Assembly: GCA_030538605.1 (NCBI GenBank)
Contig: JAUNTQ010000015.1
Location: forward strand, 1 to 50,923
Direction of reading: 5' to 3'
From: Pseudomonadota bacterium
GTDB lineage: Bacteria; Pseudomonadota; Gammaproteobacteria; Burkholderiales; Burkholderiaceae_C
DNA: 50,923 bases
Shown: positions 1-50,923 of the stretch, piece after piece
How the letters are laid out: each line of letters starts with the position of its first letter
Position numbering within the stretch: position 1 is the stretch's first letter
Made by a program: the position numbers and the translations under genes
Notes under the pieces: model-generated
Seen by the model: only the letters and a program-made list of their open reading frames with translations
What the model was told of the DNA's origin: nothing
Database searches by the model: none

Positions 1-1085
1 CGCACAACGTCACCGCCGTGCTGGCGCTGCCCTATCACCTGATGATCACCTACACGGGGCTGCTCACGCTGATGTTCCTGTACATGCCCTGGGCACCGCA
101 GGCGGCCTACCCGCAAGGCGGCCAGGCGGCCTACACCGCCGAAGCCCAGGCCGACATCGGCCCGCGCAACCCCAAGCCCAGCGGCACGCCCGCGCCGCTG
201 GCCGACCTGGCACCGCTGGTGGCACAGGCGCAAAAACACTGGCAAGGCACGCCCGCCGAGCGCATCACCGTGCAAAACCCCGGCGATGCGGTGGCCAGCA
301 TCACCATTGGCCGCCAGCAAGGCCACGACATGCGGCTGCGCCAGCCCTCGGTGCGCTTTGATGGCGTAAGCGGTGCCTTCACCGGCACCGTGGCCGAGCA
401 GCCGCGCCCCGCCGTGCTCACCTACGACGTGGCCGAAGGCCTGCACGCCGCGCGCTTTGCCAGCCCGCTGCTGCGCGCGCTGTTTTTCCTTTCGGGTCTG
501 GCTGGTTGCGCCATGGTGGCCTCCGGCCTGCTGCTGTGGGCCGTGAAAGAGCGCCCCTTGCACCTGAAGGCGCTGAAAAAAGGCGAGCGCGGCAACTGGG
601 CGCTGCGCCTGGTCGATGGCCTGAACCTGGCCACCGTGGCCGGTCTGCTGGTGGCCATGCCCGCCTTTTTCTGGATCAACCGCCTGCTGCCACCAGGCGC
701 AGCCGATCGGGCACAAATGGAAATCCACCTCTTCTTCGCCACCTGGGCGGTCTGCGCCGTGCTGGGCCTGGCGCGGCCCACGCGGGGCATGTGGCGCGCG
801 CAGCTGATGGCCGCCGGCGCGCTGTTCATCGGCGTGCCCTTGCTCAACGCCACCACGGGCGGCGCGCACTGGGGCGTGTCGATTCCCGCCGGGCTGTGGC
901 AGGTGGCAGGTTTTGACGCGGTGTGTGTGCTGCTGGGCCTGGGCCTGCTGGCTGCGGCGCGGCATGTGCGCCAGCGCGCGGCGAAATCGGCCAAAGCCAC
1001 TGCCACCGGAACGGCCAAGTCAGCCCAGCCCGCCATCCATGACGAGGCGCTGTCCGGCCACGCCCAGCCTCAGATCCAGACCTGA
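1..1085 (+). CDS. PepSY-associated membrane protein, 5' end outside window
   Basis: The reading frame is open from the first bases of the window, so the true start lies upstream. The visible part begins HNVTAVLALPYHLMITYTG, which resembles a transmembrane helix of PepSY-associated inner-membrane proteins. A periplasmic-looking stretch follows, then at least four further hydrophobic helices in the C-terminal half (around residues 155-180, 205-225, 240-260 and 270-320). Relatives are usually found in siderophore or iron-uptake loci, often with a small DUF3325 protein, and such a gene follows here after 3 bp. Any role in reductive iron release at the membrane is inferred from that context. The C-terminal tail is rich in Ala, Lys and Thr. 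A shorter GTG start at 18 is possible on paper but would cut into the first helix. Confidence 0.75.
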   Translation, partial: HNVTAVLALPYHLMITYTGLLTLMFLYMPWAPQAAYPQGGQAAYTAEAQADIGPRNPKPSGTPAPLADLAPLVAQAQKHWQGTPAERITVQNPGDAVASITIGRQQGHDMRLRQPSVRFDGVSGAFTGTVAEQPRPAVLTYDVAEGLHAARFASPLLRALFFLSGLAGCAMVASGLLLWAVKERPLHLKALKKGERGNWALRLVDGLNLATVAGLLVAMPAFFWINRLLPPGAADRAQMEIHLFFATWAVCAVLGLARPTRGMWRAQLMAAGALFIGVPLLNATTGGAHWGVSIPAGLWQVAGFDAVCVLLGLGLLAAARHVRQRAAKSAKATATGTAKSAQPAIHDEALSGHAQPQIQT

Positions 1086-1088
1086 CCC

Positions 1089-1385
1089 ATGTTCATCACC
1101 TTCGTACTGCTGGCCCTTGCTTTTGCCAGCGCCTGGGCCGCCTTTTGCGCCTTGAGCCTGGCGATGGACCGCCACTTTGCCGACGTGCTGGGCCGCCAGC
1201 GCGGCGACTTCGCCCGCTGGCAGCCGCGCCTGCGCGTGGCGGGCGCGGCCTTGCTGCTGCTGTCGCTGGCCGCCTGCCTGGCCCAGCGCGGCCCCACCCA
1301 AGGCTGGGTGCTGTGGCTGGGCGTGCTCACCGCCGCCGCGCTGGCGCAGGTGCTGGCGCTGACCTATGCGTGGCCCAGGCGCTGA
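1089..1385 (+). CDS. DUF3325-type small membrane protein
   Basis: This 98-residue protein has three predicted hydrophobic helices (about residues 1-25, 47-66 and 72-92). The motif ALSLAMDRHFADVLG after the first helix is typical of DUF3325 proteins. It starts 3 bp after the preceding PepSY protein stops, so the two are almost certainly co-transcribed. DUF3325 proteins are usually seen at the end of TonB-dependent siderophore receptor or PepSY clusters; their biochemical role is unknown. The family match is by eye; membrane topology and operon structure are clear from the sequence. Confidence 0.75.
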   Translation: MFITFVLLALAFASAWAAFCALSLAMDRHFADVLGRQRGDFARWQPRLRVAGAALLLLSLAACLAQRGPTQGWVLWLGVLTAAALAQVLALTYAWPRR

Positions 1386-1386
1386 T

Positions 1387-1662
1387 TTACGGCGGCAATT
1401 CCCCGACGTGCGGCTCTTCGACACCCCGCTGCGCTGCCTCGACGACGTGCTCGGTGCCGTCACCCTGACGCGCGCGGGCGCGGGCCTGGTGCAGACCTAC
1501 CACTTCGTCGCCCAGCCTGATGTGAGCAGCGGCGCGCTGGTCGAAGTGCTGCCCGCCCTGCGCGGGGCCACGCGGCCCTTTTATCTGCTGTACCCGCCCA
1601 ACCGCTACCTGGCAACGGCGGTGCGGGCGTTCGTGGATTTCTTGTTGCTGCCACAGGCATGA
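1387..1662 (+). pseudogene. LysR-type regulator, C-terminal fragment
   Basis: About 90 residues from RQFPDVRLFDTPLRCLDD to the stop look like the C-terminal part of a LysR substrate-binding domain. They include a GAGLVQTYHFVA segment and a closing FYLLYPPNRYLATAVRAFVDF, which matches the usual end of these regulators. The helix-turn-helix and the first two thirds of the effector domain are missing. Upstream sequence belongs to the DUF3325 gene, so this is a 5'-deleted remnant and not a short gene. The nominal ATG at 1366 lies inside the preceding gene. The deletion junction is probably near 1386-1390. Confidence 0.7.
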
Positions 1663-1670
1663 GTGCGCAA

Positions 1671-1693
1671 TTCAGTACTGAAATCGGTATCAT
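1671..1693 (+). promoter_or_regulatory. Candidate promoter/operator of the Phd-VapC pair
   Basis: A perfect 12-bp palindrome TTCAGTACTGAA (1671-1682) lies 36 bp before the antitoxin ATG, followed by a -10-like TATCAT at 1688-1693. A strong ribosome-binding site (AAGGGGA) precedes the ATG at 1718. Phd/YefM antitoxins normally repress their own operon by binding such palindromes. Binding here is inferred. Confidence 0.4.
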
Positions 1694-1717
1694 CGAAGTG
1701 CATTCAAGGGGAAAAGC

Positions 1718-1987
1718 ATGAACACACTCACCATCGCCGACATCAAACGCCGTGGCATGGCCGCCATTGAAGAAGGTTTGCGGCACGGGCCGGTGCATGT
1801 CATCAAGCGCAACAAGCCTGCTGCCGTGGTGCTGTCGCAGCCCGACTACGAGCGCCTGCTGCGCGGGCAAACGCCCCCCGCTGCCGGGCGTTCCACAGCC
1901 TTGCAATGGCTGCTGGACCGGCCACTTTCAGGCACCCGGGACAAGCACGAGATCGATGCGGCGCTGGCAGCGGAGCGCGACTGGTGA
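1718..1987 (+). CDS. Type II antitoxin, Phd/YefM family
   Basis: This 89-residue protein begins MNTLTIADIKRRGMAAIEE. It continues with GPVHVIKRNKPAAVVLSQPDYERLL, the typical Phd/YefM fold in which residues 1-55 form the DNA-binding dimer. The C-terminal part (residues 56-89) should be the flexible toxin-binding segment. It is translationally coupled to a PIN-domain toxin: its TGA overlaps the toxin's GTG start as GTGA. The predicted roles are to neutralise the toxin and repress the operon through the upstream palindrome. The family call rests on sequence pattern and gene arrangement. Confidence 0.85.
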   Translation: MNTLTIADIKRRGMAAIEEGLRHGPVHVIKRNKPAAVVLSQPDYERLLRGQTPPAAGRSTALQWLLDRPLSGTRDKHEIDAALAAERDW

Positions 1988-2403
1988 TTGCCTTTCTCGA
2001 CGCCAACGCCTTGATCTATCTGCTGGAGGCCAAACCGCGCTTTGCCGCCCCGGTACACGCCGCGCTGACCGAGTTGGGGCAGGCGCATGCAGCGCTGGAG
2101 ATCGCACTCAGCCGCTTGTCGTGGATGGAATGCCGTGTGGGGCCGCTCAGAACGGGCGATGCCGACACCCTGGCGCTTTACGACGCCTTTTTTGCCCAGC
2201 CAGAGCTGCGCTGGGTGGAACTGAGCCGCGAGGTGGTGGCCTCAGCCACCGCCTTGCGTGCGCAGCATGGGTTGCGCACCCCGGATGCCCTGCAGGCCGC
2301 CTGCTGCCTGGCGCTGGGCCCTGCCCATACCTTGCTGACAGGCGATGCGGCGTTCAAGCGCGTGGCCGATCTGAATGTGCGCGTGCTGACAGAGCAGGAA
2401 TAG
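1984..2403 (+). CDS. PIN-domain ribonuclease toxin (VapC-like)
   Basis: The GTG at 1984 gives 139 residues starting VIAFLDANALIYLLEAKPRF, the first PIN motif with a catalytic Asp at residue 6. Further acidic positions appear in WMECRVGPLR, TPDALQAA and LLTGDAAF, matching the four-acid metal site of PIN nucleases. The frame is open further upstream, but that part overlaps the antitoxin and does not resemble PIN proteins, so the overlapping GTG is preferred. VapC toxins cleave RNA, often tRNA or rRNA; the target here is unknown. The catalytic residues look complete, so the module may be active. Confidence 0.85.
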   Translation: MIAFLDANALIYLLEAKPRFAAPVHAALTELGQAHAALEIALSRLSWMECRVGPLRTGDADTLALYDAFFAQPELRWVELSREVVASATALRAQHGLRTPDALQAACCLALGPAHTLLTGDAAFKRVADLNVRVLTEQE

Positions 2404-2544
2404 TCTGGTGCAGCGTTTCGCGCTGCATGGAGCGTTGGGGGCGTGGAAGTTACCCGCAAGTGACAGCCCCATACCCTCACGCCGCCGCAGCCGCTACCAT
2501 GACCGGCACTGTTTTTTCAACGCAACCCGAGGAGACGTTCTCTC

Positions 2545-3513
2545 ATGCATTACCGCGCAACCTGCCTGCTGGCCGCTGGATTGATGGCTGTGGCTGGCGC
2601 CGCCCATGCCGACACCTACCCCACCAAACCCATCCGCATGGTCATCCCCTTCCCGCCCGGTGGCGGCACCGACATCCTGAGCCGGCTGGTGGCGCAAAAG
2701 CTGGCCGAGACCAACCAGTGGAGCATCGTGCCCGACAACCGCGCCGGCGCAGGCGGCACGCTGGGCATCACCGAGGCCGCGCGCGGCAAGCCCGACGGCT
2801 ATGACATGGTGATGGGCCAGAAGGACAACCTGGTGGTCGGCCCCTGGCTGTACAAAAGCCTGCCCTGGAACCCGGTGAAGGACTTCACCCCCGTGGCGCA
2901 CGTGGCCTGGTCGCCCGTCATCATCGCCACCAGCGTGAACAGCAAATACAAGACGCTGGCCGACGTGGTGGCCGCCGCCAAGGCCGCGCCCGACACCATC
3001 ACCTACGGCTCGCCCGGCAACGGCACCACCATTCACCTGGCGGGCGACCAGTTCGAAAAAGCCGCCGGCATCAAGCTGCGCCACGTGCCCTACAAGGGCT
3101 CGAACCCCGCGCTGATGGACGCCATGTCCGGCAACGTCGATCTGCTGGTGTCCAGCGTGCCCTCGGCGATGGCGCAGGTGAAAGCGGGCAAGCTGCGGCC
3201 GCTGGCCGTCACCTCGGCCAAGCGCAGCAGCTCGCTGCCCGACGTGCCGACGGTGGCCGAAAGCGGTTTCAAGGGCTTTGACGCCAGCACCTGGTACGGC
3301 CTGATGATGCCCGCCGGCACGCCCGCGCCCATCGTGGCGCAGATGAACGCGGCGGTGAACAAGCTGCTGGCCACGCCCGAGCTGCAAAAAGCCATTCAGG
3401 ACCAGGGCGCCGAGCCGCAAGCCATGAGCACCGCCGACTTCAGCCAGCAGTTGCAGCGCGACTACCAGGGCATGGAAAAGATCGTGCGCGACGCGGGCGT
3501 AAAAATCGAGTGA
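2545..3513 (+). CDS. Bug-family periplasmic solute-binding protein (TctC-like)
   Basis: This 322-residue protein has a cleavable signal peptide (residues 1-22, cut after AAHA). The mature protein begins DTYPTKPIRMVIPFPPGGGTD, the hallmark of the tripartite tricarboxylate receptor/Bug family. Later signatures include VPYKGSNPALMDAMSGNVDLL and LPDVPTVAESGFKGF. A Shine-Dalgarno sequence (CGAGGAG) precedes the ATG. No TctA or TctB membrane genes are nearby, so it is an orphan receptor, which is common in Comamonadaceae and Bordetella. The ligand is probably a small carboxylate or amide and cannot be read from the sequence. A second Bug gene lies at 48556-49533. Confidence 0.92.
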   Translation: MHYRATCLLAAGLMAVAGAAHADTYPTKPIRMVIPFPPGGGTDILSRLVAQKLAETNQWSIVPDNRAGAGGTLGITEAARGKPDGYDMVMGQKDNLVVGPWLYKSLPWNPVKDFTPVAHVAWSPVIIATSVNSKYKTLADVVAAAKAAPDTITYGSPGNGTTIHLAGDQFEKAAGIKLRHVPYKGSNPALMDAMSGNVDLLVSSVPSAMAQVKAGKLRPLAVTSAKRSSSLPDVPTVAESGFKGFDASTWYGLMMPAGTPAPIVAQMNAAVNKLLATPELQKAIQDQGAEPQAMSTADFSQQLQRDYQGMEKIVRDAGVKIE

Positions 3514-3527
3514 CCCAAAAAATGGAG

Positions 3528-3634
3528 TAACCCCCTGAGCGGCTGACGCCGCTTCCCCCAAGGGGGACGCCGCTGGTCGCCGGGGAGACCCCGGCTCGGG
3601 CGGCCGCGAATGGCCTGCTCCGCGGCCGTTGGAT
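3528..3634. repeat. GC-rich Comamonadaceae-type dispersed repeat
   Basis: The sequence after the Bug gene contains several short inverted repeats: CCCCCTGAG...CCCCCAAGGGGG, GAGCGGC...GCCGCT, and CGGCCGCG...CGCGGCCG. It resembles a GC-rich repetitive element commonly found between genes in Acidovorax-like genomes. Only one copy occurs here, so the repeat assignment rests on recall of related genomes and not on copies within the window. Confidence 0.45.
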
Positions 3635-3641
3635 GTGAAAA

Positions 3642-3667
3642 CGCCCGCAAGCTGCGGGCGTTTTTTT
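3642..3667 (+). terminator. Intrinsic terminator after the Bug gene
   Basis: CGCCCGCA-AGC-TGCGGGCG forms an 8-bp GC stem (3642-3660) followed by seven T residues (3661-3667). On the minus strand it is preceded only by AAAA, so it could also act weakly on the convergent DUF2892 gene. Confidence 0.85.
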
Positions 3668-3864
3668 CAGCCTTTTCGATTGATCGGGCAGGTGTTCATG
3701 CCCAGCAGCGAATAGGCAGGGCACACGCGAAACAGCCCGGTGGCCAGCGGGATGACGCCCAGCCAGCCCCACCAGCCGATGGTGCCCATGAGCGCCAGGC
3801 CGATCAGCACGAGGCCAATGACGATGCGCAGGATACGGTCGATGCCGCCGACGTTGAGTTTCAT
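3667..3864 (-). CDS. DUF2892 inner-membrane protein
   Basis: This 65-residue protein starts MKLNVGGIDRILRIVIGLVLI. It has two hydrophobic segments (about residues 9-27 and 31-45) and ends CPAYSLLGMNTCPINRKG. This is the standard DUF2892 layout, seen also in the membrane part of rhodanese YgaP, with N-x-G at the start and two Cys near the end. Free-standing versions often accompany sulfur or heavy-metal genes. That fits the sulfide:quinone reductase remnant just upstream on the same strand. The molecular role is unknown. The stop overlaps the T-tract of the convergent terminator. Confidence 0.85.
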   Translation of the reverse strand: MKLNVGGIDRILRIVIGLVLIGLALMGTIGWWGWLGVIPLATGLFRVCPAYSLLGMNTCPINRKG

Positions 3865-4109
3865 GGCAAGTAGTCCTTTGCTTGCGGTTGAGGAAATCCG
3901 ATCATGCGCCGCGCAGGCGGCGCACCCATGTCAGTTATCCATAGCGCTGCGCACTACCCGCATGGCATGAAACGCCAGCGGTGCGCGATGACGAATGACT
4001 GCGCTCTGGCGAGCGCATGACAAATGACTCGCGACATCGGTGTGCACGATGCATTTGTCATTTGTCATGGCGCGCCAGCGCCAGTCATGGAGCGCAGCGA
4101 AGTCATGTT
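3865..4109. other. Intergenic region with ATGACAAATGAC inverted repeats
   Basis: No gene is visible. The stretch contains ATGACAAATGAC (4017-4028) and its exact inverse GTCATTTGTCAT (4057-4068), a related direct copy GATGACGAATGAC just before, and GCGCTCTGGCGAGCGC as a further small hairpin. The pattern looks like a decayed dispersed repeat. No poly-T tract marks it clearly as a terminator. Confidence 0.5.
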
Positions 4110-4424
4110 TCATTTCAGCAGCAGCCAGGCAAACGCGGCACCTGCCACGGCCCAGGCCAGTGCGATGGCGGCCAGGTTGGCCCAGTCCACCCAGTAACGC
4201 ATCTCGTCCAGGCCCGACTTGCTCCACGTCGGGGTGACGAAAAAGATGACGGCGCCCAGCAGCGCACCCAGCATGACGGCCCGGGGCAGGCAGGCGCGCC
4301 AGCTGGCGCCGCGCCCGGCCAGCGCCAGCAGCAGCACCCAGGCCGCGGCCAGCGCCAGCAGCCAGGGCCAAATGGACAGGGCCAGCTCGTACGCGATGTT
4401 CAGCATGAGCCAGATTTCGTACAT
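4110..4424 (-). CDS. Small membrane protein of unknown function
   Basis: This 104-residue protein has three hydrophobic segments: about residues 10-38 (YELALSIWPWLLALAAAWVL), 47-66, and 82-102. The ATG is preceded by AGGAGACAAGCC, a good ribosome-binding site. It lies 33 bp downstream of the sulfide:quinone reductase remnant on the same strand and so was probably part of the same operon. No family was recognised. Unlike its upstream neighbours, it shows no frameshift. Confidence 0.65.
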   Translation of the reverse strand: MYEIWLMLNIAYELALSIWPWLLALAAAWVLLLALAGRGASWRACLPRAVMLGALLGAVIFFVTPTWSKSGLDEMRYWVDWANLAAIALAWAVAGAAFAWLLLK

Positions 4425-4457
4425 GGCTTGTCTCCTTCGCTTGTGTGTTGTCCGGTT

Positions 4458-5446
4458 TCAGACCCGGCCCTTGAGCACGGCGATGTAGGCGGGCTTGAGC
4501 AGGCGGTATTTCATGAACCAGGCCATGAAGCTGTCTTGCAGCGGCTCGATCATGGGCAGCGAGGGGTGAGCCTGCCCTCATAGTCGAACTCGATCAGCAG
4601 GGCCGAGCCCTCGCGCACGATCATCGGGCACGAGGTATAGCCGTCGAACACCTGGTCGGGCGGCTGGCCGGCGATGACGCGTGCCAGGTTGTGCGCCACC
4701 AGCGGCGCGCTTTTCTTCACCGTGGCGGCCGTCTTGCCGCGCGGCGTGCCGTTGATGTCGCCTATGCCGAACACGTTGGCATAGCGCCGGTGTTGCAGCG
4801 TGCCCTTGTCCACTTCCAGCCAGCCGCCTGAAGCCATCGGGCCTTCGCGCGCGGCCAGGTCGCTGCGCCTGACCGCGTCGGGCGCGCGCATGGGTGGCAC
4901 CAGGTGCAGAAAGTCGTAGCCCACGGTGCTGCGCGCGCCGTCGGGCGCTGCAAAGAACGCCTGGCGCGCGCCCAGATCCACGGCCACCAGTGTCTGCCGG
5001 TAGTGGGTGTGCACGCCCAGGGCCTGCCAGCGCGCCAGCACGTCGCCGTTGACGGACTTGACGCCGAACACGGTGTCTTGCGGCAAGCCGGTGTAGAAGT
5101 CCACGCGCGACTGCGCCAGCGTGCCGGCCTGGTGCAGGCGGTCGGCCACCATGAAGGTCATCTTCAGCGGCGCGCCGGCGCATTTGAGCGGGCCGCTGGG
5201 CAGCGTCATCACGGCGTGCCCGCCCCGGGCGCGGAAGGCGTCCATCGCGTGCCAGGTTGCCAGCGCGGCCTCGGGGCCGGCATAGACGCTGCCCAGGCCG
5301 TTCTGCCCGATGGCGGCCACGTCCATGCCTTCGATCTGCGCGTAGTCCAGATGCAGGCCGGTGGCGACGACGAGAAAGTCGTAGCCGATCTTCTGGCCGC
5401 TGGCCGTGGTGAGGCTGTTGCTGGCAGGGTCGAATGTGGCCACCAT
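4458..5446 (-). pseudogene. Sulfide:quinone reductase-like flavoprotein, truncated and frameshifted
   Basis: The largest open part (4550-5446) encodes MVATFDPASNSLTTASGQKIGYDFLVVATG and continues through the central and C-terminal domains of an FAD-dependent sulfide:quinone reductase. VFGIGDINGTPRGKTAATVKKSAP is the FAD-binding GD-x-N region and VFDGYTSCPMI a typical C-terminal motif. The N-terminal Rossmann domain with its GxGxxG is absent, and sequence before residue 1 belongs to an RND permease remnant. Near 4568 the frame breaks after EGRLTP; the missing tail (LPMIEPLQDSFMAWFMKYR...) follows in another frame to a stop at 4458. The break sits in a CCCC run, so that single shift could be a sequencing error. 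The missing N-terminus could not. Confidence 0.8.
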
Positions 5447-5448
5447 CT

Positions 5449-5887
5449 CGCGCCGTGCAGTGTCAGCGCCACGATGGGCACGTCGTCCACGCCCCGGGGC
5501 TGGATGACGGGCTGGCCCACGCCCAGACCGGACGGCAGCCAGCCGGCGTTGGCGCCCACGGTGTCGTGCAGGCGCACCACCGCCGTCTGGCGCGGCACGC
5601 CCACCTGGAACTGCACCGTGAGCACCGCCATGCCGGGTTGCGAGACGCTCATCACATGCTCCACACCGCTCATCCGCGACAGTGTCTGCTCAGCATGGCC
5701 TCCACATCGCTCGCGCTGGCACCGGGCCAGGGCAGCAGGATGGTGGCCATCGTCACGTCGATCTGCGGCTCTTCCGCGCGCGGCGTCACCCACAGGGCAA
5801 ACAGCGCCAGCAGCGGCGTGATGCGCGCCGTCTGAAAGCTGGCGGCGATGCGGCCCGAGATGCCCAGGCGCGGCTGCGGCCCCATGC
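5449..5887 (-). pseudogene. RND efflux permease, N-terminal fragment, frameshifted
   Basis: Translation in one frame gives MGPQPRLGISGRIAASFQTA and EEPQIDVTMATILLPWPGAS, the start of an AcrB-type permease. Near 5690 the frame changes; the next frame reads EQTLSRMSGVEHVMSVSQPG and GVDDVPIVALTLH, the first porter subdomain. About 12-13 bases appear to be lost at the shift, because the usual ATPA before EQ is missing. The first transmembrane helix also looks shortened. The permease stops abruptly near residue 145 of an expected 1000 or more, where the flavoprotein remnant begins. It is a dead fragment of a resistance-nodulation-division transporter. Confidence 0.8.
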
Positions 5888-6874
5888 TCAACGCCCCCCG
5901 CTCGCCGCGCGCGTGGCAGCCTGCGGGTCGGTGACGACGGATTCGCCCGCGTCCAGGCCCGACAGCACCTCGACCTGCCCGCCCTGCGCCGGCCCCAGGC
6001 GCAGCAGGCGCAGTTGCGGGCGTGCGCCCTCGCCCACCACATAAACGGCCGTGACCTCGGCGCGGCGCACCACGGCGCTGGCCGGAATCAGCAGGCGCTG
6101 GCCCGCCTCGCCCGGCGTTGCCCATTGCAGCCGTGCGAGCTGCCCCTGTGCCGCGTGCGTGCCCTGCGGCAGATCGGCGCGCACCTGCCGCGTCAGCGAT
6201 GTCGCATCCACCGTAGGCAGCACCTGCACCCGTGCCGGCATGATCGCGCCGCCCGGCAGCAGCACCCGCGCGCCAGGCGCGCCGGAACCATCCGGCGCGC
6301 GCTGACCGGCACGTGGGCGGCGACGCGCAGCGCGGCGGGGTCGTACACCGTCAGCAGCGGACGCCCGGGCATGGCCATGTCGCCGCGTGCCACGTCGAGC
6401 CGGGACACCACGCCGTCGAAAGGCGCGCGCAGCACGTGCAGGCTGGTTTGCGTGCGCGCCGCGCCGGCCTGTGCGAGCTGCGCGTTCAACTGCGCTTGCG
6501 CGGCGCGGTGCTGGTTTTCGGCCTGCTCCAGCGCGCCCTGGCTGATGTAGTGCTTCTCGGCCAGCTGGCGCTGGCGGGCCAGCTCGGTGGCGGCCATGTC
6601 GCGCGCGGCGCGCGCGGCGGCCACCTGCGCGCTGCGGGTGGCAGCGCCCTGCTCGGCCGCCCGCGCGTCGATGCGCAGCAGCACCTGCCCGGCGCGAACC
6701 GCATCGGCCGGCCTGCACCTCAAGTACCAGCACCGCGCCCGGCACCTGCGCGGCCTGCACCGTCACGCTGGGCAGCGCCTGCGCCCACGCCAGCGGTGCG
6801 CACAAGCAAGCCGCCACGACGCACCCTGTCCAGACAACGGAACTGCGCGCGGGGTGTTGGCTTGAAGCATTCAT
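5888..6874 (-). pseudogene. RND periplasmic adaptor (HlyD/MFP family), two frameshifts
   Basis: The frame starts MNASSQHPARSSVVW at 6874 with a signal peptide ending near LAWAQA. It leaves frame near 6715, where part of the first lipoyl half appears deleted. The coiled-coil hairpin is then read in a second frame (AVRAGQVLLRIDARAAEQGA, AATELARQRQLAEKHYISQG). Near 6300 the sequence returns to the first frame (IMPARVQVLPTVDATSLTRQ) up to the stop at 5888. All domains of a periplasmic adaptor are recognisable, but no frame reads through. With the permease remnant 1 bp downstream, it formed an efflux operon divergent from the ArsR-type regulator. Confidence 0.85.
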
Positions 6875-6877
6875 TTC

Positions 6878-6915
6878 GCTATTACTTGCGCAATCACGCA
6901 AATGCGCAATATAGC
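6878..6915. promoter_or_regulatory. Candidate operator between regulator and efflux remnant
   Basis: The short divergent region contains an imperfect palindrome with ends GCTAT (6878-6882) and ATAGC (6911-6915). Inside are two TGCGCAA units (TTGCGCAA at 6886-6893 and ATGCGCAAT at 6902-6910). ArsR-family repressors usually bind AT-flanked inverted repeats at such positions. The assignment is inferred from position and symmetry. Confidence 0.4.
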
Positions 6916-6933
6916 AAACAATAGCACCAAGCC

Positions 6934-7332
6934 ATGCCGGTTAGACTGCCTGCCGAAACACTTCCACCGGTGAGTGCATTGGCCTCGATGAAGCAACTAC
7001 CGCCCGAAGCGCTGGAGCATGTGGCGAACTATTTCCGAACCCTGTCGGAGGCCACGCGCCTGCGCATCCTGAACGTGCTGGGCACGGGCGAAATGAGCGT
7101 GGGCGAGATCGCGCAGCTGGTCGATTCCAGCGTGGCCAACGTGTCGCGCCATCTCGCCCAGATGGCAGCGCAGGGCCTGGTGGCGCGCGAGGGCCGGGGC
7201 AACAGCGTTTATTACCGCATCAGCGACCCGGCGGTGCACGAGCTGTGCGAACTGGTGTGCGGCAGCCTGGCGCGGCGCTTCGAGCGCGCCGCCACCACGC
7301 GCGCGGCCTTCGTCAGCGCACCCGATTCTTGA
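6934..7332 (+). CDS. ArsR-family transcriptional regulator
   Basis: The protein of up to 132 residues contains a winged-helix domain. ANYFRTLSEATRLRILNVLG is followed by VGEIAQLVDSSVANVSRHLAQM (recognition helix) and EGRGNSVYYRI (wing). Two cysteines in HELCELVCGSLARRF near the C-terminus could serve thiol or metal sensing. The classical ELCVCDL metal site is absent. An ATG at 6988 (MKQLPPEALEHV) matches where many relatives begin and may be the true start. The gene is divergent from the broken adaptor/permease operon, which it probably once controlled. Its reading frame is intact while the presumed targets are not. Confidence 0.88.
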   Translation: MPVRLPAETLPPVSALASMKQLPPEALEHVANYFRTLSEATRLRILNVLGTGEMSVGEIAQLVDSSVANVSRHLAQMAAQGLVAREGRGNSVYYRISDPAVHELCELVCGSLARRFERAATTRAAFVSAPDS

Positions 7333-7411
7333 ACCAGGTGCCCGCCTGGCGCGGGCCATTCATCAGATGTCGCGGGCAAGCGCAGACCGACATTTGAGGC
7401 TTGACGCGACA

Positions 7412-7858
7412 CTAGTCGCCGCCGCCGCGCACCACCAGCACGGGCAGCATGGCGTTCGACAGCACGCGCTGGGCCACGCTGCCCAGCACCAGTTTCTCCA
7501 GCCCCCGGCGGCCGTGCGAGCCCATCACGATGAGGTCGGCACCCACGGCTTGGGCGGCTTCCAGAATGCCGCGCCAGGCGGTGTGCGAATCGACCACGCG
7601 CGCCTCGACCGGCACGCCTGCGGCCTGCATGCGCTCGGTCACGGCACCAATGGCGGCATTGGCCTCGGCACGGGCGGCGCCCAGGTACTGGTCTTGCCCG
7701 TAGGCAAAGTCGGCGCCGATGCCGGTGAAAGGATAGGGGTCGATCACGTAGATGGCCGTGACCTGGCTGCCGAAGGCCTTGGCCAGCCCCACCGCCTTGT
7801 CGATGGCCGACAGCGATGTTTCAGAACCGTCCACCGGGACCAGGATGTGCTTGAACAT
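7412..7858 (-). CDS. Universal stress protein, UspA family
   Basis: This 148-residue single-domain protein starts MFKHILVPVDGSETSLSAID. It carries the ATP-binding signature GSHGRRGLEKLVLGSVAQ (G-x2-G-x9-GS), so it belongs to the ATP-binding branch. An AGGAG-like sequence (AAAGGAGCGC) precedes the ATG. Such proteins help cells survive starvation, oxidants or oxygen limitation, but individual members are not separable by sequence. It is probably monocistronic: the dioxygenase gene upstream on the same strand ends 67 bp before its start. Confidence 0.92.
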   Translation of the reverse strand: MFKHILVPVDGSETSLSAIDKAVGLAKAFGSQVTAIYVIDPYPFTGIGADFAYGQDQYLGAARAEANAAIGAVTERMQAAGVPVEARVVDSHTAWRGILEAAQAVGADLIVMGSHGRRGLEKLVLGSVAQRVLSNAMLPVLVVRGGGD

Positions 7859-7925
7859 GGGTGCGCTCCTTTCGTTGTGTGCACGGCCATTGTGCTCCGC
7901 TGCGCTGGGCGTGGCTTGATGCGGC

Positions 7926-8681
7926 TCAATGCGACGGGGCCAGAAAACCGCCCGCGCGCAGGGTGATGACCAGCGTGTCGCGGTGCCCGTGCTGGCCCTG
8001 GTGCTTGGGCTGGATGGGCGTGGTTTCGTGCATCACGCGGCTGTCGTCCATCAGCAGCACGCTCCACGGCTCGGTGAGGGTAAAGCGCAGCCCGTGCGGC
8101 TCGTCGAGCGCAAACACGCGCGTTTCGCCGCCGCGCAGCTGGTGGCGGGCCACCAGAAACACGGCCACCAGGTCCACGCCGTCGCGGTGCGCGCCTTCGG
8201 GCGTGGGGCGGCCAATGCCGCCAGCGGTGTCGATGCGGAACATGTGCGATTCGATGAACCACGGCTGCACGCCGCGCAAGGCGCTGGCCACGCCCGCGAG
8301 CCAGTGCGGCAGCGCCAGCCATTCGGATCGGGCGGCAGTGGTGGCAGTCGCAGGCGCAAACCAGCGCTGCATGCCGCCGTGCAGCGCGTTGTATTGCAGT
8401 GGCTGCCAGTGGGCGCGATGCGGCACGGGCTGGGGCGTGCCGTCTGCCGCCGTGACCAGGCTGGCGTGGCGGCGGCGGCGGTATTTGCCACCGTCTTTCA
8501 GGTGTTCGTCGGGCGGCAGATCGGCCCAGTCGGCGGCCAGGCGGGCCAGGCCCGCCGCCTGCACACCGGCCAGCGCGCAGACGCTGCGTGCGTCCAGCAC
8601 GGCAAAGCCCTGCGTGCGCAAGGCAGACATGAAGGCCGTGGCTTCGGCCAGTGGAGGAACAAACACGTGTGCGCCAATCAA
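7926..8681 (-). CDS. 2-oxoglutarate/Fe(II)-dependent dioxygenase family protein
   Basis: This 251-residue protein shows the facial triad of the 2OG-Fe dioxygenase family that includes amino-acid hydroxylases: HRD at residues 165-167, a distal His at 218 (VMHETTPI), and an Arg at 234 (HRDTLVIT) placed to bind 2-oxoglutarate. The N-terminal part (residues 1-100) has the FAVLDA and YRRRRHASLV segments seen in this group. Known relatives hydroxylate free aliphatic amino acids; the substrate here is unknown. The ATG at 8681 is followed directly by protein-like sequence, and no better start was seen. Confidence 0.8.
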   Translation of the reverse strand: MIGAHVFVPPLAEATAFMSALRTQGFAVLDARSVCALAGVQAAGLARLAADWADLPPDEHLKDGGKYRRRRHASLVTAADGTPQPVPHRAHWQPLQYNALHGGMQRWFAPATATTAARSEWLALPHWLAGVASALRGVQPWFIESHMFRIDTAGGIGRPTPEGAHRDGVDLVAVFLVARHQLRGGETRVFALDEPHGLRFTLTEPWSVLLMDDSRVMHETTPIQPKHQGQHGHRDTLVITLRAGGFLAPSH

Positions 8682-8784
8682 AAAAAACGAAGCCGCAAAG
8701 CATAGCCGCGAGGCGCATGACCTGCGTCAATGACGCCGCCAACGGTCGCGCCCACACTGCGCCCTTTTCAGGAACTTCAGTCCC

Positions 8785-9309
8785 ATGCTGCTCTGGTCAG
8801 ATGAATGGAAACTGGGCGTGCCCGCGATGGACCGCACGCATGAGGAGTTTGTGGCCCTGCTGGCCGATGTCGAGCAAGCACCGGACGACGTCGCGCTGCT
8901 GGCGCGCTGGGGCATGCTGGTCGACCACACGCAAACGCACTTCGACAACGAAGACCGCTACATGCTGGCCACGCGCTTTGCCGCCACCAACTGCCACACC
9001 ACGCACCACAAGATGGTGCTGGACGTGATGCGGCAGGGCTTGGCAATGGCGCAGGCGGGCGACGTGGCCCCGGTGCGGCAGATGGCGCGCGAGCTGGCCA
9101 CCTGGTTTCCGCTGCACGCCGACAGCATGGACGCGGCGCTGGCCATGCACCTGGCGCGCGTGGGTTTTGACCCCGCCACCGGCACCATCGCCAACCCCGC
9201 CGCGCTGCCCGCTGACGCGCTGCACGGCTGCGGCGGCGACAGTTGCGGCTCGGGCACCCCGCACGCGCACGACACGCACGAAACCGCTGCCGCTGCGCCT
9301 GCGGGCTGA
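8785..9309 (+). CDS. Bacteriohemerythrin-type di-iron protein
   Basis: This 174-residue protein has the complete hemerythrin ligand set: His19, His52 and Glu56 (HFDNE), His71 and His75 (HTTHH), His111 and Asp116 (HADSMD). It starts MLLWSDEWKLGVPAMDRTHEEF, typical of single-domain bacteriohemerythrins, which bind O2 reversibly and may deliver or sense oxygen. After the domain (about residue 130) comes a tail with a Cys- and His-rich patch (HGCGGDSCGSG followed by PHAHDTHE, about residues 155-167) that could bind another metal. It is convergent to nothing nearby and followed by a small hairpin (9316-9335). Confidence 0.93.
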   Translation: MLLWSDEWKLGVPAMDRTHEEFVALLADVEQAPDDVALLARWGMLVDHTQTHFDNEDRYMLATRFAATNCHTTHHKMVLDVMRQGLAMAQAGDVAPVRQMARELATWFPLHADSMDAALAMHLARVGFDPATGTIANPAALPADALHGCGGDSCGSGTPHAHDTHETAAAAPAG

Positions 9310-9315
9310 CGATGC

Positions 9316-9335
9316 GCCGTCCTTACACGGACGGC
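9316..9335 (+). other. Small hairpin after the hemerythrin gene
   Basis: GCCGTCC-TTACAC-GGACGGC is a 7-bp perfect stem directly after the hemerythrin stop. No T-tract follows, so it may act as an mRNA 3'-end stabiliser or a weak terminator. Confidence 0.4.
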
Positions 9336-9388
9336 AGGCACCACAATAGACAGCGCGCGCAAGCGCCCTGCCCGCTCGCCCACACGCC

Positions 9389-10036
9389 ATGACCACGCCC
9401 ACCTGGAACCTGATCGCCGTGCTCGCCGCGCTGGGCCTGGCGCTGTCGTTTCGGCCCTGGCGGCTGCTGGGACATACGGGGCTGGTCTCGCCGCTGCTGG
9501 CGGCGCTGGTCATCACGCCCTGGCTGTGGGCGCTGCCCTGGCTGTACCAGATGCCGCTGCGGCTGCAACTGTCGGGCGCATGCCTGATCGCGCTGGTGCT
9601 GGGCTGGCCGCTGGCGGTGCCGGTGCTGTGCGTGGTGGCGCTGGTCACGGGGCTGATTGCGCCGGTGACGTTCGAGCAGCAGGTGGGCATGGCGCTGTGG
9701 CTGGGCGTGGTGCCCGCCACGCTGGCCTTTGCCATGGGCATGGCGCTGCGCCGCTGGGTGTGGAAGAACCTGTTCGTCTACATCCTGGGGCGGGCCTTTC
9801 TGGGCACGGCGGTGTGCATGTTTGCCGCCGGGGCGCTGGCGCAGTGGGCGGGGCACTCGCTCATCACCAACGTGGAGCCGGGCCTGGCGCTGGTGGCGCG
9901 CTGGCTCATCGCCTGGGGCGATGCGTTCTTGACCGGCATGATGGCGGCCATCTTCGTGGCCTTCAGGCCGCAGTGGCTGGCCACCTGGTCTGACAGTCTT
10001 TACGTGCCGCCCCCGCCGCCCACACGGCCGCTGTGA
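9389..10036 (+). CDS. Membrane protein related to CbiM-type transporter permeases (COG3235-like)
   Basis: This 215-residue protein has six to seven hydrophobic helices spanning residues 5-195. It ends AWGDAFLTGMMAAIFVAFRP followed by WLATWSDSLYV and a proline-rich tail. The closing motif resembles a group of uncharacterised proteobacterial membrane proteins annotated as energy-coupling-factor permeases. No ATPase or T-component gene lies nearby, so transport by an ECF mechanism is only a family label. The neighbouring hemerythrin and DUF502 genes are on the same strand, but the 79-bp gap before the start argues for its own promoter. Confidence 0.65.
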   Translation: MTTPTWNLIAVLAALGLALSFRPWRLLGHTGLVSPLLAALVITPWLWALPWLYQMPLRLQLSGACLIALVLGWPLAVPVLCVVALVTGLIAPVTFEQQVGMALWLGVVPATLAFAMGMALRRWVWKNLFVYILGRAFLGTAVCMFAAGALAQWAGHSLITNVEPGLALVARWLIAWGDAFLTGMMAAIFVAFRPQWLATWSDSLYVPPPPPTRPL

Positions 10037-10078
10037 TGGCATACGTTGGCGGGGTTTGTCCATGCACAATGCCACGCC

Positions 10079-10822
10079 ATGAAAAAAACCCTCCCACGCT
10101 TTCAACCCCTGCGCCCGCTGCTGACCGGCATGCTGGCGCTGCTGCCGCTGACGGCCACGCTGTTCCTGCTGGTGTGGGCCACGCGGCTGGCCACCGAATG
10201 GCTGGGACCGACGAGCATGTTTGGCGCGCTGCTCACGCGCATCGGGTTTGGCGTGGGCTCGGGCGCCACCATGTCGGGCTATCTGGTGGGGCTCTTGATC
10301 GTGCTGACGCTGGTCTACAGCTTTGGCCTGCTGGTGGAGGCGGGCTTGCAGCGCGGGGTCGACCGCATGATCCAGGCGCTGATGCGCCGCATCCCCGTCG
10401 TGCGCACGGTATACGACGTGGTGCACCGCCTGGTGGGCATGCTCAGCAAGCCGCGCGAAGAAGGCATGAAGTCGATGAGCCCCGTGTGGCTGCACTTTGG
10501 CGGCCCGGCCGAGCCGGGCAAGCCCGCAACCACCACGGTGGTGCTGGCGCTGCTGACCACGCACGAGCCGGTGCTGCTGGGCGGGCAGCCCCACCTGGGC
10601 GTGCTGGTGCCCACCGCGCCGGTGCCGGTGGGAGGCGGGCTGCTGTTCGTGCCGGCGCACTGGGTAGTGCCCGCCGATGTGGGCATCGAAGGGGTGACGA
10701 GCATTTACGTGTCGATGGGCGTGACGGCCGGGCAGTTTCTGGGCCCCGACGCCGAAGCCCGCCGCGCCGCCGAGCGGGCGGACCGGCAAGCCAGGTCCGC
10801 AGACGCACCGCCCGCCGCTTGA
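10079..10822 (+). CDS. DUF502 membrane protein
   Basis: This 247-residue protein starts MKKTLPRFQPLRPLLTGMLALLPL. It has two strong membrane helices (about residues 10-32 and 58-85). The soluble part carries the DUF502 signatures RRIPVVRTVYDVVHRLV and VPTAPVPVGGGLLFVP. Several signatures are glycine/proline-rich loops conserved across proteobacteria and plants. The start at 10079 is preferred over an in-frame ATG at 10046 because the helix begins directly after it. The function of DUF502 is unknown. It follows the preceding membrane gene by 42 bp and may be co-transcribed. Confidence 0.88.
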   Translation: MKKTLPRFQPLRPLLTGMLALLPLTATLFLLVWATRLATEWLGPTSMFGALLTRIGFGVGSGATMSGYLVGLLIVLTLVYSFGLLVEAGLQRGVDRMIQALMRRIPVVRTVYDVVHRLVGMLSKPREEGMKSMSPVWLHFGGPAEPGKPATTTVVLALLTTHEPVLLGGQPHLGVLVPTAPVPVGGGLLFVPAHWVVPADVGIEGVTSIYVSMGVTAGQFLGPDAEARRAAERADRQARSADAPPAA

Positions 10823-10948
10823 GGCACATCAAGCGCGCGGCGCAAACCAAAGTACGCCGCGCCGTGTTTGCGTCACGTCAATGCCGACGCACGCCTGCTG
10901 CGCCACAGTGCGCCTTGTGTCCCACGACCTGGCAAGGAGCCACGCGCC

Positions 10949-11098
10949 ATGAAACTCTGGCAAGACCTGTTCAGCACCGACTACGGACTGATGAGCATCT
11001 CGGGCATCGTCTTCATGCTCTTGATGGCCGTCTGGTTCGTGCGCTTTTTTCTGCGCAAGATGAACGAAACGCCGCGCGACACACGGCCCATGAAGTAA
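10949..11098 (+). CDS. DUF3149 small membrane protein
   Basis: This 49-residue protein, MKLWQDLFSTDYGLMSISGI followed by a single transmembrane helix and FFLRKMNETP, matches the DUF3149 pattern. A good ribosome-binding site (AAGGAGC) lies 9 bp before the ATG. The open frame extends upstream, but that part is not protein-like. The function is unknown. A large palindrome begins 7 bp after its stop. Confidence 0.8.
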   Translation: MKLWQDLFSTDYGLMSISGIVFMLLMAVWFVRFFLRKMNETPRDTRPMK

Positions 11099-11105
11099 AG
11101 CATTG

Positions 11106-11197
11106 AAAACAGGAGCTGCTTGCGTACGGTTTAAAACGATTTCAGATTCTTTTTCACCTGAAATCGTTTTAAACCGTACGCAAGAAGCTCCTGTTTT
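11106..11197. repeat. Class A palindrome, copy 1
   Basis: The arms at 11106-11145 and 11158-11197 are 40 bp each and pair with a single mismatch, around a 12-base T-rich loop. The shared core is AGCTGCTTGCGTACG on the left and CGTACGCAAGAAGCT on the right. The element lies between the convergent DUF3149 gene and the acyl-CoA ligase gene. Related copies are at 25253, 35829, 40573 and 46381, with a half copy at 16779. It could terminate transcription in both directions. The variable outer and inner stem segments (CAGG/CCTG, GGTTTAAAACG/CGTTTTAAACC) remain complementary. Confidence 0.9.
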
Positions 11198-11216
11198 GTT
11201 TATGCAAGCAATCCAG

Positions 11217-11330
11217 CAGCCGAACGCAGAGGGCGCAGAGGATTCGCAGAGGACGCAGAGGGAACAGCTCTTTTTTTTGGGTTTTCCTCTGCGCTCTCTG
11301 CGTGGTCTCTGCGTCCTCTGCGTTCGGCTG
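11217..11330. repeat. CGCAGAGG-repeat palindrome
   Basis: The left part contains four spaced CGCAGAGG-type units and the right part carries the inverse units CCTCTGCG/CTCTGCG. The outer 16 bp (CAGCCGAACGCAGAGG) are perfectly inverted at the other end. The centre has CTC followed by eight T residues (11271-11278). It begins 19 bp after the class A palindrome. A related decayed half lies at 25199-25231, also next to a class A palindrome. Periodic CGCAGAGG elements occur between genes in several bacterial groups; their role is unknown. Confidence 0.8.
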
Positions 11331-11355
11331 TTGGGGGTTTGCGGCTCAAGCCACC

Positions 11356-13050
11356 TCAGCCCTGCCCTGCCTCCGCCTCTTGCAGCTTGCGCCACATGAC
11401 CTTGCCGCTGCCGCTTTTGGGCAGCGCGTCGGCAAACTGCACCACGCGCGGCGTTTTGTAGACGGCCATGTTTTCGCGGCACCAGTCGATGATGTCCTGC
11501 TCGCTCACCTGGCCTTGCTGGCCGGGGCGAAGCACCACCACGGCCTTGACGGATTCGCCCCGGTAATCGTCGCGGGTGGCGATGATGCAGGCCTCCTGAA
11601 TGGCCGGGTGGCGGTACATGAGCGACTCCACCTCGGCGGGCCAGACCTTGAAGCCTGAGGCATTGATCATGCGTTTCAGGCGGTCGGTGAGGAAGAAGTA
11701 GCCCTCCTCGTCCATGTGGCCCAGATCGCCCGAGCGGAAAAAGCGCTTGCCGTCCAGCTCGAAAAACGCCGCCGCGGTCGCCTCGGGGCGCTTCCAGTAG
11801 CCGCTGAAGACCTCGGGCCCGCTGATGACGATCTCGCCCTGCTCGCCCGGCGGCAGCTCTTGCAGCGTTTCGGGGTCGACCACACGTGCGTCGGTGCTCA
11901 TGAAGGGAATGCCCAGGCACTGCTGCTTGGGGCGGTCGATGGGGTTCTGGTGCGAGGGCGCGGCGGTTTCGGTCAGGCCGTAGCCCTCGCAATAGGCCAG
12001 GCCATACACGTCCAGCAGGCGCTGGGCCACGGCCTGCGGCATGGCCGCGCCGCCGCCGTTGATGGTTTTCAGGCTGGTGAGGTCGAAGCTGGCGAAGTTG
12101 GGACTGGCCAGCAGGTCGATGACCATGGTGGGGATGTTGGTGAAGGCGGTGACCTTCCAGCGCGAGATCAGCCGCCCGGCCAGCTCGCGGTCCCAGCGCG
12201 GCATGAGCACGCCGGTGGCGCCCAGGTACACCTGCGTGTGCATCACCGCCACCATGCCCGTGATGTGGAACATGGGCACCACCACCAGCGCCACGGTCTG
12301 GCTGGTGCCCGCGCCCCACATGCTGCAAGCCACGGCGTTGTGCATGATGGATGCATGCGTGTGCATGCAGCCCTTGGGCAGGCCGGTGGTGCCGCTGGTG
12401 TAGGGCAGCACGCTCAGGTCTTGCGGGCTGGCGGTGTGCGCAGCCAGCGGGTGGGTGCTGGCCAGCGCGTCCACCCAGTCGTGTACCTGCCCGCCTGCGA
12501 GCGTGGGCAGCGCGTGGCGCGTGAGCAGCCAGTCGCGCCAGGCCTCGGGCGGGGCGTCGTCGCCGGTGATGGCGGCGTCGAACGCGTCGGTGTATTGCGT
12601 GACGATGAGGTGCGCCAGGCGCTGGCCTTCGGGCAGCGCGTTGCTGGCGGCGGCCAGCTCAGGCGCCAGCTCGCCGGTGGTGAGGGCGACCTTGGCGTCG
12701 GCGTCGGTGATGTAGTGCTTCAGCTCTTCGGCCCGGTTCATCGGGTTGACGGGCACCACCACCGCGTCGGCGCGCAGGATGGCGAAGTGCGCCAGCACCA
12801 GCTGCGGGCAGTTCTGCATGTCGAGCAGCACGCGGTCGCCTTTTTGCACGCCCAGCGATTGCAGGTGCGCGGCCAGCCGCTCGGCCCCGCTTTTCAGCTC
12901 GGCATAGGTCAGCACGCGGCCAAAGAACACCAGCGCGGGCTTGCCTGGGTAGCGCGCGGCGCTGACTTCCAGGTTGAACCACAGCGAAGTGGCGGGCGGC
13001 GTGATGGCCTGCGGCAGGCGGGCAGGCCAGAACTTCTCGTGCGGGCGCAT
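11356..13050 (-). CDS. AMP-forming acyl-CoA ligase (long-chain fatty acid-CoA ligase type)
   Basis: This 564-residue adenylate-forming enzyme has the P-loop-like YTSGTTGLPKG (residues 217-227), the GYGLTETA motif, the SGDLGHMDEEGYFFLTDRLKR hinge region, and the C-terminal LPKSGSGKVMWRKL with the catalytic Lys. It activates a carboxylic acid to its CoA thioester with ATP. Long- or medium-chain fatty acids are likely, but chain preference cannot be read. The ATG at 13050 has an AGGAG 10 bp upstream; an earlier in-frame start at 13098 gives a non-conserved extension. It is convergent to the DUF3149 gene, with two palindromic repeats in between. Confidence 0.9.
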   Translation of the reverse strand: MRPHEKFWPARLPQAITPPATSLWFNLEVSAARYPGKPALVFFGRVLTYAELKSGAERLAAHLQSLGVQKGDRVLLDMQNCPQLVLAHFAILRADAVVVPVNPMNRAEELKHYITDADAKVALTTGELAPELAAASNALPEGQRLAHLIVTQYTDAFDAAITGDDAPPEAWRDWLLTRHALPTLAGGQVHDWVDALASTHPLAAHTASPQDLSVLPYTSGTTGLPKGCMHTHASIMHNAVACSMWGAGTSQTVALVVVPMFHITGMVAVMHTQVYLGATGVLMPRWDRELAGRLISRWKVTAFTNIPTMVIDLLASPNFASFDLTSLKTINGGGAAMPQAVAQRLLDVYGLAYCEGYGLTETAAPSHQNPIDRPKQQCLGIPFMSTDARVVDPETLQELPPGEQGEIVISGPEVFSGYWKRPEATAAAFFELDGKRFFRSGDLGHMDEEGYFFLTDRLKRMINASGFKVWPAEVESLMYRHPAIQEACIIATRDDYRGESVKAVVVLRPGQQGQVSEQDIIDWCRENMAVYKTPRVVQFADALPKSGSGKVMWRKLQEAEAGQG

Positions 13051-13207
13051 GGGGCGTTGTCTCCTGTGGGTGGGGGGTATGTATGGTCGCGCCGCCATGC
13101 TGCGTGCCCGCCAGCCGCCCGTCTGTCACCCACGGGACGGCGGCTGCGCGCCTGGGGCCGGTACGGGAACAAGGGCAGGTTGGCAGCAGCCCGTCTCCAT
13201 CGAAATG

Positions 13208-13978
13208 TCAGCCGCCCTGCGCTGCGCCGGGCTGCGGGCCGGCACCCTGGCTCGGCATGGCGCAGGCCAGCAAGGCGCCGTTGAAGGCCACGGCACAGAC
13301 CATCCGGACGCTGCCTGCGGTCACCCAGGTGACGCCTGCGGCCTTGCCCTGTGCGGCCTGGAGCGCCGCAGCGCAGCGCGCATCCGCATCCGCACCCAGT
13401 GCCGCACAGCTGGGCATGATCTCGAAGAAGGTACCGCCATCCAGGCCCTGTTCACCCTTGCCCGGTGTGGGAACCGAAGCCAGCGCCACGACCGGCTCTT
13501 TCCCGAACCGCGCACAAAGGCGGTGCCGGTTGCGTTTCAGAAGTGCCGCCAATTGCCCGGCGTTGTTGAAACTGAAGCCCTCGGCGGTGAAGTCCGGGCA
13601 GTCCTTCCCCTGCTCTTTGCCAGCGGTGCAGCCCTCCAGGCCGAAGGGCTCGGCAGGCAGCAGCACGCTGCCCTGCCGCTCGAGCACACCGGCGTTGCAC
13701 ATGACCATTTCAAGGCCATCGACGTCGGTCACCGGGCAATGTGCATAGGCCAGCCTTCGGCCCGATCCGATCAACGGGAAACCCGTCACTTCCAACACCG
13801 CGCCGGGCTCCCGCCTGAACATGCCGGCGATGACGTGGTTGACGCCGGCGATGTGCCGCTCGCAGCTCTGCGCTGCCCACACCCGGGGCGAGCAGACCAT
13901 CAGCGCCAGCACACTGGCGCCAAGCGCAGCAGCCAGCCGAACGGAGCCAGGGCGCAAGGCGGCGGGGGTGTCATGCAC
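13208..13978 (-). CDS. Exported cysteine-containing protein of unknown function
   Basis: This 256-residue protein has a signal peptide (about residues 1-35, ...VCSPRVWA|AQSCERH). The mature part has about ten Cys residues, an even number that would suit disulfides in the periplasm, and segments such as DVDGLEMVMCNAGVLERQGS. No family was recognised. The gene starts 24 bp after the stop of the upstream ABC binding-protein gene on the same strand and is probably co-transcribed with it. A start further inside is possible, but the first ATG gives the cleanest signal peptide. Confidence 0.6.
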   Translation of the reverse strand: MHDTPAALRPGSVRLAAALGASVLALMVCSPRVWAAQSCERHIAGVNHVIAGMFRREPGAVLEVTGFPLIGSGRRLAYAHCPVTDVDGLEMVMCNAGVLERQGSVLLPAEPFGLEGCTAGKEQGKDCPDFTAEGFSFNNAGQLAALLKRNRHRLCARFGKEPVVALASVPTPGKGEQGLDGGTFFEIMPSCAALGADADARCAAALQAAQGKAAGVTWVTAGSVRMVCAVAFNGALLACAMPSQGAGPQPGAAQGG

Positions 13979-14002
13979 GGCGCCGAAGGTGGCTCAGGGA
14001 GA

Positions 14003-15229
14003 TCACCCGAGCCTGCAGCCCGTGCCCACATCCTCCAGCGCCTTCGCGGCCACGCCGATGACGCGGTTTTCGCTGCCGGAGACGGCGCGCAGGTAGATGT
14101 CCTGCACGGGGTTGTGCGCACGGCCCATCCGCCAGGGGCCACGCGGGCTGTCGATCTGGGCGGCCCCCAGCGCGGCATGCAGCGCATCGCGCTTGCCCTG
14201 CACGTCGCCCTGCACCGCTTCCACGCCCTGGCGCAGCAGCAGCCCGGTGTCAAAGCCCTGCATGGCGTACACGTCGGGCTCGCGCCGGAAGGTGCGCGCA
14301 TAGGTGTAGCGAAACTCGCCGTTGCGCGCCGAGGTGAGCAGGTTGCTGTAGTGCAGCGTGGTGACGATGCCGTCCGCCAGGCCGCCCACGGCCGGGTTGT
14401 CGAGCACGCCTTCGGTGAGAAAGCCCGAGCCGTACAGTGGAATGCGGTGCCGCAGCCCGGCAGCGGCGTAGTCCTGGATGAACTTGGCCGCGCCCCCGCC
14501 GGCAAAAAAGCAGGCCACGGCATCGGGGCGGATGCGGGCGATCTCGTCCAGCAGAGGCTTGAAATCGGTGCTGGGAAAAGGCAGCTTCAAGGTCTGCACG
14601 ATCTGGCCACCCGCTTCGGTGTAGCCGGTACGAAAGCCCTCCAGCGCCTCGCTGCCTGCCGGATAGTCCCAGGCCACCCACACGGTGCGGCGGGCCCTGC
14701 GCTCGATCATGGCGCGGCCCAGCGCCAGCGTGGGCTGCGCGTTGGAGAAGCTGGTGCGAAACACGTTGGGTGCGCACATCTCGCGCGTGGCGGCGTGTAC
14801 GCCCGCATTGGGAATGAGGCTGAGCACGCCCGAAGCGCGCGCCACTTTCTGGATGCCCATCTGCACGCCGGAGTGCACCGTGCCCACGAGCACGTCCACC
14901 TTGTCCTGCGCCACCAGGCGCGTGGCATTGGCCTCGGCCTTGGCGGGGTCGGACTCGTCGTCGAGCTTGACCCATTGCAGCTCGCGCCCGGCCAGGCGTC
15001 CACCCGATTCGGCCAGCGCCATGCGCATGCCGTTTTCAATGGCTTCGCCCAGGCGCGCGAAGGTGCCGGAGTAAGGCAGCATGAGCCCGATCTTCAGCCG
15101 GCTGGTGCCGGCGCCCTGCGCGAAGGCACGCGGGGCAAGCCCCAGAACGCCAGCAGCGGCGCCCGTGGCCGCCAGTGCGCGCGCCAGCACACGGCGGCGC
15201 GTCAAAGTGTGGTGTGAATCAGTGTGCAT
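14003..15229 (-). CDS. ABC transporter substrate-binding protein, branched-chain amino acid type
   Basis: From the ATG at 15229 the protein has 408 residues. An export signal contains twin arginines (TRRRVLARALAATGAAAG...AFAQ), possibly for the Tat route. The mature domain begins LKIGLMLPYSGTFARLGEAI, typical of the periplasmic binding fold of Liv-type receptors, and continues with DDESDPAKAEANATRLVAQD and GTVHSGVQMGIQ. Longer upstream frame is repeat-like and unsupported. No permease or ATPase gene is adjacent, so it would need to share a transporter encoded elsewhere. The likely ligand class is amino acids or aromatic/carboxylic compounds; it cannot be refined from sequence. Confidence 0.88.
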   Translation of the reverse strand: MHTDSHHTLTRRRVLARALAATGAAAGVLGLAPRAFAQGAGTSRLKIGLMLPYSGTFARLGEAIENGMRMALAESGGRLAGRELQWVKLDDESDPAKAEANATRLVAQDKVDVLVGTVHSGVQMGIQKVARASGVLSLIPNAGVHAATREMCAPNVFRTSFSNAQPTLALGRAMIERRARRTVWVAWDYPAGSEALEGFRTGYTEAGGQIVQTLKLPFPSTDFKPLLDEIARIRPDAVACFFAGGGAAKFIQDYAAAGLRHRIPLYGSGFLTEGVLDNPAVGGLADGIVTTLHYSNLLTSARNGEFRYTYARTFRREPDVYAMQGFDTGLLLRQGVEAVQGDVQGKRDALHAALGAAQIDSPRGPWRMGRAHNPVQDIYLRAVSGSENRVIGVAAKALEDVGTGCRLG

Positions 15230-15401
15230 GCAGCCTCTAGTGGGTAAAAAAACAGTTGGGCAATCGCTCCCTACCGTGTTCCCACTTGAGCGGACGCATG
15301 CCGTCTTCAGGGACTTCTTGTCGCGCGGATTGTATTTATTTTGTGTACATATTTTCTTCATGAGTAAGACTTTTTGTCGCTTTCGCGTCTGTGCGTCCAC
15401 G
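15230..15401. other. AT-rich upstream region of the ABC binding-protein gene
   Basis: No gene is visible. The stretch around 15330-15370 is distinctly AT-richer than its surroundings (TTGTATTTATTTTGTGTACA...). It probably carries the minus-strand promoter of the binding-protein operon. No exact -35/-10 pair can be named with confidence. Confidence 0.4.
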
Positions 15402-15434
15402 AAAAAGCCCGCCGGGCGCACTGCCGGGCGGGCT
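15402..15434 (-). terminator. Intrinsic terminator of glnB
   Basis: Read on the minus strand, AGCCCGCCCGGCAGTGCGCC continues as CGGCGGGCT followed by TTTTTC. This makes a strong GC stem with a short T-tract 34 bp after the glnB stop. Confidence 0.8.
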
Positions 15435-15467
15435 GGTGGAGAGCGGGCGAACGGGACGCGGGTGCGG

Positions 15468-15872
<405 letters not shown>

Positions 15873-15889
15873 CTACAAAACAAAGAGCT

Positions 15890-17554
15890 TCAAGCCCTGA
15901 ATGCATGGGTTATAGGATAACGCCAGTCCTTGCCGAAGGCGCGGTGGGTGACCCGCGTGCCGGGTGCGGCCTGCTGGCGCTTGTATTCGTTGAGCTTGAT
16001 CAGGCGCGTGACCTGCTCCACATCGGCGGGCGCAAAGCCTTCGGCCACCAGCTCGGCCACGCTGGCGTCGTTTTCCATGTAGCGGGCGATGATGGCGTCC
16101 AGCACCTCGTAGGGCGGCAGGCTGTCCTGGTCGGTCTGGTCTTCGCGCAGCTCGGCGCTGGGGGGGCGGGTGATGATGCGCTCGGGAATGGGGCTGGCCC
16201 CGGTGCCGAAGGGGTCGTGCGCGTTGCGCCAGCGCGCCAGGGCGAACACGCGGGTTTTCACCACGTCCTTGATGGGCGCAAAGCCGCCGCACATGTCGCC
16301 ATACAGCGTGCAGTAGCCCACGGCGTATTCGCTCTTGTTGCCGGTTGTGAGAATCATGTGGCCCAGCTTGTTGGACAGCGCCATCAGCATCACGCCGCGG
16401 ATACGGGCCTGGATGTTTTCTTCGGTGGTGTCTTCGGGCTTGCCGCCAAACAGGGGCGCAAGCGACGCCTTGAGCGCCTCGAACGCGGGCAGGATGGACA
16501 CTTCGTCGTAGGCCACGCCCAGGCGCTGCGCCATCTCGCGCGCGTCTTGCAGGCTGATGCCGGCGGTGTAGGGGCTGGGCATCATCACGGCGCGCACGTT
16601 GGCTGCGCCCAGCGCATCGACGGCAATGGCCAGCACCAGCGCCGAGTCGATGCCGCCCGACAGGCCCAGCGCCACCTGGCTGAAGCCGTTCTTGCGCACG
16701 TAGTCGCGCACGCCCATGACCAGCGCGTCCCACTCGTCGGCGTCGTTGCTGCGGGCGGGGGCGGTGTCTGCTCTTAATTCAAGAGCTTCTTGCGTACGCT
16801 GTACCTCGACATAAAACAGTTTTTCTTCAAAGCTCGGCGCGCGACCCGCCAGCGTGGCGTCCGCGTTCACGGCAAACGACTGGCCTTCGAACACCACCTC
16901 GTCCTGCCCGCCCACCAGGTGCGCATAGACCAGCGGCAGGCCCACGGCGCGCACGCGCTCGATCATCATGGCCTCGCGCTCGTAGCCCTTGCCCACGTGA
17001 AAAGGCGAGGCGTTGATGACGGCCAGCAGCTGGGCACCCGCCTCTTTGGCCAGCTCGGCCGGTTCGTCAAACCAGGCGTCTTCGCAGATCAGCAGGCCGA
17101 CGTTGATGCCGCCGGCCTCGAACACGCAGGTGCCCTGCCCCGAGGTGAAGTAGCGCCGCTCGTCGAACACCTGGTAGTTGGGCAGCTCGCGCTTGGCATA
17201 GGTTTCGATCACGCGGCCATCCCTGATGACGCTGGCCGCGTTGGTGCGGCGGATGACCGACAGGCTCTTTCCGCGCTGGTCGCGCCCCACGGGGTGGCCC
17301 ACCACGATGGCCATGTCGGCCAGATGCGCCGTTTCGCGCGCCACGGTTTTCACCGCTTCGTCACAGGCAGCGATGAAGGCCGGACGCAGCAGCGCGTCTT
17401 CGGGCATGTAGCCGCAGAGGGACAGCTCGGGCGTGAGCAGCAGCCGCGCGCCCTGCGCGTGGGCGGTGCGGGCCGCGTCGATGATCTTGCGCGCATTGCC
17501 GGGCATGTCGCCCACGACAAGGTTCAGTTGCGCGATGCAGACCGTGAGGCTCAT
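15890..17554 (-). CDS. nadE: Glutamine-dependent NAD+ synthetase
   Basis: This 554-residue two-domain enzyme has an N-terminal nitrilase-type amidase with the triad Glu43 (TPELSLCGY), Lys121 (AKRELPNYQ) and Cys157 (LLICEDAW). The C-terminal ATP-pyrophosphatase domain has SGGIDS at 299-304. It converts nicotinate adenine dinucleotide to NAD using glutamine. Residues 251-262 between the domains (VQRTQEALELRA) are encoded by a half copy of the class A palindrome and look like an absorbed insertion. The ATG at 17554 is preferred because the earlier frame overlaps the upstream gene. That gene ends 14 bp before, so the two are probably one operon with glnB. Confidence 0.95.
   Translation of the reverse strand: MSLTVCIAQLNLVVGDMPGNARKIIDAARTAHAQGARLLLTPELSLCGYMPEDALLRPAFIAACDEAVKTVARETAHLADMAIVVGHPVGRDQRGKSLSVIRRTNAASVIRDGRVIETYAKRELPNYQVFDERRYFTSGQGTCVFEAGGINVGLLICEDAWFDEPAELAKEAGAQLLAVINASPFHVGKGYEREAMMIERVRAVGLPLVYAHLVGGQDEVVFEGQSFAVNADATLAGRAPSFEEKLFYVEVQRTQEALELRADTAPARSNDADEWDALVMGVRDYVRKNGFSQVALGLSGGIDSALVLAIAVDALGAANVRAVMMPSPYTAGISLQDAREMAQRLGVAYDEVSILPAFEALKASLAPLFGGKPEDTTEENIQARIRGVMLMALSNKLGHMILTTGNKSEYAVGYCTLYGDMCGGFAPIKDVVKTRVFALARWRNAHDPFGTGASPIPERIITRPPSAELREDQTDQDSLPPYEVLDAIIARYMENDASVAELVAEGFAPADVEQVTRLIKLNEYKRQQAAPGTRVTHRAFGKDWRYPITHAFRA
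16779..16803. repeat. Half copy of the class A palindrome inside nadE
   Basis: The plus strand contains AGAGCTTCTTGCGTACG followed by CTGTA. This equals the inverse of the right arm of the intergenic palindromes (CGTACGCAAGAAGCTC). No partner arm is present. It falls in the linker between the two NadE domains and keeps the frame open. Confidence 0.8.
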
Positions 17555-17568
17555 GGTGGGCGCGCCTT

Positions 17569-19110
17569 TCAGCAGCTGAAGGGGTAGGTGAAATGGGTGC
17601 CGAGCTGGCCCTGCGCGTCGATCTGGTACCACTGGCCTTCGCGCTGCACGCGCCAGACGCCGCAGCCCAGGTTCTCGAAGCCGTCAAAGCCTGGCGCTGC
17701 GCCTGCATCGGCAGGCACGGGCGTGCCGTCGTCGTGGTAGATGCGGTAGCGCACGGGCGTGCCCGCAGGCGGCTCGGTCGGCAGCATGGGGGTTTCGCGG
17801 GCGGCGTCGCGCCGGGCAGCGGATTCGGCAGCAGCGGCGGCTTCGGCCAGCGCGCGCTCTGCGGCATCCACGGGCGGCGCAGGCAGCGCGGCACCGCCGG
17901 TGGCCGCCGCCGCAGCGGCTGCCGCAGCCCCGGCGGCGGGTGTGTCGATGGGTGCATCCACAGGCGCGACAGGCAGCGCCTGCTCAGAGGCAAGCAGCTC
18001 GCGCACCACGAAGCGCCCGCGGTGCCCCGCCACCAGCGCGCCGGGCACGGGCGGGCCAAGGGGCGTGAGCCCGCTGGCCGCCTGGTAGCGGTAGCGGTGC
18101 ACATGGCCGCTGGCGCTGGTCAGGCGCAGCGGCTCGTCTTCGCTGAGCACCGGGCAGGGGTGGCCGGGCGGCACGGGCACGGTCTCCGGCAGCATGGGTT
18201 TGAACTGGCGGTCGATGTAGATGCAGCCGGCGCGCTCGGCGTCGCGCAGCATCATGTAGCGCACCCGCAGCGGGCTGCCAAACTCGGTGACCAGATCCAG
18301 GTGCCGCGCTGCGGGCAGCGCCACCGGCTCGCCCGTGGGCTTGAAAAAGTCGATGCGTTCACCTCCCGCCGCGCCGCGCTGGCCAAACAGCAGCCAGGGC
18401 TTTCGCTCCTCGCCTTCGGCGAGCACGCCCACATCGGCGTAGCGCGGGGGCACCACTTCGCGCAGGCTGCGCAGGTCGATCAAGCCCACGGCTTCGACGC
18501 GGCCCTCCTGTGTGGCCACCCGCTTGAACGCGCCGAAATTGACCGGACGGTGCTGCCCACCCAGCGGGGTGCTGCTGGACTGCAGGGTGTACCCGTGCGG
18601 CGCACGCGCCACCATGCGCCCGTTCTGCACACGCAGATAGGTGTAGCGGCCTTTGCCCGCCTTGAGCGTGAGCGCCGCAGGCAAGTGGTCATCCGTCAAC
18701 GGCCCGCCTGTGTAGGCGATCTCGACGCCGCCGTTGAAGGCTTCGTCCAGCAGGCGCCGCCCGAAGGGATCGAACAGCCACTGCCGATCGTCCCGCGTGC
18801 CCACGAAGCCTGTCACGCTGCCGCCCAGCGGCACCGGCTCCAGGCTGTCGAACGCGCCTTCGCGCGGTGCGGCGCGCAGCACGTAGCGCAGGCAGCCCGC
18901 GGGCGAGGCTTCGGCGCGCACGCGGCGCTGCCAGGTCAGGTCGACCTCCCATTCGCCTTTCGGCCCGGTGGGGCCGTAGCCGGTATAGGCGTAGTCCACG
19001 CAGGGCTGGGCCGTTTGCGCGCCACGCCGGGCCTGCGCCTGCACGCCAGACGTGGCCAGCAGACCCATGCACAAAAACGAAGCAGCGAGAAAGCGAAACG
19101 TATGCGGCAT
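17569..19110 (-). CDS. Large exported protein of unknown function
   Basis: This 513-residue protein has a signal peptide (MPHTFRFLAASFLCMGLLAT...VQA|QARRG). The mature region is mixed and rich in beta-strand-like segments (residues about 30-370). A linker of Ala, Pro and charged residues with a run of Ala (about residues 390-460) follows, then a short C-terminal segment ending FTYPFSC. WG-repeat-like phrases (DRQWLFDPFGRRLLDEAFNG; QWYQIDAQGQLGTHF) suggest repeated small beta units, but no named family is certain. It is divergent from the acyltransferase-like gene at 19171 and sits upstream of nadE. The N-terminal ATG gives a clean signal peptide. Confidence 0.65.
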   Translation of the reverse strand: MPHTFRFLAASFLCMGLLATSGVQAQARRGAQTAQPCVDYAYTGYGPTGPKGEWEVDLTWQRRVRAEASPAGCLRYVLRAAPREGAFDSLEPVPLGGSVTGFVGTRDDRQWLFDPFGRRLLDEAFNGGVEIAYTGGPLTDDHLPAALTLKAGKGRYTYLRVQNGRMVARAPHGYTLQSSSTPLGGQHRPVNFGAFKRVATQEGRVEAVGLIDLRSLREVVPPRYADVGVLAEGEERKPWLLFGQRGAAGGERIDFFKPTGEPVALPAARHLDLVTEFGSPLRVRYMMLRDAERAGCIYIDRQFKPMLPETVPVPPGHPCPVLSEDEPLRLTSASGHVHRYRYQAASGLTPLGPPVPGALVAGHRGRFVVRELLASEQALPVAPVDAPIDTPAAGAAAAAAAAATGGAALPAPPVDAAERALAEAAAAAESAARRDAARETPMLPTEPPAGTPVRYRIYHDDGTPVPADAGAAPGFDGFENLGCGVWRVQREGQWYQIDAQGQLGTHFTYPFSC

Positions 19111-19170
19111 GGGGCGGCAGCATAACGCGGCGCGGGGCATACTCGCCGCGCCTGCACGCCACATGAATCG

Positions 19171-20373
19171 ATGTTTCGCGCCACCTTTCACACAGACCCC
19201 ACCGCCGTCGACGCCGCCGCCTGGGACGCGCTGCTGGCGCGCCAGGCGCAGCCCACGCCTTTCATGCGCCACGCCTACCTGGCGGCGTTGCACGCCAGCG
19301 GCAGCGCCGTGCCTGCCACCGGGTGGGCACCGCGCTTCTGCCTGCTGTGGGACGGCGATGCACTGGCGGCTGCCGCGCCGCTGTACGTCAAGAGCCATTC
19401 CTATGGCGAATACGTGTTTGACTGGGCCTGGGCCAATGCCTACGCCGAGCACGGCCTGTGCTACTACCCCAAGGCGCTGGTGGCCGTGCCTTTCACGCCG
19501 GTGCCCGGCTCGCGCCTGCTGGCGCGGGACGAGGCCGCGCGCGCGGCGCTGGTGCAGGCGCTCGTCGGCTTTGGCGAGCAGCACGGCCTGTCCTCGCTGC
19601 ATGTGCTGTTTGGCGACGCTGCCGACCAGGCCGCCTGCGCCAAGGCGCAGCTGATGCCGCGCGAGCAGCTGCAGTTTCACTGGCGCAACCACCACCCGGC
19701 CAGCGGCCTGCCGTTTGCGGGGTTTGACGACTTTCTGGCCGCGCTCGCGCAGGACAAGCGCAAGAAGATCCGGCAGGAGCGGCGCAAGGTGGCTGACGCT
19801 GGCGTGACCGTGCGCCACGTCCAGGGCGCGGCCATCACGCCCGAGGACTGGGCTTTTTTCTACCGCTGCTACGAACGCACCTACCTGGAACACGGCAACG
19901 CGCCCTATCTGTCGGCCGACTTTTTCGCGCGCATGGCAAGCGGCATGGCCGAGCACTGGGTGCTGTTCGTCGCCGAGCGCGATGGTGCGCCGATCGCATC
20001 AAGTTTGATAGCTGTTAGCGTAATTAATACGGGCGAAAACACCGTTTTTAATCAAAATTCTGCCGCCTGGGGCCGCTACTGGGGCGCACTGGAGCGGGTG
20101 GACAGCCTGCATTTCGAGCTGTGCTATTACCAGCCCATTGCCTGGTGCATCACCCACGGCGTGGCGCGCTTTGAAGGCGGTGCGCAGGGCGAGCACAAGA
20201 TGGCCCGCGCGCTGCTGCCCACGCCCACGCACAGCAGCCATTGGCTGGCACACCCGGCGTTTTCCGACGCGGTGCAGCGCTTTCTGGCGCGAGAATCGGC
20301 GGGTGTCGCCAACTATCTGGACCACCTGGACGGTCGCTCGCCTTTTCGTGGCCGCGCGCCTGCGGGCGGATAG
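19171..20373 (+). CDS. GNAT/FemAB-like acyltransferase (COG3146 type)
   Basis: This 400-residue protein begins FRATFHTDPTAVDAAAWDAL. It contains LAALAQDKRKKIRQERRKVA and FYRCYERTYLEHGNAPYLSADFF, characteristic of a proteobacterial family with peptidogalycan-like GNAT folds (often labelled GNAT N-acetyltransferase or DUF482). The substrate is unknown. Near residues 277-296 the sequence SSLIAVSVINTGENTVFNQN is encoded by an AT-rich class B repeat. Relatives have only a short loop at this point, as far as I recall. It is followed 42 bp later by gltS. The minus-strand gene upstream is divergent, so the 60-bp gap should hold two promoters. Confidence 0.8.
   Translation: MFRATFHTDPTAVDAAAWDALLARQAQPTPFMRHAYLAALHASGSAVPATGWAPRFCLLWDGDALAAAAPLYVKSHSYGEYVFDWAWANAYAEHGLCYYPKALVAVPFTPVPGSRLLARDEAARAALVQALVGFGEQHGLSSLHVLFGDAADQAACAKAQLMPREQLQFHWRNHHPASGLPFAGFDDFLAALAQDKRKKIRQERRKVADAGVTVRHVQGAAITPEDWAFFYRCYERTYLEHGNAPYLSADFFARMASGMAEHWVLFVAERDGAPIASSLIAVSVINTGENTVFNQNSAAWGRYWGALERVDSLHFELCYYQPIAWCITHGVARFEGGAQGEHKMARALLPTPTHSSHWLAHPAFSDAVQRFLARESAGVANYLDHLDGRSPFRGRAPAGG
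20004..20056. repeat. Class B repeat inside the acyltransferase-like gene
   Basis: This AT-rich 53-bp block is bounded by TTTGAT (20004-20009) and ATCAAA (20051-20056). It contains TAGCTGTTAGCGTAATTAAT. It resembles the spacer repeat between phaA and phaB (TAGCTGCCAGCG..., 45050) and a dispersed Comamonadaceae element. The surrounding coding sequence is GC-rich, so the block stands out by composition. The reading frame passes through it without a stop. Confidence 0.65.
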
Positions 20374-20415
20374 GCGCCACCCTCGCATTCCATCCACCCA
20401 AGCACAGCTGCTGCC

Positions 20416-21690
20416 ATGCAAATCGAACTGAACGGTTACTACACCATGATCCTCGCCACCCTGGTGCTGCTGCTGGGGCGGTATCTGGTGCTCAAGGTCA
20501 AGTTCCTGTCTGACTTCAACATTCCGGAGCCGGTGGCGGGCGGCTTGCTGGCGGGCACGCTCGTGGTGCTGCTGAACGCGCTGTTCGGCCTCACGTTCCA
20601 GTTCCAGCAGCAGTTGCAGACGGCGTTCATGCTGATGTTCTTTTCGTCCATCGGCTTGAGCGCCGACTTCACCCGCCTGAAGGCCGGCGGCAAGCCGCTG
20701 GCGGTGTTTCTGGTGGTGGTGGCCTTCTTCATCCTGCTGCAAAACGTGGTGGGCGTAGGCATGGCGGCGGCGCTGGGGCTGGATCCGCTGATCGGCCTGG
20801 TCACCGGCTCCATCTCGCTGACGGGTGGCCACGGCACGGCGGGCGCATGGGGACCTGTGCTGGAAAACCGCTATGGCATCACGGGCGCCACCACGCTGGG
20901 CATTGCCGCGGCCACCTTCGGGCTGGTGGCGGGCGGGCTGATTGGCGGGCCGGTGGCCAAGCACCTGATCAAGAAGCTGCACCGCGAACGCCTGCCGCAA
21001 AGGCCACGCACCGCCATCGAGGCGGTGGCCAGCGCGCAGTCGCTCTACAGCACGCAACACACCGAAACCGACGACCGCCGCAACGACGCCATGTTCGACA
21101 AGCCGGACGAGATTCGCCTCATCACCGCCTCGTCCACCATCGAGACGCTGGCCCTGTTTGCAGGCTGCATGGCCTTTGCGGGACTGATGAGCACCGCCAC
21201 CAAGGGCTCTGTGCTGGAGTTGCCCACCTTCGTGTGGGCACTGGGCGGCGGGGTCATCATCCGCAACGTGCTCACGCATTTTTTCAAGTTCGACATGTTC
21301 GACCGCGCCATCGACGTGTTCGGCAACGCTTCACTGTCGCTGTTTCTCGCGATGGCGCTGCTGTCGCTGCGGCTGTGGGAGCTGACGGCGCTGGCGCTGC
21401 CGGTGATGGTGATTCTGGCCGTGCAGACGGTGGTGATGATGCTGTATGCGGTCTTCGTCACCTTCAAGGTGATGGGCAGCGACTACGACGCCGCCGTGCT
21501 GGCCGCCGGGCACTGCGGCTTCGGCATGGGGGCCACGCCCACGGCCATTGCCAACATGCAGGCCATCACCGACCGCTACGGCCCGTCCTACAAGGCCTTC
21601 CTGATCGTGCCCATGGTGGGCGCGTTCTTCGTCGATCTGGTCAACGTGGCCGTGCTGCAGGCGTTCACGCAGATGCCGTTTCTGCGCTGA
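20416..21690 (+). CDS. gltS: Sodium/glutamate symporter
   Basis: This 424-residue protein has about ten to eleven membrane helices and the GltS signatures FNIPEPVAGGLLAGTLVVLL, SIGLSADFTRLKAGGKPLAV, and SISLTGGHGTAGAWGPVLE in the first half. In the second half it has AAGHCGFGMGATPTAIANMQ. The two repeats form the inverted core of Na+-dependent glutamate carriers. A charged cytoplasmic loop at residues 190-240 (RLPQRPRTAIEAVA...) divides the halves. A bidirectional terminator follows. Glutamate import fits the nearby PII and NAD synthetase genes only loosely. Confidence 0.95.
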   Translation: MQIELNGYYTMILATLVLLLGRYLVLKVKFLSDFNIPEPVAGGLLAGTLVVLLNALFGLTFQFQQQLQTAFMLMFFSSIGLSADFTRLKAGGKPLAVFLVVVAFFILLQNVVGVGMAAALGLDPLIGLVTGSISLTGGHGTAGAWGPVLENRYGITGATTLGIAAATFGLVAGGLIGGPVAKHLIKKLHRERLPQRPRTAIEAVASAQSLYSTQHTETDDRRNDAMFDKPDEIRLITASSTIETLALFAGCMAFAGLMSTATKGSVLELPTFVWALGGGVIIRNVLTHFFKFDMFDRAIDVFGNASLSLFLAMALLSLRLWELTALALPVMVILAVQTVVMMLYAVFVTFKVMGSDYDAAVLAAGHCGFGMGATPTAIANMQAITDRYGPSYKAFLIVPMVGAFFVDLVNVAVLQAFTQMPFLR

Positions 21691-21714
21691 CGGGCCGCAT
21701 GCACGGCGCGGACG

Positions 21715-21745
21715 CAAAAAAGGGGCCTTGGCAGGCCCCTTTTTT
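21715..21745. terminator. Bidirectional intrinsic terminator
   Basis: AAAAAAGGGGCCT-TGGC-AGGCCCCTTTTTT forms a 7-bp GC stem flanked by A and T runs. It can serve gltS on the plus strand and the convergent exported-protein gene on the minus strand. Confidence 0.92.
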
Positions 21746-21774
21746 GTGGGTCACACGGTTGTGGTGCCGAGGCT

Positions 21775-22095
21775 TCACTCGCGGTCGCGGCGCGGCGCGC
21801 GCATGCCGGCGCGGCTGCGGGTGCGGCGGTTGTCCTGGTAGGACACGCGCTGCGGGTACAGGTCGTAATAGGTGTCCACCTCTTCGCCGCAGGCTGCGTC
21901 GGCGATGCCGAACACCAGGGTGGCACCCTGGCCGAACTTGTAGGGCACGGTCTGGTGCAGCTGGTAGGACATGTCCACCGGCGGGTTGGGGCTTTCGGAG
22001 ACGACCTCACCCTTGGCGTTCAGCACGGTGTAGCAGGCGGCCTGGGCACCGGCGGCAAGGGTCAGGGTGGCGAGGAGGGTGAGGGTTTTTTTCAT
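21775..22095 (-). CDS. Small exported protein of unknown function
   Basis: This 106-residue protein starts MKKTLTLLATLTLAAGAQA|ACYTVLN, a clear signal peptide. The mature part carries two Cys (CYTVLN and DAACGEE), probably one disulfide, and a basic C-terminus (RRTRSRAGMRAPRRDRE). No family was recognised. It is convergent to gltS, sharing the terminator, and lies 178 bp from the start-side neighbour at 22274. A single-gene unit is likely. Confidence 0.7.
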   Translation of the reverse strand: MKKTLTLLATLTLAAGAQAACYTVLNAKGEVVSESPNPPVDMSYQLHQTVPYKFGQGATLVFGIADAACGEEVDTYYDLYPQRVSYQDNRRTRSRAGMRAPRRDRE

Positions 22096-22273
22096 GGTGT
22101 GCGTGCAGTCAGAAAAAGTGGCACCGCACAAGGGATGGAGCGGCGTCAGGTGCTGGCAAGTCTGCCGCGTCGGGCGCGCTTGTCAAGCGGCAAGCCGCGC
22201 AAGACGCCCGCCAGGCGAGGAATGCCGCTGCGGCTGTCGTGCCTGGCCCACGAAGCGCGCAGCATGACACGGC

Positions 22274-23686
22274 TCAGGCCTCGGGCGCAAAGCAGGCGAG
22301 CAAGTCGCGCGCGATGGCCGCTTCGAGCGCGCTTCGGCCTTCGTCGGGGCCGAACGTGGGCCAGCGCAAGGTTGCACCCGTGGACAGGGGGCGCTCCCAG
22401 TCCGGGTGGCTGCGGGCGGGGCCCAGTTGCGCGGGCACGGTGCGCAGCGTGTCGTCGTCGGCAGTGCCCGCCACGCGCAGGCGGGTCTGGGCGGCATGGC
22501 CGCGCTGCGCCAGCGCGCGGGCCAGATCGAGCAGGTGGCCCGCCAGCAGCAGCAGCACCGGGTCTTCCACGGTGATTTCCTGCACACCGTTCAGACGGTT
22601 TTCCAGCTTGCGCCACAGTGGCCGCCAGCCGCCCGATGCCGCGCCGCCGATGGTGGCACCCAGCGTGGCCGCCGCGCCCAGCGACAGGCCCGCCAGCGCC
22701 ACGTCGGCCACCGCGCCAATGCCCGCACCAATCATCGCGCCCATGCCCAGCCTTTTGCCGGCGGCTTTCAGCAGCTCGGGGTTGAACAAGTCGTCTTCCC
22801 AGCGGCCATCGAGCTGGGGCAGATCGGCCAGCTCGGCGTCCTGGGGGCGAAAGGCGAACACGGCCAGCAGCTCGTCTACCGCGCGGCGGGCGTGCTGGCG
22901 CACGTCGGCCTGGAAGGCGCGCACGAAGTCGGCTTGCCGGTCAGGGTCGGCAAAGTCTTGCGCGGGCAGCGCGCGGCGCATGGCGGCCACGTCGATCAGG
23001 CCGCTGGCGATGGCGCGGCAGGCGGCCTGGCGGCGCTCGCGGGCTTCGCGCGCCAGTGCGTAGGTGATGTCTTGCAGCTGCGCGCGGCGCGCGGGCAGCA
23101 GCGTGGCCAGGTCGCCATACAGCCGCTGCTCGGAGCCGATGAAGGGTGCCACCACGTCGAACTCGACCCGCGCGTGCAGATTGGCCTCCAGCAGCGCCTG
23201 GTGCCATTCGGCATGGCGGCTGCCCGCGTCGCGCACGAAGTTGAGCACGGGCATGACGGGCTTGGCGCACCAGGTGAGCGCCTCGATCTCGGCGCGGAAC
23301 TTGGGCAGCACGCTCTCGCGCGTGTCGATGACGAGCATGGCAGCGTCGGCCTTGTCGATCAGCGCGCGCAGCACCTTGGCCTCTTGCTCGAAGGCTTCGC
23401 GCGCCTCGGGCCCGCTCAGGAAGGCGCGCACCCGCGCGGGGCGCGAGTCGCCCGGCAGGCGGCCCAGAAAGTCGAGCAGCGCCACCGAGTCTTCGAGCCC
23501 CGGCGTGTCGATGAAGCGCACGGCTGCCGCGCCATTGAGCCGCAGCTCCACCGCCTCGGCGTGGCGCGTGGTGCCGGGGCGGTCGGACACTTCGCCAAAG
23601 TCCACCTGGCGCGTGAGCGTGCGCAGCAGCGAGGTTTTGCCGGCATTGGTGTGGCCGACGATGGCGATGTGCAGCGGCTCGGTCAT
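22274..23686 (-). CDS. Era-like GTPase with DUF3482 domain
   Basis: This 470-residue protein has an N-terminal GTPase domain: P-loop GHTNAGKTSL (11-20), a Thr-rich switch (RPGTTRH), and DTPGLED (60-66). NFVRD sits at the G4 position, instead of the canonical NKxD. After a helical middle region there is a glycine-rich hydrophobic stretch near residues 310-350 (MGAMIGAGIGAVADVALAGL...), likely to insert in or lie on the membrane. The C-terminal domain is DUF3482. Its ATG overlaps the stop of the DUF2868 gene by 4 bp, so translation is coupled. A membrane-associated remodelling or stress role is inferred from architecture. Confidence 0.85.
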   Translation of the reverse strand: MTEPLHIAIVGHTNAGKTSLLRTLTRQVDFGEVSDRPGTTRHAEAVELRLNGAAAVRFIDTPGLEDSVALLDFLGRLPGDSRPARVRAFLSGPEAREAFEQEAKVLRALIDKADAAMLVIDTRESVLPKFRAEIEALTWCAKPVMPVLNFVRDAGSRHAEWHQALLEANLHARVEFDVVAPFIGSEQRLYGDLATLLPARRAQLQDITYALAREARERRQAACRAIASGLIDVAAMRRALPAQDFADPDRQADFVRAFQADVRQHARRAVDELLAVFAFRPQDAELADLPQLDGRWEDDLFNPELLKAAGKRLGMGAMIGAGIGAVADVALAGLSLGAAATLGATIGGAASGGWRPLWRKLENRLNGVQEITVEDPVLLLLAGHLLDLARALAQRGHAAQTRLRVAGTADDDTLRTVPAQLGPARSHPDWERPLSTGATLRWPTFGPDEGRSALEAAIARDLLACFAPEA

Positions 23687-25113
23687 GCGGATGCGATCCA
23701 GGCAGTGGCTTCGGGTGGGCTGGCCACCAGCGTGACGGCCAAGCCCTCGGCGGTCAGCCAGTCGCGCCAGCGCTGGGCGCCCTGCCCTTCACGCGTGTCG
23801 GCACCGGCGGGCAGCAAGCCCGTGCGGCTGGCCTGCGGCGTGGCCTGGCGCAGAAAGCGGGCCGTGCCGCGGTCGGGGCTGGCGCTGGCGTGCACCACCA
23901 GCAGCAGCGATTCGGGCCGCGCCTGCGCCAGGCGGGCCAGCACGGCATCGCGTTCGGCGGTGCTGCCGGCGATGCGTTCGGCCCAGGTGGGGGCTGCGTG
24001 CAGCCCGTGCGGCGGCCAGGGCGATTCAGGTGGCAGCTCGAAGCCGATGAGGGCCAGCGTGCCCGGCGCACCGGGGGGAAGGTGCGGCAGCGCGGGTGCG
24101 GCGTGGGCGGCGGGGCGCTGCTCGGGGTCGATCACCTGGGGCGGGGGCTCCAGCGCATCCAGCCGGGCGACCAGGCGGCGCACCTGCGGGTCGCCCATGT
24201 CCACCTGCGCCAGCCGCTGCATGCCGGCGCGCCAGCGCCAGTGGCACAGCGCCGCCAGCGCCACGCGCGGCAGCAGGCCATAGACCACCACGCAGCCCAG
24301 CAGCCACCAGGCCCAGGCGCGCTGGTGGCTGGCAGCTTCGCCCACCGCAGCGCTGCCCACCGCTTGCACGGCGGCGGCATCGGGCACGGCAAAGCCCAGC
24401 AGCGCAGGCAGCGCGCCCGTGAGCTGCACAAAACACTGAAAGAACCCGGCGCTGAGAATGGTCGTCTCCCACGTCAGCGCATAGGTGTGAAAGGCAAAGC
24501 TGAACGCCAGCACCGCCAGCACCAGCACAAAGGCCAGCGCCCACACCGTGTGGCTGATGGCCCCGGTGAGCCAACCCAGCAGCCGGTGGCGGCGCAGCAG
24601 CGCGGTGAACGCGGTCAGCAGCGTGAGCGCGTGCGGCCCCTTGTCCAGCGGCAGGCGCGCGGCCAGCGACAGCGTCCAGCGCCCCAGCAGCGTGCCGCGC
24701 GCGCCGCCACCGGGCAGCAGCAGCGCCCCCAGCCACACAGCCAGCGTCAGCGCGTGCAGCCCCAGCAAGCTGACAAACGCCGCCACGGCGTTGATGCTGC
24801 GCGCCTCGCCCAGCACCGCACGCGCCAGCCCCAGGGCCGACAGCGCCGCCAGCAGCGCCAACGCACCCGCCACCAGCCAGCCCACCTGCCGCCAGCGCGC
24901 CAGCTCATGCGGCAGGCCCAGCCGCTCGCCCAGCAGCCAGGCGCGCGCCTGCACTTGCGCGGCGCGCGTGGCTTGGGTGTGAAAGGCCTGGCGCAGCTCG
25001 GCAGCATCGTCCAGCGGGCCGGCTGACTCGATGCGCTGCACCGCCTCTGTCACGGTGGCGGCGGCCAGCGGTGTGGGGCGGATATCGGCAGCAAGGGGGT
25101 GCGGCGAAGGCAT
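23683..25113 (-). CDS. DUF2868 membrane protein
   Basis: From the ATG at 25113 the protein has 476 residues. It has an N-terminal helical segment (TEAVQRIESAGPLDDAAELR) followed by four to five membrane helices at about residues 70-100, 110-135, 195-240 and 285-310. A cytoplasmic C-terminal domain holds ESLLLVVHASASPDRGTARF. This is the DUF2868 pattern. A TTG at 25182 would extend it by 23 residues of low complexity. It is always reported next to DUF3482 GTPases in beta- and gammaproteobacteria, as I recall. The 4-bp overlap here supports a two-component membrane complex of unknown function. Confidence 0.82.
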   Translation of the reverse strand: MPSPHPLAADIRPTPLAAATVTEAVQRIESAGPLDDAAELRQAFHTQATRAAQVQARAWLLGERLGLPHELARWRQVGWLVAGALALLAALSALGLARAVLGEARSINAVAAFVSLLGLHALTLAVWLGALLLPGGGARGTLLGRWTLSLAARLPLDKGPHALTLLTAFTALLRRHRLLGWLTGAISHTVWALAFVLVLAVLAFSFAFHTYALTWETTILSAGFFQCFVQLTGALPALLGFAVPDAAAVQAVGSAAVGEAASHQRAWAWWLLGCVVVYGLLPRVALAALCHWRWRAGMQRLAQVDMGDPQVRRLVARLDALEPPPQVIDPEQRPAAHAAPALPHLPPGAPGTLALIGFELPPESPWPPHGLHAAPTWAERIAGSTAERDAVLARLAQARPESLLLVVHASASPDRGTARFLRQATPQASRTGLLPAGADTREGQGAQRWRDWLTAEGLAVTLVASPPEATAWIASA

Positions 25114-25198
25114 GCGATGCGAGGGCGAAGAGGCTTTTGGCGGGGGCGGATTGTCGAGGTCGGGGAGCAGCAGGACAGCCAAACTGCCTCATGCCAAG

Positions 25199-25231
25199 AA
25201 CGCAAAGGATTCGCGAAGGACGCGAAAGAGA
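25199..25231. repeat. Decayed half of the CGCAGAGG-type element
   Basis: AACGCAAAGGATTCGCGAAGG followed by ACGCGAAAGAGA has the same 10-11 bp periodic CGCAGAGG-like units as the left half at 11217. No inverse half follows. A class A palindrome begins 21 bp later. Confidence 0.6.
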
Positions 25232-25252
25232 CAGGGGAATGGTGAAATACTT

Positions 25253-25344
25253 AAAAAGTGAGCTGCTTGCGTACGTTATAAAACATTTTTAAATACAAAA
25301 ACACCTGAAAATAAATTAAAACGTACGCAAGAAGCTCACTTTTT
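25253..25344. repeat. Class A palindrome, copy 2
   Basis: The left arm AAAAAGTGAGCTGCTTGCG is followed by TACGTTATAAAAC; the right arm ends CGTACGCAAGAAGCTC followed by ACTTTTT. The outer GTG/CAC pair replaces the AGG/CCT found in copy 1, so the stem is conserved while its sequence is not. The inner arms are AT-rich and pair imperfectly. The element lies 22 bp after the stop of the GspE-like gene, upstream of the DUF2868 gene. The flanking A5/T5 runs would suit termination in both directions. Confidence 0.88.
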
Positions 25345-25366
25345 ATCAATAGGCTGCCAACCAGGC

Positions 25367-27163
25367 TCAAGTCAACGGCGGCGTGGCCGCTATCACTTCT
25401 TCCAGTGTGGTCAGCCCTTCGGCGGCGCGCATGGCACCGGCCAGGCGCAGGGGGCGCATGCCGTCGGCCACGGCTTGTTTGCGCAAGGGGGCCATGTCGG
25501 TGCCGGCGTGCACTTTTTCCTTGAAGGCTTCGCTCACCGTGAGCAGCTCGTAGATGCCCATGCGGCCACGGTAGCCGGTCATGCGGCAATCGACACAGCC
25601 GACGGGACGGTAGGGGCGGTAGTGGCCGCTGTTGATCTTCCAGGGTTTGACGGCTTCGGCAAGCTGTTCGGTGGCGCCGGTTTCGCCGGGCTGTTTGCAG
25701 GCGGGGCACAGGGTGCGCACCAGGCGCTGGGCGAGCACGCCGAGGATGGTGGCGTTGAGCAAGTAGGCGGGCACGCCCAGCTCCATCAGCCGCGTGAGGG
25801 CGCTGGGCGCGTCGTTGGTGTGCAGGGTGCTGAAGACGAGGTGGCCGGTGAGCGCGGCCTGCACGGCCATCTCAGCCGTTTGCAAATCGCGTATCTCGCC
25901 GATCATGATGATGTCGGGGTCTTGCCGCATCAGCGCGCGCACGCCTTCGGCAAAGCTGAAGTCGAGCTGGGGCTGCACCTGGGTCTGGTTCAGCGCGGGG
26001 TCGATGCGTTCGATGGGGTCTTCGATGGTGCTAACGTTGACTTCTTCGGTGGCCACGCGGCGCAGGGTGGAATAAAGCGTGGTGGTCTTGCCGCTGCCGG
26101 TGGGGCCGGTGACGAGGATGATGCCGTGCGGGCGCTGCACCATTTGCTCCCAGCGGGCGGCGTCGTGCGGGGTGAAGCCGAGTGCGCTCAGGTCTTTCAC
26201 CGCCGTGTCGGGGTCGAAGATGCGCATGACCAGCTTTTCGCCGAAGGCGGTGGGCAGGGTTGACAGGCGCATCTCGATCTCGTCGCCGCCGGGGCTGCGG
26301 GTCTTGATGCGGCCATCCTGCGGGCGGCGCTTTTCCACCACGTCCATGCGGCCCAGCAGCTTGACGCGGGCGGTGATGGCGTTCATCACGCCGGGCGGCA
26401 CCTGGTAGACGGGGTGCAGCACGCCGTCGATGCGAAAGCGGATGACGCCCTGCTCGCGCCGCGGCTCCAGGTGGATGTCGCTGGCGCGCTGGTCGAAGGC
26501 GTATTGCCACAGCCAGTCAACCACCTGGATCACGCCCTGGTCGTTGGCGTCGAGCTGCTTGCCGGTCTTGCCCAGCTCCACCAGTTGCTCGAAGCTGGTG
26601 GCTGCCGCCGTGCCGCCGCTCTTGACGGCGGCGCGCACCGATTTGGCCAGCGCGAAAAACTCGGCCGTGTAGCGCTTGATCTCCACCGGGTTGGCCACCA
26701 CGCGGCGCACGCTGCGGCGCGACTGGCGCTCCACCTCGCTCACCCAGTCGGTGATGAAAGGCTCGCTGGTGGCCACCACCACCTCGGCAGCCGTCACCTG
26801 CACGGGCAGGATCTTGTGGCGCTCGGCATAGGCAGCGCTCATCGCGTCGGCCACCTTGCCCGCGTCCACCTTCAGCGGGTCGATGCGCAGGTAGTCCAGC
26901 TCGGCGCGGCGCGCCAGGTATTGGGTGAGCTGCTCCACGTCCATCGGCTGGCCGTCCACCGCGCGCTGCACGCCCACGGCGGCCAGGCGCACCAGCGCGG
27001 TTTGCGCGCTTTCGGCAGAAGCGCAGCGGGCAATGGTGCGCGCCGCTTCTTCGGCAGTGATGACGCCGTCTTCCTGCATCCACTCCACCAGGTAGTGCCA
27101 CTGCACGGGGCCGTGGTACTGGAAGGCGGGTGCCAGCGGCGCGGGGCGGGTCTTGGGTTTCAT
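25367..27163 (-). CDS. GspE/PulE/PilB-type secretion ATPase, orphan
   Basis: From the ATG at 27163 the protein has 598 residues. The N-terminal GspE-N domains (about 1-180) precede the ATPase core with Walker [11 protein letters not shown] near residue 354, an Asp box ([18 protein letters not shown]), Walker [10 protein letters not shown] near 418, and a His box. A zinc site follows: CPAC near 486 and CVDC near 524. These features are complete, so it should be an active hexameric ATPase of type II secretion or type IV pilus assembly. No pilin, GspF or secretin gene is nearby. Its partner gene is 29 bp upstream on the same strand. Confidence 0.9.
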
Positions 27164-27192
27164 GGTCTTGGCAAATCCTTGGGCGGTGCGGC

Positions 27193-27960
27193 TCAACGCT
27201 CGATGGGCTTGAACACCTTGAGCCACTTGCGCGCGGGCAGGCCCCAGCGCGCCTCGATTACCTCGGCGCGCGCTTGCAGCGCATCGCGCTTGGGGCGCGT
27301 GGGCGTGCGCTGCGCCAGCACCACCGCGTTGCCCTCGCGCGTGGGCTTGAACTGCCACACCGCGCGCGGGCCGAAGGCGGCGGCAATGCTTTGCACGCTG
27401 CGCTCAAAGCTGGCCGAGCGGCCAAACAGGTTCACCGTCATGCAGCCGCCGTCGGTCAGCACATGGCGGCAGTCGGCGTAGAAGTCGGGGCTGTCGAGCA
27501 CGGGCGCGGCGGCGTCCTGGTCGTACAAGTCAACGGCCAGCGCATCCACCGTGCCCAGCCATTCGGCGCGGCGGATTTCGGCAGCCGCATCGGCCATCAC
27601 CACGCGCAGGCGCTCGCCATCGGGCGGCAGGCGCAGCCAGGCGCGGCACACATCGGCCACACGCGGGTTGATCTCGATGGCCGTGCAGGTCATGCGCAGT
27701 TTTTTGTAGCAAAACTTGGTGATGGCACCTGCGCCCAGGCCCAGCTGCATCGCGTGCCCCCCGGCCACAGCATCCGGCGCGGCAAACAGCAGCCAGGCCA
27801 TCATGCGCTGCACGTATTCCAGGTCGATATCGAAGGGCGCGCTGATGCGCATGCTGCCCTGCACCCATTCGGTGCCCAGGTGCAGGTAGCGGATGCCGTC
27901 CATTTCGGACAGGTTGACTTCGCTGAGAGAGGGTTCGGCTGTGCTCAAGATGGGCGGCAT
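27193..27960 (-). CDS. Spermidine-synthase-like methyltransferase-fold protein
   Basis: This 255-residue protein has a Rossmann core of the spermine/spermidine synthase type: [20 protein letters not shown] (nucleotide loop), [26 protein letters not shown], and [20 protein letters not shown]. The D-x-G/D of true polyamine synthases is not obvious and the N-terminal beta domain is short. The protein may not make spermidine. The ATG at 27960 is preferred over an upstream start at 28053, which reaches into the region upstream of prfB. It lies just upstream of the orphan GspE-like gene and divergent from prfB. Confidence 0.72.
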
Positions 27961-28076
27961 TATCCGCGCCGGGCGCGGGCGAACGGCCATGCGAAAATTT
28001 GCGTTTTTCGCCCACGCGCGGCCACCGGATGGCCCCGCGCCGTTCCCCGACACACCCTCTTCCTGAAAAAAGCACC

Positions 28077-29181
28077 ATGGACGCAGAACGCATCAACCAG
28101 ATTGGCAGCCAGATCGACGACCTTCGTGCGCGCACCGACGCGCTACGGGGGTATCTTTGACTACCCTGAAAAAGCCGAACGCCTGAGAACCGTCAACGCC
28201 GCACTGGAAGACCCCGGCGTCTGGAACGACCCCAAGAAAGCGCAGGAGCTGGGCAAGGAGAAAAAAGCCCTCGACGGCGTGGTGGTCACGCTGGACGAGC
28301 TCACCACCGGCCTGGCCGACAACGCCGAGCTGTTCGAGATGAGCCGCGAAGAAGGCGACGAAGCCGGCCTGCAAGCCATTGCCGACGACGCCGCGCGGCT
28401 GGCGCAAACCGTGCAGGCGCTGGAGTTCCGCCGCATGTTCAACCAGCCGGCCGACCCGAACAACTGCTTCATCGACATCCAGGCCGGCGCAGGCGGCACC
28501 GAGGCGCAGGACTGGGCCAGCATGCTGCTGCGCCAGTACCTGAAATACGCCGAGCGCAAGGGCTTCAAGACCGACATCGAAGACGAAACCCCGGGCGAAA
28601 CCGCCGGCATCAAGGGTGCCACCATCAAGATCGAAGGCGAATACGCCTTTGGCCTGCTGCGCACCGAAACCGGCGTGCACCGGCTGGTGCGCAAGTCGCC
28701 TTTTGATTCATCCGGCGGGCGGCACACCTCGTTCGCGTCCATCTTCGTCTACCCCGAAATCGACGACTCGATCGAAATCGAGATCAACCCCGCCGACGTG
28801 CGCACCGACACCTACCGTGCCTCAGGCGCAGGCGGCCAGCACATCAACAAGACCGATTCGGCCGTGCGCCTGACGCACATGCCCACCGGCATCGTCGTGC
28901 AGTGCCAGGACAGCCGCAGCCAGCACTCCAACCGCGACGTGGCCTGGCGGCGCCTGCGCAGCCGCCTGTACGACCACGAGATGCGCAAGCGCATGGAAGA
29001 GCAGCAAAAGCTCGAAGACAGCAAGACCGACGTCGGCTGGGGCCACCAGATCCGCAGCTACGTGCTGGACAACAGCCGCATCAAGGACTTGCGCACCGGC
29101 GTGGAAATCAGCAACACGCAGAAAGTGCTCGATGGCGACCTGGACGCCTTCATCGAAGCCAGTCTGAAGCAAGGCGTGTAA
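28077..29181 (+). CDS. prfB: Peptide chain release factor 2, with programmed +1 frameshift
   Basis: The gene starts at ATG 28077. After 27 codons it meets CTT TGA C (28155-28161), preceded by a CGGGGG Shine-Dalgarno-like run. This is the classic autoregulatory frameshift site. Reading should be joined as 28077-28157 and 28159-29181, giving about 367 residues. The second frame carries the anticodon-like SPF ([13 protein letters not shown]) and the peptidyl-hydrolysis GGQ ([15 protein letters not shown]). RF2 recognises UGA and UAA; low RF2 favours frameshifting and raises synthesis. The in-frame TGA is therefore a regulatory feature and not a mutation. Confidence 0.97.
28145..28161 (+). promoter_or_regulatory. 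prfB programmed frameshift site
   Basis: The sequence ACGGGGGTATCTTTGAC combines an internal Shine-Dalgarno-like GGGGG, the slippery CTT codon, and TGA followed by C, a weak termination context. The ribosome slips +1 from CTT to TTT. The layout matches the well-studied E. coli site. Confidence 0.93.
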
Positions 29182-29225
29182 ACCCGCATCCTTCCCAACC
29201 ACCCTGTTCACTCAAGAGCCGCCAC

Positions 29226-30266
29226 ATGAACGCCCTGCCCCACCGCACCGCTGCCCTGTTTGCCGCCGCCAGCCTCGCGCTGCTTGCCGCCTGCTCCGAC
29301 AAACCCGCCGATGCGCCCGCCACCCAGGCACCTGCGCCCGCAGCGGCACCCGCACCTGCTGCACCTGAACCGGCCCCGGCCCCCGCACCTGCCCCGGTGG
29401 CCGAGGTCGATCACACCGGTGAAAAGATGCAGGCCTACATCGGCTGCTACAACGTCGCCAACACCCGGGCGCTGCAAAGCATCGACCGCTACGCCGGCTG
29501 GGTGAAGAACATGCAGACCGGCCCCACGGGCAAGGAGCGCGCCGTGCATGGCGTCTACACCCTGCACAACAACGTCATCACCCGCTGTGAACAGCCCATG
29601 CGCGCCGCGCTGGCGCTCAAGCCCGCCATTGCCGGACTGGACGACGCCGCCAGCGCCTACCTGGCCGCCCTGCTGCCGCTGCATGAGCGCCTGACCGAGG
29701 CCGACCGCTACTACAGCCGCAAGAACTACCAGGACGACGACTTCGCCCAGGGCAAGCAGATGCACGCCCCGCTGGCCAAGGCGATGGAGGACTTCCGCAG
29801 CGCCAGCCGCACTTTCTCCGACATGCTGGAAGTGGAAAACGACAAGCTCCTGGCCGCCGAGCTGATCGAGGTCGAGAAAACCGAAGGCCGCAAGCTGCGC
29901 TACTGGCGCATGGCCACCATGGCCGAGGCCAAGCACGTCTTCAACCTGCTGGGCGAAGACGCGTTCGACGTGGCCAAAGCCACCGAAACACTCGCCCGCT
30001 TTGAAAAAACCGCCGATGAGATGCTGGATTACGCCAAGGCCAACGAGGGCGAAAGACCCACCGCGTGGTCAACCATGGAAAGCGCCGTCGAGTCCTTCCG
30101 CGTGGCCGCCAAGGAACGCCTGCGCCGCGTGCGCGACAACACGCCTTATTCGCAAGGCGACCGCGCCATGCTGAACGGCAGCTCGGGCTGGATGGTCAGC
30201 GGCTCGCCCCACAAGCTGATGCACCAATACAACGACCTCATCAGCAGAAGCAACAGCTTGCGTTGA
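29226..30266 (+). CDS. DUF3829 lipoprotein (YiiG-like)
   Basis: This 346-residue protein has a lipoprotein signal peptide with lipobox LAAC (Cys23), then a long Ala/Pro linker (residues 28-60). A helical domain follows, starting DHTGEKMQAYIGCYNVANTR and ending YNDLISRSNSLR. This is the DUF3829 pattern, found in E. coli YiiG. It follows prfB by 44 bp on the same strand and may be partly co-transcribed. It probably sits in the outer or inner membrane facing the periplasm. Function is unknown. Confidence 0.82.
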   Translation: MNALPHRTAALFAAASLALLAACSDKPADAPATQAPAPAAAPAPAAPEPAPAPAPAPVAEVDHTGEKMQAYIGCYNVANTRALQSIDRYAGWVKNMQTGPTGKERAVHGVYTLHNNVITRCEQPMRAALALKPAIAGLDDAASAYLAALLPLHERLTEADRYYSRKNYQDDDFAQGKQMHAPLAKAMEDFRSASRTFSDMLEVENDKLLAAELIEVEKTEGRKLRYWRMATMAEAKHVFNLLGEDAFDVAKATETLARFEKTADEMLDYAKANEGERPTAWSTMESAVESFRVAAKERLRRVRDNTPYSQGDRAMLNGSSGWMVSGSPHKLMHQYNDLISRSNSLR

Positions 30267-30340
30267 AACGGGCACCACACGAGGGCCTAAAATGTCCAAC
30301 ATCCAACCAAAGGTAGGAAATTTCCACGCTGGAGGTCACC

Positions 30341-30592
30341 ATGCCCGACGTCAGAATGCGCCCCAAGCACCAGCTCACCCTGCCCGCCGCCATCGTGCGG
30401 CAGGCCAACATCCACACCGATGACGTGCTGCACGTCGATTACGTCAATGGCGCCATCATCCTGACGCCGCAAACGGATGACGCGAAGGACGACGTGCTGT
30501 CCTACGCCGGCATCTTCAGCGGTGCCTGGGGCGACACGCCCGAGCAAGCCGACGACACCCTGCGAAAGCTGCGTGCCGAATGGAACGGCTGA
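30341..30592 (+). CDS. AbrB/MazE-type antitoxin
   Basis: This 83-residue protein starts MPDVRMRPKHQLTLPAAIVR, the swapped-hairpin AbrB DNA-binding motif, followed by VLHVDYVNGAIILTPQ. The C-terminal part (residues 48-83) should bind the toxin. A ribosome-binding site (GGAGGT) lies upstream. It overlaps the following PIN-domain toxin gene by 13 bp. It is expected to neutralise the toxin and repress the operon. Confidence 0.85.
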   Translation: MPDVRMRPKHQLTLPAAIVRQANIHTDDVLHVDYVNGAIILTPQTDDAKDDVLSYAGIFSGAWGDTPEQADDTLRKLRAEWNG

Positions 30593-31041
30593 CAGCCTGC
30601 CTGGCGCGTCTTCGCGGTCAGAAGGTGTACTTCGACACCAACGTGCTCGTGTACTTCTTCGACCGCAACCCGCTGTACTTTCCGGTGGCCGCCGCTCTCA
30701 TCCAGGCCGTTGACCGGGGCGATTGCTTCGGTTTCACAGGCGATGCCGTCGTCGCCGAGTTGATGGTTCACCCCTACAAAAGCAACAGCCCAGCAGAAAT
30801 CGCGCGGGGCAAGGCGTTCTTTGCCCGCAAAAACTTCATCACCGTCCTCGGGCACGATGCCCAAGCCTTCGACACGGCCGCCCGCCTGCGGGCGGCATCC
30901 TCGTTGAAGCTGATGGACGCCTTGCACTGCGCCACCGCCATCCAGGCGGGATGCCGCTTTTTCGTCACGCATGACCGCGACTTCAACGCACTGGCTTCCG
31001 ACAAAAGCCTGCAAGTGATCCGCATCGCCGACCTGCTTTGA
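30580..31041 (+). CDS. PIN-domain ribonuclease toxin (VapC-like)
   Basis: This 153-residue protein carries PIN motifs: VYFDTNVLVYFF (first Asp, residue 19), VVAELMVHP (Glu), LKLMDALHCATA (Asp), and FVTHDRDF (Asp). The four-acid site looks complete. It overlaps its antitoxin by 13 bp, an arrangement typical of type II pairs. It differs clearly in sequence from the PIN toxin at 1984. The RNA target is unknown. The ATG at 30580 lies inside the end of the antitoxin frame; no later start keeps the N-terminal helix. Confidence 0.87.
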   Translation: MERLTACLARLRGQKVYFDTNVLVYFFDRNPLYFPVAAALIQAVDRGDCFGFTGDAVVAELMVHPYKSNSPAEIARGKAFFARKNFITVLGHDAQAFDTAARLRAASSLKLMDALHCATAIQAGCRFFVTHDRDFNALASDKSLQVIRIADLL

Positions 31042-31121
31042 CGCCCGCCCACCCCTCCTGGCCGCCCATGCCTCGCCACCGCGCGCGCCACGCGGCCCCG
31101 CCCACCCGATAGACCACCGCC

Positions 31122-33848
31122 ATGCCCCGAGACGCCCACGCCCCCACCCTCACCCGCCGCCTCGACTACACCCCGCCCGCGTTCTGGATCGACCAGGTGG
31201 CGCTCACCTTCGACCTCAACCCCACCAAGACTCGCGTGCTCAACCGCATGACGCTGCGGCGCAACCCCGACGTGCCGGCGCAGCCGCTGCGGCTCGATGG
31301 CGATGAGCTGAATCTTTCGCGCGTGCTGGTCAACGGCCAGGGTTGCAGCTTCCGGATGGACGGCGAGGCGCTGGTGCTGGAGAACCTGCCCGAGGGCAGC
31401 AAGCCTTTCGAGCTGGAGCTGTTCACCACATGCAACCCCGAGAAGAACAGCCAGCTCATGGGGCTGTTCATGAGCGGCGGCGACTTCTTCACCCAGTGCG
31501 AGGCCGAAGGCTTCCGGCGCATCACCTACTTTCTCGACCGCCCCGACGTAATGGCCACCTACACCGTCACGCTGCGCGCGGACAAAGCCCGCTACCCCGT
31601 GCTGCTGTCCAACGGCAACCTGGTGGATGCGGGCGATCTCGAAGATGGCCGCCACTTCGCCACCTGGCACGACCCGCACAAAAAGCCCAGTTACCTGTTC
31701 GCCCTGGTGGCAGGCCGACTTGTGGCGCGCGAGCAGCGCATCACCACGCGCGCCGGCGCCGAGCATCTGTTGCAGGTCTACGTGCGCCCCGGCGATCTCG
31801 ACCAGACCGAGCACGCCATGAACGCCCTCATCCACTCGGTGCTGTGGGACGAGGCGCGCTTCGGCCTGCCGCTGGATCTGGAGCGCTTCATGGTCGTGGC
31901 CACCAGCGACTTCAACATGGGGGCGATGGAAAACAAGGGCCTGAACATCTTCAACACCAAATACGTGCTGGCCAAGCCCAGCACCGCCACCGACGCCGAC
32001 TTTGGCGGCGTGGAAAGCGTCATCGCCCACGAGTATTTCCACAACTGGACGGGCAACCGCGTCACCTGCCGCGACTGGTTCCAGCTCTCGCTGAAAGAGG
32101 GCCTGACGGTGTTCCGCGACCAGGAATTCAGCATGGACATGGCGGGCACGCCCAGTGCCCGCGCTGTCAGGCGCATCGAAAACGTCATCGGCCTGCGCGC
32201 CGCGCAGTTCCCCGAAGACGCCGGCCCCATGGCCCACCCCGTGCGGCCCGACGAATACCTCGAAATCAGCAACTTCTACACCACCACCATCTACGAAAAA
32301 GGTGCCGAAGTCGTGCGCATGGTGCAGACCCTGCTGGGCCGCGAAGGCTTTCGCAAGGGGATGGATCTGTACTTCCAGCGCCACGACGGCCAGGCCGTCA
32401 CCTGCGACGACTTTGCGCAGGCCATGGCCGACGCCAACGAGGGCAGCGACCTCGCCCGCCTGCTGCCCGCCTTCAAGCGCTGGTACAGCCAGGCCGGCAC
32501 CCCCGTCGTGCGTGCCGAAGGCCGCTACGACCCCGCCGCCCGTACCTACACCCTCAGCTTGAGCCAAAGCTGCCCGCCCACGCCCGGCCAGCCGCACAAA
32601 GACCCCTTCGTCATTCCCGTGCGCCTGGGCCTGGTGGGCCCAGGCGGGCAGGACATGCCGCTGCAGCTCGACCACTGGCAGCGCCCCGTCCAAGGCAGCC
32701 ACACCTTCCTGCTGACCGAGCCGCAGGCCACGCTCACCTTCGTCGGTGTCGACGCCGAGCCCGTGCCCTCGCTGCTGCGCGGCTTTTCTGCCCCGGTGGC
32801 GCTGGACTGGAACGCCACCCCCGCGCAGCTCATGCACCTGCTCGCGCACGACAGCGACCCCTTCAACCGCTGGGAAGCCGGCCAGCAACTGGCCCTGCGC
32901 ACCGCCCTTCAGTCGGTGCAGGCCGCTGACGACAGCGTGCCCCCGCAGCCGCTGGATGCGGCCTACGTGCAAGCCCTGCGCGCCGTGCTGCGGCATCCGG
33001 GCCTCGATGCCGCCTTCAAGGAACTGGTGCTCACCCTGCCCGCCGAGGACTACATCGCCGAGCAGCTCGACCCGGTCGACCCCCAGCGCATTCACGCCGT
33101 GTGCGATGCCATGCAGCGGCAGCTTGCCACCGAACTCGCCAGCGACTGGCAATGGGCCTGGGCCCAGTGCCACGACACCGGCGCCTACAAGCCCGACCCC
33201 GTCTCCACCGGCCGCCGCGCCCTCGCCGGCCTGGCGCTGCACATGCTCTGCCTGACCGCCAGCACCACCGGCGACACCCTCTGGCCCGGCAAGGCCTACC
33301 AGCGCGTGAAAGACGCGGGCAACATGACCGACCGCCTGCACGCCCTCGAAGCCCTCGTTCACAGCGGCCACCCCCTGGCCGAACGCGCGCTGGCCCGCTA
33401 CTACCAGCAGTTCAAGTCCGAGCCGCTGGCCCTCGACAAATGGTTTGCCCTGCCATCGCGCGCGCCCGACCGCGGCGGCAGCGTGCTGCCCGTGGTGCGC
33501 GCGCTGATGAAGCACCCCGACTTCCAGCTGCGCACCCCCAACCGCGCGCGCAGCGTCATCTTCAGCTACTGCCACGGCAACCCCGCCGCCTTCCACCGCG
33601 CCGACGGCCAGGGCTATGCCTTCTGGGCCGAGCAGGTGCTCGCGCTCGACGCCCTCAACCCCCAGATCGCCGCCCGCCTGGCCCGCGCCATGGACGCCTG
33701 GGCGCGCCTGGCCGAGCCGTGGCGCGCCGCCGCCCGCGCCGCCATCGAACGCGTGGCCGCCCATGCCAGCTTGAGCCGCGACGTGCGCGAAGTCGTCACC
33801 CGCGCACTGGCCGACGCGCCCGATGCGCATCCCGCTCCCGCAGCCTGA
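31122..33848 (+). CDS. pepN: Aminopeptidase N (M1 family)
   Basis: This 908-residue protein has the M1 metalloprotease signatures GAMEN (residues 267-271), HEYFH (303-307) and the third zinc ligand Glu326 in [13 protein letters not shown]. Like E. coli PepN it has four domains with no signal peptide, so it acts in the cytoplasm, trimming N-terminal residues from peptides. The length is close to the expected 870-890 residues. It starts 80 bp after the VapC gene and is followed 29 bp later by fbp, suggesting co-transcription. Confidence 0.97.
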
Positions 33849-33877
33849 ACACCCTTGCCAAGAAAGCCCCTCGCCCC

Positions 33878-34894
33878 ATGCCCAAATCCATCTCCCTGAC
33901 CCGCTACCTCGTTGAAAAGCAGCGCATCGACGGCCACATCCCCGCGCAGCTTCGCCTGCTCATCGAAGTCGTCGCCCGCGCCTGCAAGCGCATCAGCCTG
34001 GCCGTGAACAAAGGCGCCGTTGGCGGCGTGCTGGGCAGCGCGGGCAGCGAAAACGTGCAGGGCGAAGTGCAGAAAAAGCTCGACATCATCGCCAACGAAG
34101 TGCTCATCGAAGCCAACGAATGGGGCGGCCACCTGGCGGCCATGGCCAGCGAGGAAATGGACAGCATCTACCTCGTGCCCAACCGCTACCCCAAGGGCGA
34201 ATACCTGCTGCTGATGGACCCGCTCGACGGCTCCAGCAACATCGACGTCAACGTCAGCATCGGCACCATCTTCAGCGTGCTCAAAATGCCCGAAGGCGAC
34301 CGCGGCGTCGAAGAAGGCGACTTTCTGCAACCCGGCCGCTGCCAGGTGGCCGCAGGCTACTGCGTCTATGGCCCGCAAACCACCCTCGTGCTCACCGTGG
34401 GCGACGGCGTGGCCAGCTTCACGCTCGACCGCGAGCAAGGCAGCTTCGTGCTCACCGAAGACAACATCCGCATCCCCGAAGACACACGCGAATTCGCCAT
34501 CAACATGAGCAACCTGCGCCACTGGGACGCGCCCGTGCGCCGCTACATCGACGAATGCCTGGCAGGCACCGAAGGCCCGCGCGGCAAGGACTTCAACATG
34601 CGCTGGATCGCCAGCATGGTGGCCGACGTGCACCGCATCATGACCCGCGGCGGCGTGTTCATGTACCCCTGGGACAAGCGCGAACCCCACAAACCCGGCA
34701 AGCTGCGCCTGATGTACGAAGCCAACCCCATGGCCTGGCTTATCGAGCAAGCCGGCGGTGCCGCCACCAACGGCCGCGAGCGCATCCTCGACGTGCAGCC
34801 CACCCAGCTGCACGAGCGCGTCAGCGTCATCCTGGGCAGCAAGAACGAAGTCGACCGCGCCACCCAGTACCACCTCGACACCATCGGCAAATAG
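33878..34894 (+). CDS. fbp: Class 1 fructose-1,6-bisphosphatase
   Basis: This 338-residue protein starts [20 protein letters not shown]. It shows the class 1 metal-site motif [20 protein letters not shown] and the lyase-like closing [17 protein letters not shown]. It hydrolyses fructose 1,6-bisphosphate to fructose 6-phosphate, the committed step of gluconeogenesis, in the cytoplasm. It follows pepN by 29 bp. The gene-dense layout continues with a convergent toxin-antitoxin pair 33 bp after its stop. Confidence 0.97.
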
Positions 34895-34927
34895 GCGCCG
34901 CCCGGCGTGCGGCCACCCGCGCGCGCC

Positions 34928-35446
34928 TCAAGCAAACAGCTTGGCCACCTGCGCCATGGGCAGAAACAGCCGCCGCGGCGTCGGCTGCAAGGGCTGAAAG
35001 TCGAAATGCCGGTAGAAACCCTCGGCCTGCGCATCTTTCGCATCCACGACCACCGCCATGGCCGCGATCTGCCGCGCGGCCTCCAGGCTGCGGCGCAGCG
35101 CATCGACCAGCAGGAAAGCCCCCACGCCCTGCCCTGCGGCTGAACGGTCTACCGCCAGCCGCCCCAACAGCGTGACGGGCAGTTGCCCATAGCGCGGCAG
35201 CCGCTTCATCAGCGCCGCAGGCAGCTCGTCCGCCGTGATGATGGAAGACGAGAGGGTGTAAAAGCCCAGCACCGTGGCATCGCCCGGCTGCGTCAGCACG
35301 AAAGGTGCGGCCACGCGCTTTTCAGCGTCCTGCCGCGCCTGCTCGCGCAGGTAGCGGTTCAGGTCTTCATGGCCGCAGTCGAACGACTGCCGCGCATGCG
35401 CTTTCACCAGCGGGCCGATGTGCTCGGGGGCAAGAACCAGCGCCAA
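34928..35446 (-). CDS. GNAT-family toxin (TacT/AtaT-like)
   Basis: The protein of about 172 residues has a GNAT core: LLGRLAVDRSAAGQGVGAFL (acetyl-CoA loop) and MAVVVDAKDAQAEGFYRHFD. It begins ALVLAPEHIGPLVKAHARQSFDCGHEDLNRYL, a start typical of GNAT toxins paired with DUF1778 antitoxins. Known members acetylate charged tRNA and block translation. The likely start is a TTG at 35446, immediately after the antitoxin stop and in the same frame. This unusual start may keep toxin synthesis low. The catalytic pattern looks intact. Confidence 0.88.
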   Translation of the reverse strand: MALVLAPEHIGPLVKAHARQSFDCGHEDLNRYLREQARQDAEKRVAAPFVLTQPGDATVLGFYTLSSSIITADELPAALMKRLPRYGQLPVTLLGRLAVDRSAAGQGVGAFLLVDALRRSLEAARQIAAMAVVVDAKDAQAEGFYRHFDFQPLQPTPRRLFLPMAQVAKLFA

Positions 35447-35743
35447 TCACAGCCCCGACTTCTGGCGATAGCTTTCCACCGCCTGTTGCAGGCGCGCCCC
35501 GGGCTCCGCAGGGGTCAGCAGCGCGGTCACGAAGGCCACCTGCTCCTCGCGGCTCAGGCGAATCACCTCGTGGTGGTGCACGATTTTCATGGCCGCCTCT
35601 TGCGTGCTGTCGATGACAAGCTCGCTCAGGGTGCGTCCGCTCAAAGACGCCGCACGCTGGAAAAAATCCTTTTGTTCGCTGGACACGCGCGCTTCAAGGC
35701 GCGCGTTGCGCGGCTTGTCCTGGGTTTCGGGTGTGTTCAGCAT
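35447..35743 (-). CDS. DUF1778 antitoxin (TacA-like)
   Basis: This 98-residue protein from the ATG at 35743 contains RNARLEARVSSEQKDFFQRAASLSGRTLSELVIDS, a ribbon-helix-helix DUF1778 domain. A toxin-binding tail (HHHEVIRLSREEQVAFVTALLTP) follows. It stops at 35447, directly abutting the TTG start of the GNAT toxin. An earlier ATG at 35770 adds nine residues and is less likely. The RHH domain should repress the operon jointly with the toxin. Confidence 0.87.
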   Translation of the reverse strand: MLNTPETQDKPRNARLEARVSSEQKDFFQRAASLSGRTLSELVIDSTQEAAMKIVHHHEVIRLSREEQVAFVTALLTPAEPGARLQQAVESYRQKSGL

Positions 35744-35828
35744 GAAGGGCCTCGCGAAGATGGGTTTCACCTCACAATGTACGCCAATTGTCCGTACACA
35801 ACCAGCATCTCACCATTTGTTATAAAAA

Positions 35829-35910
35829 AGGAGCTGCTTGCGCTAGTTATTATTCATTTTCAGATAGTTTCATATCTGAAAAAGTTTTAAAACGTACGCA
35901 ACCAGCTCCT
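35829..35910. repeat. Class A palindrome, copy 3 (divergent)
   Basis: The left arm begins AGGAGCTGCTTGCGCTAGTT and the right arm ends AACGTACGCAACCAGCTCCT. The inner hairpin CAGATA/TATCTG is preserved. This copy has drifted most (CTAG for GTAC on the left). It lies between two divergent genes, 85 bp upstream of the antitoxin start and 107 bp before the next ATG, so here it cannot be a terminator of either gene. Confidence 0.85.
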
Positions 35911-36017
35911 CTATTTAAATCATTCCTTGCCATCTTCCTCCCCCATCGCCACGCACGCTACCATGCGCCCCACACGCGCCCGCCCCGGTGGCGCGCTCTG
36001 CAAAGGAAAGCCCCGAG

Positions 36018-37508
36018 ATGATGAAAAGACGCGACTTTGCCCTTGGCCTGCCCACCGCCGCCGCACTGGCCCAGGCCCCCGCGCTGGCCCAGGCGCGCAA
36101 GGACAACGTGGTCATCGGCATGACGCTCGAGCCGCCCGGGCTTGACCCCACCGCCGGTGCCGCATCGGCCATCGCCGAAGTGGTGCTCTACAACGTCTTT
36201 GAAACGCTCACCCACATCGGCAGCGACGGCAGCGTCACCCCGCTGCTGGCCGAGCGCTGGAGCACCGCGCCCGATCTGCGCACCCACACCTTCCACCTGC
36301 GGCGCGGCGTGCGCTTTTCCAACGGCCAGCCCTTCAATGCGCAGGCCGTCAAGTTCAGCTTCGAGCGCGCCGCCAGCGACAAAAGCACCAACAAGGACAA
36401 GCGCACCTTCGCCGCCATGCAGCAAGTGCGCGTGGTGGATGACTACACCGTCGTCATCGTCAACGACGAACCCGATCCCGACTTTCTCTTCTACCTCGGC
36501 CAGGCCACGGCCATCATCGTCGAGCCCACCAGCGCCGACACCAATGCCACCACCCCCGTCGGCACCGGCCCCTACGTGCTCGACCGCTGGGCGCGCGGCT
36601 CATCGCTCACCCTGCGCGCCGCGCCCACCTGGCGCGACGCCGCCAGCGTGCGCATGCGCCGCGCCACCTTCCGCTTCATCAGCGACCCCGCCGCGCAAGT
36701 GGCCGCCGTCATGTCGGGCGACATCGACAGCTTCCCCCGCGTCACCCCGCGCGCGCTCGCGCAGTTCCGCGCCAGCCCCCGGCTGCAAACCATCGTCAAC
36801 GGCTCGCGCGCCAAGACCGTGCTCGCCCTCAACAACGCCCGCGCGCCGCTCAGCGACGTGCGCGTGCGCCGCGCCATCGGCATGGCCATCGACCGCCGCG
36901 CCGTCATCGCCGGCGCGGGCGACGGCCTGGGCGTGCCCATCGGCAGCCACTACGTGCCCAGCGCCCCCGGCTACGTAGACACCACCGGCGTCAACCCCTA
37001 CGACCCCGACCGCGCCCGCGCCCTGCTCAAGGAAGCCGGCGTCACTACCCCCCTGCGCCTCAGCCTCGTGCTGCCGCCCCCGCCCTACGCGCGCCAGGGC
37101 GGCGAGGTCATCGTCGCCCAACTGGCGCAAGTGGGCATCACCGCGCGCGTACAAAACGTCGAATGGGCGCAATGGCTGGCCAACACCTACGGCGGCGCGC
37201 GCAACTACGACATGACCATCATCAGCCACGTCGAGCCGTTCGACCTGGGCAACTTCGCCAAGCCCGACTATTACTGGGGCTACCAGAACCCGCGCTTCAC
37301 CGCCCTGTTCGACCAGATGCGCGCCACCGTCGACCCCGCGCAGCGCCAGAAACTGCTCGCTGACGCGCAGCGCCTGCTGGCCGAAGACGCCGCCCTCGTC
37401 TGGCTCTTCCAGCCGCAGTGGCTCACCGTAGCCAACCGGCGTCTGCAAGGGCTGTGGCAGGACATGCCCATCTTCGTCAACGAACTGAGCCAACTGCACT
37501 GGACATGA
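36018..37508 (+). CDS. Peptide/oligopeptide-type ABC binding protein (SBP family 5)
   Basis: This 496-residue protein has a Tat-like export signal (MMKRRDFALGLPTAAALAQA). The mature domain is of the dipeptide/nickel-binding class: TLEPPGLDPTAGAASAIAEV, TFHLRRGVRFSNGQPFNAQA, and YDPDRARALLKEAGVTTP. A ribosome-binding site (AAAGGAAAG) precedes the paired ATGs; the first is used. The stop overlaps the start of an amidase gene as ATGA, so the two are translationally coupled. No permease or ATPase gene is nearby. The coupling suggests the ligand is an amide or a product of amide breakdown. Confidence 0.87.
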   Translation: MMKRRDFALGLPTAAALAQAPALAQARKDNVVIGMTLEPPGLDPTAGAASAIAEVVLYNVFETLTHIGSDGSVTPLLAERWSTAPDLRTHTFHLRRGVRFSNGQPFNAQAVKFSFERAASDKSTNKDKRTFAAMQQVRVVDDYTVVIVNDEPDPDFLFYLGQATAIIVEPTSADTNATTPVGTGPYVLDRWARGSSLTLRAAPTWRDAASVRMRRATFRFISDPAAQVAAVMSGDIDSFPRVTPRALAQFRASPRLQTIVNGSRAKTVLALNNARAPLSDVRVRRAIGMAIDRRAVIAGAGDGLGVPIGSHYVPSAPGYVDTTGVNPYDPDRARALLKEAGVTTPLRLSLVLPPPPYARQGGEVIVAQLAQVGITARVQNVEWAQWLANTYGGARNYDMTIISHVEPFDLGNFAKPDYYWGYQNPRFTALFDQMRATVDPAQRQKLLADAQRLLAEDAALVWLFQPQWLTVANRRLQGLWQDMPIFVNELSQLHWT

Positions 37509-38953
37509 GCGCCGCCCTGCACACCCTTGCTGCCCACCAGCTGCTGAGCGGCTACCGCCTGCGCCAGTTCTCGCCCGTCGAAGTGCTGCGCGACGTGCTC
37601 TGCCAGATCGCCCGCTGGGAACCCCACCTCGACGCCACCTGGCGGCTGCGCTCAGACGCGGCTTTGGCCGAAGCCCGCGCCAGCGAAGCCCGCTGGCGGC
37701 AGGGCCGCCCGCGCGGCCTGCTCGACGGCGTGCCCATCACCATCAAGGACAACATCGCCACCCATGGCGACCCCACCCCGCTCGGCACCCGCGCCACACC
37801 CCTCACCCCCGCCGCCGCCGACGCCCCGCCCGCCGCCCGCGTGCGCGAAGCCGGTGCCATCGTCATCGGCAAAACCACCATGCCCGACTACGGCATGCTC
37901 TCCTCCGGCCTGTCCACCTTCCACCGCATCGCGCGCAACCCCTGGGACTTGTCCCGCACCCCCGGCGGCAGCAGCGCCGGCGCGGGCGCTGCCTGCGCTG
38001 CGGGCTACGGCCCGCTGCACCTGGGCACCGACATCGGCGGCTCCATCCGCCTGCCCGCCGGCTGGTGCGGCATCGTCGGCTTCAAGCCCAGCCTGGGCCG
38101 CGTGCCCATCGACCCGCCCTACATGGGCCGCGCCGCCGGCCCCATGACCCGCAGCGTGCGCGACGCCGCCCTGCTCATGCAGGCGCTGGCCGAGCCTGAT
38201 CTGCGCGACAGCATGGCCCTGCCCCCGCAGCCCATCGACTGGCCCGCCACCTGGCGCCAGCCCTTGCCCCTGCGTGGCTTGCGCATCGGCCTCATGCTGG
38301 ACGCAGGGTGCGGCCTACCCGTCGAGCCCGCCATCACCGCCGCCGTCACCCGCGCCGCCCAGCTGCTCGCCGCCGAAGGCGCGGTGATCGAGCCCATGCC
38401 CCCCGTCATGACACCCGAGCTGCTCACCGGGCTTGACCACTTCTGGCGCATGCGCAGCCTCATCGACCTCGACGCCCTGCCCCCGCAAGCGCGCCAGCAC
38501 GTGCTGCCCGCCATCGGCCAATGGGCCGAATCCGCCCGCACCATGAGCGGGCCCGACGTCTTCCAGGCCTGGACCAGCACCCACGCCACCCGCGTCGCCG
38601 CGCAGCGCGCCATGGCCCCGTTCGACTACGTCCTCAGCCCCACCGCCCCCTGCGGCCCCGCCCCCTTCGACTGGCCCAGCCCCACCAACGACCCCCTGCG
38701 CGGGCTGGAACACATCGGCTTCACCGTGCCTTGGAACATGGGCGAGCAGCCCGCCCTCTCGCTCAATGGCGGCTACAGCGCCTCTGGCCTGCCCATCGGC
38801 GTGCAATTCATCGGCCAGCGCTTCGACGACCTGGGCGTGCTGCGCCTGGCCCAGGCCTTCGAGTCATTGCGCGACGCCCAGCGCCCCTGGCCCGAACCGC
38901 CACCGGCAACGGCTGAGACACCACCGGCAACGCAGCCATCGCCCGCTTCGTAG
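37505..38953 (+). CDS. Amidase-signature enzyme
   Basis: This 482-residue protein has the Ser-cisSer-Lys triad of the amidase signature family: Lys81 (PITIKDNIATHG), Ser156 (PGGSSAGAGAA) and Ser180 (GTDIGGSIRLPAGW). No signal peptide is present, so it acts in the cytoplasm. The family covers amidases, GatA-like proteins and hydrolases of carbamoyl or acyl amides; the substrate is not readable. It is coupled by an ATGA overlap to the binding protein upstream, suggesting uptake and hydrolysis of one amide. The C-terminus is proline- and threonine-rich. Confidence 0.9.
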   Translation: MSAALHTLAAHQLLSGYRLRQFSPVEVLRDVLCQIARWEPHLDATWRLRSDAALAEARASEARWRQGRPRGLLDGVPITIKDNIATHGDPTPLGTRATPLTPAAADAPPAARVREAGAIVIGKTTMPDYGMLSSGLSTFHRIARNPWDLSRTPGGSSAGAGAACAAGYGPLHLGTDIGGSIRLPAGWCGIVGFKPSLGRVPIDPPYMGRAAGPMTRSVRDAALLMQALAEPDLRDSMALPPQPIDWPATWRQPLPLRGLRIGLMLDAGCGLPVEPAITAAVTRAAQLLAAEGAVIEPMPPVMTPELLTGLDHFWRMRSLIDLDALPPQARQHVLPAIGQWAESARTMSGPDVFQAWTSTHATRVAAQRAMAPFDYVLSPTAPCGPAPFDWPSPTNDPLRGLEHIGFTVPWNMGEQPALSLNGGYSASGLPIGVQFIGQRFDDLGVLRLAQAFESLRDAQRPWPEPPPATAETPPATQPSPAS

Positions 38954-38962
38954 AATGAAAGC

Positions 38963-39808
38963 GTGACCTTTCCCGCCAACCCCGACCTCCATTGCCACTC
39001 CGTCATCTCCGACGGCACCCTCACGCCCGAGGAACTCGCCGCCCGCGCGGTCGCCAACGGCGTTGACCTCTGGGCCCTCACCGATCACGACGAAGTCGGC
39101 GGCCAGCAGCGTGCCATCGAAGCCGCGCAAGCCCACGGCCTGCCTTACCTCACCGGCGTCGAAATATCCGTCACCTTTGCCGACCAGACGGTGCACATCG
39201 TCGGCCTCGGCTTCGACCACACCGACCCCCGCATCACCGAAGGCCTGGCCGACACGCGCGACGGGCGCGGCCCCCGCGCCGTCGAAATGGGTGCGCAACT
39301 GGCCAAGGCCGGCATCCACGGCGCGTATGAAGGCGCGCTCAAGCACGCAGGCAACCCGCGCCTCATCTCCCGCACTCACTTCGCGCGCTTTCTCGTCGAA
39401 ACAGGTGTGTGCAAAGACACCCCCGAGGTCTTTCGCAAATACCTCACCGAAGGCAAACCCGGCTACGTGCCCCACCGCTGGGCCAAGTTGGGCGACGCCG
39501 TGCAGTGGATCACCCAAAGCGGCGGCGTGGCCGTCATCGCGCACCCCGCGCGCTACCGTTTCACCCCCACCGAGGAATACGCCCTCTTCACCGAATTCAA
39601 GGCCCACGGCGGCCAGGGCGTCGAAGTCGTCACCGGCAGCCACACCGCAGCCGAAGCCCTGCGCTACGCCGACACCGCCCGCGAATTCGGCCTGGCCGCC
39701 TCGCGCGGCAGCGACTTCCACAGCCCCGACGAAAGCCACACCGACCTCGGCAAACTGCCCCCCCTGCCCCCCGGCCTCACTCCCATATGGGAGCTGCTGC
39801 CGCGCTGA
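38963..39808 (+). CDS. PHP-domain phosphoesterase (RNase AM/YciV-like)
   Basis: This 281-residue protein from a GTG start has PHP motifs: DLHCHSVISDGTLTPEEL (HxH...D), DLWALTDHDEVGGQQRAI, VEISV, VAVIAHPARY and SRGSDFHSP. It resembles E. coli YciV/RNase AM, which removes nucleotides from 5' ends of rRNA and hydrolyses nucleoside 3',5'-bisphosphates. That activity is inferred from family. It begins 9 bp after the amidase stop. A YciO/Sua5-type gene follows after 33 bp, an adjacency seen in many gamma- and betaproteobacteria. Confidence 0.88.
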   Translation: MTFPANPDLHCHSVISDGTLTPEELAARAVANGVDLWALTDHDEVGGQQRAIEAAQAHGLPYLTGVEISVTFADQTVHIVGLGFDHTDPRITEGLADTRDGRGPRAVEMGAQLAKAGIHGAYEGALKHAGNPRLISRTHFARFLVETGVCKDTPEVFRKYLTEGKPGYVPHRWAKLGDAVQWITQSGGVAVIAHPARYRFTPTEEYALFTEFKAHGGQGVEVVTGSHTAAEALRYADTAREFGLAASRGSDFHSPDESHTDLGKLPPLPPGLTPIWELLPR

Positions 39809-39841
39809 ATCGAATCAAACGCGTGCGCAATCAATCCACCC

Positions 39842-40465
39842 ATGGCCCAGCTCTTCACCGTCCACCCCGACAACCCGCAGCCCCGCCTGCTCAGGCAAGC
39901 CGCCGACCTGCTGCGCAAAGGCCAGGTGCTGGCCGTGCCCACCGACTCCAGCTATGCGCTGGCCTGCCAGCTCGACGACAAGGCCGCCGCCGACAGCCTG
40001 CGCCACATCCGGCAGGTGGACGACAAGCACCACCTCACCCTGCTGTGCCGCGACCTGAGCGAGCTGGCCAGCTATGCGCGCGTGGACAACACGCAGTTCC
40101 GCCTGCTCAAGCTCGGCACGCCCGGCCCCTTCACCTTCATCCTCGAAGCCAGCAAGGAAGTGCCCCGCCGCCTGAGCCACCCCCAGCGCAAAACCATCGG
40201 TCTGCGCGTGCCCGCACACAAAGCCCTGCTGGCCTTGCTGGAGCTGCACGGCGCGCCGCTGCTGGCCACCACCCTCATCCTGCCCGGTGAGCAAGAGCCG
40301 CTGGCCGAGCCCGACGCCATCCGAGAGCAACTCGAACGCCAGGTGGCCGCCGTCATCGACGCCGGCGCCTGCCCGCAGCAGCCCACCACCGTGATCGACC
40401 TCACCGGCGACACCCCCGCCGTGCTGCGCGAAGGCGGCGGCGATCCCCGGCAGCTCGGGCTTTGA
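39842..40465 (+). CDS. YciO/Sua5/YrdC-type protein
   Basis: This 207-residue protein starts MAQLFTVHPDNPQPRLLRQA. It shows the YrdC-fold signatures VLAVPTDSSYALACQL, KHHLTLLCRDLSELASYA and PGPFTFILEASKEVPRRL. It belongs to the YciO branch by length and context (next to a YciV-like PHP gene). True threonylcarbamoyl-AMP synthases often have a KRP near the start of the domain; here DDKHHLTLL is found. tRNA t6A synthesis is therefore possible but not certain. A class A palindrome lies 107 bp downstream. Confidence 0.85.
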   Translation: MAQLFTVHPDNPQPRLLRQAADLLRKGQVLAVPTDSSYALACQLDDKAAADSLRHIRQVDDKHHLTLLCRDLSELASYARVDNTQFRLLKLGTPGPFTFILEASKEVPRRLSHPQRKTIGLRVPAHKALLALLELHGAPLLATTLILPGEQEPLAEPDAIREQLERQVAAVIDAGACPQQPTTVIDLTGDTPAVLREGGGDPRQLGL

Positions 40466-40572
40466 GCCGCACCCAAGCAAAAGAGCCGCGCCAAGCGAAG
40501 CCCGGCATGCCCCGTCGGAACAACCCCGAACGCCGCAGCACCCTGTTCAGACTGTGATTGCTGCATCGAAAA

Positions 40573-40664
40573 AAAATAGTAGCTGCTTGCGTACGTTTTT
40601 AGGTGAATTCAGATGAAAAACCATCTGAAAATGCCTAAAAACGTACGCAAGAAGCTACTATTTT
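40573..40664. repeat. Class A palindrome, copy 4
   Basis: The arms AAAATAGTAGCTGCTTGCG followed by TACGTTTTTAGG and CCTAAAAACGTACGC followed by AAGAAGCTACTATTTT pair over 31 bp with one mismatch, the same G/A position as in copies 1 and 2. The inner TCAGATG/CATCTGA forms a second short hairpin. The element lies between the convergent yciO-type and glycine-zipper genes. Outer AGT/ACT bases differ from the other copies but remain paired. Confidence 0.9.
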
Positions 40665-40697
40665 GTTAATAACTTGGCGGTTACATCCTGTCCAAGA

Positions 40698-41258
40698 TCA
40701 CGCCCCGCCCTTGCCCCCTTCATCCACGCGCTGCCAAGCCGCCAGGCCACGGGCGCGGGCCTGCTCCCAACTCAGGCGCGACTTACCCTTGAGCAATTCC
40801 CAGTCGCGCTGCAAATCGGCCTCGGCCACGTCCCAGCTCTTGCCTGCGTAGCGCTCGCGCCCCTGGTAGCCCAGGCGATAGGCCGGCGCGTAGTCGTCCT
40901 CATAGCTGTACGCAGTGGCATGGTCAGGCTCACCCACGTGGTTCTCGCGCCAGTAGTCGTAGTTCTCGTCACCCGCGCGCACAGCCGCGTAACCGCCCAG
41001 CGCACCCGCCACGGCGCCGATGGCGCTGCCCGCCAGAATGCCCACCGGGCCGCCCACCGCCGCGCCGGCTGCCGCACCCACGGCCGCACCGGCCATCACG
41101 CCGCCGCCCATGACGACGGAGTTGGCTTCGGACGCGCGCTCTTCGGGCGTCATCGGCTCTTGCGCCTTCAGGCGCGGGTCTTGCGACGGAATGCCCGCAG
41201 GTGCAGCCGTCGGCGGCTCCTCGGGCGGGGCGGTATTGGTTTTCGGGTCTTGGCTCAT
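40698..41258 (-). CDS. Glycine-zipper domain protein
   Basis: This 186-residue protein has a disordered, proline-rich N-terminus (residues 1-45). A glycine zipper follows at about 48-95 (GAAVGAAAGAAVGGPVGILA, GSAIGAVAGALGGYAAVRAG), then a charged aromatic C-terminal part (ENYDYWRENHV, YEDDYAPAYRLGYQGRERYA, DLQRDWELLKGKSRLSWEQA). No signal peptide is visible. Similar stress-related proteins with CsbD-like or phage-lysin-like tails occur in Burkholderiales. Function is unknown. The two minus-strand genes here are not tightly spaced (53 bp). Confidence 0.7.
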   Translation of the reverse strand: MSQDPKTNTAPPEEPPTAAPAGIPSQDPRLKAQEPMTPEERASEANSVVMGGGVMAGAAVGAAAGAAVGGPVGILAGSAIGAVAGALGGYAAVRAGDENYDYWRENHVGEPDHATAYSYEDDYAPAYRLGYQGRERYAGKSWDVAEADLQRDWELLKGKSRLSWEQARARGLAAWQRVDEGGKGGA

Positions 41259-41311
41259 GGCTTGGCTCCTGGTTCAGGTGAAATATCCGGCTGGCCGCGC
41301 TATCGGAGCGC

Positions 41312-41749
41312 TCACAGCTTGCCCGCCGCAGCGGCCTCGGCGCGGCGGCTGGGGTCAACCAACTCTTCGATGACCAGCGTGCGATAGAGATACGCCAGCG
41401 CCGCGCCCGCGGCGTCCAGCAAGGTGCCCAGTGCTTCGGTATCGGCGTCGGCCACCTCGATCAGCACACCCACCTTGCCGGCGCGTGCCAGCTCGACAAA
41501 GCGCAGCATGAACTGGTCTTCGCGCCCCACCGAAGGTGCGCCGCCGACCTCTGCCGCGCGCTCGGCAAAGGCTTGCTCGATGGCATCGGGCGCGGCCAGC
41601 GTCACCTTGCCCACACCGGGCAGCGCGGCCACCTGCTCGGCTGCCGCGCGCGCGGCGGGCAGGTCGCTGAACATGGTGAACACATGGTCGGTGGGGTAAT
41701 ACGCGCCACGCATGGTGTAGTGGCTGCTGTCGGGGGCAAATGCGCTCAT
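41312..41749 (-). CDS. Small protein of unknown function, stress-protein-like fold
   Basis: This 145-residue protein from the ATG at 41749 has a GGAG-like sequence (AAGGAGCCCCGCC) upstream. HVFTMFSDLPAARAAAEQVA followed by GVGKVTLAAPDAI and KVGVLIEVADADTEALGTLL suggest a beta-alpha-beta layout like heat/general stress proteins of the YflT type. That resemblance is weak. The upstream open frame is not protein-like. It precedes the glycine-zipper gene on the same strand; a shared stress role is a guess. Confidence 0.6.
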   Translation of the reverse strand: MSAFAPDSSHYTMRGAYYPTDHVFTMFSDLPAARAAAEQVAALPGVGKVTLAAPDAIEQAFAERAAEVGGAPSVGREDQFMLRFVELARAGKVGVLIEVADADTEALGTLLDAAGAALAYLYRTLVIEELVDPSRRAEAAAAGKL

Positions 41750-41885
41750 GGCGGGGCTCCTTCGTCGTTGGCTCAATCGGCTTGCAACCATTGTTGCCCC
41801 CCGCCCCTGCCCCACCTGTAGGAAAGCCGCCTGCATCCCCCCCGGACGGTGCGCCGCACCGGGCGCATCGACAAAGCGAGCGCGC

Positions 41886-42911
41886 TCAGCCCGCCTCGGC
41901 CAGCTCGCTGGCCAGATGCGCCCGGGCCTGGGCCGCCACCTCGCGTGCCGGCAGCGGCTTGCGCCTGTGGTCGCTCCACACCTGGCGCCACAGGCGCGCG
42001 CCGCGCCGCCCGTGGTGCAGGCCCAGCATGTGGCGCGCAATGGCCGACCAGGGCGTGCCGTCTTCCACCGCCTCGCGCGCCATGTAATCGACCATGGCCG
42101 CCTCCACCTCGTCCTGCGTGATGGGGTTGGGCGCGCCGTTCAAGAAGCGCGCGTCCCAGCCGGTCATCATCCACGGGTGGTGATAGGCCTCGCGCCCCAC
42201 CATCACGCCATCGACGTGTTGCAGGTGCCCGGCAATCTGCTCGTCGGTCGTCACGCCGCCGTTCAGCACGATGGTCAGGTGCGGAAAGTCGCGCTTGAGC
42301 TGGTACACCAACTCGTAACGCAGCGGCGGAATCTCGCGGTTTTCCTTCGGCGACAAGCCCTTGAGCCACGCATTGCGCGCATGCACGATGAAGACACCGC
42401 AGCCCGCCTCGGCCACCGTGCCCACGAAATCGCGCACGAAGGCGTAGCTCTCGTCCTTGTCGATGCCGATGCGGTGCTTCACCGTCACCGGCACATCCAC
42501 CGCATCCACCATCGCCTTCACGCCATCGGCCACCAGTTGCGGCTCGGCCATCAGGCAGGCGCCAAACGCACCGCGCTGCACGCGCTCGCTCGGGCAGCCG
42601 CAGTTGAGGTTGATCTCGTCATACCCCCAGCGCGCGCCAATGGCCGCACAGCGCGCCAGGTCAGCCGCATCGCTGCCCCCCAGCTGCAAGGCCAGCGGCC
42701 GCTCCACCGCGTCATGGCGCAAATGCCGCCGCTCGCCGCCATGCAGCAAGCCGCCGGTGGTCACCATCTCGGTATAAAGCCGCGTGTTTTTCGTCAGCAG
42801 CCGGTGCAGGTAGCGGCAGTGCTTGTCCGTCCAATCGAGCATCGGCGCAACGGACAGGCGCCAGGGGCTGGGCGGGGGGGGAGCGCAGGCAGGTTTGTTG
42901 GTGGAAGTCAC
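41886..42911 (-). CDS. dusA: tRNA-dihydrouridine(20/20a) synthase
   Basis: From a GTG at 42911 the protein has 341 residues. It starts TSTNKPACAPPPPSPWRLSV and runs into VAPMLDWTDKHCRYLHRLLT, the DusA N-terminus. NLNCGCPSERVQRGAFGACL holds the catalytic Cys, VKHRIGIDKDESY and NGGVTTDEQ follow, and GVMVGREAYHHPW binds FMN. DusA reduces uridine 20/20a in the tRNA D-loop. An upstream frame to 43025 overlaps the AI-2E-type gene and lacks conservation. It is 61 bp downstream of that gene, probably in one transcript. Confidence 0.94.
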   Translation of the reverse strand: MTSTNKPACAPPPPSPWRLSVAPMLDWTDKHCRYLHRLLTKNTRLYTEMVTTGGLLHGGERRHLRHDAVERPLALQLGGSDAADLARCAAIGARWGYDEINLNCGCPSERVQRGAFGACLMAEPQLVADGVKAMVDAVDVPVTVKHRIGIDKDESYAFVRDFVGTVAEAGCGVFIVHARNAWLKGLSPKENREIPPLRYELVYQLKRDFPHLTIVLNGGVTTDEQIAGHLQHVDGVMVGREAYHHPWMMTGWDARFLNGAPNPITQDEVEAAMVDYMAREAVEDGTPWSAIARHMLGLHHGRRGARLWRQVWSDHRRKPLPAREVAAQARAHLASELAEAG

Positions 42912-42972
42912 ACCCGAATTATCGGCGGGGCAAGGGCCTGGCCCCGTCTCTGGCCCTGCACCATCAACCGCG

Positions 42973-44052
42973 TCACTTTGGGGCATCTTTCTTCTTGCTG
43001 CCCACGACGGTGATGCGCGTGCCAAGCACGTCGCGCACCCACAGGCGCTGCACCAGCGTCATGGTGGCCACGGCCATCGGCACGGCCAGCACGATGCCCA
43101 TGATGCCGAACAAGGTGCCGAACACGACGATGGCAAACAGGCCGACGAAGGGCGGCAGCTTCACGGCGCGGCGCTGCACGAAGGGCATGAGCACATAGCT
43201 TTCGATCTGCTGCACCACCACGACTGCGCCCAGCGTCCACAGCAGGGTCTGGGTGTCGATGGTGGCGGCAATCACCAGTGCGGGGATGGCACCCACGATG
43301 GGGCCGAGAAAAGGCACGAAGTCGGCCAGCGCCGCAATCAGCGCCAGCGTGACCGCCGAGGGAAGGCCGAGCCACGTGTACGCACCCCACATCATCAGGC
43401 CCACGCTCAGCATGACCGTGCCCTGCCCCAACAACCACAGGCGCAGCGCGTTGCCGGCGTCGCGCAGCGCGCGCAGGAAACGCAGGCGGCTGCGCGCGGG
43501 CAGCAGCAGGGCCGCGCCGCGCCGGTACATGCCCGGGTTGGACACCAGAAACACCGCGCCCACGAGCACGATGAGCACATCGGTCAGCACGCTGGCGAAC
43601 ACCGATCCGTAGCCCAGCGCGCGGTTAAACGTGGTGCCGGTGGACAGGCGGGCGGCGATCTCGTGCAGGTTGTCCTTGCTGAATTCCCAGTCGAACCCGA
43701 AGCGCTGCCCCAGCTCGGCCACGGCCTGGGGCAGCAGCTCGACCACGTCGCGGATCTGCGCGTAAAGCTGCTGCGCAAACAGCACGCCAAACCCGCCCAG
43801 CACCCCGGCAAACGCCAGCACCGCCAGCGCCACGGCGACCGCGCGCGGCAGGCGCAGCCAGCGCTGCAGCAGCTCGGTGATGGTGTTCAGCAGCACCGCC
43901 ACCAGCAGCGAGGTGAACACCAGCACCAGCACGTAGGACAGCTTGTAGGCAGCCAGGGCACCCGCCACGACGCCCAGCACCAGAAACACGCGGCGAGTGA
44001 ACTGCCAGTCGTCTGCCGGTGCGCTGGCAGGGGACGGAAAAGAGGAGGACAT
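42973..44052 (-). CDS. AI-2E transporter (PerM) family protein
   Basis: This 359-residue protein from the ATG at 44052 (AGAGGAGGAC ribosome-binding site) has about seven to eight membrane helices and the family motifs FVPFLGPIVGAIPALVIA, VQQIESYVLMPFVQRRAVKL and LFGIMGIVLAVPMA. A periplasmic or cytoplasmic segment around residues 95-150 separates the early and late helices. Proteins in this family were named for autoinducer-2 export, but most members have other or unknown roles, including Na+/H+ antiport. A lysine-rich tail (GSKKKDAPK) ends the protein. Confidence 0.9.
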   Translation of the reverse strand: MSSSFPSPASAPADDWQFTRRVFLVLGVVAGALAAYKLSYVLVLVFTSLLVAVLLNTITELLQRWLRLPRAVAVALAVLAFAGVLGGFGVLFAQQLYAQIRDVVELLPQAVAELGQRFGFDWEFSKDNLHEIAARLSTGTTFNRALGYGSVFASVLTDVLIVLVGAVFLVSNPGMYRRGAALLLPARSRLRFLRALRDAGNALRLWLLGQGTVMLSVGLMMWGAYTWLGLPSAVTLALIAALADFVPFLGPIVGAIPALVIAATIDTQTLLWTLGAVVVVQQIESYVLMPFVQRRAVKLPPFVGLFAIVVFGTLFGIMGIVLAVPMAVATMTLVQRLWVRDVLGTRITVVGSKKKDAPK

Positions 44053-44190
44053 GGGTAAGCGCCTGCAAAAGCCGTGAGACCGCGCCAAGCCTAATGTGGC
44101 CGCGCCCCGCACCGCGTAAGACAGCAGCGCCTGTGGGTGCGCGTGCAGGCGATCAAGGCGCTGTTCGGTTGTTCCTGCGTGGCAATGAAA

Positions 44191-44262
44191 AAACCCCGCC
44201 GAAGCGGGGTGAGGGGAAACCCCGCCGAAGCGGGGTGAGGGGAAACCTCGCCGAAGCGGGGT
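44191..44262 (-). terminator. Triplicated phaB terminator
   Basis: Three tandem copies of a hairpin lie 26 bp apart: 44193-44210, 44219-44236 and 44245-44262. On the minus strand each reads ACCCCGC-TTCG-GCGGGGT or nearly so, with a stable UUCG loop. The last copy met by polymerase leaving phaB (44193-44210) ends in a run of six T residues. The first has one C-to-T change (ACCTCGCC on the plus strand). Two copies are identical, so the duplication is recent. Confidence 0.9.
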
Positions 44263-44286
44263 GTCGCAATCAGCTGGCGCAGCCCA

Positions 44287-45024
44287 TCAGCCCATGTGCA
44301 AGCCGCCGTTGCAGGAGAAGTCTGCGCCGGTGGTGAAGCCGGAGTCTTCACCGGCCAGCCAGGCGACGATGGAGCCGATTTCCTCGGGCGTGCCCAGGCG
44401 CTTGACGGGGATGGTGGCGACGATTTTCTCCAGCACGTCGGGGCGGATGGCCTTGACCATGTCGGTGCCGATGTAGCCGGGGCTGACGGTGTTCACCGTC
44501 ACGCCCTTGTTGGCCATCTCCTGCGCCAGGGCCATGGTGAAGCCGTGCATGCCGGCCTTGGCGGCGGAGTAGTTGGTCTGGCCGGCCTGGCCTTTTTCGC
44601 CGTTGACCGAGCTGATCTGGACGATGCGGCCAAAGCCGCGCTCGACCATGTCGGGCACGACTTGCTTGGTGACGTTGAACATGGAGTTGAGGTTGGTGTC
44701 GATCACCGCGTCCCAGTCTTCGCGCGTCATCTTCAGGAACATGCGGTCGCGCGTGATGCCTGCGTTGTTGACCAGCACGTCAATGGGGCCGTGGTCGGCC
44801 TTGGCCTTGGCGAAGGCGTCGGTGGTGGACTGCCAGTCGCTCACGTTGCCCACGCTGGCGTGGAAGGTGTAGCCCAGGGCTTTCTGCTCGTCCAGCCATT
44901 TCTGGAAGTCGCGTGTGGGGCCGCAGCCGGCGATGACGGTGAAGCCCTCTTTGTGCAGGCGCTGGCAAATGGCGGTGCCAATGCCGCCCATGCCGCCGGT
45001 GACGTATGCAACTTTCTTGCTCAT
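44287..45024 (-). CDS. phaB: Acetoacetyl-CoA reductase
   Basis: This 245-residue short-chain dehydrogenase has TGGMGGIGTAIC (cofactor loop, residues 9-20), NNAG (86-89), Ser139, Tyr152 and Lys156. The segment GYTFHASVGNVSDWQS is typical of PhaB rather than FabG. It reduces acetoacetyl-CoA to (R)-3-hydroxybutyryl-CoA with NADPH, supplying the PHA synthase. It is the last gene of phaC-phaA-phaB. A ribosome-binding site (AGGAGACATCTC) precedes the ATG and a triple terminator follows. Confidence 0.96.
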   Translation of the reverse strand: MSKKVAYVTGGMGGIGTAICQRLHKEGFTVIAGCGPTRDFQKWLDEQKALGYTFHASVGNVSDWQSTTDAFAKAKADHGPIDVLVNNAGITRDRMFLKMTREDWDAVIDTNLNSMFNVTKQVVPDMVERGFGRIVQISSVNGEKGQAGQTNYSAAKAGMHGFTMALAQEMANKGVTVNTVSPGYIGTDMVKAIRPDVLEKIVATIPVKRLGTPEEIGSIVAWLAGEDSGFTTGADFSCNGGLHMG

Positions 45025-45040
45025 GAGATGTCTCCTCTTT

Positions 45041-45102
45041 CAAAAATAATAGCTGCCAGCGCTGTTTTTTACGCTAGCAGCAGGCCAATTTACTTCAAAA
45101 AA
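45041..45102. repeat. Class B repeat between phaA and phaB
   Basis: This AT-rich stretch contains the hairpin GCTGCCAGCG (45052-45061) / CGCTAGCAGC (45072-45081) with one mismatch and a T-rich loop. It is flanked by CAAAAATAATA and TTCAAAAAA. It matches the general form of a dispersed Comamonadaceae element and the block inside the gene at 20004. It occupies most of the 114-bp phaA-phaB spacer. Confidence 0.7.
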
Positions 45103-45138
45103 CCTGGCTTGCCCCCCGGGATTTACGCCAGTTTCCGA

Positions 45139-46317
45139 TCAACGCTCGACGGCCAGCGCCACGCCCATGCCGCCGCCGATGCACAGGCCAGCCAGGCCTT
45201 TCCTGGCGCCGCTGCGCTGCATTTCGTGCAGCAGCGTGACCAGCACGCGGCAGCCGCTGGCACCGATGGGGTGGCCGATGGCGATGGCACCGCCGTTGAC
45301 GTTGACCCTGGCGGGGTCGATGCCCAGCAGCTTGTTGACGGCGCAGGCCTGCGCAGCGAAGGCTTCGTTCAGCTCGAACAGATCGACGTCGCCCACGCCC
45401 CAGCCCGCGCGCGTGAGGGCTTTTTGCGTCGCGCCCACCGGGCCCAGGCCCATGGTGGCCGGATCAAGCCCCACGGTGGCATAGCTGGCGATGCGCGCGA
45501 GCGGCTGAAGCCCCAGCGCAGCGGCTTTCTTGGCCGACATGACCACCACGGCGGCAGCGCCGTCGTTCAGGCCGCTGGCGTTGCCGGCGGTGACCGTGCC
45601 TGCCTTGTCGAACGCGGGGCGCAGCCCGGCCAGGGCTTCGGCGCTGGTCTTGGTGTTGATGTATTCGTCGGCTTCGAACACCACCGGGTCGCCCTTGCGC
45701 TGGGGGATGCTGACGGCGGTGATTTCGTCCTTGAACTTGCCTGCGCTCTGCGCGGCGGCGGCCTTTTTCTGGCTGGACAGGGCCAGCGCGTCCTGCATGT
45801 CGCGCGTGATGCCTTCCTGCCTGGCGACGTTTTCGGCGGTGATGCCCATGTGGTACTGGTTATAGACGTCCCACAGGCCGTCGACGATCATGGTGTCGGC
45901 CATTTTCCAGTCGCCCATGCGCTGGCCGTCGCGGCTGCCCAGCAGCACGTGGGGGCTGGCGGACATGTTCTCTTGCCCACCGGCCACGACGATTTCGCTG
46001 TCGCCCGTGGCCACGGCCTGGGCAGCGAGCATGACGGCTTTCAGGCCCGAGCCGCACACGGCGTTGATGGTCAGGCCCGGGGTTTCGCGCGAGACGCCGG
46101 CTTTCAGCAGCGCCTGGCGCGCGGGGTTTTGCCCGCTGCCGGCGGTGAGCACCTGGCCCATGATGACCTCGCCCACCTGGTCAAGGCCGACCTTGGCGCG
46201 CTCGAGTGCGGCGCGGATGGCGATGCTGCCCAGCTCGGTGGCGGGCACCTTGGCGAGCGAGCCGCCGAACTTGCCCACGGCGGTGCGGGCAGCAGAAACG
46301 ATGACGATGTCTTCCAT
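45139..46317 (-). CDS. phaA: Acetyl-CoA C-acetyltransferase (beta-ketothiolase)
   Basis: This 392-residue thiolase starts MEDIVIVSAARTAVGKFGGS. It has the catalytic Cys88 (INAVCGSGLKAV), His349 (AIGHPIGASGCR) and Cys379 (GLCIGGGMG). It condenses two acetyl-CoA into acetoacetyl-CoA. The length equals that of biosynthetic PhaA. An upstream in-frame start at 46347 adds a few unsupported residues; the ATG at 46317 has AAGGAG upstream. The gap to phaC (174 bp) holds a class A palindrome. Confidence 0.97.
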   Translation of the reverse strand: MEDIVIVSAARTAVGKFGGSLAKVPATELGSIAIRAALERAKVGLDQVGEVIMGQVLTAGSGQNPARQALLKAGVSRETPGLTINAVCGSGLKAVMLAAQAVATGDSEIVVAGGQENMSASPHVLLGSRDGQRMGDWKMADTMIVDGLWDVYNQYHMGITAENVARQEGITRDMQDALALSSQKKAAAAQSAGKFKDEITAVSIPQRKGDPVVFEADEYINTKTSAEALAGLRPAFDKAGTVTAGNASGLNDGAAAVVVMSAKKAAALGLQPLARIASYATVGLDPATMGLGPVGATQKALTRAGWGVGDVDLFELNEAFAAQACAVNKLLGIDPARVNVNGGAIAIGHPIGASGCRVLVTLLHEMQRSGARKGLAGLCIGGGMGVALAVER

Positions 46318-46380
46318 GGGTTTCAGTCTCCTTGAAGTGCAAAACAAACCGTGAGGGGAATGCCCTCAAACAAAAAAACA

Positions 46381-46458
46381 TAGCTGCTTGCGCACGTTAT
46401 ACCTTATTTTCAGATTGTTTTATATCTAAAAACCCTATATAACGTACGCAAGCAGCTA
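46381..46458. repeat. Class A palindrome, copy 5, between phaC and phaA
   Basis: The left arm TAGCTGCTTGCGCACGTTAT is followed by ACC; the right arm TATATAACGTACGCAAGCAG ends with CTA. Here the GCTGC/GCAGC position pairs fully. The inner part keeps CAGAT/ATCT. The element begins on the minus strand 33 bp after the phaC stop and ends 64 bp before the phaA start. In the operon transcript it would form a long hairpin separating the synthase from the monomer genes. Confidence 0.88.
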
Positions 46459-46491
46459 CCAATTTAAAACCATTTTCTCAGCCACTGACGC

Positions 46492-48249
46492 TCAAGCCTT
46501 GGCCTTGACATAACGGCCGGGCGCAGGCTCGATGGCCTTGTAGGCCGTGCCGCGGCCGTAGGCTTTGGGCGCGGCGATTTGCTTGCCTGCGTGGCCTTTG
46601 AGCCAGGCGGCCCAGTCTTCCCACCAGCTGCCGGGGATTTCCTCGGCACCGGCGATCCACTCGTTCACGCTGGGCGGGAACTTGCCGTCGCCGCGCACCC
46701 AGTGACTGCGCTTGTTGGCCGCAGGCGGGTTGATGACGCCGGCGATGTGGCCCGACGCACCCATCATGAAGCGCTTCTTGCCGGGCAGAACCTGCGTGGT
46801 GGCGTAGGCACCGCCGATGGGCACGATGTGGTCTTCGCGCGAGCCGTAGATGTAAAACGGCATATCGAGCAGGCCCAGGTCGATCTTCTCGCCGCACACG
46901 GTGACGGCACCGGGCTTGACGAGATTGTTTTCGAGGTAGGTGTTGCGCAGGTACCAGGCGTAGAAGGGGCCGGGCAGGTTGGTGGAGTCGCTGTTCCAGT
47001 AGAGCAAGTCGAACGGCGGCGGGGTTTCGCCCTTGAGGTAGTTGCCGACGACGTAGTTCCACACCAGGTCGTTGGGGCGCAGGAAGCTGAAGGTGCTGGC
47101 GAGATCCTGCCCCTTGAGCATGCCGCCTGATCCCATCTGCATTTCGCGGTAGTTGACCATGTTCTCGTCGATGAACACGTCGAGGATGCCGGTGTCGCTG
47201 AAGTCGACCAGCGTGGTCAGCAGCGTGGCCGAGGCGACGGGCTTTTCGCCGCGCGCGGCCAGCACCGCCAGCGCGGTGGTGAGGATGGTGCCGCCCACGC
47301 AAAAGCCCAGGGCGTTGATCTGTTTGGCCCCGGTGATGTCCTGCACGCGGTGGATGGCCTCGATGGCGGCGTGCTCGATGTAGTCGTCCCAGGTGGCTTT
47401 TTCAAGCGATGCGTCGGGGTTGCGCCAGCTCACGACGAAGGTGCGGTGGCCTTTGGAGACGGCGTAGCGGATGACGGAGTTGGTGGGCTGCAGGTCGAGG
47501 ATGTAGAACTTGTTGATGCACGGGGGCACCAGCAGGAAGGGCTTTTCGTGCACCTTCTCGGTCAGCGGCTTGTATTCGATGAGCTGGAACAGCGCGTTCT
47601 CGAACACGATGGCGCCCTCGGTGGTGGCGACGTTCTTGCCCACCTCGAACAGGCTTTCGTCCGTCATCGACACATGGCCCTGGCGCATGTCGTGCAGCAT
47701 GTTGGCCACGCCCTTGGCCAGGCTTTCGCCCTGGGTGTCGATGGCTTTTTGCTGCGCATCGGCGTTGAAGGCCAGGAAGTTGCTGGGCGCGGCGGCGGCC
47801 ATCCACTGCTCGACGGCGAAGCGGATGCGGTTTTTGGTCTTGGCGTCGCCCTCGGCGGCTTCGGCCATGGCCATGAGGGTGCGGGAGTTGAGCAGATACA
47901 CCGCTGCGGCAAACGAGGCGAGCGGGTTGCCCGACCAGGCGTCGCCCTTGAAGCGGCGGTCTTTCAGCGCGGGGGCGGCTTGCAGGCTCTGGTTCCACAG
48001 CTCGGCGGCTTCGCGCACATAGGTCTGTTGCAGCTCGAGCAGCTTTTCGGGCGCGAAATTGAGCTGCGGCAGCTCCACGCCGGCGGGCAGCGCGCCGGAG
48101 GCATTGAAGGCGCCGATGTCCATGTTCTGGAACTGCTCGAACGCTTTCAGCCAGCCTTGGGCAAACCCGTTTTCCAGCGGCCCGGGCATGGCTTGAGGCA
48201 TTTTGGCCATCATGTCTTGCCAAGCGGCAAAAGTCTGCTGCGGGGTCAT
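46492..48249 (-). CDS. phaC: Class I poly(3-hydroxyalkanoate) synthase
   Basis: This 585-residue protein has the lipase-like box GFCVGG with nucleophile Cys317, Asp473 (REDHIVPIGG) and His501 (GHIAGVINPP), the full catalytic triad. The N-terminal domain (residues 1-180) and the length fit class I enzymes such as that of Cupriavidus necator. It polymerises (R)-3-hydroxybutyryl-CoA on granule surfaces. It is the first gene of the phaCAB operon. An AAGGAGACAAC ribosome-binding site lies before the ATG. No phasin, phaR or depolymerase gene is visible in the window. Confidence 0.97.
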   Translation of the reverse strand: MTPQQTFAAWQDMMAKMPQAMPGPLENGFAQGWLKAFEQFQNMDIGAFNASGALPAGVELPQLNFAPEKLLELQQTYVREAAELWNQSLQAAPALKDRRFKGDAWSGNPLASFAAAVYLLNSRTLMAMAEAAEGDAKTKNRIRFAVEQWMAAAAPSNFLAFNADAQQKAIDTQGESLAKGVANMLHDMRQGHVSMTDESLFEVGKNVATTEGAIVFENALFQLIEYKPLTEKVHEKPFLLVPPCINKFYILDLQPTNSVIRYAVSKGHRTFVVSWRNPDASLEKATWDDYIEHAAIEAIHRVQDITGAKQINALGFCVGGTILTTALAVLAARGEKPVASATLLTTLVDFSDTGILDVFIDENMVNYREMQMGSGGMLKGQDLASTFSFLRPNDLVWNYVVGNYLKGETPPPFDLLYWNSDSTNLPGPFYAWYLRNTYLENNLVKPGAVTVCGEKIDLGLLDMPFYIYGSREDHIVPIGGAYATTQVLPGKKRFMMGASGHIAGVINPPAANKRSHWVRGDGKFPPSVNEWIAGAEEIPGSWWEDWAAWLKGHAGKQIAAPKAYGRGTAYKAIEPAPGRYVKAKA

Positions 48250-48501
48250 GTTGTCTCCTTTTTTTGGGTTGTCGTTCGCTCAGGCGTCGACCGGTGTGTC
48301 GCGCGCTTTTGAAGGGTGCTTGGAGCGAACCCACAGTATGGCCGATGTGCGTGACGCGGGACTGACTGCCGCCTCGCATGACCGACGCGCCTGGCCGGGC
48401 ATGGCAGCCATGTTCACTGGCCTGGCGCGAGGCGGCACGGGCACGGGGCCAGCGCGCTGCGTGCGAACGGATCACGCCGCAAGCCATGGCAGGCCACAAA
48501 C
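48250..48501. other. Upstream region of phaC
   Basis: No gene is supported in this 252-bp stretch. It must carry the minus-strand promoter of the pha operon. The sequence is GC-rich with no clear -35/-10 pair. The other end borders the terminator of the next gene. Open frames here lack codon bias or homology by eye. Confidence 0.5.
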
Positions 48502-48536
48502 AAAAAAACCGCTGCGAAAACACCGCAGCGGTTTTC
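48502..48536 (-). terminator. Intrinsic terminator of the second Bug gene
   Basis: On the minus strand AACCGCTGCG-GTGTTTT-CGCAGCGGTT forms a perfect 10-bp stem followed by seven T residues, 20 bp after the stop. It separates this gene from the pha operon. Confidence 0.93.
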
Positions 48537-48555
48537 CAGGCAGGCCCGGCGGCGC

Positions 48556-49533
48556 TTATTGCAGCGTCAGTTTCTGCTTGGCCACCACGTCCTTGTACAC
48601 CTCGAACTCGGCCTTGATCTGGGCCGCAAATTCTTCCGGCGTGTTCGCCACGATCAGCGAGCCGGTGTCGGCGATGCGCTTTTTGACGTTGGCGTCTTCC
48701 AGCGCGGTTTTCACGGCGGCGTTGAGCTTGTCGACCACGGCCTTGGGCGTGCCCTTGGGCGCGAGGATGCCGTAGTAGGCCATGCGGTTGACCGGCTCCA
48801 GGCCCACTTCCTTGAAGGTGGGCACGTCGGGCAGCGCTGCCACGCGCTCGGGCGCGGCAACGGCCAGCGGCACCAGGCGCTTTTGCTGAATGAAGGGCAG
48901 CGCCGAAGGCAGGTTGTCGAACATCAGCGGCACCTGGCCTGCCACCGTGTCGTTCAGCGCGGGGCCAGCGCCGCGGTAGGGCACGTGCACGATGTCGACG
49001 CCCGCCAGGCTCTTGAACAGCTCGGTCTGCATGTGGCCGATGCCGCCCGTGCCCGACGAGGCATAGGAAAACTTGCCCGGCTCCTTTTTCACGAGCGCCA
49101 GGAAGTCCTGGAAGTTCTTGGCCGGAAAGCTGGGGTGCGCCATGATCACGTTGGGGGTGGCGGCGATGTTGATGACGGGCACGAAGTCCGTCACCGGGTT
49201 GTAGGTGATGGACTTGTTGATGGCCGGGTTGGCCGCCGTGGTGGAGACGGTGGCCACGCTCAGCGTGTAGCCATCGGGTGCGGCGCGTGCGGCCTCGGTG
49301 GCGCCAATGGCACCGCCCGCACCGCCCCGGTTGTCCACCACCACGGGCTGGCCCAGCGCGCGGCTGAGCGGCTCGGAGATGACGCGGGCAATGATGTCGG
49401 TGGTGCCGCCTGCGGCAAAGGGCACGATCAGGCGGATGGGCTTGGTGGGGTAGGACTGCGCAAAAACACTGCTGGCAGACAGCGCGAGCGTGCCGGCGGC
49501 CAAGGCGATCAGGTGGCGTCGTTGCATGGTCAT
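48556..49533 (-). CDS. Bug-family periplasmic solute-binding protein (TctC-like)
   Basis: This 325-residue protein has a signal peptide (MTMQRRHLIALAAGTLALSA...FA|QSYPTKPIRL). Classic Bug motifs follow: PFAAGGTTDIIARVI, VDNRGGAGGAIGATEAARAA, VPYRGAGPALNDTVAGQVPL and LPDVPTFKEVGLEPV. The ATG at 49533 is preferred because AAAGGAAC lies just upstream; an earlier GTG would add five residues. As with the gene at 2545, no TctAB transporter genes are near. The two receptors share fold and motifs but only moderate sequence, so they are likely to bind different ligands. Confidence 0.94.
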   Translation of the reverse strand: MTMQRRHLIALAAGTLALSASSVFAQSYPTKPIRLIVPFAAGGTTDIIARVISEPLSRALGQPVVVDNRGGAGGAIGATEAARAAPDGYTLSVATVSTTAANPAINKSITYNPVTDFVPVINIAATPNVIMAHPSFPAKNFQDFLALVKKEPGKFSYASSGTGGIGHMQTELFKSLAGVDIVHVPYRGAGPALNDTVAGQVPLMFDNLPSALPFIQQKRLVPLAVAAPERVAALPDVPTFKEVGLEPVNRMAYYGILAPKGTPKAVVDKLNAAVKTALEDANVKKRIADTGSLIVANTPEEFAAQIKAEFEVYKDVVAKQKLTLQ

Positions 49534-49674
49534 GAAGTTCCTTTTCACTGCAAGAAAACAAAAGCCCGATTAAAACCGCAAAGACTGCTGTGGCTGTGAC
49601 GGGCACACGGTCGATTTTCAAGGGTTTACCCGAACGCGCTTGGCGCATGGCCTGAACGCGTGCCAAGCCCGGAT

Positions 49675-50607
49675 ATGCTCCGGCGCGTGTACTACGCGCA
49701 GCTGCTTTTCCCCGACTTTTCGCTGATCCTGATCGGCTACCTGCTGTGCCGCCACACGGCGCTGAACCGGCCCGTGTGGCAGGCGGTGGAGGCGCTGGTG
49801 TATTTCTTCCTGTTCCCCGTGCTGCTGTTTCAGTCCATCGTGCGCACGCCGCTGGACGTGGGCGCTGCGTCGGGGCTGATGGCAGCAGGCGTGCTGACGG
49901 GGCTGGCCGGCATTGGCATGGCTTACGTGCTGCCGCGCCTGCCGTGGCTGGGCCGGCGCATGGACCCGCGCGAGCATGCGGCGGCGGCGCAAGTGGCGTT
50001 CCGCTTCAACTCGTTCATTGGCCTGGCGGTGGCCGAGCGGCTGATGGGCGCGCAGGGCTTGCAGCTGATCGCGGTGCTGATCGGCGTGTGCGTGCCGCTG
50101 TTCAACGTGGCGGCGGTGTGGCCCATGGCGCGGCACGCGCAGCGCGGCTTTGTGGGCGAGCTGGCGCGCAACCCGCTCATCCTGGCCACCGTGGCCGGGC
50201 TGCTGGCCAATCTGGCGGGGTTTTCGATTCCGGACTGGATGGCGCCCACGGTCTCGCGCATTGGCGCGGCCTCCATCGCGCTGGGCCTTATGGCGGCAGG
50301 TGCGGGCATGCAGCTGACAACGCTGGCACACGGCAAGACACTGGGCGCGGGCGTGCTGACCATCCGGCACTTTCTCTCGCCCGTGGTGGGCTGGCTGCTG
50401 GCGCGCGCCTTCGGGCTGGACGAAGCGCAAACGCTGGTTCTGCTCATCTTCTCCGCCCTGCCCACGGCATCGACCTGCTACGTGCTGGCCGCGCGCATGG
50501 GCTACAACGGGCCTTATGTGGCGGGGTTGGTCACGCTGTCCACCATGCTGGGCATGGCCAGCCTGCCGTTTGCGCTGGGCTTGCTGGGCGCGATGACGCC
50601 GCCTTGA
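49675..50607 (+). CDS. AEC-family transporter
   Basis: This 310-residue protein has about ten hydrophobic helices in two five-helix halves: FSLILIGYLLCRH and AVEALVYFFLFPVLLFQSIV in the first, and LMAAGAGMQLTTLA and LVLLIFSALPTASTCYVLAA in the second. The last segment, with its central ALPTAST, marks the auxin efflux carrier (AEC)/malonate transporter family. The substrate is unknown, possibly a small organic acid. Starts at 49660 (GTG) or 49687 (GTG) are also possible; 49675 is the first ATG. It is divergent from the Bug gene. Confidence 0.85.
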   Translation: MLRRVYYAQLLFPDFSLILIGYLLCRHTALNRPVWQAVEALVYFFLFPVLLFQSIVRTPLDVGAASGLMAAGVLTGLAGIGMAYVLPRLPWLGRRMDPREHAAAAQVAFRFNSFIGLAVAERLMGAQGLQLIAVLIGVCVPLFNVAAVWPMARHAQRGFVGELARNPLILATVAGLLANLAGFSIPDWMAPTVSRIGAASIALGLMAAGAGMQLTTLAHGKTLGAGVLTIRHFLSPVVGWLLARAFGLDEAQTLVLLIFSALPTASTCYVLAARMGYNGPYVAGLVTLSTMLGMASLPFALGLLGAMTPP

Positions 50608-50739
50608 TTTCCGCGTGAAGGTTGCCTGGTGGAATCCCTTCAGGTTCCACCCTACGGGCGAGCCGTTTCGTGGGGTGGGTGCTTGCACCCACGTCGGCAA
50701 CGGTGGACAGGCACCGCGTGGCACCCCACGGGCCAGGCC
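50608..50739. repeat. Hairpin-rich intergenic element
   Basis: Several inverted repeats follow one another: GGTGGAA...TTCCACC (50630-50654), a perfect GTGGGTGC-TT-GCACCCAC (50675-50692), and GTGGGGTGCC-like blocks inverted at the ends. No T-tract is present. The convergent genes on both sides may share it as a 3' boundary. It resembles a dispersed element, but only one copy occurs here. Confidence 0.5.
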
Positions 50740-50923
50740 TCACACGTCGGCCAGCACGCGCACGTGCGCTTCCACGCTGCGGGCCAGGGCGCTGAGGTGG
50801 TAGCCGCCTTCCAGGCAGCTGACGATGCGGCCCTTGGCGTGGCGCAGGGCGACGTCCTTGATGCGCTGGGTCATCCAGGCGTAGTCGCTTTCGGTCAGGC
50901 CCATCTGGCCCATGTCGTCCTCG
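50740..50923 (-). CDS. Histone deacetylase family protein, C-terminal end
   Basis: Only the last 60 or so codons lie in the window; the start is beyond its end. The visible protein reads EDDMGQMGLTESDYAWMTQR, IKDVALRHAKGRIVSCLEGG, then YHLSALARSVEAHVRVLADV and stop. The LEGGYxLxALARSVxAHVRVL ending is characteristic of bacterial class II histone-deacetylase-like amidohydrolases, including acetylpolyamine amidohydrolases. Catalytic residues are outside the window. Substrate is unknown. Confidence 0.85.
   Translation of the reverse strand, partial: EDDMGQMGLTESDYAWMTQRIKDVALRHAKGRIVSCLEGGYHLSALARSVEAHVRVLADV

What the first reader, a model, noticed from the sequence alone, without database searches (positions are those of the whole stretch)
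11106..11197. Family of class A palindromes with a fixed core and co-varying stems
Five full elements (11106, 25253, 35829, 40573, 46381) share a core near AGCTGCTTGCGTACG ... CGTACGCAAGAAGCT. The outer and inner stem bases differ between copies yet stay complementary: AGG/CCT, GTG/CAC, AGT/ACT outside; GGTTTAAAACG/CGTTTTAAACC versus GTTTTTAGG/CCTAAAAAC inside. Simple copying of one sequence would not give this. It suggests selection on a stem in DNA or RNA, or a generation process that rebuilds the second arm from the first. Five copies in 51 kb also implies a large genome-wide family. Similar repeats are known by eye in Comamonadaceae; their function is not described as far as I know.
Basis: partly seen in the sequence, partly recalled or inferred. 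Interest (0 to 1): 0.75.

Follow-up and report, generated by a model that had tools for sequence, protein, structure and literature searches.

The report
Repeated palindromes at bacterial gene ends
The five palindromes are copies of a family of about 320 nearly fixed-length DNA hairpin elements that sit just after the ends of genes and probably act as two-way stop signals for transcription; matching changes in the two arms are real here but small, and in related genomes it is the sequence and spacing of the arms that is kept.

Summary
Each window element is 92 bp with an AGCT-to-AGCT core of exactly 76 bp. The genome (genus Ottowia) holds 321 places of this geometry against 0 for a reversed control. 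Relatives occur in Comamonas, Acidovorax and other genera.

Of 126 copies with a called gene on each side, 58 lie between convergent, 63 between tandem and 5 between divergent genes; 46 of the 63 start within 60 bases of the stop codon. Folding, A/T tracts and position fit a bidirectional intrinsic terminator.

The co-variation claim is partly right. In an unbiased set, arm pairing exceeds shuffles (1094 against 1004 of 1500 cells), but most departures are uncompensated. In five other genomes the mid-stem shows no significant excess.

In O. beijingensis two blocks per arm, AGCTGCTTGCGC and GATTTCAG, are conserved at rigid spacing (45 of 48 arms) around a spacer near random identity; in the window's own genome this contrast is absent. 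That suggests recognition of a bipartite half-site besides the hairpin. Short-form motifs were listed in print in 2017; my searches found no description of the long form. Function is untested.

The parts
11106..11197 (.). Element E1, 92 bp; core 11114-11189; between convergent gene calls (stop of a + gene at 11098, stop of the - AMP-binding gene at 11356)
   Evidence: top hit of model R1 in own genome (R1 was built partly from it)
11114..11128 (.). E1 left block 1, AGCTGCTTGCGTACG
   Evidence: exact arm; conserved columns
11138..11145 (.). E1 left block 2, GATTTCAG (core positions 25-32)
   Evidence: conserved in other genomes
11146..11157 (.). E1 apical loop (T-rich on this strand, A-rich on the other)
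11158..11165 (.). E1 right block 2, CTGAAATC
11175..11189 (.). E1 right block 1, CGTACGCAAGAAGCT
11106..11109 (.). E1 left A-tract (T-tract of the other strand)
11194..11197 (.). E1 right T-tract
25253..25344 (.). Element E2, core 25261-25336; 31 bases past the stop of the - strand type II/IV secretion ATPase gene (called 25367-27163)
35824..35915 (.). Element E3, core 35832-35907; gene calls on both sides read divergent but the left call is weak
40573..40664 (.). Element E4, core 40581-40656; between convergent gene calls (39842-40465 + and 40698-41258 -)
46374..46465 (.). Element E5, core 46382-46457; between phaC (46492-48249 -) and the thiolase gene phaA (called 45139-46317 -), 35 bases past the phaC stop; a full-length element also lies there in O. 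beijingensis

Best explanation
Each copy is a gene-end element: a dyad-symmetric 76-bp core flanked by an A-tract on one side and a T-tract on the other, so that either strand, when transcribed, gives a strong hairpin followed by U. It most likely works as a bidirectional intrinsic transcription terminator, closing two convergent genes at once or separating tandem genes. Shown here: position just past stop codons, hairpin and tracts on both strands, rarity between divergent genes, and a full-length element at the same gene end in another species at three or four loci (few of those that could be compared). Inferred: that it terminates transcription. A second, less certain step is that the two conserved blocks of each 38-bp arm (AGCTGCTTGCGC, then GATTTCAG from arm position 25) are read as sequence by some factor, because in O. 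beijingensis they and their spacing are kept while the spacer between them is not. The excess of complementary arms in the window's genome is a smaller effect, from weak selection on the stem or from arm-to-arm copying.
For: Position: 58 convergent, 63 tandem, 5 divergent, 1 overlapping a gene call and 8 at edges, of 135. The 20 loci (6 of them O. beijingensis): 9 tandem, 6 convergent, 0 divergent, 4 edge, 1 overlap, and all 15 placed ones lie 5-69 bases past a stop; 18 further O. beijingensis copies: 9 tandem, 6 convergent, 2 divergent, 1 overlap. Hairpin: RNA fold z -6.9 to -14.3 for 5 of 5. Excess pairing outside the core covers only the 3-4 bases between AGCT and the A/T tracts; the tracts keep composition, not pairing, as expected for the base of a terminator stem beside its U-tract. 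Orthologous gene ends in O. beijingensis with a full-length element: the E5 locus, L027 and L032, and probably L047. Convergent gene ends with an element carry another terminator-like hairpin less often, 4 of 79 against 9 of 57 (p 0.043). Sequence recognition: block 2, not used to find copies, has 0.79 identity between O. beijingensis copies, the spacer 0.34, random 0.28-0.29; ATTTCAG starts at arm position 26 in 45 of 48 O. beijingensis arms and 21 of 28 arms of other species, and TTTC at 27 in 53 of 62 arms of G175.
Against: No directional signature: in tandem pairs the T count after the stem is equal on sense and antisense strands (7.29 against 7.00 of 14, p 0.58, n 63), and loop direction is random to the gene (30 of 62). 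On the sense strand G-U mismatches are no commoner than A-C (81 against 76 in 46 tandem copies), so no sign of selection on one RNA strand. The terminator comparison used unequal stretches (105 against 206 bases), some rows counted as without an element contain one cut by the limit (for example L004, L008), and the tandem comparison is not significant (4 of 52 against 12 of 79, p 0.28). In the window's own genome the spacer is not free (identity 0.69, random 0.43) and block 2 is no better (0.70). Only 2 of 22 comparable own gene ends show a clear full-length element in O. beijingensis and 1 of 6 with both flanks syntenic. Rigid length is more than a terminator needs. Gene calls are mine, from a codon model. 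No transcript data.
Confidence: 0.6

Rival explanations
1. A non-autonomous mobile palindrome (MITE-like or REP-like): two 38-bp terminal inverted repeats back to back, with boxes for a transposase, which spreads and survives only where it does not break genes or promoters, that is, behind stop codons.
For: Own-lineage spread: the TACG type has 223 copies here and 0 in 10 other genomes, while 26 copies of the common CYTG type remain. Patchy high copy number across genera. Few gene ends shared with O. beijingensis. Bipartite arms of fixed spacing resemble transposase-bound inverted repeats (recalled, no call).
Against: No clear target-site duplication (best of 882 tests z 3.8). Nearest neighbours among 135 copies share at most 92%. 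No solo arm among 113 elements with an exact arm. In O. beijingensis the blocks are conserved although the spacer is near random identity, which decay in place would not give. The one own Y1 transposase locus read (L146) carries a different repeat. No match in viral contigs (one pattern), plasmids or phages (one query, L116). An autonomous parent was not searched for exhaustively.
Confidence: 0.25
2. A double-stranded DNA binding site, for instance for a chromosome-organising or topology protein, placed between convergent and tandem genes, where transcription-driven supercoils meet; the hairpin is incidental.
For: Four conserved blocks lie about 22, 20 and 22 bp apart, near two helical turns each (arithmetic). 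Core length is 76 in 106 of 113 and 17 of 20. Mid-stem pairing is not significantly better than shuffled in five other genomes.
Against: A and T tracts fit a terminator directly. Excess pairing in own genome and a weak apical excess in two others (G050 z 2.2, G175 z 2.1) suggest a strand that folds. No binding protein identified.
Confidence: 0.2
3. The arms resemble each other because replication or repair at the hairpin copies one arm onto the other (template switching), not because the stem is selected.
For: Both arms have nearly the same column make-up (smallest p among columns 1-43 is 0.0063 in 131 oriented copies). Words of 3 bases are linked inside an arm (columns 7-8 z 22.7, 85-86 z 25.2), while their cross-arm partners are not among the 25 strongest links. 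The strong asymmetry is the loop (A4 on one strand), which lies either way round.
Against: Column 33/60 is variable in both arms yet uncorrelated (37 observed, 35.9 expected). Five other genomes show little or no arm agreement beyond consensus.
Confidence: 0.25

Closest known systems
Spaced motif pairs ATAGCT(N)22CAAAAG of Polaromonas naphthalenivorans and GCTTAT(N)5AAGCG of Acidovorax ebreus (PMC5217627; passages and section 13 read)
   Same: Comamonadaceae, intergenic, often between convergent genes (34 of 125 copies; 44 convergent, 4 divergent, 59 co-oriented of 107 intergenic), close to gene ends. Many matches to the first pattern here read ATAGCTGCTTGCGCTTG..GGGCGCAAAAG (by eye), and the complement of the second occurs at an orthologous gene end (L191 segment), so both look like short relatives of this element; no Polaromonas or A. 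ebreus genome was examined by name.
   Different: They describe short hairpins without the apical module and block 2; the paper assigned no function beyond arguing against transcription initiation.
Beta-proteobacterial repeat element BRE (PMC3110155, passages read)
   Same: About 90 bp, dispersed and mostly intergenic, present in Comamonadaceae.
   Different: Bordetella copies average 69% GC and can occur in tandem arrays; ours are 32% GC on average and single. The BRE sequence is in a figure that is not held, so identity could not be tested.
REP/BIME extragenic palindromes with RAYT transposases
   Same: Hundreds of extragenic palindromes behind genes, convergent or tandem, rarely divergent (for REP: recalled).
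   Different: Longer, fixed length, no GTAG-type head (recalled feature); close pairs were not counted (L079 holds two copies 1.2 kb apart); no RAYT flanked by copies in the one own locus read.
Uptake-sequence terminators of Neisseria and Pasteurellaceae (PMC1852404, passages read)
   Same: Repeated sequence forming terminator hairpins.
   Different: Uptake sequences also occur singly in large numbers (recalled in part); here 113 of 113 elements with an exact arm have a partner arm.

Membership tests
Intrinsic (Rho-independent) terminator | Stable hairpin directly followed by a T-tract | tested here: met
   hairpin z -6.9 to -14.3 in 5 of 5; columns 89-92 are T in 108-119 of 135
Intrinsic (Rho-independent) terminator | Lies just downstream of stop codons, not upstream of genes | tested here: met
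   121 of 126 convergent or tandem, 5 divergent
Intrinsic (Rho-independent) terminator | T-tract kept better on the transcribed strand of tandem pairs (expected of a one-way terminator) | tested here: not met
   7.29 against 7.00, p 0.58; equality is also what a two-way element would give
Intrinsic (Rho-independent) terminator | Ends transcripts | not testable with these tools
   no RNA data
REP/BIME | Associated RAYT (Y1) transposase flanked by copies | tested here: inconclusive
   two Y1 matches in own genome; one locus read, with a different repeat and one element at a neighbouring gene end; the second was not read
MITE | Target-site duplication | tested here: not met
   135 copies, 882 tests, best z 3.8
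MITE | Recent near-identical copies or autonomous parent | tested here: inconclusive
   nearest neighbour at most 92% over the 135 copies held of about 321; no parent seen, not searched exhaustively
DNA uptake sequence | Many single copies, also inside genes | tested here: not met
   113 of 113 elements with an exact arm are paired; 1 of 135 overlaps a gene call
BRE (PMC3110155) | BRE sequence | not testable with these tools
   sequence only in a figure; GC content and tandem arrays differ
Rfam families | Match at gathering score | tested here: not met
   0 matches in the window

The most novel reading that the evidence does not exclude
The element is a gene-end boundary built on a sequence-specific complex: each 38-bp arm is a bipartite recognition site (AGCTGCTTGCGC, then GATTTCAG with rigid spacing), four boxes about two helical turns apart and symmetric about the centre, bound by an unidentified protein that works together with the hairpin to stop polymerases arriving from both sides. 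Lineages carry different types; this genome has spread a TACG type to 223 places, absent from the ten other genomes tested.
Probability: 0.2. Interest if true: 0.75.

Novelty: new variant of a known kind. Interest (0 to 1): 0.5.

Why it matters
Intrinsic terminators are usually taken to need a hairpin and a U-tract, not a set sequence. Here hundreds of gene ends in one genome share a fixed-length palindrome, and in relatives its two conserved boxes and their spacing are kept while the spacer is free. If a factor reads those boxes, that would be a dedicated gene-end system in a large bacterial family, and the rigid spacing makes it easy to test. Even as an ordinary terminator family it explains a frequent repeat and warns that a shared palindromic consensus can look like co-variation.

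Tried and rejected
Rfam: no match. Uptake-sequence idea rejected by absence of solo arms. Target-site duplications not found. RAYT link: the own-genome locus L146 has repeats reading TCTGACCCCAATTT and one element at a neighbouring gene end; the second Y1 place (C157) was not read. RNA-strand selection by G-U against A-C: no signal. T-tract asymmetry: none. Loop direction against gene direction: none. Subfamily descent as the cause of pairing: distant columns unlinked, so not supported.

Faulty searches: the patterns allowed at most 45 bases between the 15-base arms, whereas the usual spacing is 46, so the 2 hits and the zero say nothing about 76-bp copies. That the TACG type is missing elsewhere rests alone (10 other genomes). 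A plasmid search with window 9500-13500 gave 5 records with partial matches, none covering most of the query, and was not used.

Presence at orthologous gene ends by detector: of 22 own gene ends with an element, 4 called long, 4 with another arm, 14 none in O. beijingensis; of 32 without, 3, 3 and 26; random 240-mers 38 long and 78 arm of 3000. The difference is small and was not tested. By eye two of the four long calls (L054, L092) are short forms, and several 'none' rows hold short relatives (e.g. L034, L073, L191); these readings are not counted. With both flanks required, 6 of 127 loci could be compared, 1 of them with a full-length element.

Short-form regex in own held DNA found 5 candidates, 4 inside genes, so it was no use for counting short forms.

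Rows dropped or limits: model R1 scored at most 150 candidates, giving 102 places. 7 of 82 one-arm elements of other length were left out of the gapless counts; 4 of 135 had no clear loop direction; 8 of 135 lay at edges. 60 of the 135 copies used were chosen by the pairing-aware model, and the 135 (identity), 72 and 78 mix both sources likewise, so only the 82 (75 gapless) one-arm copies were used for the main pairing test. The tests in other genomes used only copies printed in the listings: G167 20 of 72, G134 10 of 13, G050 10 of 29 (pattern), G175 31 of 39 (pattern), chosen by block-1 similarity.

Literature searches gave no description of the long form; most subscription papers are not in that library. 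Papers seen: passages of PMC3110155, PMC1852404 and PMC2864571, passages and section 13 of PMC5217627; others as search listings.

Full report
OBSERVATION. The five palindromes are present at 11106-11197, 25253-25344, 35824-35915, 40573-40664 and 46374-46465. All are 92 bp from A-tract to T-tract and all have a core of exactly 76 bp from AGCT to AGCT, so they can be laid over each other without gaps. RNA folding gives z-scores of -14.3, -10.3, -6.9, -14.0 and -8.6 against dinucleotide shuffles. The core 10-mer is above all 100 shuffles of the window. Rfam has no match at gathering score.

GENOME AND RELATIVES. The window is one contig of a 3.77-Mb draft genome of 234 contigs. The same-genus genome G003 has a contig of 4,008,472 bases, the length of that of Ottowia beijingensis GCS-AN-3, so the genus is Ottowia (Comamonadaceae). 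A pattern of the two outer arms at fixed geometry with up to 3 mismatches finds 321 places here and 0 for the reversed control; among the 200 genomes of the family searched the next counts are 72, 57, 40, 29, 27, 20 and 13, the rest have 0-9 and mostly 0-3, the level of the control. A pattern with the core ATAGCTGCTTGCGC and a free spacer of 45-58 bases found 20 places in the named collection (Ottowia, Comamonas, Acidovorax and records named only to higher rank); 17 of 20 have core length 76, two 75, one 74. Among 11 genomes the TACG type is found only here (223, and 0 in 10 others) and the CYTG type in 9 of 11, including 26 copies here. So this lineage has multiplied its own type. (an earlier search for the TACG type, allowed too short a spacer and is void.)

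CO-VARIATION. Model R1 favours pairing, so I built a set that does not: 82 elements that have one exact arm, with no condition on the rest; 75 are gapless at 92 bp. Inner positions 24-43 pair in 1094 of 1500 cells; shuffled partners give 1004 with sd 13, and 0 of 5000 shuffles reach the observed number. Pairs 24/69, 26/67, 28/65, 30/63, 34/59, 40/53 and 8/85 exceed shuffles at p below 0.01; others such as 33/60 do not. Outside the core, excess pairing is seen in the 3 columns next to AGCT in this set and in 4 in the mixed set of 135; the A and T tracts have none beyond composition. Most departures are uncompensated: in the inner stem 107 cells changed on both arms and still paired against 406 without a Watson-Crick pair; in the outer word, 62 against 154. 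Within other genomes the mid-stem shows no significant excess: z 0.2 in O. beijingensis (24 elements), 1.0 in G167 (20), 0.0 in G134 (10), 0.5 in G050 (10), 0.8 in G175 (31); the apical stem gives 0.9, 0.8, 1.2, 2.2 and 2.1 (the ranges differ slightly between the two calls). These sets are small. Fourteen elements from other species taken together do show agreement (117 against 88 of 210), which may reflect each species having its own palindromic consensus.

WHAT IS CONSERVED. In O. beijingensis, block 2 (positions 24-31), which was not used to find copies, has identity 0.79 between copies, while the spacer (16-23) has 0.34 against 0.28 expected at random; in 14 elements of other species the values are 0.59 and 0.32. 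ATTTCAG starts at position 26 in 45 of 48 O. beijingensis arms and 21 of 28 arms of other species (4 have no match), and most 1-base length differences fall in the loop; in G175 TTTC is at one position in 53 of 62 arms. In the window's own genome the contrast is absent: spacer 0.69 against 0.43 random, block 2 0.70 against 0.33, as expected of a younger or more uniform family. The common arm elsewhere is AGCTGCTTGCGCyTG, about 9 freer bases, GATTTCAGAT, then an A- or T-rich loop. In own genome far columns are unlinked (mean z 0.10 over 747 pairs), while neighbours in one arm are linked, above all the word next to AGCT. The 75 copies average 32% GC in a window of 68% GC, and nearest neighbours among 135 copies share at most 92%. 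The loop is A-rich on one strand in 131 of 135 copies, lies at random to gene direction, and is the only strong asymmetry.

POSITION. Genes were called with a codon model trained on this genome. Of 135 elements, 63 are tandem, 58 convergent, 5 divergent, 1 overlaps a gene call and 8 are at edges. In tandem pairs the core starts within 60 bases of the upstream stop in 46 of 63. For comparison, gaps of 100 bases or more in the window are 14 tandem, 6 divergent, 4 convergent. Of the 20 loci (6 of them O. beijingensis), 9 are tandem, 6 convergent, 0 divergent, 4 at edges and 1 overlapping; of 18 other O. beijingensis copies, 9, 6, 2 divergent and 1 overlapping. At the phaC-phaA gap, E5 has a full-length counterpart in O. 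beijingensis; L027 and L032 and probably L047 likewise. These are few: 2 clear cases of 22 comparable gene ends and 1 of 6. At other orthologous gene ends the relative has a shorter hairpin beginning with similar letters (by eye), or nothing recognisable.

MECHANISM. The best reading is a two-way intrinsic terminator with conserved boxes. Position, hairpin, tracts and the place of the outer covarying bases support it. Against a plain terminator stand the equal T-tracts on both strands in tandem pairs, the absence of G-U bias and the rigid length. The last, with the conserved boxes of the relatives, suggests a factor that reads sequence; that step is inference. Mobile spread is a partial rival, since this lineage has clearly multiplied one type, but no target duplication, near-identical copy, solo arm or parent element was seen in what was held.

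PRIOR WORK. A 2017 motif survey lists ATAGCT(N)22CAAAAG in Polaromonas naphthalenivorans (125 copies) and GCTTAT(N)5AAGCG in Acidovorax ebreus (114 copies) as potential novel motifs (PMC5217627, section 13 read). Many matches of the first pattern read by eye as short relatives, and the second occurs in an orthologous gene end. BRE (PMC3110155, passages) is of similar length but GC-rich and often tandem; its sequence could not be compared. Nine searches of the library found no description of the 92-bp form.

VERDICT. The thing is a gene-end palindrome family, probably a bidirectional terminator, new in its fixed bipartite form.

Noticed in passing
window 11213-11334: A second inverted repeat made of GCAGAGG-type units (52-nt arms, 83% complementary) directly beside E1; similar CCTCTGCG strings appear at another gene end (L015).
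   Followed up: no
window 45052-45081: A short hairpin (GCTGCTAGCG..CGCTGGCAGC with T-rich tail on the - strand) downstream of phaA, by eye a short relative of the long elements; similar ones lie at the same place in some other Ottowia species.
   Followed up: partly
L007, L020, L026, and a variant in L015 (gene-end segments printed): A different repeated palindrome, GTAGGCTGGGTAGAGC..GCTCTACCCAGCCTAC, which looks like a GTAG-type REP (recalled motif).
   Followed up: no
L146 1830-2330: Near a Y1 transposase gene, repeats of TCTGACCCCAATTT, plus one 76-bp-type element at the neighbouring gene end.
   Followed up: partly
window 35824-35915: E3 is the only window element called divergent; the left gene call (35447-35770) is weak, so the context is uncertain.
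   Followed up: no
L193 and L194: G018 and G003 are identical over the 216 bases printed at phaC-phaA, although they are held as different species; one assembly may contain DNA of the other.
   Followed up: no
own-genome tandem elements 7 bases after the stop: In 7 tandem cases the gene's TAA stop overlaps the start of the element's A-tract, as if the element supplied the stop codon.
   Followed up: no
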